35,812 nucleotides of DNA. Source: Candidatus Aceula lacicola (GTDB taxonomy: Bacteria > Omnitrophota > Gorgyraeia > Zapsychrales > Aceulaceae). The notes beneath the pieces were generated by a model that was not told where the DNA came from, ran no database searches, and saw nothing but the letters and a program-made list of their open reading frames with translations. Where the stretch lies: assembly GCA_030765785.1 (NCBI GenBank), contig JAVCCC010000013.1:1-35812 (forward strand), in the 5' to 3' direction. This document shows, piece by piece, positions 1 through 35,812 of the stretch (the stretch's first letter is position 1; each line of letters begins with the position of its first letter). A program made the position numbers and the translations under genes.

Positions 1-111
1 AACACGATTAGGCCGCATAGCTCACTTGGCTATCGTCCGCCAGCACCGGAAGCAATACAGCCAAGATGGCTAAATCAACCATTGTTCTCTCACGGCTATT
101 GGTACAACTAA
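1..111 (+). pseudogene. IS3-family transposase, C-terminal fragment (left contig end)
   Basis: Reading from base 1 gives an uninterrupted 36-residue tail with TIRPHSSLGYRPPAPE, the hallmark C-terminus of the DDE/rve integrase domain of IS3-family OrfB transposases, ending in TAA at 109-111. The N-terminal part and the catalytic residues lie outside the window. The same sequence recurs inverted at the right end. The fragment shows that an IS copy borders this end; it says nothing on whether that copy is active. Confidence 0.85.
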
Positions 112-124
112 TAGGGGCAGGTCA
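1..124 (+). mobile_element. IS3-family insertion sequence, right terminus
   Basis: The 124 bases are identical to the reverse complement of 35688-35811. The inferred terminus, read inward into the IS, is TGACCTGCCCC, the typical TG...CA-type terminal repeat of IS3-family elements, so the element boundary is placed at 124/125. The two copies diverge two bases later. An assembly that stops inside an identical IS at both ends is the usual reason for such contig ends. Confidence 0.8.
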
Positions 125-407
125 CCCCTAAGAATTTCAATTCTCAATCTTGTGGAAGGTCAAAATTATTATTCGTGTAAACAGGTGCTACGAAAATGAG
201 AAGCATTAGGCAAGTCCTATACTTCTTTTGTTCCTTTCAACGGTTTATACCATCAAAATAAGCTCAAAAAATGCCCGCAATAGCTCAAAATGACTTAAAA
301 ACGAGAATATTATGGTTAAATATTTATCAATCTAGTACATTCGGATTTTATGAGTAAATAAACCGTCGTTTGTTTATTTTGAATTTGCCTGTGGAAGAAA
401 CTACGAT
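125..407. other. Non-coding stretch between the IS and the recombinase gene
   Basis: No supported gene was seen. A short AGAATT..AATTCT inverted repeat sits just inside the IS junction (about 131-144). The remainder is AT-rich with no clear promoter, RNA or coding signal. Confidence 0.5.
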
Positions 408-965
408 TTACGAGGGGGAGGATTTTTTAGTAGAATTAGCCCAACGAGAATAGTATCCCGACCTCTTTCTACGCTTCTTATCCTTACTGCCGAATGGTCG
501 ACCAAGCTTTATACCCTGACGTCGTGCACGCTCAAGTCCGGCCTTCGTTCTAGAAACAATAATGGACCGTTCGTATTGTGAAAATGCGCCTAAAATATTC
601 CAGATAAGCTCGCCATGCGGAGTTGCCGTATCTATTAATTCAGTGATACTGATAAAATCAATTTGTCTATTACGTAATTCTTGCAAAAAATTAAGTAAGT
701 GCTGAAGACTCCTTCCAACTCTATCGATACGCCAGACAGCGATACAGTCAAATTCTCTGCTTCTCATGTCGTTTAATAACCTTTCAAACTCAGGCCGCTT
801 GTCGGTTTTTCCACTGTAACCGCTATCGATATACTCATCGACAATTTCGTATTGCATCCGAGAGCAATAATCTCTTAAAGCTATTACCTGATTCTCGGTT
901 GTCTGGTCACTTTGAGACGTCCTTGCGTAAATGACAATTCTTTTGCCTAATAAATTTCTCAACAT
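408..965 (-). CDS. Serine recombinase / resolvase, 185 aa
   Basis: Resolvase/invertase-type DNA recombinase. The N-terminal catalytic fold is complete: YARTS carries the nucleophile serine near residue 17, followed by ENQ, SGYSGKTDKRPEF, WRIDRVGRS and GAFSQYERSIIVSRTKAGLERAR with the long E helix. The protein ends soon after LGRPFGSKDKK in a basic tail rather than a full helix-turn-helix, so DNA binding by the C-terminus may be reduced or unusual. Start: ATG at 963-965 preceded by GGAGAG at good spacing. It sits next to the IS end in an accessory region, which fits a role in excision, inversion or co-integrate resolution; no res or inversion site was identified. Confidence 0.88.
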   Translation of the reverse strand: MLRNLLGKRIVIYARTSQSDQTTENQVIALRDYCSRMQYEIVDEYIDSGYSGKTDKRPEFERLLNDMRSREFDCIAVWRIDRVGRSLQHLLNFLQELRNRQIDFISITELIDTATPHGELIWNILGAFSQYERSIIVSRTKAGLERARRQGIKLGRPFGSKDKKRRKRSGYYSRWANSTKKSSPS

Positions 966-1220
966 TTCAATCTCTCCATAGACAGTAAAAGGGTTTCTTT
1001 TTTGTACAAATATATTTCTTATGTGTGAGGCTTCATAATGTCTTAATAAACTCCTCTTTCGCTAACACAAAAAACACTCTAAAATTATATTAATTTAAGT
1101 CTTTTAATATGCAATTATTATAAGCAAACGCGATTTCAGGAAAATGCAGATTTCTGTATAATTTCGAGGCAAAAGTAAATAAAGACCCAGATTTTTTGCA
1201 TAGTTTTATTTTACCCATGC

Positions 1221-1622
1221 TCATCCCTCTAAAGCTGTTTTTAGCTGGTTAATTTTTTCAGATATTTGACGAGGATTTTTAACATAATTTAAGAGAATTT
1301 CATACCCGGCAGTACCAGCTGTCCCTATAAGAATATCTCCGCAATTAAAAACCCTTTGAAAGATATCTTGACTTACATTAATGCTTCTAATATGTGATAT
1401 ATTAATTTCATCTTTATGCTTAGAAAGAATTCCATATTCCACGACTATACGTTTATTGCTTATTGTGTATTTACGAAATCGTTTATCAAGATATACGTAC
1501 AAAAAAATGAATAACCCAATAATAAAAAAACTTAAAATGACACCCCAGACAAGATGCCATGCATAAGCCGCCAGACATGGATGAAGTTCTTCAGTTATTT
1601 GTTCTTGAATCTCTTTTTCCAT
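1221..1622 (-). CDS. Membrane-anchored bacterial PH-domain protein (YdbS/DUF304-like), 133 aa
   Basis: A hydrophobic segment (about residues 24-46, VWGVILSFFIIGLFIFLYVYL) is followed by the pattern of bacterial PH-like domains (bPH2, formerly DUF304): YTISNKRIVVEYGILSK, then INISHIRSINVSQDIFQRVFNCGDILIGTAG. These domains are common as single-TM membrane proteins of unknown role, some linked to stress or envelope functions. The start is supported by GGAGG six bases before ATG. It stands alone between the recombinase and the HTH gene. The family call is firm, the function unknown. Confidence 0.8.
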   Translation of the reverse strand: MEKEIQEQITEELHPCLAAYAWHLVWGVILSFFIIGLFIFLYVYLDKRFRKYTISNKRIVVEYGILSKHKDEINISHIRSINVSQDIFQRVFNCGDILIGTAGTAGYEILLNYVKNPRQISEKINQLKTALEG

Positions 1623-1877
1623 AGTTCCTCCCTTTCTTGAGTAGATGTTTTAATTTCTCTAAGGGCTTTAAAAATCATCGATTTCCTTTTGCTTTCCTAG
1701 GGTTCCTGCGATTTTGAATCCCAAGAATCATAAATATGCTCACTTGTCTAAAATTATTGCTTATCATATGCAACACTATTATCACTTTTAAAATTAATTA
1801 CTTTCTTATAAGCATATTTATATTAAACATTTACATATTTACAAAGCCCTTAAAACACGCTTACATGTAAAATGTAG
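1623..1877. other. Intergenic region between divergent PH and HTH genes
   Basis: AT-rich spacer of the divergent pair. It must hold promoters for both genes, but no convincing -35/-10 pair stands out. The only clear structure is the operator pair just to its right. Confidence 0.4.
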
Positions 1878-1895
1878 CACCGTATTTGTACGGTG
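1878..1895. promoter_or_regulatory. Palindromic operator 1 of the XRE regulator
   Basis: CACCGTATTTGTACGGTG: perfect 7-bp arms (CACCGTA/TACGGTG) around a 4-bp centre, 35 bp upstream of the HTH start codon. It is matched by a near-identical palindrome at 1925-1942 with centres 47 bp apart. The position and pairing are typical of a self-regulating repressor. Confidence 0.65.
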
Positions 1896-1924
1896 TCAAG
1901 AACCGAGAAAGAAAAGGATAATAA

Positions 1925-1942
1925 CACCGTATGAATACGGCG
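1925..1942. promoter_or_regulatory. Palindromic operator 2, overlapping the HTH start codon
   Basis: CACCGTATGAATACGGCG: 8-bp arms with one mismatch (CACCGTAT/ATACGGCG). The ATG of the HTH gene (1931-1933) lies inside it, and it separates AAGGA (1914-1918) from the start. A bound regulator here would block both transcription and use of the start region. Confidence 0.6.
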
Positions 1943-2146
1943 ATTAATTTAAAATTTGCAAAACGTTTAAGGGAACTACGAAAGAAGTGCGGCTACACTC
2001 AAGAGAAATTAGCCGAATTATCAGGAGTGGATTACAAACATATTCAACTATTAGAAAGCAAAAACCCGCCTGCAGCAAAATTAAATACTGTGGAAAAAAT
2101 TGCTAAGGCATTTAAAGTTGAGCCATTTAAGCTATTAAAATTTTAA
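1931..2146 (+). CDS. Small XRE/Cro-type helix-turn-helix regulator, 71 aa
   Basis: A single HTH_3 domain fills the protein: FAKRLRELRKKCGYTQEKLAELSGVDYKHIQLLES has the Q-x3-A-x3-G turn and recognition-helix layout of Cro/C1 regulators. There is no effector or dimerisation extension. Two CACCGTA palindromes flank or overlap the start, so autoregulation is likely. Such stand-alone regulators are typical of phage remnants, restriction-modification systems and toxin-antitoxin loci, but no methylase or toxin partner is recognisable next to it. The next gene is convergent. Confidence 0.85.
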   Translation: MNTAINLKFAKRLRELRKKCGYTQEKLAELSGVDYKHIQLLESKNPPAAKLNTVEKIAKAFKVEPFKLLKF

Positions 2147-2252
2147 TTGCCTGTTCCGGTTGTATTTTTAAATAAGATAATCCTATATATACTGCTTTTC
2201 TCTAACAGATTAAAAACTTATAATTCAGAAATTAGATGCATGTCCTTGAAAT

Positions 2253-2813
2253 CTATTTCCAAGGCCAAGGAAAATCATTTTTATAAGTTTCCAAAGAATA
2301 ATTTTTTATTATATATTTCATTAGGTCTTCAAAGAGTTTCTCAAAAATTTCCAGTTTTGAGTCATTGCATAAATCATACTGTTGCTTATTGAACTTATGA
2401 ATCTGGCTTAACTTTAAATAGACATCTTTAAATTTCTCAATATATTTAATAACCTTATCTTCAAAAATCTTATTTTTCTTCAAATTTTTAAACAATTCTT
2501 CTGTGCTCAACAAGACATTTTTATTTATTATCCCATTCTTTATCAGAAGACAATAAGAAAATGATTCAAAAACCATAAACAATTCCTGTATTATAGTTAA
2601 ATTCAGTAAATAACGTGTAGTGGCATTAGGCTCAGGTTCCGTTGTATCTTCCTTAACCTTATAAAGAAATTCAAGATACTGAAAATGATAAGATACGTTG
2701 TCCAAAATTTTCTGGCCATTTTTCAAAAAACCGAAATATTTCAACAAAGCATCTCTATAAAAACTTGACTCGTGCGGATATATTATATTTTTATTATTTT
2801 CCTGTTTTGTCAT
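2253..2813 (-). CDS. Hypothetical protein, 186 aa
   Basis: Unrecognised. A strong Shine-Dalgarno sequence (AAGGAGG, six bases before ATG) supports it as real. The protein looks soluble and mostly helical, rich in Lys, Leu and Phe, with no signal peptide or membrane segment, and ends in NDFPWPWK. It is convergent with the HTH gene and shares no obvious operon with its upstream neighbour (128-bp gap). No function proposed. Confidence 0.7.
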   Translation of the reverse strand: MTKQENNKNIIYPHESSFYRDALLKYFGFLKNGQKILDNVSYHFQYLEFLYKVKEDTTEPEPNATTRYLLNLTIIQELFMVFESFSYCLLIKNGIINKNVLLSTEELFKNLKKNKIFEDKVIKYIEKFKDVYLKLSQIHKFNKQQYDLCNDSKLEIFEKLFEDLMKYIIKNYSLETYKNDFPWPWK

Positions 2814-2941
2814 GCCTCGCCTCCTTTTTATTACATTTTAAAACATCGTCCATTCTTTATTTAATTTAAAATTCATTAATCAAGAAATTATTTAAACCTG
2901 GTCTAAGTTAATTACATACGTGTCACCGGAATTCTAAAATT

Positions 2942-3778
2942 CTATTTCATAGCTGGCATAGCCCAGCCCTTCATCATTCCTTCTGTCACAATCTCTTTAA
3001 GTTGTTTGAGAGAAATCTGAAATTTCTTAGCTAATTCTTTTTTATGTCGATTATATAACTCTTCTTGAAATTTCATTTGGATCTGAACATTATGAGGGTA
3101 TTTCATTTCAGCTTCAGCATATGATTTATCTTCAACCAAAATGACTTCTTTCCATATCTTTTTCCGGTAATCCTCGGAGAATCCAAATTTCACTTCTGGA
3201 TTTTTTTTCACATAAGACAATCGATTTTCCCGAATATTTATTTTTGGCTGACTATCCGCTTGAGACTTGCTAAGCATCGCTATCCATTGCCCCATGCCGG
3301 ACTCATAATGTTCTTTTGAAAGATACACATAAATGTAAATATTCGTTGGATGCACATAATATTTAAAACCTGTGGTTGTCTTAATTGAATCATATAAAGA
3401 CCTTAATAATTTTTGAAGCCATCCCTCTGTTAGATTGCCTTTTACCAAAATTTCTGCAATAACCTGTGCCTTACCTGGCACATCAATTGTCTTTGTATCA
3501 ATTACTTGATAACTTGGTTCTTCTTGTATTAATGAATCTGTCTGAAGGCTTGCCGAAACATCTTTTTCAATCCTATCAATTTCCTTGGCAGGGAAAAACA
3601 TCCCTTCTATCCAATAGCCATCTTCAACTCCATTAACGATACCCTCAAATACATTTCCATTCTTTAAGTAAATCATATCAGCAAAACAAAATGCGTGACA
3701 ACTTAAAACCAAAAAGACGGAAACGACAAAAATTTTTATAATTTTATATTTAAACATTTCTCTTTTTCCCATACTCAC
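2942..3778 (-). CDS. Secreted hypothetical protein, 278 aa
   Basis: The N-terminus has a basic stretch (MFKYKIIK) followed by a hydrophobic core (IFVVSVFLVLSCHAFCF) and A-D, consistent with Sec export and cleavage near ADM. A short beta-rich segment DMIYLKNGNVFEGIV follows, of the kind seen in many envelope proteins with a small SH3-like fold. The rest is unrecognised, with a basic helical C-terminus. The listed start is GTG; ATG codons at 3772 and 3757 are equally plausible and would not change the export signal. Secretion is fairly sure, function unknown. Confidence 0.7.
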   Translation of the reverse strand: MSMGKREMFKYKIIKIFVVSVFLVLSCHAFCFADMIYLKNGNVFEGIVNGVEDGYWIEGMFFPAKEIDRIEKDVSASLQTDSLIQEEPSYQVIDTKTIDVPGKAQVIAEILVKGNLTEGWLQKLLRSLYDSIKTTTGFKYYVHPTNIYIYVYLSKEHYESGMGQWIAMLSKSQADSQPKINIRENRLSYVKKNPEVKFGFSEDYRKKIWKEVILVEDKSYAEAEMKYPHNVQIQMKFQEELYNRHKKELAKKFQISLKQLKEIVTEGMMKGWAMPAMK

Positions 3779-3861
3779 CTAACTTCCGACAATATTCATC
3801 CAATGAATAATAATCTACGGGAATTTACCTATTACATTCTACAGCTCTGTTAAACTTTATT

Positions 3862-3909
3862 TTATTTTAAAATCGCAATTAATATTGAAACAACCGCAAG
3901 CCCAATCAT
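3862..3909 (-). CDS. Possible 15-aa hydrophobic micropeptide
   Basis: MIGLAVVSILIAILK starts four to six bases after an extended GAGGAGGGG Shine-Dalgarno sequence, stronger than that of most genes nearby. The peptide would form one short membrane-spanning helix with a terminal Lys. It lies in the 246-bp gap upstream of the secreted-protein gene. It may be a small membrane protein or type-I-toxin-like peptide, or a chance ORF; no antisense RNA signal could be judged. Confidence 0.3.
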   Translation of the reverse strand: MIGLAVVSILIAILK

Positions 3910-4015
3910 AGCCCCTCCTCATTAATAATGAAATCTATTTTTATTTGATTTATTAAGATTGCTTTTATAAAAGACCAATTACATCTCGTATCTCCGTAAT
4001 TCCCAACACACACCT

Positions 4016-4369
4016 TCACGCTTCTTTTTCAAGATACCACCCGTGCCCATCATCACCCCTATAACAATGATTCCCTCTGTAAACTTTTAAACCTTTTTGT
4101 AGTTCATTTAAAACAATAATTACATCTGACAATTCAACTGGCTCATCTGCATCTAACTCCTCGATATCACAAATGAATGGATTTTCGTCACCTAATAAAT
4201 CTTTAATAGGGATAATTAACTTGTTTATTTTCTTTGTTTTCAAATCAGACAATAGCATGTCGGGTTTTTTCTTACATAACTTGTCAATTTCATCATACAT
4301 CCCCGAAAGCATAACATGCAACAACTCCCATTTCTGTCCGATAGTATAATCACTCTTTCTTTTAGCCAT
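4016..4369 (-). CDS. Small unknown protein, tandem paralogue B, 117 aa
   Basis: Third gene of the operon starting with the nuclease-like gene at 6099. It aligns over nearly its whole length with the preceding gene: WELLH.MLSGMY.EIDKLCKKKPDMLLSDLK, then INKLIIPIKDLL.DENPF, then E.VELSDVIIVL. The two share a 41-nt identical block (4248-4288 versus 4590-4630), so the duplication is fairly recent. It differs by a longer C-terminus with HCYRGDDGHGWY. Soluble and acidic, family unknown. Start supported by GGGGGAG before ATG. Confidence 0.7.
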   Translation of the reverse strand: MAKRKSDYTIGQKWELLHVMLSGMYDEIDKLCKKKPDMLLSDLKTKKINKLIIPIKDLLGDENPFICDIEELDADEPVELSDVIIVLNELQKGLKVYRGNHCYRGDDGHGWYLEKEA

Positions 4370-4384
4370 CCTACTCTCCCCCTA

Positions 4385-4714
4385 TTAGTTCCATTGCCAA
4401 TCAATATAATATTTACTCTTGTATGCATCCAATCCTTTACTTAATTGGCTCAAAAGAATAATCACATCTGACAATTCCATAGGCTCCTCTTTATCTAAAG
4501 GCTGAATCCTTGCAACGAATGGATTTTCATCTTGAAGAAATTCTTTTATAGGAAAAATTAACTCATTAATTTTCTCAATCTTTAAGTCTGACAATAGCAT
4601 GTCGGGTTTTTTCTTACATAACTTGTCAATCTCAAGGTACATCCCCGAAAGCATTGAATGCAATAATTCCCATTGATTACCAATGTACGTTGTATCTCTT
4701 TTCTTTTTAGCCAT
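4385..4714 (-). CDS. Small unknown protein, tandem paralogue A, 109 aa
   Basis: Second gene of the operon. Its AGGAGG overlaps the stop codon of the upstream nuclease-like gene, so the two are probably translationally coupled. Paralogue of the next gene; both keep a helical core MLSGMYxEIDKLCKKKPDMLL and an acidic E-x-ELSDVIIxL segment. No catalytic motif is visible. As the constant partner of a nuclease-like protein it could be an inhibitor, sensor or structural subunit; this is inference only. Confidence 0.7.
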   Translation of the reverse strand: MAKKKRDTTYIGNQWELLHSMLSGMYLEIDKLCKKKPDMLLSDLKIEKINELIFPIKEFLQDENPFVARIQPLDKEEPMELSDVIILLSQLSKGLDAYKSKYYIDWQWN

Positions 4715-4722
4715 AAAACCTC

Positions 4723-6099
4723 CTAGGTTCCCAACCTTCTTGTAAAATCTATATACTTTTTTCTAATTACAACAAGGGGCTGTGCACCCCTCAATTTGTA
4801 ATCAATCATTTTCTTGATATCTTTGTCATTCAAAAACAAAACCACTTTTTTATGCCCAGAGAAAAGAGCAATGACATTCTTAATAATTCGTTCATCAACA
4901 TCCTTTCTAGTAACAATTAATCCAAAATCTCCAAAAAAGTCTGCTAAATATCTATTTAACTGGTCAATATGCTTAGGAATAATTTCTTTTGTGTTCTTTA
5001 ATTCAAAAACTACTTGCGTTGAATTGTGCTTCTTTTTAACATCAAACCAAAACCCGCTTTCATCTGAGTTATAAAATATTATGTCTCTTATATGAACTCC
5101 GTCAGCTTCCCTTACCTGTTCCTCTCCATCAGTTAATTTTGGATGAAGCAAAAACGGTAAAATCTTAAAAAGAAATTTCTCATATTTCCCCGCATCTTGC
5201 TTCCCTACTTTAATATTATCTAGCTCCTTCAGCCAAGACGCCACTACACCCTTAGAAAATTCTGGAAATATTGAAACTGGCTTACACTGATACTTGTTCT
5301 TTTCCTTATATTTAATATATTTTTTAACCTTATCAGCATGAGTTCTATTAAATTTCACCACCGCAAGCTTTGGCTGTGTTTTCTTTTTCACAGTAGGCAA
5401 TATATACTTAGAAAAATAACCATAATAATTAGGATAATTTATCCACGGAAGATATCTTAATAAGTCAAGTGGTGCGAAAATGATGGCTTTTCCAGTAAAT
5501 GGATTCTCGGGAAGCTGATAAAAATTATTTGGTATCCAAACATTTTTACTATAATCATAAATATTATCAATTACTAACTTTTTTGTCTTAATTTTTAGCT
5601 CTAAACATTTCTGTTGAGTATATTCTATGAAATACTTTTTAATTACGCTTATTGTTATATCACTAATCCTGTCCTCGGCAATATTGGGACAATATAATTG
5701 CATTTCTTCAATATGGTTTAACCCCTCTTCTAAAATTCTTGGGTTAGAAAGGTATAAACCATAAATCTCTTTTTGAATTACCGCCCCACATCCCCTCCCC
5801 GCAGGTAGACCTTGAGTGTATCCAAGCGCAATTTCGTTGGTCTCCTGGAAATTAAGGTAAGAAAAAGCCTTAATTTCATCCCCCTTCTTAAGATAATGAA
5901 TTACTATCTCAAACAAACCAAGCAAGAATGAATGCAGCTTCTGATATTCTGACTTTCTACTTTTGAACAATAAGAATGGGTCTATGCAGAAAGGCTGGTC
6001 AGATGCTAAATTTGGTATTAAGAAATCAACGTCCTTTTGAACGAATCCATACTTGTAATACCTATTAAATAATGTGAAATCTGGCTTATTCTTATTCAT
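4723..6099 (-). CDS. PD-(D/E)XK nuclease-like protein, 458 aa; candidate defence gene
   Basis: The C-terminal third carries a restriction-endonuclease-like signature: D339 in RDIIFY, then E366 and K368 in VVFELKNTK, then HIDQLNRYL (Q380), resembling the D...ExK...QxxxYL order of Mrr-like and related nucleases. The N-terminal 200 residues, with CIDPFLLFKS, NEIALGYTQG and EDRISDITISVI...YTQQ, resemble a family of uncharacterised proteins I recall from defence-like contexts; no search was possible. First gene of a three-gene operon (gaps 8 and 15 bp). No good Shine-Dalgarno sequence precedes the ATG. No membrane segment. Nuclease fold moderately sure; defence role inferred from fold and the mobile setting. 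Confidence 0.65.
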   Translation of the reverse strand: MNKNKPDFTLFNRYYKYGFVQKDVDFLIPNLASDQPFCIDPFLLFKSRKSEYQKLHSFLLGLFEIVIHYLKKGDEIKAFSYLNFQETNEIALGYTQGLPAGRGCGAVIQKEIYGLYLSNPRILEEGLNHIEEMQLYCPNIAEDRISDITISVIKKYFIEYTQQKCLELKIKTKKLVIDNIYDYSKNVWIPNNFYQLPENPFTGKAIIFAPLDLLRYLPWINYPNYYGYFSKYILPTVKKKTQPKLAVVKFNRTHADKVKKYIKYKEKNKYQCKPVSIFPEFSKGVVASWLKELDNIKVGKQDAGKYEKFLFKILPFLLHPKLTDGEEQVREADGVHIRDIIFYNSDESGFWFDVKKKHNSTQVVFELKNTKEIIPKHIDQLNRYLADFFGDFGLIVTRKDVDERIIKNVIALFSGHKKVVLFLNDKDIKKMIDYKLRGAQPLVVIRKKYIDFTRRLGT

Positions 6100-6228
6100 A
6101 TAACAATATTATTTTTTCTGATTATTTGTTTTTACGACATTTTCTTTTAAACAAAAAACAGTGTTACTAGATTACTAAAATCTTCGATATTTTACTCTTA
6201 TTATCTTCTTTGTCAAAGGACAAACTTT
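6100..6228. other. Upstream region of the nuclease-like operon
   Basis: AT-rich, no gene seen. It presumably holds the promoter for the minus-strand operon starting at 6099, but no -35/-10 pair is convincing. Confidence 0.4.
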
Positions 6229-6246
6229 CCGTGGCCAATCCGTGGC
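6229..6246. repeat. 11-bp-phased direct repeat CCGTGGC-CAAT-CCGTGGC
   Basis: Two copies of CCGTGGC start 11 bp apart. They sit on the left flank of the tRNA-fMet fragment, as a GTTAGCC/ATTAGCC pair does at 15083-15100. One-turn-spaced short direct repeats next to a tRNA 3' end resemble arm-type binding sites of tyrosine integrases. Confidence 0.45.
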
Positions 6247-6298
6247 TATATTGGGGCTAAACGGTAGGGTTTCAGGCAAATACATACAAATGATAGAC

Positions 6299-6337
6299 AA
6301 AAAGAAAACCCCTCTACTCTCGATGAGCAAAGGGGTT
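6299..6337 (-). terminator. Intrinsic terminator downstream of the tRNA-fMet fragment
   Basis: On the minus strand CCCCT (6331-6335 side) pairs with AGGGG (6309-6313 side) around an imperfect inner stem TGCTC/GAG, followed by TTTTCTTTTT. It starts five bases after the CCA end of the tRNA fragment, as expected for a tRNA terminator carried along with the fragment. Confidence 0.7.
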
Positions 6338-6342
6338 TAAGT

Positions 6343-6387
6343 TGGTTGCGGGGACCAGATTTGAACCTGTGACCTTCAGGTTATGAG
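6343..6387 (-). other. 3' half of an initiator tRNA-fMet gene (attachment-site-like, copy A)
   Basis: The minus strand reads CTCATAACC, GAAGGTC, GGTTCAAATC and CCCCGCAACCA: anticodon loop with CAT, variable loop, T-arm and acceptor 3' strand with encoded CCA, very close to bacterial tRNA-fMet. The 5' half (acceptor TGCGGGG, D-arm, 5' anticodon stem) is missing and the sequence diverges right at CTCAT, so it is not a working tRNA. A tRNA 3' end starting in the anticodon loop is the classic integration core of tyrosine-recombinase elements. A second copy is at 15172-15216. Confidence 0.75.
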
Positions 6388-6406
6388 CGGCTAAGTTATT
6401 TATTGC

Positions 6407-6423
6407 CAATAGTTTACGATATT
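6407..6423. repeat. 17-bp motif CAATAGYTTACRATATT, copy A
   Basis: CAATAGTTTACGATATT; 15 of 17 bases match 15235-15251. It lies 20 bp beyond the tRNA fragment (19 bp in copy B) and 85 bp before the next repeat pair (85 bp in copy B). The conserved spacing argues for a protein-binding site in an attachment region. Confidence 0.55.
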
Positions 6424-6507
6424 AGCCAATGTTATATACTGGTAGCACTTACAAAAATTTTCATTTGCTGCTGATATATCGTTTTTCACGGTGTAGGAGC
6501 GCATTAT

Positions 6508-6525
6508 GTTAGCCATACGTTAGCC
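6508..6525. repeat. 11-bp-phased direct repeat GTTAGCC-ATAC-GTTAGCC
   Basis: Two GTTAGCC copies one helical turn apart, 17 bp beyond the phoU stop codon. Related pairs are at 15083-15100 (GTTAGCC/ATTAGCC) and 15336-15353 (ATTAGCA twice), also 11 bp apart. Interpreted as arm-type integrase sites. Confidence 0.5.
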
Positions 6526-6542
6526 GAAATCACTCTATAGTT

Positions 6543-7211
6543 TCAAAGTAATTCTCTATGATGTTTGATGACTTTGGCTTGAATCATATAAATAACATCT
6601 TCTGCGATAGAAGCAGCATGATCACAAATTCTTTCTAAATCACGCGCAACTAAAAGCAAAGGCACTGCCTTAGGAATTGATGAACTATCTTTCATCATAT
6701 AATCATCTATTAACTCTCTAATGATCGATGTACGAAGCCTGTTAGACTCCTTATCAGAAAATATAACCTCTTTAGCCAGCTCTTGGTCACGGTTAACAAA
6801 AGAATCAATAGAATTCTTAACCATTACTTTTGCCTGATTAGCTAATTTATCAATATCATTAACGGGTTTCACCAAAGGCTGATCAGCCAAGTCTAAAACT
6901 CTTTGAGAAATATTTACTGTCAAATCTGCAATTCTCTCGAGTTCTGTATTGATATGCATTCCTGTCGTGATAAACCGCAGATCGCAAGCAAGAGGCTGAA
7001 ACAGAGCAAAAAGATCTATAACCTCTTCTTCAATGGCGACTTCCATATCATCTATTTTCTGATCATTTTTAATCACAGAAAGAGCTTCTTTTTTATCTTG
7101 TTTTCTAAGAGCTTCAACAGATCTATGAATAGCTTCTTCGACCATTGCTGCCATTTTTAAAATATTAATATTCAATTGCTTAAGCTCATCATCTAGATAT
7201 CTTTTCATCAT
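6543..7211 (-). CDS. phoU: Phosphate-signalling complex accessory protein PhoU, 222 aa
   Basis: Two repeated three-helix PhoU domains, each with the metal-ligand pattern: near residues 75-103 LACDLRFITTGMHINTELERIADLTVNI, and near 185-210 LLLVARDLERICDHAASIAEDVIY. Length is normal. PhoU bridges the Pst transporter and PhoR and is needed to shut off the regulon when phosphate is plentiful. Last gene of pst; it overlaps pstB by one base (TAATG), indicating coupling. What follows is not another pho gene but the attachment-like module. Confidence 0.95.
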   Translation of the reverse strand: MMKRYLDDELKQLNINILKMAAMVEEAIHRSVEALRKQDKKEALSVIKNDQKIDDMEVAIEEEVIDLFALFQPLACDLRFITTGMHINTELERIADLTVNISQRVLDLADQPLVKPVNDIDKLANQAKVMVKNSIDSFVNRDQELAKEVIFSDKESNRLRTSIIRELIDDYMMKDSSSIPKAVPLLLVARDLERICDHAASIAEDVIYMIQAKVIKHHRELL

Positions 7212-8050
7212 TAACCAAACCTTCCTGTGACATAGTCCTCCGTGATCTTTTTCAAAGGATTTGTAAAAATTTTATTTGTAAAATCATATTCTACTAACTC
7301 TCCAAGCATAAAAAATGCTGTATAATCTGAAACGCGAGCAGCTTGCTGCATGTTGTGTGTAACAATCACTATTGTATATTTCTTTTTTAATTCATGGATA
7401 AGCTCTTCAATCTTCCCCGTCGCGATAGGATCCAATGCAGACGCCGGTTCATCTAAAAGCAAGATTTCGGGCTCAACAGCAAGAGCACGTGCAATGCACA
7501 ACCTCTGCTGCTGTCCACCAGATAACGAAAATGCACTTTCATTTAATCGATCCTTTATCTCACTCCAAAGAGCTGCATCTTTTAAACTTTTTTCCACTCT
7601 TTCTTGAATAAAATCTTTATCATTGATACCATTAATCTTCAAGCCATACGCAACATTTTCAAATATAGATTTTGGAAACGGATTTGATTTCTGAAACACC
7701 ATGCCAACATTACGTCTTAAATCTACAACATCTAAATCTTTATCAAAAATATTATTTCCATCAACAGAAATGTCACCTTGATACCTGATATTGTTGATAG
7801 TATCATTCATTCTATTAAAGCATCTTAAAAATGTTGATTTTCCGCACCCTGATGGTCCAATAATACCAACAACTGCATTTGATCTAATTTTCATATTAAT
7901 ATTCTTTAGAGCATGAGTCTTGCCATAAAAGAAATTAAAATCCTCTACAACAATCTTAATTTTATTTTCTTCAACACTTCGACCATAAGCCCGATCACTA
8001 AACCCAATGCTTTTTAGCTGAACTTTATTTTTTTCTGTAGCTATTGTCAT
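7211..8050 (-). CDS. pstB: Phosphate ABC transporter ATP-binding protein PstB, 279 aa
   Basis: Complete ABC ATPase: Walker [11 protein letters not shown]-loop [10 protein letters not shown] (typical of PstB), signature LSGGQQQRL, Walker [14 protein letters not shown] and switch His in [18 protein letters not shown]. Powers high-affinity phosphate import with PstA/PstC. The first 30 residues are an extension beyond the usual PstB start. It overlaps pstA by four bases (ATGA). No missing motif. Confidence 0.96.
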
Positions 8051-8901
8051 TCCACTTTAACCTTTCTTAATTTATACCTTAAAACAACCGCAAAGAAATT
8101 CATACAAAAAATAAGAGCAATCAAAACCAAAGCTGTTCCATAAGCAATCGGCCTTACCTTTTCAATAGCATGATGTTGTGTTGCCATAATATAAAGATGA
8201 TATGGTAATGCCATAAACTGATCTGAAAGAGATTTTGGAAGAAACGGCAAAGAAAAGGCCGCTCCTGTAAATAAAATAGGTGCTGTTTCCCCTGCGGCGC
8301 GTGCAAGACCAAGAATAGCTCCTGTCAACATTCCCGGGATAGCATAAGGCAAAACATTTGTTCTAATTGCCTGCCACTTTGTGGCTCCTAGAGCCAAAGA
8401 TCCTTCTCTGTATGCTCTTGGCACACCCTTTAACGCTTCTTCACTGGCTGTAATCGTCCAAGGCAAGGTCATCAATCCCAAAGTTAAGCCTGAAGCCAAA
8501 ATAGAAGTATCTAGTTTCATTAATTGCACAAATAAAACAACTCCAAAAAGCCCATAAACAATAGACGGAACTCCTGATAAATTTCGAATCGACATTCTTA
8601 TTAAACGTGTTATTTTTCCATGACTAGCATACTCATTTAAATAAATCGCACATCCCATCCCAAGAGGAATAGCTAAAATAGCTGTAATCACTGTTACCAA
8701 AAAAGTTCCTACAATCGCCGGCAATATTCCTCCTTCAGTCATTCCGTTTCGAGGCATTGCGCTTAGAAATTCCCAGCTTACTGCTTCTTTGCCTTTAGAA
8801 AAGATATCATAAAGAATAACCACCAAAATCATAAGAACAACAATGATGCAAAATCTTAAAAGGCCAAACCCAATTGCTTGAGATACAGATTTCTTTTTCA
8901 T
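8047..8901 (-). CDS. pstA: Phosphate ABC transporter permease PstA, 284 aa
   Basis: Polytopic permease with about six membrane helices; the cytoplasmic EAA loop for contact with PstB is seen in [44 protein letters not shown] and [12 protein letters not shown] are typical PstA signatures. Length is as in the family. Overlaps both pstC and pstB by four bases, so the permease pair and ATPase are made together. Confidence 0.95.
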
Positions 8902-9836
8902 CGATTCACCTTTTCGTATTTATGCAAAATAATGTCAGATATCATATTGATAAAAAACGTAATCAAAAACAAAACTAAGCCAAGAGCAAACAATGCATAA
9001 TAATGTGTTGTATTATAAGCAACTTCACCAAGCTCAATAGCGATGCTTGATGTTAGTGTTCGAACGGGACCTAGCATGCTTTTTGGCATAGCAGGCGCAC
9101 ATCCTGTAGCCATAAGAACGGTCATTGTTTCTCCAACAGCTCGACCCATTCCCAGCATGCAAGCGGCAATAATCCCTGATAAGGCAGCAGGAATCTTAAC
9201 CCTAGCAATTGTCTGCCATTTTGAAGCTCCTAAAGCTAAAGAGGCCTGCTCATAAGAACTTGGCACATTCTTCAAAGCATCTTCAGATATACTGATAATT
9301 GTCGGTAAAGCCATAACAGCTAAAAGAACTGATCCATTAATAGCATTCAACCCATTGTGCGTATGAAAAATCTTAGACAAAATAGGCCCCACAAGAACAA
9401 TACCTAAAAAACCAATAACAACAGACGGGATACCTGCCAAAATCTCTACAATCGGCTTAGCAATTTCACGAACCTTTGGACTCGCAACATCTGATAAATA
9501 TGCTGCTGTGCCAATGCCTAAGGGAATCGCAATCAGCAATGCCCCAACAGTAACCATCAAGGTACTAACAAGCATAGGTACTATCCCATATTGCTCTTTA
9601 ACATACGATGTCGGATTCCATTCAAAGCCAGTCAAAAAAGACCCTATATTTATCTCTCTAAAAGCAGGAATTGAAGTCATCGTAAGAAGAGCGAAAATTC
9701 CTAAAAGAGCTAATACCGAAATCATGCCATTAGCAAAGAAAAAGCCGTGGATAAGCTTTTCCTTAATCTTTGGATTTATCCACGGTCTTCTTCTATTATA
9801 TTGTGCAGCTACAACAGTCATATAATTATAAGCCAA
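8898..9836 (-). CDS. pstC: Phosphate ABC transporter permease PstC, 312 aa
   Basis: Second half of the permease pair. Signatures: IVEILAGIPSVVIGFLGI, the EAA loop EDALKNVPSSYEQASLALGASKWQT and GRAVGETMTVLMATG. About six helices; the periplasmic segment after helix 1 (FLTGFEWNPTSYVKEQYGIVPML) matches PstC. Its start overlaps the end of pstS by 11 bases. Confidence 0.95.
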   Translation of the reverse strand: MAYNYMTVVAAQYNRRRPWINPKIKEKLIHGFFFANGMISVLALLGIFALLTMTSIPAFREINIGSFLTGFEWNPTSYVKEQYGIVPMLVSTLMVTVGALLIAIPLGIGTAAYLSDVASPKVREIAKPIVEILAGIPSVVIGFLGIVLVGPILSKIFHTHNGLNAINGSVLLAVMALPTIISISEDALKNVPSSYEQASLALGASKWQTIARVKIPAALSGIIAACMLGMGRAVGETMTVLMATGCAPAMPKSMLGPVRTLTSSIAIELGEVAYNTTHYYALFALGLVLFLITFFINMISDIILHKYEKVNR

Positions 9837-10698
9837 CCTTTTTATTAAATTCTTGATACTCTAAAGGTATTGGGAAAAACCCTTCTTCCTCAACTATTTT
9901 CTGACCTTCAGGACTTAATTCAAACTCGAGAAAAGCTTTTGTGTCTCCTGATGGCGTTCCATTAACATATTGGTTAAGAGGTCTAGAAATAGGATACTTT
10001 CCACTCTTAACATCTTCTGAGCTTAAAGGACTTGCATATGACATACCTGCCCTTGCTGCTACTTTCAAAACATTTAATCCTGTTACTGCTTTAACATAGC
10101 CAACACCAACATATCCAATGCCAGAAACATCTTGTTTAACCGCTTCAACAATTTGAGCATTACCGTTCATTCTATTCATGTTCTGAGAATAATCGCCTTT
10201 TAAAATTGCATCTCTAAAAAACACAAACGTTCCTGAATTTGATTGACGCCCATAAAGCGTAATAGAACTATCTGGACCTCCAACATCACTCCAATTAGTT
10301 ATCTCGCCTCTAAAAATCTTTCCAATCTCATCAGCTGTAAGCTGATGAATAGGGCTGTTTCCATTTGTGATAACACTTAATCCGTCCATAGCAATAACAA
10401 CGCGATTAACCGAAACACCATTTCTTGCTGCCTGGTCTACTTCTTTTGGCTTCATCAATCGAGAAGCATTGGCGATATCACACTTATCATTAATAAGCGC
10501 AGCAACACCTGTTCCAGAACCACCGCCTGTAACAGCGATATATTTTCCTGGATTCTTCTGCATATAAATTTCAGATAACATTTGGACCAAGTTAATCAAA
10601 GTATCTGATCCTTTAATTTGAATCATGTCTTGTGCGCAAACATTTTGACATAAAGCAAAACTCAAAATGAGCACTAAAGCTATGACAATCTTTTTCAT
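9826..10698 (-). CDS. pstS: Periplasmic phosphate-binding protein PstS
   Basis: Substrate-binding protein of the Pst system. A signal peptide (MKKIVIALVLILSFALCQNVCAQ) is followed by the PBP-like fold with phosphate-contact segments IKGSDTLINL, GGGSGTGVAAL, SRLMK and GRQSNSGTFVFF. I chose ATG at 10696-10698 rather than the upstream start at 10743 because GGAGG precedes it at proper spacing and the signal peptide begins there; the longer start would also overlap the Pho box. 291 residues, normal length. First gene of pstSCAB-phoU under a Pho-box promoter. Confidence 0.95.
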   Translation of the reverse strand: MKKIVIALVLILSFALCQNVCAQDMIQIKGSDTLINLVQMLSEIYMQKNPGKYIAVTGGGSGTGVAALINDKCDIANASRLMKPKEVDQAARNGVSVNRVVIAMDGLSVITNGNSPIHQLTADEIGKIFRGEITNWSDVGGPDSSITLYGRQSNSGTFVFFRDAILKGDYSQNMNRMNGNAQIVEAVKQDVSGIGYVGVGYVKAVTGLNVLKVAARAGMSYASPLSSEDVKSGKYPISRPLNQYVNGTPSGDTKAFLEFELSPEGQKIVEEEGFFPIPLEYQEFNKKVGL

Positions 10699-10720
10699 TT
10701 TTTCCTCCATGTTTTTTATT

Positions 10721-10754
10721 AGTATATTATTTTTATGTGACAACTATATGACAC
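10721..10754 (-). promoter_or_regulatory. Pho box and -10 of the pst operon
   Basis: On the minus strand TGTCATA (10747-10753), TAGT, TGTCACA (10736-10742): two PhoB half-sites 11 bp apart, matching the known consensus TGTCATA-N4-TGTCAYA. Nine bases on is TATACT (10721-10726), a near-perfect -10; no -35 is needed at PhoB-activated promoters. The pstS start is 22 bp beyond the -10. Confidence 0.8.
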
Positions 10755-10775
10755 TTAAGTTAACTATTCGTTAAC
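10755..10775. repeat. Perfect inverted repeat AGTTAAC-TATTC-GTTAACT after the porin gene
   Basis: Seven-bp arms around five bases, directly between the porin stop codon and the Pho box. It has no following T-run, so a terminator role is doubtful; it could be a binding site next to the Pho box. Confidence 0.35.
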
Positions 10776-10777
10776 TT

Positions 10778-12058
10778 TTAAAACTTAAACAAAATATCAG
10801 CTTGAATTAAATGCTGCGTATTATTACTACTGGATCCTTCAATTGGATGCATATTGTAATAATCTAGTCCAAGAATAACATTTTTCTTCCAGGCGTAAGA
10901 CCAAGCAACTTCATGCCCAGCAACGTTTGTTTCTCCCCCATAAGCATCAGAATCTGGGAAGATATCTAACCATGCATCTGTTTCAAGATGACGATATTGA
11001 TATTTCATCTGCCAACTACCTGGATTCTTAATCTTACTATCTCCAAACTTTAAACCAGCAAGATAACCAATGTTGTTATCACTAGGATCTGGATTGTAAA
11101 TATAGTTTCCAAAAAAGCTAATAGCGCCAATATTAAGAGGAAGATCTATACCTTCAAATGGATTGCTAATTTTAAGTTCAACGGTAGGGTTAATGCTATT
11201 ATAATTATAAACCAATCCCGTAGAATGTCCTGTGTTTGTTCCAGCAGAATCACCGAAAGCTTTTCCTTCAATACCTGTAAAGCCATAATAAGCAACAGCG
11301 CCCTTTAGACTAATTTTATCGGTAAGCTTAGATCCAAGTCCTACCTGAGCATAATACATTGCAGGATCAGCGGCTTCATTCTTTTCTGCAGAAGAATCAT
11401 ACTGAAACATAGGAAAAACACCAGCATTAAGAAATCCATCAATATCACTATTAAGCGCATGAGTCGCTGCAACAGCAATGCCATCTGGATTAATGTCTCC
11501 ATCCCAAAGAAGATCATCTGTTTGCCATAAAACTGGCTTTCTTTTCATTCGACCTAAATAAATATCTACATTTGACAATGGTGAATACTTGCCATATGCA
11601 TAATCAAGACGAATATCCGGAGTTTCAAACGATTCTCCCATTGTCTGATTGGTTGATCGAGGATCTGTTCCTCCAGTTGCCAAACCAAAACCAACTTCTA
11701 CTTGATCTGCGACGTCAGTTGTAACGCCTAAGCGGAAACGATATCGTCCACGATTTCTATGATACTTTGCTTGACCCTTATCGTTCGCTTTTGATTCATA
11801 TTGATAGCGAGCTCTTAAGTCACCTTTTAACTTCATTTTCTGTACCCAAGTTGGAAGCGCATACGATTTATTCTCAGCGACTTCCGTAGAAACTTCCTGT
11901 TTTGTTTCATCTAAAATAATTTGAGCCTCAACAGGATTTAAGATTCCTTTCTGAACCAACTTATCGACTAGAACGTCAATCTCTCCAGCAGAAGAACTCG
12001 GCGCACAAACTCCAAGCGCCAGAACTCCTACAAAAAATGCTAAAAAATATTTCTTCAT
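10778..12058 (-). CDS. Outer-membrane porin, phosphate-regulon associated, 426 aa
   Basis: A signal peptide (MKKYFLAFFVGVLALGVCAPSSSA) is followed by a short helical region (VDKLVQKGILNPVEAQIILDETKQEV), then a beta-rich barrel with alternating aromatic strands (LRARYQYESK, YRFRLGVTT, MYYAQVGLG) ending in ILFKF with the C-terminal Phe that BAM recognises. Resembles the putative-porin family of Gram-negative and Omnitrophota-type genomes. Located between phoR and pstS, it is probably the route for phosphate or anions across the outer membrane. AGAGGAG precedes the start. The substrate is inferred from location only. Confidence 0.82.
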   Translation of the reverse strand: MKKYFLAFFVGVLALGVCAPSSSAGEIDVLVDKLVQKGILNPVEAQIILDETKQEVSTEVAENKSYALPTWVQKMKLKGDLRARYQYESKANDKGQAKYHRNRGRYRFRLGVTTDVADQVEVGFGLATGGTDPRSTNQTMGESFETPDIRLDYAYGKYSPLSNVDIYLGRMKRKPVLWQTDDLLWDGDINPDGIAVAATHALNSDIDGFLNAGVFPMFQYDSSAEKNEAADPAMYYAQVGLGSKLTDKISLKGAVAYYGFTGIEGKAFGDSAGTNTGHSTGLVYNYNSINPTVELKISNPFEGIDLPLNIGAISFFGNYIYNPDPSDNNIGYLAGLKFGDSKIKNPGSWQMKYQYRHLETDAWLDIFPDSDAYGGETNVAGHEVAWSYAWKKNVILGLDYYNMHPIEGSSSNNTQHLIQADILFKF

Positions 12059-12097
12059 TTCTTCTCTCCTCTATAATTGTTTCTTATTAAAAATTTT

Positions 12098-12208
12098 CTA
12101 ATTAAACACAGACCTATTATAAAAACATCTTTGATGTTGTAGCAAAAAACAGCAATAACCGAATGATAAACAAAAATAAACCAAACTGGTTATCGTCGCT
12201 GAACTCAT
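12098..12208 (-). CDS. Possible 36-aa small membrane protein between phoR and the porin gene
   Basis: ATG at 12206-12208 follows AAGGAGGTGG and opens 36 codons to a TAG stop. Residues 6-23 are hydrophobic and aromatic (ITSLVYFCLSFGYCCFLL) with four Cys in all. TATACT at 12241-12246 is a possible -10 for this ORF and the porin. A real small membrane protein and a leader ORF for the porin are both possible; chance is not excluded. Confidence 0.35.
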   Translation of the reverse strand: MSSATITSLVYFCLSFGYCCFLLQHQRCFYNRSVFN

Positions 12209-12322
12209 ATCTTATTCCACCTCCTTTCATCAACAAAACTAGTATAAAATACGGAGGTGACCACACAATGGCTGCTATGTGAACTTCTTGCAAACAACTT
12301 TTATTAAGAAATAATGGAAATG

Positions 12323-14104
12323 TTACGCTTTTGGAAGAGTAAAAACAAAGGTCGTGCCTTGGCCTAATTCGCTTTGCACTGTAATTTGACCTTTATGTGA
12401 CTGAATGAGATGCTTTGCTATAGAGAGTCCTAAACCTGTCCCTCCAAGCTCTCGAGATCGAGCTTTATCAACTCGATAAAATCGTTCAAAGATCCTGGGA
12501 AGATCTTCACTTGGTATTCCTATACCACTGTCTGAAACACTAACTTCAATAAAATTATCTTTTTCTTTTGCGGAAATCTTTACAAAACCACCATCTTTAT
12601 TATATTTAATTGCATTATCAATTAAATTTAAGAAAACCTGAACAATACTTTTTTCATCAACACAAACCTTTGGCAAATTCTTTAAAATATCTATTTTTAT
12701 ACCTATCTTACATTCTCCTGCTTTCTTCTTAAAACTAGTAACAACACGATCAACAATATCTTTAATTTCACAGGAAGATAAATCTAAAGAAACTTTTCCA
12801 GATTCTATTTTTGACAAATCTAAAAGATCTTCAACAAGCTGAGCCAATCTATTTGAGTCTGCATTAATCGTTTTTACAAAATCTTTAGCATTTTCCTTAT
12901 CTTCCAAAGCCCCCTCTAAAAGAGTTTCAGAAAACCCTTTGATATTTGTAATAGGCGTTCTTAACTCATGAGAAACATTAGCAACAAAATCTTTTCTAAT
13001 ATTCTCAAGACGTCTTAGTTCTGTAATATCATGAAAAACAAGCACTGCCCCAAGAAGTTCATTGTCCTTAACGACACTAGTCGCATGTACCTGCAAAGTT
13101 TTTTCTAAAGGCTGCAAGATGTGAATCTCTAAAGACTCAACATCCCTTCTCAAATTCAGCACCTTATCTGCAATTTCTTGTATTTCAATGTTTCTTATCA
13201 CTTCCAAAGGCCTTTTTCCAAGAGGGTTCTCCGAGACATCCAGCAATCTTTTTAAGGCGTCATTCATCAGCCTTACTGAACCAGAATTGTCAATCACAAC
13301 AACGCCTTCAAACATACTTAAAAGAATAGCTTCAAATCTTGAACGGTTAGTCTCAATCTCGCTTATTCTTTCTTTAATCTGATCAGACATATAGTTTATA
13401 GAATTGCTGAGCTCTTGTATTTCATCACCCGTAGAAATATTACTCCGTTTCAAATAATCTCCGCCGGCAATCCGTTTTGCAATATCAGAAATTTTCTTTA
13501 ATGGCGTTGATATATAAAAAGAAGCAATAAAACCGATGAGCACAGAAAAGATAAAAGCAATTACAAAAGAGACATTTAATAGTTTTCTTAATTGATAAAC
13601 AACGACTTTGATTTCTTTTAATGAAACAGCAAGACGAATAACTCCTTGTCTCTTTTCTTTTCCAACAGGATAAGCCATATAAAGCATGTCATGTTGCAAT
13701 GTCGTGCTAAATCGCCTAGACTCTCCACGTCCCCCTTTTAACGCCTGCTGCACCTCTGGCCTATACAAATGATTTTCCATTTGATCTAACTCTTTTCCTG
13801 ATAATTCAGAATCTCCTAAAACACGACCTTTAGCATCAATAAAAGTCACTCTCAAATCTAAATCTTTTCCGATTTGATCTATAATTTTATCTGTTTTTTC
13901 TATTGATAACGAAGGAGAATATTGATTTTCTAGATATGATCTAGCAAGAAGACCTTCTCTTGAAAGAGTATTTTTAATGCGGTTGTATGTAGAACTTTGT
14001 AAATTATCCTTTAAATAAATATAAACAATAGAAAAAATAACAATATTGATAATTGCGATAATTAATGTAAATTTATATTGAATAGGAAGTTTAAACTTAC
14101 TCAT
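12323..14104 (-). CDS. phoR: Phosphate-sensing histidine kinase PhoR, 593 aa
   Basis: TM1 about residues 12-31, extracytoplasmic sensor about 32-175, TM2 about 176-198, HAMP about 199-252, PAS about 255-365 (FEGVVVIDNSG), HisKA with H379 in NVSHELRTP, and HATPase with N-box LIDNAIKYN, DSGIGIP and GGTGLGLSI. This is the long PhoR type with a periplasmic domain, as in Gram-positives and many deep-branching bacteria, rather than the short E. coli form. It overlaps phoB by eight bases. In pho systems it phosphorylates PhoB at low phosphate under control of PstSCAB-PhoU. Confidence 0.93.
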   Translation of the reverse strand: MSKFKLPIQYKFTLIIAIINIVIFSIVYIYLKDNLQSSTYNRIKNTLSREGLLARSYLENQYSPSLSIEKTDKIIDQIGKDLDLRVTFIDAKGRVLGDSELSGKELDQMENHLYRPEVQQALKGGRGESRRFSTTLQHDMLYMAYPVGKEKRQGVIRLAVSLKEIKVVVYQLRKLLNVSFVIAFIFSVLIGFIASFYISTPLKKISDIAKRIAGGDYLKRSNISTGDEIQELSNSINYMSDQIKERISEIETNRSRFEAILLSMFEGVVVIDNSGSVRLMNDALKRLLDVSENPLGKRPLEVIRNIEIQEIADKVLNLRRDVESLEIHILQPLEKTLQVHATSVVKDNELLGAVLVFHDITELRRLENIRKDFVANVSHELRTPITNIKGFSETLLEGALEDKENAKDFVKTINADSNRLAQLVEDLLDLSKIESGKVSLDLSSCEIKDIVDRVVTSFKKKAGECKIGIKIDILKNLPKVCVDEKSIVQVFLNLIDNAIKYNKDGGFVKISAKEKDNFIEVSVSDSGIGIPSEDLPRIFERFYRVDKARSRELGGTGLGLSIAKHLIQSHKGQITVQSELGQGTTFVFTLPKA

Positions 14105-14786
14105 CGGTATTCAGACGATATCCATATCCTCGGACAGTTTCAATTAGTTTTCCATATTTCCCCAATTTCTGACGCAAACGCTTTATATGCGTATCAACGG
14201 TTCGAGTCGTGACATCTGTCGATAATTCCCAAACATCTTCTAAAAGCTGATCTCGAGACTGCACCCTACCATTTCTCAGTAAAAAAACTTCTAAAAGCTT
14301 AAATTCCATAGAGGTAAGCTTAATCTCTTTATCTTTAATTTTTACCTTATGACGAGGCTTATCCACAACAAGATCTTTAAATCCTAAGATCTCTTTTGTA
14401 TCCTTTTCAGACACTCCTCTTTTTAGAATAGCTTTTACTCGCAAAACTAATTCTCTAGGAGAAAAAGGTTTTACAATATAGTCATCTGCCCCTAATTCAA
14501 AACCAAGAACGCGATCAACTTCTTCACCCTTTGCAGTTAGCATAACAATCGGGATTGATGCTGTTGCTTTATCTTGTTTAATTTGTTTGCAAGTTTCAAG
14601 GCCGTCCATTTTAGGAAGCATAATATCTAAAAGAACAAGATCAATTGACTCAGAATCCAAAATATCAATCGCATCTTCCCCTGTAATCACTGCTTTACAA
14701 TTAAATCCTGCTTTTTCTAAATTATATCTTACAAGTTTTGATATATCTTTATCATCTTCAACAATTAAAATATTCTTATTTAACAT
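14097..14786 (-). CDS. phoB: Phosphate regulon response regulator PhoB, 229 aa
   Basis: Receiver domain with acidic pocket E10-D11-D12, phospho-acceptor D54 in LLDIMLP, T/K in MLTAKGEE and ADDYIVKPFSPREL; then an OmpR-type winged helix with LTSMEFKLLEVFLLRNGRV, TRTVDTHIKRLRQKLG and the terminal hairpin IETVRGYGYRL. AAAGGAGA lies before the start. The upstream Pho box suggests positive autoregulation, and its binding half-sites recur before pstS. Confidence 0.95.
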   Translation of the reverse strand: MLNKNILIVEDDKDISKLVRYNLEKAGFNCKAVITGEDAIDILDSESIDLVLLDIMLPKMDGLETCKQIKQDKATASIPIVMLTAKGEEVDRVLGFELGADDYIVKPFSPRELVLRVKAILKRGVSEKDTKEILGFKDLVVDKPRHKVKIKDKEIKLTSMEFKLLEVFLLRNGRVQSRDQLLEDVWELSTDVTTRTVDTHIKRLRQKLGKYGKLIETVRGYGYRLNTDE

Positions 14787-14870
14787 TTACAAATCTCCTT
14801 TAAAGTTCAATTCATATTATCATATCTTTTTTTAATTAACAAATAATATGAAATTTCAACTTAAACAAAG

Positions 14871-14901
14871 AATATCAAGCTTATGTGAACTTTATATGAC
14901 A
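14871..14901 (-). promoter_or_regulatory. Pho box and probable -10 of phoB-phoR
   Basis: Minus strand TGTCATA (14895-14901), TAAA, GTTCACA (14884-14890): one perfect and one weaker PhoB half-site 11 bp apart. GATATT (14871-14876) seven bases on is a plausible -10. The phoB start lies 98 bp downstream. The second half-site is weaker than at pstS. Confidence 0.65.
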
Positions 14902-14952
14902 TTTGTGAAATTTTTTTGTGAATTAAATAATCCACCATATTATGAAACACTT

Positions 14953-14966
14953 GACCTTCAGGTTCT
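14953..14966. repeat. tRNA-core repeat GACCTTCAGGTTCT (right-end-like copy)
   Basis: GACCTTCAGGTT is identical to 12 bases inside both tRNA-fMet fragments (6371-6382, 15200-15211), but here there is no tRNA around it. It continues as CT and thereby shares 13 bases with 16890-16902. This may be the other end of a cassette starting at 6343. Confidence 0.4.
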
Positions 14967-15082
14967 TGACCTACTGAAACATTTTTTGAAATTTGCGGCT
15001 TTGTTATTGTTACATATTGGTGAAGGTTAGATAATACTGTTCTTGTGAAAATTGCCAATTTTTACCTATAAAAGATTCTTTT

Positions 15083-15100
15083 GTTAGCCGTACATTAGCC
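15083..15100. repeat. 11-bp-phased direct repeat GTTAGCC-GTAC-ATTAGCC
   Basis: Same arrangement as at 6508-6525, on the left flank of the second tRNA fragment. Interpreted as an arm-type integrase site pair. The 14787-15358 intergenic stretch as a whole carries no gene I can support. Confidence 0.5.
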
Positions 15101-15118
15101 AAAGGGCATTTTGAAGGC

Positions 15119-15158
15119 ACAAAAACAAAAAGAGCCAATGACCTAAGTCGTTGACTCT
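15119..15158 (-). terminator. Intrinsic terminator downstream of the second tRNA-fMet fragment
   Basis: On the minus strand AGAGTCAACGAC and GTCATTGGCTCT pair (two G-U) around TTAG, followed by TTTTTGTTTTT. It is placed 13 bases after the CCA end. The sequence differs from the terminator at copy A, so the two modules are not simple copies of each other. Confidence 0.8.
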
Positions 15159-15171
15159 CTTGCTGTTACAT

Positions 15172-15216
15172 TGGTTGCGGGGACAGGATTCGAAGCTGCG
15201 ACCTTCAGGTTATGAG
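15172..15216 (-). other. 3' half of an initiator tRNA-fMet gene (attachment-site-like, copy B)
   Basis: CTCATAACCTGAAGGTC, TTCGAATCCTG and CCCCGCAACCA are readable; the 5' half is absent, as in copy A. The T-stem is mispaired (GCAGC against CCTGT), so this copy is degraded. Both copies share the same CCTGA change in the anticodon stem, pointing to one source tRNA, which must be elsewhere in the genome. Confidence 0.72.
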
Positions 15217-15234
15217 ACGTATCCCCTTGTTTTA

Positions 15235-15251
15235 CAATAGCTTACAATATT
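15235..15251. repeat. 17-bp motif CAATAGYTTACRATATT, copy B
   Basis: CAATAGCTTACAATATT, 19 bp past the tRNA fragment and 85 bp before the ATTAGCA pair. Two transitions separate it from copy A. Confidence 0.55.
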
Positions 15252-15335
15252 TTATAATCTTTTATCTTGGTAGGAGTTAGAAGAAATTGTATTGTTTGGT
15301 GTTTTATGATGTTTTGTGGCTTTTGAGCCTGTTAC

Positions 15336-15353
15336 ATTAGCAGGACATTAGCA
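15336..15353. repeat. 11-bp-phased direct repeat ATTAGCA-GGAC-ATTAGCA
   Basis: Two ATTAGCA copies one turn apart, five bases from the stop codon of the 249-aa gene. Equivalent in position to the GTTAGCC pair beside phoU. Confidence 0.5.
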
Positions 15354-15358
15354 TAAAA

Positions 15359-16108
15359 TTATAAAACATTTTGTATGCCCCCACCTGAAGCAATTTTCTT
15401 CATAAAACCTTCTTCGGGCAAAAAATCTTTAAAGTCACTGATGGTGGTTTCTATTTTTCTAAATGTTTTCTCGATGCTGTGATTGCTAAAGAATATGTAT
15501 CTTTTCTTTTTAATGTAGTCGTCAAGCATTGGAAGGAATAAATCAATAATTGTAAATATTTCTCTATCCATTTCATGCTTTAATTTATCTAAATAATCCC
15601 AATATATATTTAAAATATCGCCTTGCTTGTCTTGAAGCTTACCTAAAAATTCATGCTGGCTTTTTAAATTTTCTTTTACAAAATTATTAAAACTTCTTCT
15701 TGTTGCTTCATTCTTAGTGCTATAAATTAAAAACTCAAAACACTGAACTAAATTAATGTCCTCATTCCCAAGCAATTCTTTATATTCATCAGCTAATAAA
15801 TTGTAATCAAATTTCTCATCGGTAAGAACATCAAATTCATCAGCCAAGAAGGTGGTCTGTAGCAAATTCTTGTCGCCCTTCAATATTCTCTTCGACATTT
15901 CAACATGTGGAATAACTGTATTCTTTTTCAGAAATAAATCTGATATTAAAATTCGACAACAAACATCAGCCATATAAGTTATAGCAAAAATCTTTTTTCT
16001 TTCATTAGCCCTATAAGTATTCAAAAATTGCAATAATAAAATTGTAAACGAAGCAACTGCTGTTGATAAGAACGGTATTAAAAAGTTATCCTTAAAAAAG
16101 AAATCCAT
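15359..16108 (-). CDS. Unknown protein with one N-terminal membrane anchor, 249 aa
   Basis: A membrane helix at about residues 10-29 (LIPFLSTAVASFTILLLQFL), then about 215 residues of charged helical sequence with likely coiled segments, ending in GFMKKIASGGGIQNVL. No recognised domain. GGAGG lies 11 bases before the ATG. It follows the 194-aa membrane protein by 36 bp and forms an operon with it. A membrane-tethered cytoplasmic domain next to a multi-TM protein is seen in some sensing or defence pairs, but nothing here proves such a role. Confidence 0.65.
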   Translation of the reverse strand: MDFFFKDNFLIPFLSTAVASFTILLLQFLNTYRANERKKIFAITYMADVCCRILISDLFLKKNTVIPHVEMSKRILKGDKNLLQTTFLADEFDVLTDEKFDYNLLADEYKELLGNEDINLVQCFEFLIYSTKNEATRRSFNNFVKENLKSQHEFLGKLQDKQGDILNIYWDYLDKLKHEMDREIFTIIDLFLPMLDDYIKKKRYIFFSNHSIEKTFRKIETTISDFKDFLPEEGFMKKIASGGGIQNVL

Positions 16109-16144
16109 CTTTTTTATATCCTCCTAGTTACTTTTAAAAAGTTA

Positions 16145-16729
16145 TCATCTATTTTTATAGTGATTGTGAATTAAAATACCCAAAAAAACAATAACTAAAA
16201 CATTAGAGGCTACAATAACAATCCCTCCAAATTCAAAAAATTGAACGACCAAATATAAAACCGTATTAAGGATAGCTAATATAAAAGAGATAATACCAAT
16301 AAAGGCACAAAGCAAAGAGGGATATTCAATAAAAGATGTGTCCTCCTTGATTTCATAGTTCTTCATTTTCTCACCAGATGCTATCGCCTGCAAAGCTTGC
16401 TTCATTTCAGTTGATATTTTTATTGCTCTTTTATTATGGCTATCAGCCCCCATTAACTCAGTTAATATGCAAAAAACAACAGAAACAAAAAATAATGCCC
16501 AGCTAGAAAACAATGCAATCTTTGCAAGACTACTTGCATCAGAAAGAGGAAAGAGCTTATCAGCAAAGCTAACGCTTGCAAACAGAATTGAGGCAGAAAG
16601 AGTAATTATCAACCTTATAGTTCCATACCATAAGGCGTTAGAACGCTCCAATGCTTCTTTAAATTGAACATGCAAATTTTTATAAACTTCAATATTGTCA
16701 CAGGCAAGAACAACCTTTTGATTTTCCAC
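16145..16729 (-). CDS. Unknown four-helix membrane protein, 194 aa
   Basis: Two hairpins of membrane helices: about residues 37-57 and 70-92, then about 138-160 and 165-188, separated by a charged cytoplasmic loop (SHNKRAIKISTEMKQALQAIASGEKMKNYEIKED). The layout recalls SLATT-type or other 2x2-TM proteins, but no signature was confirmed. Start is GTG at 16727-16729 with AAGGAGG. Middle gene of a three-ORF operon. Confidence 0.65.
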   Translation of the reverse strand: MENQKVVLACDNIEVYKNLHVQFKEALERSNALWYGTIRLIITLSASILFASVSFADKLFPLSDASSLAKIALFSSWALFFVSVVFCILTELMGADSHNKRAIKISTEMKQALQAIASGEKMKNYEIKEDTSFIEYPSLLCAFIGIISFILAILNTVLYLVVQFFEFGGIVIVASNVLVIVFLGILIHNHYKNR

Positions 16730-16740
16730 AGAGAACCTCC

Positions 16741-16842
16741 TTAAAGACTAAATTTTCCTTGCATAAAAACTTCCATTAGAACCTCATTCGCATGGTTACC
16801 GCATTGCACAGCATATATTAAATAAACCGCCTTTAAGTCCAT
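16741..16842 (-). CDS. Small 33-aa ORF heading the membrane operon
   Basis: ATG at 16840-16842 follows TAGGAG by seven bases and opens 33 codons (MDLKAVYLIYAV at the start, QGKFSL at the end), stopping 11 bases before the GTG of the 194-aa gene. The tight spacing and its own Shine-Dalgarno sequence favour a real first cistron or a translational leader. Not recognised. Confidence 0.45.
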   Translation of the reverse strand: MDLKAVYLIYAVQCGNHANEVLMEVFMQGKFSL

Positions 16843-16889
16843 ATAATACTCCTAGTTATAAAATTTGTGAAGAAATGTTTTAGACGCTA

Positions 16890-16902
16890 ACCTTCAGGTT
16901 CT
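16890..16902. repeat. tRNA-core repeat ACCTTCAGGTTCT near the rlmN 3' end
   Basis: Thirteen bases identical to 14954-14966; the first 11 match both tRNA-fMet fragments. It lies ten bases from the rlmN stop codon and may mark the right boundary of a cassette beginning at 15172. Confidence 0.4.
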
Positions 16903-16911
16903 CAATGTGTG

Positions 16912-17943
16912 CTATTTATACCTCAACTGCCCACATGCCGCTAATACATCCTGCCCTCGAGGCATACGCAAAGTCGCATGAATCCCAATTGCTTCTAATC
17001 GATTTTGAAAGTTGTATATTTCCTGACGGGAAGGTGCAAAATAATCAAACTCTGAAACAGAATTATAGGGAATCAGGTTCATTTTACATATAATTCCTTT
17101 AAAAGCTCTCTTTAATGCCTGGGCAGCTCTCTCAGTGCAAGTCACATCTTTGATTAGAATATATTCAAAAGTAATTTGACGATTTGTCTCCTTAACATAT
17201 TCTCTACAGGCTTCCATAAGTTCATGGAATGGGTACTTGCGATTTACAGGCATTAAAATATTCCTGGATTCATTATCATAACCATGCAAAGAGATTGATA
17301 ATTCAACCTGAAGTCCTTCTTTTGCAAATTCTTTAATTTTAGGGATAATCCCACAAGTCGAAACCGTTATTCGCCTTGCCCCAACATTTAAGCCTTTTTT
17401 ATCATTTATTATGCGAATTGACTTCATCATATTCTTAAAATTGTCAAATGGTTCTCCAACTCCCATATAGACTAGATGCGATAATGGATTTTTGTGATTT
17501 TTTGCTTCTTCTTTAGCATGTAATACCTGCATAAGGATTTCTGCGGTAGATAAATCTCTTTGCCATCCGCCTATGCCGCTAGCACAAAAATTGCAACCAA
17601 ACTTACAACCCGCTTGTGTTGATAAGCAAATAGTGGTTCTTTTAGAGCTAGGTATTAAGACAGTCTCTATTTTCTCCCCATCTTCTAGCTGAAAAAGAAA
17701 CTTTGTTGTACCATCTTGGGATATTTGCTTTTTAATTATCTGGAAGGGTTTTATTTGATATTTTTGCTTTAATTTATCACGAAATTCATTGGGAAGGTTT
17801 TTCATTTCATCAAAAGTCCATGCTCCCTTTTGATATATCCACTCAAAAATCTGAGTAGCTCGATAAGTTTTTTCTCTTAAGCCTTGAAGATAGTCAACTA
17901 GCTCACTATATAAAAGGTTTAAAATATTTTCTTTTTTATTCAT
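16912..17943 (-). CDS. rlmN: 23S rRNA A2503 / tRNA A37 C2-methyltransferase RlmN, 343 aa
   Basis: Radical-SAM methyltransferase. It carries an N-terminal RlmN domain (YRATQIFEWIYQKGAWTFDEMKNLP), the CX3CX2C cluster motif in CKFGCNFCASG, SAM-binding YMGVGEPFDN, RRITVSTCGI, and the conserved C-terminal Cys in LAACGQL for the methyl-transfer intermediate. Full normal length. It starts immediately after the remnant of a second rlmN. The related resistance enzyme Cfr has a similar core, but the overall pattern is RlmN. Confidence 0.93.
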   Translation of the reverse strand: MNKKENILNLLYSELVDYLQGLREKTYRATQIFEWIYQKGAWTFDEMKNLPNEFRDKLKQKYQIKPFQIIKKQISQDGTTKFLFQLEDGEKIETVLIPSSKRTTICLSTQAGCKFGCNFCASGIGGWQRDLSTAEILMQVLHAKEEAKNHKNPLSHLVYMGVGEPFDNFKNMMKSIRIINDKKGLNVGARRITVSTCGIIPKIKEFAKEGLQVELSISLHGYDNESRNILMPVNRKYPFHELMEACREYVKETNRQITFEYILIKDVTCTERAAQALKRAFKGIICKMNLIPYNSVSEFDYFAPSRQEIYNFQNRLEAIGIHATLRMPRGQDVLAACGQLRYK

Positions 17944-17944
17944 T

Positions 17945-18501
17945 TTAGTAATACATTTTCTCTAAATAGTCTAAAATCTGTCGCACTTTACTGTAGTCAA
18001 CGGTTCTCCAACCCCCATAAAAACAATGTGTGTAATCTTGTCTGGAGAAATTTGTTTTTGCACACATAAAATCTGATTAAGAATTTCACTGCAACTCAAA
18101 TTTCGTAACCATCCATTTTTACCACTTGCGCAAAAAAGACACCCGAACTTACACCCTACCTGCGTTGAAATACACAATGTCATTCTTCCTTTAGCTGGAA
18201 TCAAAACAGTCTCAATAAACTGATCTTTTCCGACTTCAAATAGAAACTTAGTTGTCTGATCTTTAGATATTTGTTTTTTGTAAGGAGAGAAAATAAAGAA
18301 CGTAAAATCTCTAATTAAATGTTCTTTTAACTCAAACGACACATTGCGCATCGCGTCAAACCCATCAACTTTTTTATCATAAATCCACTTAAAAATTTGC
18401 TGTGCACGAAACGATTTCTCGCCCACATCTTTAAGGTAGGCAGAAAGTTCTTCTAAGGATAAATCTTTAATATCTTTTTTTATTGCTGAGGAACAGCTCA
18501 T
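17945..18501 (-). pseudogene. Truncated, frameshifted second RlmN copy
   Basis: The N-terminal 165 residues are a good RlmN: FRAQQIFKWIYDKKVDGFDAMRN, CKFGCLFCASG cluster motif and FMGVGEPL. The open frame then ends after TTVKCDRF (stop at 17971). Restoring one base after CCGTTG gives GEPLDYSKVRQILDYLEKMYY and a stop at 17945, so a 1-nt deletion sits on top of a true loss of the C-terminal half, including the catalytic second Cys. It cannot methylate. It lies next to accA and could be the ancestral copy that the intact one replaced. Confidence 0.75.
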
Positions 18502-18542
18502 GAATGACCGACAATTAAGTTTTGGTTGAGGATTTTAAAAAC

Positions 18543-19499
18543 TTATTTTTCTTCGATAAACTTTCCTATCCTACGAAAACGTTCATAGCGAGTATCTAAA
18601 AGCTCTTTTTTAGACAATTTCATCAATTCTCCAATATGAGCAATGGCAGCCTTTTTAATATTTGCCGCAACGATCTCTGGGTCTCGATGGGCACCCCCTA
18701 GAGGTTCTTCAACGATTCCTTCAACCATTCCAAATTCGATTAAATCTTCACCCATAATTTTAAGAGCTTGAGCCGCATCAGGCGCGCGGACGCTATTGCG
18801 CCAAAGAATAGACGCACACCCTTCAGGTGAGATAACAGAATAATACGCATGCTTCAAAATAAGAACTCTATCGGCGACGCCAATGCCTAAAGCTCCTCCG
18901 CTTCCGCCTTCGCCAATAACAACCGCAACAATCGGAACTGCAACCCGAGCCATATCCATCAAATTTGTTGCAATCGCTTGAGCTTGCCCTCTCTCTTCAG
19001 CGCCAATCCCAGGATAGGCTCCAGGCGTATCAATAAAAATAAGGATAGGTAAATTAAATTTCTCAGCCATCTGCATCAGACGCATTGCTTTTCGATATCC
19101 TTCAGGATGAGCACAGCCAAAATTACGCATTACATTTTCTTTGATATCACGTCCTTTTTGATGACCAATAACAAGAAACTTTTGGCTATCAACTGTCGCA
19201 AATCCAGCAATCATCGCATAATCATCAGCAAACAATCGATCGCCATGAAGCTCTACAAAATCTTCGGCTATCAATCGTATATAATCAAGAGTGTGCGGCC
19301 TGTCAGGATGACGAGCAATTTGAATACGCTGCCAAGGTGAAAGCTTTTGATATACTTCTATTTTCATCTTAACAAGCTTATTTTCAAGCTTTTTAATTTC
19401 TGGAGATAAATTAGCCTTTTTTTCTGAATTAAAACTTCTTAATTCATTAATCTTATCTTCCAATTCACAAATTGGTTTTTCAAAATCTAATCTACTCAT
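18543..19499 (-). CDS. accA: Acetyl-CoA carboxylase carboxyltransferase subunit alpha, 318 aa
   Basis: Transfers the carboxyl group from biotin carrier to acetyl-CoA, the first step of fatty-acid synthesis, with AccD. Family signatures: ELHGDRLFADD, HQKGRD, NFGCAHPEGYRKAMRLM, DTPGAYPGIGAEERGQ, IGEGGSGGALGIGVAD and SVISPEGCASILWR. Normal length. accD is not in the window. A housekeeping gene, evidence that this part is chromosomal. Confidence 0.97.
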   Translation of the reverse strand: MSRLDFEKPICELEDKINELRSFNSEKKANLSPEIKKLENKLVKMKIEVYQKLSPWQRIQIARHPDRPHTLDYIRLIAEDFVELHGDRLFADDYAMIAGFATVDSQKFLVIGHQKGRDIKENVMRNFGCAHPEGYRKAMRLMQMAEKFNLPILIFIDTPGAYPGIGAEERGQAQAIATNLMDMARVAVPIVAVVIGEGGSGGALGIGVADRVLILKHAYYSVISPEGCASILWRNSVRAPDAAQALKIMGEDLIEFGMVEGIVEEPLGGAHRDPEIVAANIKKAAIAHIGELMKLSKKELLDTRYERFRRIGKFIEEK

Positions 19500-19531
19500 A
19501 TATTCCTTCTTAAATATAACCGTTCTTATTA

Positions 19532-20347
19532 TTAGTCGGCAACAATGACCTCTGTACCAAAAGGCAAAAGATCATAAATCTCTTCAACATCATTATTATG
19601 CATCCGCACACACCCTGCTGTAACTTGCTGACCTAAAGCTCCTGGCTCTGTTGTTCCATGGATACCATAACCAAGAATATCAAACCCCATCCATCGCGTC
19701 CCTAAAACATTCTTCGGACTATCTGGAGGAATAATCGCACCGCTTTTAAACCACACAGGATCCACAAGTTTTGTTTCAATCACAAGCGTTCCTGTCGGCG
19801 TTGAATTATTTTCCCCTGTCGAAACTATATATACCTTTATAATTTCATCATCTGCCTTCAATGTTAACGTATTTTGTGATTTGTCAACCAGTGCGCTAAA
19901 TTCACCTGTCCAGATACGCAATCTTTGACCCAAGCGAATGACATCACTCTTAAGATTATTACTCTCTTTAATCAATGCGATTGTGCAATTATATTTTTGA
20001 CCAATCTTCCCGAGGGAATCACCCTTTTCAACCACATGAATCACTGTCTGCGGCGTTTGAATATTGGAAAAGATAATTTTCATATTCAAGTCTTCTAAAT
20101 TCTTTTGAACATCTTCAATTTGATCAAAATCAAAATGTTCAGTCATAATCTGATCATAGATCGCTTTCGCCTCAATCAAATCCTTGTTCTCTTGAAGCTT
20201 CACTGCTTCTTCATAAAGGGCCAGCACTTCGGCTGAAGAGGTTCGATCTTTTTTGGCAACAGCAGTAGACGACCTCGGAGCTGAAACAACCTTTAAAATC
20301 AAAAGAAAAACAACCACACCTGCAACAATCAACAGTTTCTTTTTCAC
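19532..20347 (-). CDS. LysM-domain L,D-transpeptidase (YkuD), about 271 aa
   Basis: Signal anchor (KKKLLIVAGVVVFLLILKVV), a tetratricopeptide-like helical segment (EVLALYEEAVKLQENKDLIEAKAIYDQIM), one LysM repeat (HVVEKGDSLGKIGQKYN...LGQRLRIW) and a YkuD catalytic domain with HGTTEP and the nucleophile in AGCVRMHN. Crosslinks peptidoglycan or attaches proteins in the periplasm. I chose GTG at 20345-20347 with AGAGAGG before it, rather than the ORF start inside the upstream gene. It follows the PAP2-like gene by 16 bp. Confidence 0.88.
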   Translation of the reverse strand: MKKKLLIVAGVVVFLLILKVVSAPRSSTAVAKKDRTSSAEVLALYEEAVKLQENKDLIEAKAIYDQIMTEHFDFDQIEDVQKNLEDLNMKIIFSNIQTPQTVIHVVEKGDSLGKIGQKYNCTIALIKESNNLKSDVIRLGQRLRIWTGEFSALVDKSQNTLTLKADDEIIKVYIVSTGENNSTPTGTLVIETKLVDPVWFKSGAIIPPDSPKNVLGTRWMGFDILGYGIHGTTEPGALGQQVTAGCVRMHNNDVEEIYDLLPFGTEVIVAD

Positions 20348-20363
20348 GGCCACCTCTCTAAAA

Positions 20364-20819
20364 TTAAAGTTTATAATAAAGAAAAATAGAAACAATAAGA
20401 CCTAAAAGCGACCCAGCAAATACCTGAACCGGCGTGTGCCCAACAAGTTCTTTTAAATACTGAGGCTCAACCTTACCGCGCCAATAAATATCATCTAATA
20501 TTTTATTAAGAATCTGCGCCTGCTGACCTGTTGCCCAGCGAACGCCTTGTGCATCAAACATGGTAACCATCGCAAACACAGCCGCTAAGGCAAATGTCAC
20601 AGAATCAAACCCTAAATGAATCCCGCAAGTTGTGGCTAAAGCCGTAACACCAGCCGCATGGCTTGAAGGCATGCCCCCTGTTCCAATAAACCATTTAAAA
20701 TCAAACTTCTTCTGGTTAATAACGCCTATGATAACCTTGATTGTCTGTGCAAGAATCCAAACAAGAAGCGTGACCAACAAAACTTTATTAGAAATAAGCT
20801 CTTGAATAACGCTATTCAA
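20364..20819 (-). CDS. Divergent PAP2-family membrane protein (DUF212/YuiD-like), 151 aa
   Basis: Four or so membrane helices with the family signature GTGGMPSSHAAGVTALATTCG, the remnant of the PAP2 phosphatase active site (PSSH), and a conserved VGHTPVQVFAGSLLG near the C-terminus. Likely acts on a lipid phosphate such as an undecaprenyl or phospholipid species; the substrate is unproven. Operon with the L,D-transpeptidase, which fits an envelope role. Confidence 0.85.
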   Translation of the reverse strand: MNSVIQELISNKVLLVTLLVWILAQTIKVIIGVINQKKFDFKWFIGTGGMPSSHAAGVTALATTCGIHLGFDSVTFALAAVFAMVTMFDAQGVRWATGQQAQILNKILDDIYWRGKVEPQYLKELVGHTPVQVFAGSLLGLIVSIFLYYKL

Positions 20820-20970
20820 AACTTCCTCTTTCTGTAAAATTCTCCAAAAGTCCCTTATATTAATTTACCATTATAGATTTCGAGATCAAAAAAAGCAAGA
20901 TCTTTTATCGTCCTTATAATAACATATTATAAATTATTTCTATTAGTAATAATATTAAATAGCGGTACTC

Positions 20971-23900
20971 TCAAAGATAAAATTGAGAATCTTGATCAAA
21001 GAAATCTTGTGCACTCGAAAGATTCGTTACCGGAACAATGCTAATAATAACAGGTATGAATCCAGGAATTTGATCAGAAGTAATCTGATTCAGACTTTCT
21101 GGAGTTGAGAAATCTAACATCTTTCCTTTAGTTTGAATATCAAAATTTTGAGCATCTAAACGAATACCGCCAACATCTTTAACCCCCACACCGCTAGAAG
21201 AACCTGTCGGATCTGAATCGCTTGAACGAACTCCCTTTATCCCTTCTTCATATCCTTGTGCAAGAACTCCATCGATCTTCACATTTTCATCACCAGAAAC
21301 AAGAGCTTTTATAAGCTCGCCTAAAGTTGATTCATAATTTTTATTATCAACCCAATAGTAAACTCCTCCTACTGGAAATCCAGTAATTCGCTCAAATTGA
21401 GGAAAACGTCCATCTCGATAATCTCTATTCTTTTCTCGTAATATTTTGTTAATCTCATCAATCATTGCTTTATGATTCAAAGCTAACAACTGATTATCAA
21501 TCGTTTCATAAAAAACTGCTGGAATACCTGTTTCTCCATCAATAACAATCGTTTTATTAAATCGATCAGCTTCTGTTCCAGTATTTTTAGCAACCAAAGG
21601 GCCATCTTGAAAATCCCTATAACTCGGCAGCTGAATATCATACTCTTTTATAACTTTTATAAATTCTCCAGTTTTAGAAACCTCCGTTAAATAAGCTTTT
21701 TCTGGAACAAAACTCTGATCAAACGGTATTGCTTGATCTTCCGCAGATAAACCTTTTAACAAAAGACCAAAAGCAGCATTATAAATATCATTATTTGAAA
21801 AAATCTTTTTCTCTATAGGATTGTCATTACTTGCAATTACATTCGCAACAAGAAAACGACCCGCAGAATGCCCACTTGATTCATATTGAGTTTTAGCATC
21901 AAAACCAAGAACACCTTCAGCTGACAATGATTCGATATTGTTCGGATCAAATAATCTTAATAGATAATTCTTATACGGACCAGCAAGCATAAAATTGATT
22001 CCTTCATCATTCATCTCTTCAAGCGTTTTGCGCATATCATCGAAATCCTTCTGCATAGCATCAAAACCAGACTGAACAACACTAACACCAATTTCTCCAT
22101 TCGATTTTTTATACTCCTTTACTCTTGTTTCTTTAAACATTGTCGTAATACCATCTCCCAAAAGTCCAATATTAGCTTTTTTCTTAAAATTTTCTGGTTT
22201 TTGCATTTCATTAGAAATAATTTGGCGTGCTTTCTCTATAGCTTCAAAATTCGGAGTTCCTCCTCTAGGAGTAATCGAGTTAAGAAAGTCAATCTGCCTA
22301 TTAATATCCGATGTCACAATGCTTTTCACTTTATTATTCGCAATCACAACTAAGCCAGGAACATCGCAAATTTTATGCAGATTTCTTAAATGTTCTTCTA
22401 AATTCTCACGATTCTTTTCAAACTGTTGAGAATATGAACCACTTGCATCAACAATCAAAACAAAAAGATTCTTCTCTTGTTCTTTATTATTAATTGACAC
22501 TTGATTAACTTTAGGAACAATCTGCATAACCCCTTGCGTAATTCCAGCAACTTGCAAGTCAGAAAATGGCATCAAAAAATGTCCATATCCATCAATAGAA
22601 AGACTGCCTTGAGCTTTTGCTTTTTGCGATAGAAAATCCGCGTTAGCCCCCTGGTCTCCCGCAGTCCCGTCAGCTCTAAAAGAAGACATCACTTCTTCGC
22701 TCTCTCCAAGAAGACTAATGGCAAGCTTATCATTCTCTACGTTCCTTGGGACTTTCACAGAAAAAAACTGCTGAGCATTTCTTACAATCTCAACACCAAA
22801 ACTTTCGTAATCAGAATTTGAGATATGAACATGCGCTTTATTGTATTCCTTTAAAATCTCGATAAGAGGTGGTGCTTCATTTTCGTTGCTTACATTTAAA
22901 ATATAAATATCCTGACCTTTTCTTTCAGCCTCATCAATAATTTGATAAATATCTTTACCGTCTACCCTAAGATTAAGAATTTGCTTTTTCGTCAAAGGCT
23001 TTTTTCCTTTTTTCGCATAATCCTGCCATGCATCTGTTGGAAAATAAATGCGAGCGCCTCGCGGCTGAGTCATAATTAAACTATCAAGCTTTTCTATAAA
23101 TGGCGTGTTTCCTTTTCCCGGCATTTGCAAAAAAGTTGTTTCATTTAAAAAATTTAAAATCTCATCTGGCGTCATACTTTCAGGAATTTTAATATCACTT
23201 TCTCCGACTGTCGCAATTGAAATTCGCACATTATCAAGACCTTGCGCTTTGCACTGCTCTACAAGTTTCACAAGACTTCGTCTTTGAGCTAAGGCCATCT
23301 CTCTTGTAATAGAGCCTGTCAAATCGACACCGATAGCAATATGAATTGTATCTTGGGGGATCTTTAAATCAACAGAATGCACGTCAGGCTTAAATTGAAC
23401 AGACCTGAAGAAATCTTCATTAGTTGTCGAAACAACGACTGTATTGTCAATAATCTTGACATCAGAGGCGGGAGCATCATTGGTCTCGGGCAAAGCAACT
23501 CCATTATTTACCCAATGATATTGTTGATAAGATTTAATAAAATTATCAAGGGCTGGATCTTGCAATCCAACAAGAAATAAACCCTTAACAATATAGTTTT
23601 TAACAAAATCTGATGAGAATTCTTTTATCTTTCTTTCTTTGTTGTCCATCAAGAAAACACCTTGATTAAGCGTAGAATAAACATTGCGCCGGACCCATCT
23701 GTTAGAATATGCCATTTTTTTGTCCTGATTTAAAAGTTTTAAGAATAACTTTTTTTCTTTTCTATTCCCTGGTGCATACTCTTTTTGTACAACAAGAGTT
23801 GCTAAAGTCCAACTTTTGCCTTTTTCTTGAATTGTAAGCTCAACAGCTCCTCCCCTTATTCCTTTGCTTTTTTGCTCATCAAAACTCTTTACATATACAA

Positions 23901-25464
23901 CAAGACCATAATCACCAAGCGACTCATTCATTGATTCCACATAAGGCATCATCTCAGAAATAATCTCTATTTGTTCATCGGAAAAATTATAATAAAGACT
24001 ACTTTCGCTAAAAGAAGCTGTCTTCTTTGCATCTTTTTCTCCTGATTCCCTAGACACCATCGCAGGACTATTCTGCCCCTCTCTAAAAATACGCGCTACC
24101 TCCTGGTCTGAATTCGAGGCTAGCGATGGAGTTGCGCTCAAAGCTAAAAACATTCCTGCCAAAGCACTCATAATTGTTGATTTGCGGCTTGAAAGCATTG
24201 CAGAAAAATTATCTGCAACCTCCATTCTAATACTTGCAATTGAAATACGCGCATCTTCTACCCGTTTATTCATCCTCGATCGAAATTGAGTAAATTGCTC
24301 TTTTTGACGCATTGCAAAATCGTTAAATTGATTTTGCATATCTTTTAAATCTGAAACAATAACTGATGAACTCGAATACGTGACCCCTCCAGAAAAATAC
24401 TTTCGAGGAATATTTTTCTTTGTATATTTGTCATATTCAACCTTAACGTAATCGCATACACCTTTTTTAAACGCCTCGAGGTATTGATTATAAATTTTCT
24501 CTTTCACTTCTTTGTCTTCAATATCAACGCCAACTATTTTCTTCTGATTAACATAAACACGACTTAAAAAAGACTGTTTCAAATTCCTTTTAAACCATGT
24601 CGCCAAAGCCCATGCATGCGTGATTTGTCTCAAAAGCGCAAAATTCTTTCCCCCGTTAACTTCCTTTTCAATCTCAGGAATAACAATATCCCGTACAACA
24701 TCTGAAGAAATACTATTCAGCTCTTTATTTTCATTCTCCGAATGTCCGTTCATGTCCATCTGATCATTACCAAGATTCAATTGCAAGGCCAAATAATCTT
24801 CCTCAAGCATAACCTTAAGATGAACATCCACCAAATACGCCCTATCGCCATCCTGAAAAACATTTGCTTTCTCCGGAACGATCCATACTTTATTAAATGT
24901 ATTAATTGGAATATTTGTTGTTCCGTATTGTTCGTAGGCTTTTTTATAAACTTTATCCCAGAATTCCTTTCCTAAATCATCTTCCGGATAAATCAAGGAT
25001 GCAGTGATTTGCTTTAAAAAATAGTCCTGCGCTAACATGTCTCGCCCAAGCTCTGTCTGGGCCAAAGAATCAGAGATAACACGATCTTCCTCGTAAGGAG
25101 AAAGATTGACCCACATGTCTTCTTCTGGCATGGTCAAAGAAGCCAAAAAGTATCGAACATTCTTTCCTGTTTCTTTCTCAAGATCGCTACCAGTCAAGCC
25201 AGTATTTCCGCTATCAATCATAAAATCAAATTTTAAGGGGTTGTCAGGATAGATTCTGATGCCGCGTAGCAAGGTGGGAACAAACTTAGAACTTAAAGAG
25301 ACCATCGCACCTGGCGCAGGCAATCCTAACAACCCCATGTCCGCTGAAATTATTTGCGCATGGCAATATTCAGCTGGAAAAATGAAATTTCCGCAAAAAG
25401 TCAAAAGGACAATAATGACCTTAATTTTTCTATAAATATTCTTATACATATTCTTCGTTCCCAT
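20971..25464 (-). CDS. Giant secreted double-vWA protein, 1497 aa, riboswitch-controlled
   Basis: From ATG at 25462-25464 (GAGAGG six bases upstream; the ORF's earlier ATG lies inside the terminator hairpin). Numbered from the longer ORF (subtract 10): signal peptide about 19-46; N-terminal domain about 50-430 with GLPAPGAM and LSPYEEDRVISD; a second signal-like stretch 440-460 (IMSALAGMFLALSATPSLAS); vWA-1 about 715-910 with complete MIDAS D724-L-T-G-S, T797, D821; vWA-2 about 1008-1225 with D1016-A-S-G-S, T1080, D1114; C-terminal region with VGGIRLDAQNFDIQTKG and PVIISIVPVTNL. Surface adhesion or matrix binding is the likely role. Single gene downstream of a c-di-GMP-I riboswitch. Confidence 0.85.
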   Translation of the reverse strand: MGTKNMYKNIYRKIKVIIVLLTFCGNFIFPAEYCHAQIISADMGLLGLPAPGAMVSLSSKFVPTLLRGIRIYPDNPLKFDFMIDSGNTGLTGSDLEKETGKNVRYFLASLTMPEEDMWVNLSPYEEDRVISDSLAQTELGRDMLAQDYFLKQITASLIYPEDDLGKEFWDKVYKKAYEQYGTTNIPINTFNKVWIVPEKANVFQDGDRAYLVDVHLKVMLEEDYLALQLNLGNDQMDMNGHSENENKELNSISSDVVRDIVIPEIEKEVNGGKNFALLRQITHAWALATWFKRNLKQSFLSRVYVNQKKIVGVDIEDKEVKEKIYNQYLEAFKKGVCDYVKVEYDKYTKKNIPRKYFSGGVTYSSSSVIVSDLKDMQNQFNDFAMRQKEQFTQFRSRMNKRVEDARISIASIRMEVADNFSAMLSSRKSTIMSALAGMFLALSATPSLASNSDQEVARIFREGQNSPAMVSRESGEKDAKKTASFSESSLYYNFSDEQIEIISEMMPYVESMNESLGDYGLVVYVKSFDEQKSKGIRGGAVELTIQEKGKSWTLATLVVQKEYAPGNRKEKKLFLKLLNQDKKMAYSNRWVRRNVYSTLNQGVFLMDNKERKIKEFSSDFVKNYIVKGLFLVGLQDPALDNFIKSYQQYHWVNNGVALPETNDAPASDVKIIDNTVVVSTTNEDFFRSVQFKPDVHSVDLKIPQDTIHIAIGVDLTGSITREMALAQRRSLVKLVEQCKAQGLDNVRISIATVGESDIKIPESMTPDEILNFLNETTFLQMPGKGNTPFIEKLDSLIMTQPRGARIYFPTDAWQDYAKKGKKPLTKKQILNLRVDGKDIYQIIDEAERKGQDIYILNVSNENEAPPLIEILKEYNKAHVHISNSDYESFGVEIVRNAQQFFSVKVPRNVENDKLAISLLGESEEVMSSFRADGTAGDQGANADFLSQKAKAQGSLSIDGYGHFLMPFSDLQVAGITQGVMQIVPKVNQVSINNKEQEKNLFVLIVDASGSYSQQFEKNRENLEEHLRNLHKICDVPGLVVIANNKVKSIVTSDINRQIDFLNSITPRGGTPNFEAIEKARQIISNEMQKPENFKKKANIGLLGDGITTMFKETRVKEYKKSNGEIGVSVVQSGFDAMQKDFDDMRKTLEEMNDEGINFMLAGPYKNYLLRLFDPNNIESLSAEGVLGFDAKTQYESSGHSAGRFLVANVIASNDNPIEKKIFSNNDIYNAAFGLLLKGLSAEDQAIPFDQSFVPEKAYLTEVSKTGEFIKVIKEYDIQLPSYRDFQDGPLVAKNTGTEADRFNKTIVIDGETGIPAVFYETIDNQLLALNHKAMIDEINKILREKNRDYRDGRFPQFERITGFPVGGVYYWVDNKNYESTLGELIKALVSGDENVKIDGVLAQGYEEGIKGVRSSDSDPTGSSSGVGVKDVGGIRLDAQNFDIQTKGKMLDFSTPESLNQITSDQIPGFIPVIISIVPVTNLSSAQDFFDQDSQFYL

Positions 25465-25477
25465 CACTAACCTCTCT

Positions 25478-25519
25478 AAAAATAAAAACCCCATTCTCGA
25501 AAAAACTTCAAGAATAGGG
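25478..25519 (-). terminator. Riboswitch expression platform: intrinsic terminator
   Basis: On the minus strand CCCTATTCTTGAA pairs with TTTCGAGAATGGGG (two G-U), followed by TTTTTATTTTT. It sits between the aptamer and the Shine-Dalgarno sequence of the vWA gene. Its 3' arm TTTTCGAGAA (25494-25503) is also perfectly complementary to the 5' P1 strand of the aptamer (25612-25621). Confidence 0.85.
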
Positions 25520-25540
25520 TCAATAAATACCTGTACCTTT

Positions 25541-25622
25541 CTTCTTTCGGTAGCCCAACCCTCAATTCATGAGTTGCTGGCTTTGCGTCCCCTAGTTCCC
25601 CAGGGTTTGCCTTTTCGAGAAG
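25541..25622 (-). ncRNA. Cyclic di-GMP-I (GEMM) riboswitch aptamer
   Basis: The minus strand carries the GEMM-I signature in order: GGCAAACC, a stem CCCTG/TAGGG capped by the GNRA tetraloop GGAA, GGGACGCAAAGCCA, a second stem CAACTC/GAGGGTTG, and GGGCTACCGA closing P1 (CTTCTCG... with CGAAAGAAG). All conserved parts are present. It lies in the 5' leader of the vWA protein, about 25 nt after a likely transcription start. Confidence 0.93.
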
Positions 25623-25653
25623 CCTTACTAAAAAACATCTGTAAAGAACAATA

Positions 25654-25682
25654 TTTATCTATATTAAGGGGCTCTATGTAAA
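25654..25682 (-). promoter_or_regulatory. Probable sigma-70 promoter of the riboswitch leader
   Basis: Minus strand TTTACA (25677-25682), 17-bp spacer, GATAAA (25654-25659). The start of transcription would be near 25647, just ahead of the aptamer. A GGGCT/AGCCC inverted repeat (12-base loop) encloses the -35 region. Confidence 0.5.
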
Positions 25683-25817
25683 CCTAAGCCCTCATATTCC
25701 CTATATCTTGCAAAAAAACCTTTTCCAAAAAACAATTTCCAATTTCTATTAATGTCTACGCATCTTCATCAGAATCTATTATAAGTATAAACTATATTTA
25801 TATATAAAACTATGCAT

Positions 25818-25863
25818 AGGGTCGTTTTCGAGAAAACGCTTTCTTTTTGAAAAGCAAGACCCT
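25818..25863. other. Perfect three-way-junction-like inverted repeat upstream of comM
   Basis: Outer arms AGGGTC/GACCCT enclose two hairpins, GTTTT-CGAG-AAAAC and GCTTT...AAAGC. All three stems are perfect. It lies about 80 bp before the comM start and outside the riboswitch transcript. TTTTCGAGAA inside it also occurs in the aptamer P1 strand. Role unknown. Confidence 0.45.
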
Positions 25864-25941
25864 TTCGCTTTAAGCTTGACTCAAGGCTATTTTTTGTGCT
25901 AATTTACTTAAGCTTGCGTCCCGCAAAAAGGACAAATTGTA

Positions 25942-27468
25942 ATGCTCTCAAAAATTTCTAGCTTTTGTCTATCTGGATTAGAAGCTACCCCAATTACAGT
26001 TGAAGTTGATATTTCCCGAGGTCTCCCTTCTATTGTTGTTGTCGGCCTTCCAGATAATGCCGTTAAAGAAAGTAAAGAACGCGTTCGTTCTGCCATTAAA
26101 AATAGCGGTTACAAATTTCCAGCCCAACGTATTACCGTTAATCTTTCTCCCGGCGATATTAAAAAAGAAGGTCCTTGTTTTGATCTAGCGATCGCCCTCG
26201 GAATCTTAAATGCCACAGAGACAATAAGCTCCTTTTCAATTAAAAAATATATTATTTTGGGTGAACTTTCTTTGGGTGGACAAGTCGAGGCCATCAAAGG
26301 TTCCTTTTCGATTGCTATGCGTGCATCTAAAAAGAAATTTGATGGTATTATTGTTCCAGAAAAGAATGCCCACGAAGCAGCTCTGGCAAGCAACCTAGAC
26401 GTTTTCCCCGTTAAAACCCTTACTCAAACTATACAATTCTTGCAAGATACCGATTCCATTAAGCCTTTTAAAGTTGATATAAAAGAAGCTTTTAGAAAAT
26501 CTAGTCAATATGATATTGATTTCAGCGAAGTTAAAGGTCAGTCGCATGTCAAAAGAGGACTTGAGGTCTCTGCAGCCGGCGGTCACAACGTCCTTTTGTT
26601 AGGTCCTCCTGGAAGCGGAAAAACCATGCTTTCAAAAAGACTTGCCACTATTTTGCCAGATTTAAGCTTAGAGGAAGCCTTGGAAACAGCGCAAATTCAT
26701 TCTGCATCAGGGCTTATCGATACAAAACTAAAAAATATTGGAACGCGTCCTTTTCGATCGCCTCATCATACGGCAAGCGATGCAGCCCTTGTCGGCGGAG
26801 GAACTATTCCGAAGCCTGGCGAAGTAAGCCTTGCGCACAATGGCATCTTGTTCTTAGATGAACTACCTGAATTTAATCGAAACGTTCTAGAAGCTTTGCG
26901 CCAACCGCTTGAAGATCATTGTGTTTATATATCACGCGCTCATAAATCAGTTAAATTTCCTTCAAAATTTATGCTCGTCTGCGCGATGAACCCTTGTCCG
27001 TGCGGCTGGTATACAGATCCAAAAAAAGAATGCCATTGTACTCCTCAGAAAATACAAAAATATCTTTCTAAAGTTTCCGGCCCTCTTTTAGATCGTATTG
27101 ATATTCACCTAGAAGTTCCTTCCTTGAAGTCACAAGACCTTTTTTCTGAAAAATCAAAAGAAACATCCTCTGACATCAAAAAAAGAGCTGTCAAGGCGCG
27201 AAATGTTCAACAAAACCGATTTAAAGGAACTACGATCTTTTCCAACGCTCAGATGCAACATCGTCAAATAAAGGAATTCTGTTCTATTTCCAAAGAATCT
27301 CAAGATCTCTTAAGAATCGCTATTGACGAACTCGGTCTTTCGGCACGCGCCCATGATAAAATACTAAAAGTAGCGCGAACAATTGCTGATCTCGACGAAA
27401 AGAATCAGATCCTGCCAGAGCATATCTCTGAAGCTATTCAATATCGTTCGCTTGATCGTATATGGTAA
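25942..27468 (+). CDS. comM: ComM / YifB-family Mg-chelatase-like AAA+ ATPase, 508 aa
   Basis: N-terminal Lon-like ChlI fold (GLEATPITVEVDISRGLPSIVVVGLPDNAVKESKERVRSAI), Walker A GPPGSGKT, Walker B ILFLDELPEF, the RSPHHTASDAALVGGG segment, a Cys-rich motif AMNPCPCGWYTDP..CHC, and a C-terminal domain with SARAHDKILKVARTIADL. ComM is the helicase that extends heteroduplex branches in natural transformation. Full length, on its own on the plus strand, AAAGGAC before the start. Its stop faces the U32 gene 11 bp away, with an AT palindrome at the junction. Confidence 0.95.
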   Translation: MLSKISSFCLSGLEATPITVEVDISRGLPSIVVVGLPDNAVKESKERVRSAIKNSGYKFPAQRITVNLSPGDIKKEGPCFDLAIALGILNATETISSFSIKKYIILGELSLGGQVEAIKGSFSIAMRASKKKFDGIIVPEKNAHEAALASNLDVFPVKTLTQTIQFLQDTDSIKPFKVDIKEAFRKSSQYDIDFSEVKGQSHVKRGLEVSAAGGHNVLLLGPPGSGKTMLSKRLATILPDLSLEEALETAQIHSASGLIDTKLKNIGTRPFRSPHHTASDAALVGGGTIPKPGEVSLAHNGILFLDELPEFNRNVLEALRQPLEDHCVYISRAHKSVKFPSKFMLVCAMNPCPCGWYTDPKKECHCTPQKIQKYLSKVSGPLLDRIDIHLEVPSLKSQDLFSEKSKETSSDIKKRAVKARNVQQNRFKGTTIFSNAQMQHRQIKEFCSISKESQDLLRIAIDELGLSARAHDKILKVARTIADLDEKNQILPEHISEAIQYRSLDRIW

Positions 27469-27479
27469 TTTTATAAAAT

Positions 27480-28715
27480 TTAAAGGCGTTTCTTCTTCTT
27501 CCAAAGAAACACTTTATCTTTTGGCCGGACAACAAAAGGAAGCTTGATTCCAACAGCGTCTCCTTTTTTAGCCTCTTTGATGGGATGATGATCCGTTTGC
27601 ATTTCAAAAACCTTGCAGCGATAAGCCGGTGTCATTGTTCCTAAAAAAAGAATGGTATCGCCTTTCTTAATAATTCCTGTACGAACGCGGATATCCGCAA
27701 CACTCAAATTTTTATAAAACTTTTTAACCTCACCAATATAAACTTTTTCATACGTATGACCAAGGCCTTTGCTCATATCTTTTTCTGAAGGCGTACCAAA
27801 ATAAAACCCAGATGAAAATCCTCGATTATAAACGGTTTCTAATTCTTTTTTAAGCTTCGCCTTAAATGGTTTGGTAAGCTTTTTTTGAGCATACACATCA
27901 ATAGCTTGTCGATATACGCGCGTTGTAACGCCAATATATTCTGGCGAACGCATACGTCCTTCGATCTTAAAAGAATGAATTCCTGCCTTAATTAAATCAT
28001 CAATAAAATCAATCGAACATAAATCTTTAGGGCTCAACACATAATCTTTTCCCAAAATATACTCTGATTCACCATCAACATCTTTGATATAAAATTCTCG
28101 TCGACAAGGCTGGAGGCACTCCCCTCGATTCGCTGACTTATCAAAAGTAAGCTCCGACATAAAACATCGACCAGAAATGCTGACACACATCGCCCCATGG
28201 ATAAAAGTTTCGATTTCACAATTTATTTTCTCCGCTTTCATCTCTTTAACAATTTTCCTGATATCCAAAAGCGTGCATTCTCTTGCCAGCACAATACGCT
28301 TAACGCCAAGCTTAATATAAAATTTTATCGCTTCTATATTGGTTACGCTTGCCTGCGTCGAAAGATGAATCCGCAATCCCTCTTGCTTGGCCAAAGACAA
28401 AACAGCCATATCCCACAAAATAACAGCATTAACCTTTGCTTTTTTTGCTTCAACCAAAATTTTCTTAACCTTTGGGATATCACTATTTTTAACAACAACG
28501 TTAAGTGTCAGATATCCTTTTTTCTTATGCGTCCGCAAAAATGCCATGACTTTTTTAATTTCCAAAAGATCAAAATTGCTTGCTAAATTACGCATGTTCA
28601 AACCCTTAACGCCAAAAAATACACCATCGGCACCATTTTCAACAGCTGCCATCAAGCTCGGCCAATTTCCAGCTGGAGCAATCAACTTAGGAATTTTTAT
28701 TTCTTCTTTTTTCAT
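27480..28715 (-). CDS. Peptidase U32 family protein, TrhP (YegQ)-like, 411 aa
   Basis: U32 signatures: KLIAPAGNWPSLMAAVENGADGVFFG, LSTQASVTN, the diagnostic ETFIHGAMCVSISGRCFMSE, and the Fe-S-ligand-rich SANRGECLQPCRREF, then the C-terminal beta-barrel-like domain (GRMRSPEYI, YNRGFSSGFYFG). Related members TrhP/RlhA act in tRNA U34 or 23S rRNA C2501 hydroxylation rather than proteolysis; length and motifs favour the TrhP side. Overlaps the upstream glycosyltransferase gene by four bases (ATGA). Confidence 0.88.
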   Translation of the reverse strand: MKKEEIKIPKLIAPAGNWPSLMAAVENGADGVFFGVKGLNMRNLASNFDLLEIKKVMAFLRTHKKKGYLTLNVVVKNSDIPKVKKILVEAKKAKVNAVILWDMAVLSLAKQEGLRIHLSTQASVTNIEAIKFYIKLGVKRIVLARECTLLDIRKIVKEMKAEKINCEIETFIHGAMCVSISGRCFMSELTFDKSANRGECLQPCRREFYIKDVDGESEYILGKDYVLSPKDLCSIDFIDDLIKAGIHSFKIEGRMRSPEYIGVTTRVYRQAIDVYAQKKLTKPFKAKLKKELETVYNRGFSSGFYFGTPSEKDMSKGLGHTYEKVYIGEVKKFYKNLSVADIRVRTGIIKKGDTILFLGTMTPAYRCKVFEMQTDHHPIKEAKKGDAVGIKLPFVVRPKDKVFLWKKKKRL

Positions 28716-30403
28716 CGCGCTCTTAAGTATTCTAGAGGACCGCCTGGTCCATATAACTTTGTCATATCAATCACTAAAGAATTCTCTGGAAACTCTATTT
28801 CCTCACCAGAAACCTTTGAGTAAATCTTAAAATTAAGAATAAATGGATTCTCTTTCTTTTGATCACTAACGGCGCATAAGAATTCTTCTGTTTTAGGATC
28901 AGATTTCATTCCTAGAAAAGAATATTCTTTTCTAAGCACATCTCGAAAAGCTCCAATAAAAAAACCAAATCGATCTGCAGGAACACTGCTTGTCTGAAAA
29001 CCAAATTCATCATAACGCTCCCTAAGCCTCCCAGGGCCAGGATGAATAAAATAAATACGCTGATTCTGGGCAAGATTATAATGAGCCAAATGCCTTTTGA
29101 CAAACTCTAGCTCCGTATAATTAGGATAAGCAACAAATTGATGAATATTTCTATACGAAAAAAATATTCCCATCACCACAATAAGAGATAAAACGCCTCT
29201 AACAAATATTTTCTTTCTCGGCAAAGAAAAACAACTTATCCACTGCCTAAAGCTCCAGAACAAAAGACACATAATCAAAAAAACAGGCCCCAAACAACAA
29301 CGGTAAAAAGGAGCTTTTCCTGGCCACAATAAATTCGGTAAAAAGGAAAGAAAAAAAAGTGGAATAAATGCACCAACTCTCCAGGCAAAGCGCACCAATA
29401 TCTTTTGGCGTGAGAATCCCTTTGATTTTAAATCTTTAAAAAACATAAATCCAAAATAGCCAAGGCTAGTCAAAATAACAACAAAAACACCCATAGCAAT
29501 CGCTACGCTCGAATAAATATTCCATAGATTCAAACTATTAACCATCGGTTCTTGAACAAACCATACAAATTTATTCCAAAACGCAAAAGACATATCATAA
29601 GGATTGTATGCTTTTTGCGCAGAAGACAACGAAATCCGTTTTGCAATCTGGAGCAACCCCGCATAACACGACAAAGACACAAACCCAATCCCATAATAAA
29701 AAAGAATCTGCTTCTTAAGATGCTCAAAATCCTCTTTTCTAGTAAAAAGAATTACCGGTCCCAAGAGAGCCCAATAGAAAACAGCAACAGATTGATAAAT
29801 CGATAACGCTAAAACAAAAAGAAGAACAGACAAAAATACCCAAATATACCTTAGAAATTTTAAAGAAAATTCTTTTTGTGCAGCCTGATAAGCGAAAAAA
29901 CCAGATCCAATCGAAACAAACAAAGCAACGGCATGAAAAAAAATGCCTGCATAAGAAACAACAATCTCAAAATACGGCAACGTAAATACCGTTAAAACAA
30001 AAAATAAAGATTCTTGGCGGCTCAACAATCGACGATGATACCAGCGAACCAAGCACAAGGCACTGATACTAAGAATAAAAAAAGAAAAATAGCGAATCAG
30101 TGTTAACTCCGAGACCGTATTGACAAGCAGAGTAGCATATTCAAGAATAAAAGCTCCAACAAAACGACCAGACGATAAATTAAACAAAAAACACCCGTAT
30201 ACTTTGTATCCCCAATCATTAAGAAAAAATAGCATATCATCATGATGAATATACCCAAACCGTAACGCCGGAAAATAAGCAATATACAAGCACCCTGCAA
30301 TCAAGCCGAAAGTAAAAATACCTCGCACCAAAGGATGCGTGTTAGAAAAGAATCCAACGACCCTATCTAGGCGATTCTTTAAAAAAACTAAAATTCTCTT
30401 CAT
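28712..30403 (-). CDS. Polytopic glycosyltransferase-like protein (GtrII-type), paralogue 2, 563 aa
   Basis: About 11 membrane helices. An acidic motif in the first loop, YIHHDDMLFFL, is followed by SGRFVGAFI; a large C-terminal soluble part ends in DMTKLYGPGGPLEYL. This order is like GT-C / GtrII-type glucosyltransferases that use polyprenyl-phosphate sugars on the periplasmic side. Paralogue of the next-upstream gene with the same motifs in the same places. Gap of 49 bp to that gene, ATGA overlap with U32 downstream. Acceptor unknown. Confidence 0.6.
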   Translation of the reverse strand: MKRILVFLKNRLDRVVGFFSNTHPLVRGIFTFGLIAGCLYIAYFPALRFGYIHHDDMLFFLNDWGYKVYGCFLFNLSSGRFVGAFILEYATLLVNTVSELTLIRYFSFFILSISALCLVRWYHRRLLSRQESLFFVLTVFTLPYFEIVVSYAGIFFHAVALFVSIGSGFFAYQAAQKEFSLKFLRYIWVFLSVLLFVLALSIYQSVAVFYWALLGPVILFTRKEDFEHLKKQILFYYGIGFVSLSCYAGLLQIAKRISLSSAQKAYNPYDMSFAFWNKFVWFVQEPMVNSLNLWNIYSSVAIAMGVFVVILTSLGYFGFMFFKDLKSKGFSRQKILVRFAWRVGAFIPLFFLSFLPNLLWPGKAPFYRCCLGPVFLIMCLLFWSFRQWISCFSLPRKKIFVRGVLSLIVVMGIFFSYRNIHQFVAYPNYTELEFVKRHLAHYNLAQNQRIYFIHPGPGRLRERYDEFGFQTSSVPADRFGFFIGAFRDVLRKEYSFLGMKSDPKTEEFLCAVSDQKKENPFILNFKIYSKVSGEEIEFPENSLVIDMTKLYGPGGPLEYLRAR

Positions 30404-30452
30404 ACCCTCTCTCTTTTAAGAATTAACACTCACACTCTTTATTACAATTCTT

Positions 30453-32081
30453 TTATTTCTTCGAAGGAAGTTTTAAATATTCTAACGGACCACCTGGCTT
30501 ATAAAGCCTTGTCATATCAATAACGATTGTTGGCTGACCAAACGAAACAGCGTTTTCCTTAGAAGAACTTGTAATAATTCTTTTAAATGCAAATCCTCTT
30601 TCCGGATTATCTTTGTAAATAAAGAAATATTCTGCCTCTTGTTTATTTAAATCAAACCGAATTCCATAAATATTCATTTTATCTTTAAAAATTTCAGTAT
30701 AACCACAGGAAACCAACCCCACTCGATTTTGAGGCATACTTGCAGATAAAAATCCAAACTCATCATAATATGTTTTTAGCTTCTCTTGATCTGAGTGAAC
30801 AATGTGCACCCGATCGTAATTTTCGAAATTATTTCGTAAAACATTTTTCATAACATCCACTTCAATTGACCCAGGATAAACGATGTAACGAAAAATATTC
30901 CTGTGCGCTTTAGCAAGTCCGAAAATCATTAATCCTATCAAAATAAATGTAAAAACGTTCTTTTGATATTTCTTAAAACTTTTTGTCCAACACAATATCA
31001 ACCAAACCAATATTCCAAGAATAATTGTCGCAGGCCCGGACAGAGAGCGATAAAATGCAAAATTTTCCGTCGATAAAAGATTCGGCAAAAAACTTAACGG
31101 TAACAAAATAAAAAGCGTACATGACAATAGCGCTATTTTGATTCCGACTTGCTTTAGCTGTTTCTTTTTATAAGCTTGCCACATGCGCCATACAAATACG
31201 CCTAGCACCAAAACAAAAATAAATGACACTGACCAAAAAACATAATATTTTCCAGGGAAAATATTCCAAAAGTTTAAACAATTTACAATAATCTCAGAAA
31301 AGAACCAGCTTATTTTTCCAAAATAATCTGTCGTTATGCTATACGGATCATATCCGCCAACCAACTGGAAAAATTTCTTTTTAAAAATCTGCAAAATAAC
31401 AAAATAAAATCCTAATGAAAAGAATCCAGCGGCAAAAAGATTTATCAACTTTTTTTTCGTTTGCTCAAAATCATTTAAAGATGAAAAAAGAATAAGAAAG
31501 GCTGGAATCACCCAGTAAATAACAGCCGAGGGCTGGTACGCCATCAATGCAACAATAAACAAGGATGCAGAGATAATAAACTCTTTCGTTTTTATTCGGC
31601 TAAAAAATTTTCCTGAAGTTGGCATGCTATGCGCCCAAATGCCTGACAAAAGCCCTAGCCAGACAGCAGTCGAATTATTAAACCCTGCTGCAAAAGACGC
31701 CATAATTTCAAAAGACGGTAATGTAAAAATTAAAACGCTGAAGAAAAATGCATCTCGCTTGGATAAAAAATTATTTTTAAGCCAATGCATCAAAATGCAC
31801 GCAGATGCTGAAAGTTGAACCACCATAAGAAATCGAGTAATTTTTAAATCACTTAAAGAATTAACCAAATAATTAAGCACAGTGGCGATATACGCACCGA
31901 CAAAGCGACCCATAGCCAGCACAAATCTTCTGACTGAATGAAGAACAAATGTTTTTCCGTATAGAAAAAAATTCACTTCATCATGGTGAACATAATCATA
32001 ACGAAACGCGGTGTTATAGCAAAGCGCCAAAAGCGCAAAGACACCTAGATATGGAAGAATAACTTTAAATTTATTTTTCAT
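30453..32081 (-). CDS. Polytopic glycosyltransferase-like protein (GtrII-type), paralogue 1, 542 aa
   Basis: Same layout as its neighbour: YVHHDEVNFFLYG, MGRFVGAYI, LPNLLSTENFAFYRSLSGP (neighbour LPNLLWPGKAPFYRCCLGP), IHSDQEKLKTYYDEFGF and the terminal DMTRLYKPGGPLEYLK. I start it at ATG 32079-32081, matching the N-terminus of its paralogue; the ORF extends 16 residues further upstream and neither start has a clear Shine-Dalgarno sequence. Membrane enzyme of envelope glycan assembly, inferred. Confidence 0.6.
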   Translation of the reverse strand: MKNKFKVILPYLGVFALLALCYNTAFRYDYVHHDEVNFFLYGKTFVLHSVRRFVLAMGRFVGAYIATVLNYLVNSLSDLKITRFLMVVQLSASACILMHWLKNNFLSKRDAFFFSVLIFTLPSFEIMASFAAGFNNSTAVWLGLLSGIWAHSMPTSGKFFSRIKTKEFIISASLFIVALMAYQPSAVIYWVIPAFLILFSSLNDFEQTKKKLINLFAAGFFSLGFYFVILQIFKKKFFQLVGGYDPYSITTDYFGKISWFFSEIIVNCLNFWNIFPGKYYVFWSVSFIFVLVLGVFVWRMWQAYKKKQLKQVGIKIALLSCTLFILLPLSFLPNLLSTENFAFYRSLSGPATIILGILVWLILCWTKSFKKYQKNVFTFILIGLMIFGLAKAHRNIFRYIVYPGSIEVDVMKNVLRNNFENYDRVHIVHSDQEKLKTYYDEFGFLSASMPQNRVGLVSCGYTEIFKDKMNIYGIRFDLNKQEAEYFFIYKDNPERGFAFKRIITSSSKENAVSFGQPTIVIDMTRLYKPGGPLEYLKLPSKK

Positions 32082-32228
32082 AAGTATAAATATCAGCCAA
32101 AACTTTACGAATATTTGGCAATCCCGCATACCACAATTCTTAATTGTAAAATGCAGAATTAGTAATATTATTCTATCGGATTATTTCAGAAATGGAATAG
32201 GAAAGTTTTTCTGCAATATTACGGTATT

Positions 32229-35200
32229 CTAACAAAACGCTGAAGAAGAATTCCGGAATACACCAACTTCCCTATAAGTATTAAAAAGTTTTAAATAACG
32301 GATTATTTCATCTAAATCATGCTCTTTTTTATATTCTTCTGCCAAACCAACTTCTTTTAAGGGAATAACAATCCGATACACAGTCTTTTTGCCTGTTGGC
32401 ATTTCACCTCTCTTCAGCTCTAAGCATCCGCCTAATTCCGAAAGGACTCTTGTCATAGAATCTACTCCGACTCCGCTTAAGCCAAAATAATATTTTCTTC
32501 CTTCTGAATCAAATAAAGATTTCTTTCTTTCATTGAAAACAAGCTTGTCTACGGCTTTGCCAATACCGTTATCAAAAATTTCAACAATGACATTCTCGCC
32601 TTTTAAAACAAAGGATATGCTTACCTGTCCTCTATAGCTAGACGAAACTTGCTCAAAATTTATCTGCTTATCAAACATTGCAGCAATAGCATCATAAGCA
32701 TTGTTAAATCCCTCTCCTAAAATCTCTATCCCAAAAGAACTCTTTTTGTAATGCTTAAGCTCAAAAAGAAAAAACTGAAAAAACTTCTTTGTAAAAATAT
32801 CAAAATCTTGTCTCTTAAGCTGCCAAAACTCAGAACTTAAGAAATCATTCTTATCAAAAACCATCAAATCACTCATATCGCAAATAGCAATAGGCTCCCT
32901 ATTCGTAACGTCCACTAGCATTCTCAAAAGACTCTCTACACGAGCTTCCTCTTCTCTTGTTTCGAGTCGTGAAATAACTTCAGGAGAAGAAATTTTAATA
33001 ATTGCTGAAGATGTCGAAGAGCTTAGAAATTCTTTTTGTGTTTTAATGATAAAAAGCTCAGCATATTGTTTTGATTCACTTGAAATCCCAAACCTAACAA
33101 GCTCCTTGCCGGAAGAAAGATTTCTGTCGTATGCTCTTTTCCAGAATGGCCTTTTGTCTGGTCCTGGAAATAACGCTTCTAGCTGAGACCAGTGCGCTTT
33201 AATAGCAATAATTTTTAGATCCATGTCTTCATCTTTAAAGGGAACAATCTTAACATTTGGATCAAAAATAGAATATTCACCCCAAGCGCCACGATACAGC
33301 CAAATCTCAGTATCTTCTTTAAGGCTTACAAGGCGTAACGCTTCTTTAAAAACTTCAACTGCCATGCGATGAGTTCCCCGAGGATCAAATAACTCACCTG
33401 GAACGAAAACGATATCAGGTTGCTCTTTTTGCAAAACACTAATCACCTTCTGCAGGTCTTTATTCGTCCAATAATTTTCTATTGTCTTTGATCGCCTATA
33501 ATAAAAAGGCAAATCTAAAAAACAAAAATCAATATCCAAATAATGACTGGCTTTTATCGCTTCCCCTTTTCTAATTTTAGATTTCTCCGAAACAGTGTTT
33601 CCTGCTCCGACTGCTTCAGCTCCACTGACTGCAAAAACGCTTATAATTTGATTACCTAGCCTTTTTAATATTTGAATAATGCCTCCACAACAAATAACAT
33701 CATCATCAGGATGAGGAGAATAAATCATGATCTTTTTGTTGCGAGGAAGCTGTTTAGCATCAAAAATTCTCTTTTGTATTCTTCTTTTTATAAATTCATT
33801 TAAATCCGAAACAGACTCATTTGACTCTAAAAAAGAATTTAAAAGATTATTCTTCTTGAAATCCGCCACAGTAAGATTGTTAACAGAAACAGATTTTTTA
33901 TCCGAAATCCAACTAACCGATTTTCCAATTAATTCTTCATTCCAATTAGCCCGATTAACAATCCAGGGAGTTTTAATTCTTTCCAATTCTAAAGCAGCAC
34001 CCTTATCTAAAACCACAACAACATTTGGATGCTTCTGAAGATATGACAATGGAAAAAATGAACTAATATTTCCTTCAACAATAGCTTTAACAACAGGAGA
34101 TTTGTCTTCTCCAGAAATAAATATAAGAATAAACTTCGCATCTAAGAATGTTGCGACGCCCATCGAAATCGCTTTCAAAGGAACATTCTTTATCCCCCCA
34201 AATCTAAACGCAGTATCAAATCTGGTCTTGTACGACAGTTCCACCAGCCTAGTGCGCATTTGAGAAAGATCATCGTCACCTGCCTCGTTAAAACCTCCAT
34301 GACCACCCTTAAGAACATCACCGTCATAATACGCACCGCCACAACCCAACAATAAAAGATCCAACGGCTTGCCTCTTAGCTTATCTTCATAGCTTTGACA
34401 AAAATTAGAAATCTGATTTTCTGATCCACTAAAATGTAGGGATCGAAATTGTGATGAGTGAATTTTCAATGGATTTAAAATAAATTCTTTTAGATAGCTA
34501 ACATAACTATGGATGGATTTGCGCTCAATGGGATAATATTCATCGACTTGCGAAAAAGTTATCTGATCAAAAGAGAAGCCAGAAACAGCAGAAAGCCTTT
34601 TAACTAACTTCTTATAAACACTCACGAAAGTTGCGCCGGTCGCCGGTGCAATAGAAGCCTTAGGGTTCTCTTCGATTAAAGCTGCAGTCTGTTCAACAAT
34701 CCAATCGCAAGCCTGACCATAATCATCAAAAATTAAAAGAGAGAATTTTTCTTTACCTATTCTTTGTGGTTTAAAGAAGCTATCCTGATTTATTGCTGAA
34801 GAAGAAGAGATATCTTCCTTTACCGGCGAGGAGATTTTGTCCCCTCTTCGAACAAAAAAGCCTGGAATGCTTTCCTTAAACCCAAAGTCTTCCCAAACGG
34901 CTTTCCATCGCTCGCCAGATTCTCCTCCATCGCCAATCATATCATGCGCTCTATAGTCATCACCAAATTGACGCAAAAGTAACATCCCGTATCTTTTCCC
35001 TTTTACTGACTCATCTGTTTCAATCAAATCAATATAAAAACCATCTTTTAATAGCTCACCTGTAAAAACTTTTAAAACCGTCCAAGTCTCATCATTTGGC
35101 TTTATAGCGATAAGAAGAGCAACAATTTCTTCTTTTTCTACAATATAATAAGCATATTCCGGTGCCTGAGAATGCTCAGGATGAAGTTCGCGAAACTTTG

Positions 35201-35687
35201 AATACCATTTTCTTCGTATTATAGAAATATTTTCAGGAGCGGTTTCTTTCAAAATCACCGGCGAGGAAAGGACTTCGCCAGCATTCTTTGATCCTCCTTC
35301 TAAGCTTTCAAAATCAATTGTGATTCCGCGCTTCTTGGCAATCTTCGCTAGATTCCTTTCAATTATCTTTTTAGCTTTTTCTGAATGGAAGGCTTGAGCC
35401 GCAAGCTCTGCTGTCTTTATTTTTGCTATCTCCAGGTCTCCTCTCACCCCTTCTTGTGCAATATCAATAATACTCAACGCAACCTGTCTTCTTCCAAACT
35501 TTTCTTGCAACCTAACCCATTCGCTAACCTTTGAGAAATCAACTTCTTGGCTTCTTAATAATATCCTTTTTTCTTTCACATTAGAATGCTCCAAAATCTT
35601 CTGAACAGCCTTTGGTAAAAGCATACTCTGCTCAACAACTTCATCAATATAACCCAATTCAAACGCCTCTTCAGCCTTCAAGACAGG
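32229..35687 (-). CDS. 5'-truncated multidomain protein: crotonase end, GNAT, NagB, LmbE/PIG-L, HATPase
   Basis: Residue numbers count from TTG at 35681. 1-110: resembles the end of a crotonase (AEEAFELGYIDEVVE). About 150-280: GNAT-like, GKRYGMLLLRQF. About 310-575: glucosamine-6-phosphate deaminase, ATGAT, VDEYYP, GGHGGFNEAGDD, MRTRLVEL. About 648-880: PIG-L/LmbE N-deacetylase, SPHPDDDVICCGG and DPRGTHR. About 985-1110: histidine-kinase-type ATPase, N-box EGFNNAYDA, DNGIG, GLSGVG. Ser-rich linkers separate the parts. NagB-LmbE fusions are known in Bacteroidetes; the rest is unusual. The frame stays open into the IS at 35688, so the true start is lost. Confidence 0.75.
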   Translation of the reverse strand, partial: PVLKAEEAFELGYIDEVVEQSMLLPKAVQKILEHSNVKEKRILLRSQEVDFSKVSEWVRLQEKFGRRQVALSIIDIAQEGVRGDLEIAKIKTAELAAQAFHSEKAKKIIERNLAKIAKKRGITIDFESLEGGSKNAGEVLSSPVILKETAPENISIIRRKWYSKFRELHPEHSQAPEYAYYIVEKEEIVALLIAIKPNDETWTVLKVFTGELLKDGFYIDLIETDESVKGKRYGMLLLRQFGDDYRAHDMIGDGGESGERWKAVWEDFGFKESIPGFFVRRGDKISSPVKEDISSSSAINQDSFFKPQRIGKEKFSLLIFDDYGQACDWIVEQTAALIEENPKASIAPATGATFVSVYKKLVKRLSAVSGFSFDQITFSQVDEYYPIERKSIHSYVSYLKEFILNPLKIHSSQFRSLHFSGSENQISNFCQSYEDKLRGKPLDLLLLGCGGAYYDGDVLKGGHGGFNEAGDDDLSQMRTRLVELSYKTRFDTAFRFGGIKNVPLKAISMGVATFLDAKFILIFISGEDKSPVVKAIVEGNISSFFPLSYLQKHPNVVVVLDKGAALELERIKTPWIVNRANWNEELIGKSVSWISDKKSVSVNNLTVADFKKNNLLNSFLESNESVSDLNEFIKRRIQKRIFDAKQLPRNKKIMIYSPHPDDDVICCGGIIQILKRLGNQIISVFAVSGAEAVGAGNTVSEKSKIRKGEAIKASHYLDIDFCFLDLPFYYRRSKTIENYWTNKDLQKVISVLQKEQPDIVFVPGELFDPRGTHRMAVEVFKEALRLVSLKEDTEIWLYRGAWGEYSIFDPNVKIVPFKDEDMDLKIIAIKAHWSQLEALFPGPDKRPFWKRAYDRNLSSGKELVRFGISSESKQYAELFIIKTQKEFLSSSTSSAIIKISSPEVISRLETREEEARVESLLRMLVDVTNREPIAICDMSDLMVFDKNDFLSSEFWQLKRQDFDIFTKKFFQFFLFELKHYKKSSFGIEILGEGFNNAYDAIAAMFDKQINFEQVSSSYRGQVSISFVLKGENVIVEIFDNGIGKAVDKLVFNERKKSLFDSEGRKYYFGLSGVGVDSMTRVLSELGGCLELKRGEMPTGKKTVYRIVIPLKEVGLAEEYKKEHDLDEIIRYLKLFNTYREVGVFRNSSSAFC

Positions 35688-35812
35688 TGACCTGCCCCTA
35701 TTAGTTGTACCAATAGCCGTGAGAGAACAATGGTTGATTTAGCCATCTTGGCTGTATTGCTTCCGGTGCTGGCGGACGATAGCCAAGTGAGCTATGCGGC
35801 CTAATCGTGTTG
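35688..35812 (-). mobile_element. IS3-family insertion sequence, right terminus (inverted copy)
   Basis: Reverse complement of 1-124 plus one more base. It begins with TGACCTGCCCC directly after the truncated fusion gene. The two copies are in opposite orientation with their 3' ends facing the interior. Target-site duplication cannot be judged because the other side of each copy is missing. Confidence 0.8.
35701..35812 (-). pseudogene. IS3-family transposase, C-terminal fragment (right contig end)
   Basis: Same 36-residue tail with TIRPHSSLGYRPPAPE as at the left end, stop TAA at 35701-35703, running off the contig edge. Confidence 0.85.

Follow-up and report, generated by a model that had tools for sequence, protein, structure and literature searches.

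The window, by which we mean the whole 35,812-nt stretch of DNA that was analysed, comes from an uncultured Omnitrophota bacterium and carries on its minus strand a gene for a 1497-residue protein of secreted type, preceded by a leader with a c-di-GMP-I (GEMM-I) aptamer and an intrinsic terminator. From upstream to downstream, the features of this locus are as follows.

25831-25844 (-): palindrome AGAAAGCGTTTTCT, operator-like and lying upstream of the promoter; similar sites occur in the order
25784-25789 (-): TATACT, putative leader-promoter -10 element, shared with related leaders
25640-25649 (-): boxA GTTCTTTACA, a predicted NusB/S10 site, suggested by its match to the genome's own 16S boxA CGTTCTTTAGA and by enrichment
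25612-25622 (-): P1 5' strand and J1/2 (strand P), with the P1 3' strand or the terminator 3' arm as partner
25546-25621 (-): c-di-GMP-I (GEMM-I) aptamer, RF01051, full length
25557-25571 (-): P3 3' side, second candidate antiterminator strand, with which the terminator 5' arm could pair instead
25541-25545 (-): P1 3' strand AGAAG, which pairs with 25622-25618
25507-25521 (-): terminator 5' arm (strand T), from hairpin prediction
25487-25501 (-): terminator 3' arm (strand H), where TTTTCGAGAA (25503-25494) could pair with the aptamer 5' strand
25478-25488 (-): U-tract of the terminator, from the sequence
25471-25477 (-): RBS AGAGAGG, 6 nt before the ATG at 25464
20971-25464 (-): controlled gene, 1497 aa, with a signal-like N-terminus, a ~350-aa module and two vWA-like domains

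The first-pass annotation had claimed a complete GEMM-I aptamer and proposed a search against Rfam RF01051. We found that no other Rfam family has a match in the window, and that this one matches 25621-25546(-) over the full model (positions 1-87) with a score of 56.7 bits (E 1.1e-08), well above the gathering cut-off of 35 bits. Read 5' to 3', the helices are P1 (CTTCT/AGAAG), P2 (CCCTGG-GGAA-CTAGGG) and then P3; the P1 5' strand CTTCT occupies 25622-25618. The aptamer keeps the G before GCAAA in J1/2 and the C in the 3' CC on the P1 3' side, which we take to be the expected ligand contacts, with numbering after the Vc2 structure. The equivalent G is found in 120, and the equivalent C in 135, of 141 related GEMM-I elements. 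With G at the former position, the window aptamer is without the A variant linked to cGAMP. As judged from its sequence, the element belongs to the c-di-GMP-I class, and we infer that it binds this ligand. GEMM-I elements are present in 50 of 54 related genomes, with at most 14 per genome; the window's genome (1.5 Mb) has three.

Variants of the ligand-contacting positions were seen elsewhere. GEMM-I elements with A for G before GCAAA (L017, L018, L081, L083, L151, L157, L163, L165, L169, L171 and L174) carry a change that is reportedly tied to 3',3'-cGAMP specificity in Geobacter, and are candidate cGAMP riboswitches in Omnitrophota. In L074 (G001:C17), L078 (G002:C12), L011 and L177, the C that pairs with the ligand, close to the 3' end, is replaced by U, and the ligand preference of these elements may differ.

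An intrinsic terminator just before the RBS of the double-vWA gene had likewise been annotated, and this was borne out: a hairpin of 15 pairs (25521-25487(-), ~-20 kcal/mol) runs into the tail TTTATTTTT, and the RBS follows directly. The terminator, laid out as GACCCTATTCTTGAAG-TTTTTTCGAGAATGGGGTT-TTTATTTTT, begins ~20 nt after P1 and lies wholly outside the aptamer, and therefore the ligand-bound aptamer and the terminator can coexist. The start codon is most likely the ATG at 25464, served by the RBS AGAGAGG, and not the ATG at 25494 given by ORF calling.

The product of the controlled gene had been described as a giant double-vWA protein. Pfam did not recognize a vWA domain in it (no match at E 0.1), and NCBIfam returned a weak cobaltochelatase match (E 0.0024, aa 993-1107). 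The predicted fold was more favourable to the vWA assignment: the best PDB matches to a model of residues 690-1260 (pLDDT 54) were the mussel byssus protein PTMP1, with its MIDAS site, and integrin I domains, at E ~1e-6. PTMP1 itself has two vWA domains. The protein also contains the DxSxS-type motifs DLTGS and DASGS. The vWA-like domains have tentative support from a low-confidence predicted fold, and none from Pfam. The word "giant" holds in a relative sense only, as 1497 aa is modest next to the ORFs over 20 kb to which the literature applies it (PMC10066038).

The N-terminal module of ~350 aa is part of a large Omnitrophota paralog family, which covers residues ~10-370 and, among the best candidates scored, numbers roughly ten copies or more in the majority of related genomes. 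The module matched nothing in the PDB, and nothing convincingly in Pfam or NCBIfam; two single-member matches (E 0.0075 and 0.0086) were ignored. In alignment A3 (window 24379-25464(-)), this conserved module heads long, otherwise dissimilar secreted-type proteins of the order. The nearest full-length relative of the gene, G001:C14, apparently has the same arrangement, and its upstream sequence resembles the start of the divergent YifB-type gene. An orthologous riboswitch was sought at this G001 gene and is not there; G001's homologous riboswitch precedes another exoprotein gene. Since the G001 ortholog keeps the operator-like palindrome and the TATACT promoter without a riboswitch, the riboswitch was either gained here or lost in G001.

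The central proposal of the first-pass annotation was that the P1 5' strand pairs with the 3' arm of the terminator. We found that TTCTCGAAAA (25621-25612) and TTTTCGAGAA (25503-25494) are exact reverse complements over 10 nt, and that the 10-bp helix is extended on the aptamer side by G.U, G.U and C-G pairs. When the arm was shuffled, at least 10 matches arose in 5e-5 of trials; the terminators of the test set's other leaders gave at most a 7-nt match (mean 4.3). These data confirm that the 10-bp complementarity is exact and beyond chance. In a homologous leader of the same genus, L074, which keeps the P1 5' sequence and a hairpin, the complementarity is retained and reaches 13 nt (ATTCTCGAAAAGG with CCTTTTCGAGAAT). 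Part of this match falls in the hairpin loop, where bases CC lie opposite GG at the place of the window's G.U pairs; because these bases are in the loop, retention of their complementarity is not explicable by terminator pairing. Both the 10-nt match of the window and the 13-nt match of L074 exceed those of every other terminator tested (maximum 7). Shared ancestry limits inference from L074, and the U-tract is absent after the related G001 hairpin, which may not be a terminator there. A third copy of the leader, G003:C20 (JAKQPK010000019.1, Candidatus Omnitrophota), is cut by the contig end, and a search of viral contigs for homologues found none.

As a rule of the order, pairing between the P1 5' strand and the 3' arm was rejected (mean Z -0.14 over 86 leaders). 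Across the order, terminator arms tend to mimic the P2 strands of the aptamer: mean Z relative to shuffles was -1.14 for the terminator 5' arm and the P2 3' strand, and -1.07 for the terminator 3' arm and the P2 5' strand, with a weak leader-specific signal.

The annotation had further proposed that this pairing could prevent termination. In full-length folds, the terminator state reached -57.7 kcal/mol versus -46.8 kcal/mol for the enforced antiterminator, with or without ligand. Because the terminator state is favoured by 10.9 kcal/mol at full length, the antiterminator cannot hold at equilibrium; the complementarity stands, the block to termination at equilibrium does not. The antiterminator would work kinetically only, by delaying the terminator during transcription. 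Length-by-length partition functions gave the antiterminator a probability of 0.91-1.0 at RNA ends 25496-25492 with both transcript starts tested, and it was the equilibrium fold only when the RNA ended at ~25496-25491. With GGGG exposed, the terminator took over; the RNA end at which it did so varied from 25490 to 25488 with the transcript start, and the terminator's probability was ~0.9-1 from 25489 on. The same succession from antiterminator to terminator was predicted for L074. As an approximation of the ligand-locked state, we folded the terminator segment without access to the aptamer, and found that it forms from 25498-25496, ~8 nt earlier than with the aptamer strand free. The polymerase covers roughly the last 10 nt of RNA, and thus the RNA exposed with the polymerase on the U-tract would end at ~25496-25489. 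As the exposed end falls in this range, an empty aptamer would favour the antiterminator at roughly the point of decision. This modelled succession supports an OFF switch of a kinetic kind, in which the antiterminator is unavailable when the aptamer is full. Against this reading, pairing of the aptamer strand with the 3' arm comes late, which puts it at a kinetic disadvantage relative to the customary use of the 5' arm.

From these results, we consider it somewhat better than an even bet that the leader is a transcriptional OFF switch that acts by kinetic attenuation through capture of the 3' arm by the P1 5' strand, with a boxA in the leader. Without c-di-GMP, the aptamer 5' strand (P1 5' strand and J1/2) would be free to capture the first part of the emerging 3' arm in a helix of 10-13 bp, which would delay the terminator until the polymerase had moved beyond the U-tract; the P3 3' side may assist by pairing with the terminator 5' arm. 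With c-di-GMP bound, P1 and J1/2 would be locked, the terminator would fold at once, and transcription would end before the RBS of the vWA-protein gene. The boxA probably loads a Nus factor complex that protects the untranslated leader or tunes elongation. The OFF switch of the first-pass annotation fits the anatomy, in which the terminator lies outside the aptamer, and is qualified by the folding, in which the antiterminator is transient and the terminator is the final state. The aptamer, the terminator, their complementarity and the boxA match with its enrichment are visible in the sequence, and from these the ligand binding, the direction, the kinetic mechanism and the loading of Nus factors are inferred.

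A transcriptional OFF switch of the GEMM-I class, Cd1 of Clostridioides difficile, offers a close parallel: there, aptamer and terminator coexist and the antiterminator is transiently stable (PMC9262584). The window leader resembles Cd1 in its GEMM-I aptamer, its separate and compatible downstream terminator and its predicted transient antiterminator, but the antiterminator of Cd1 joins the terminator 5' strand to the aptamer 3' strand, whereas the strongest match in the window joins the aptamer 5' strand to the terminator 3' arm; the boxA before the aptamer is a further difference. The window switch adds a member to the c-di-GMP-I class, one whose kinetic antiterminator is plausible and of an unusual kind.

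One alternative is a conventional OFF switch, in which the P3 3' side of the aptamer pairs with the terminator 5' arm and the match of the P1 5' strand to the 3' arm is secondary. This pairing follows the logic of Cd1 (PMC9262584), is available as soon as the 5' arm is made, before the 3' arm exists, and yields a duplex of -10.6 to -11.5 kcal/mol that beat all 40 randomly drawn terminator 5' arms from other genomes in a swap test. Folds that contain it lie 1.2-2.6 kcal/mol above the best at RNA ends 25506-25495, and the two antiterminator pairings can coexist. Its probability in the partition function, however, is at most 0.1, and in the G001 leader no comparable P3 pairing was seen by eye, whereas the pairing of the P1 5' strand with the 3' arm is longer there. 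We regard the conventional arrangement as unlikely. With both antiterminator models counted, we consider the OFF direction likely.

The stability gap of the full-length fold would also suit an attenuator that is insensitive to ligand or nearly constitutive, in which the terminator always wins and the aptamer has little effect or has decayed. Further points in its favour are that the P1 helix is rarely formed in the longer leader (probability 0.02-0.2), in which upstream RNA pairs with P1, and that the orthologous gene in G001 does without the riboswitch. The fully conserved aptamer core, the Rfam score well above the cut-off and a compensatory change in the homologous leader (the first pair of P1 is C-G in the window and A-T in G001) all argue against decay, and make this reading improbable. 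An ON switch, in which c-di-GMP increases read-through, is the least probable of the alternatives, and we give it hardly any weight. Such layouts do appear to occur in the phylum: in L210 (2903-2944(-)), L005, L076 and L119, the terminator seems to share the aptamer 3' strand (GCCGGGTT... CCGGTTTTTT), with the terminator 5' arm overlapping that strand, as in L210. In the window there is no such overlap, and ligand binding removes competitors of the terminator and adds none. The pilM riboswitch of Geobacter metallireducens, an ON switch (PMC9262584), likewise combines a GEMM-I aptamer with an intrinsic terminator, but its terminator shares aptamer strands and that of the window does not.

The account of the first-pass annotation did not include the boxA, the upstream operator-like palindrome or the distal promoter. 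The window boxA has a GYTCTTT core and matches the boxA before the 16S rRNA of its own genome. Elements of this kind were taken from four rRNA leaders that show them within 70 nt of the 16S start, and read CGTTCTTTAGA in the window's genome and G001, and CGTTCTTTGAC or TGTTCTTTGAC otherwise; the G006 rRNA leader has, by eye, GATCTTTGAAA. We found GYTCTTT 8-30 nt before the aptamer in 32 of the order's 141 GEMM-I leaders, versus 2.2 +/- 1.5 (maximum 9) expected from dinucleotide shuffles. The form GHTCTTTD occurred in 35 GEMM-I leaders, with a single reverse-strand occurrence for comparison. Since it was the GEMM-I leaders that had drawn attention to the motif, post hoc, cobalamin riboswitches served as an independent set: of 30 cobalamin aptamers from related genomes (L239-L268), 15 have GHTCTTTD no more than 60 nt upstream, and ten of these 15 motifs start 8-12 nt before the aptamer. 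None of four TPP riboswitches had a match, and a search for glycine riboswitches as a further control class found none in the order.

The aligned leaders show a regular order of TATACT, ~20 nt, boxA and aptamer; in the window, ~135 nt separate the best TATACT from the boxA downstream. A combined promoter and boxA pattern had four matches in four genomes, three of them at GEMM-I leaders. The fourth lies opposite ribosomal-protein genes, has no Rfam match and was judged to be chance. The pattern read backwards, as a control, also had 0-2 matches per strand and genome. The idea that boxA marks the vWA/N-module family of proteins was rejected, as it precedes 5 of 30 such genes, two of which are the riboswitch-bearing ones, and is rare before members without a riboswitch. 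In Planctomycetota, boxA-like sequences (GATCTTTGG, GCTCTTTGG or GTTCTTTGG) stand ~33-37 nt before the GEMM-I aptamers L182, L183, L185, L195, L208 and L209, which suggests that the link extends beyond Omnitrophota.

The association of boxA with riboswitches is statistically strong, and is a newer part of these findings than the switch itself. Riboswitches go unmentioned in a 2017 survey of boxA targets (PMC5725501), and in the titles and abstracts of literature joining boxA, antitermination and riboswitches, the association is apparently unreported. As in the suhB leader, a boxA/Nus target outside rRNA, the window has a GYTCTTT-type boxA in an mRNA leader; the known targets are Nus-factor and other genes (PMC5725501), whereas here the boxA stands just before riboswitch aptamers. 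It may protect the transcript against Rho, or alter elongation and the folding of the RNA.

The Nus complex has been described chiefly for rRNA, phage and a handful of mRNAs, and a riboswitch is timed by how fast the polymerase moves and where it pauses. We tentatively suggest, at somewhat less than even confidence, that c-di-GMP-I and cobalamin leaders of Omnitrophota are often transcribed by a boxA-loaded, Nus-modified polymerase, and that the window adds a kinetic antiterminator formed by the aptamer 5' strand and the terminator 3' arm. If so, riboswitch decisions in Omnitrophota would fall to an antitermination complex of the rRNA type, and systematic boxA elements before aptamers would tie the sensing of metabolites and second messengers to the Nus complex across the lineage. 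For a phylum of which very few members are in culture, the locus would also provide a concrete output of c-di-GMP: a surface-type vWA protein predicted to be repressed at high c-di-GMP.

Upstream of the leader, the -10 element common to related leaders is TATACT/TGTTATACTT; a simple sigma-70 scan did not call the TATACT of the window. Sites similar to the palindrome, of the form AGAAANCGNTTTCT, were found upstream of 30 of 140 GEMM-I aptamers versus 9 for control motifs, mostly at a distance of 64-105 nt, and likely reflect a shared transcription factor. The palindrome AGAAANCGNTTTCT resembles a LacI-type operator. Elsewhere in the window, two adjacent and similar radical-SAM frames (16912-17943(-) and 17971-18501(-); RlmN-like by eye), the second of them short, may represent a duplication with truncation.
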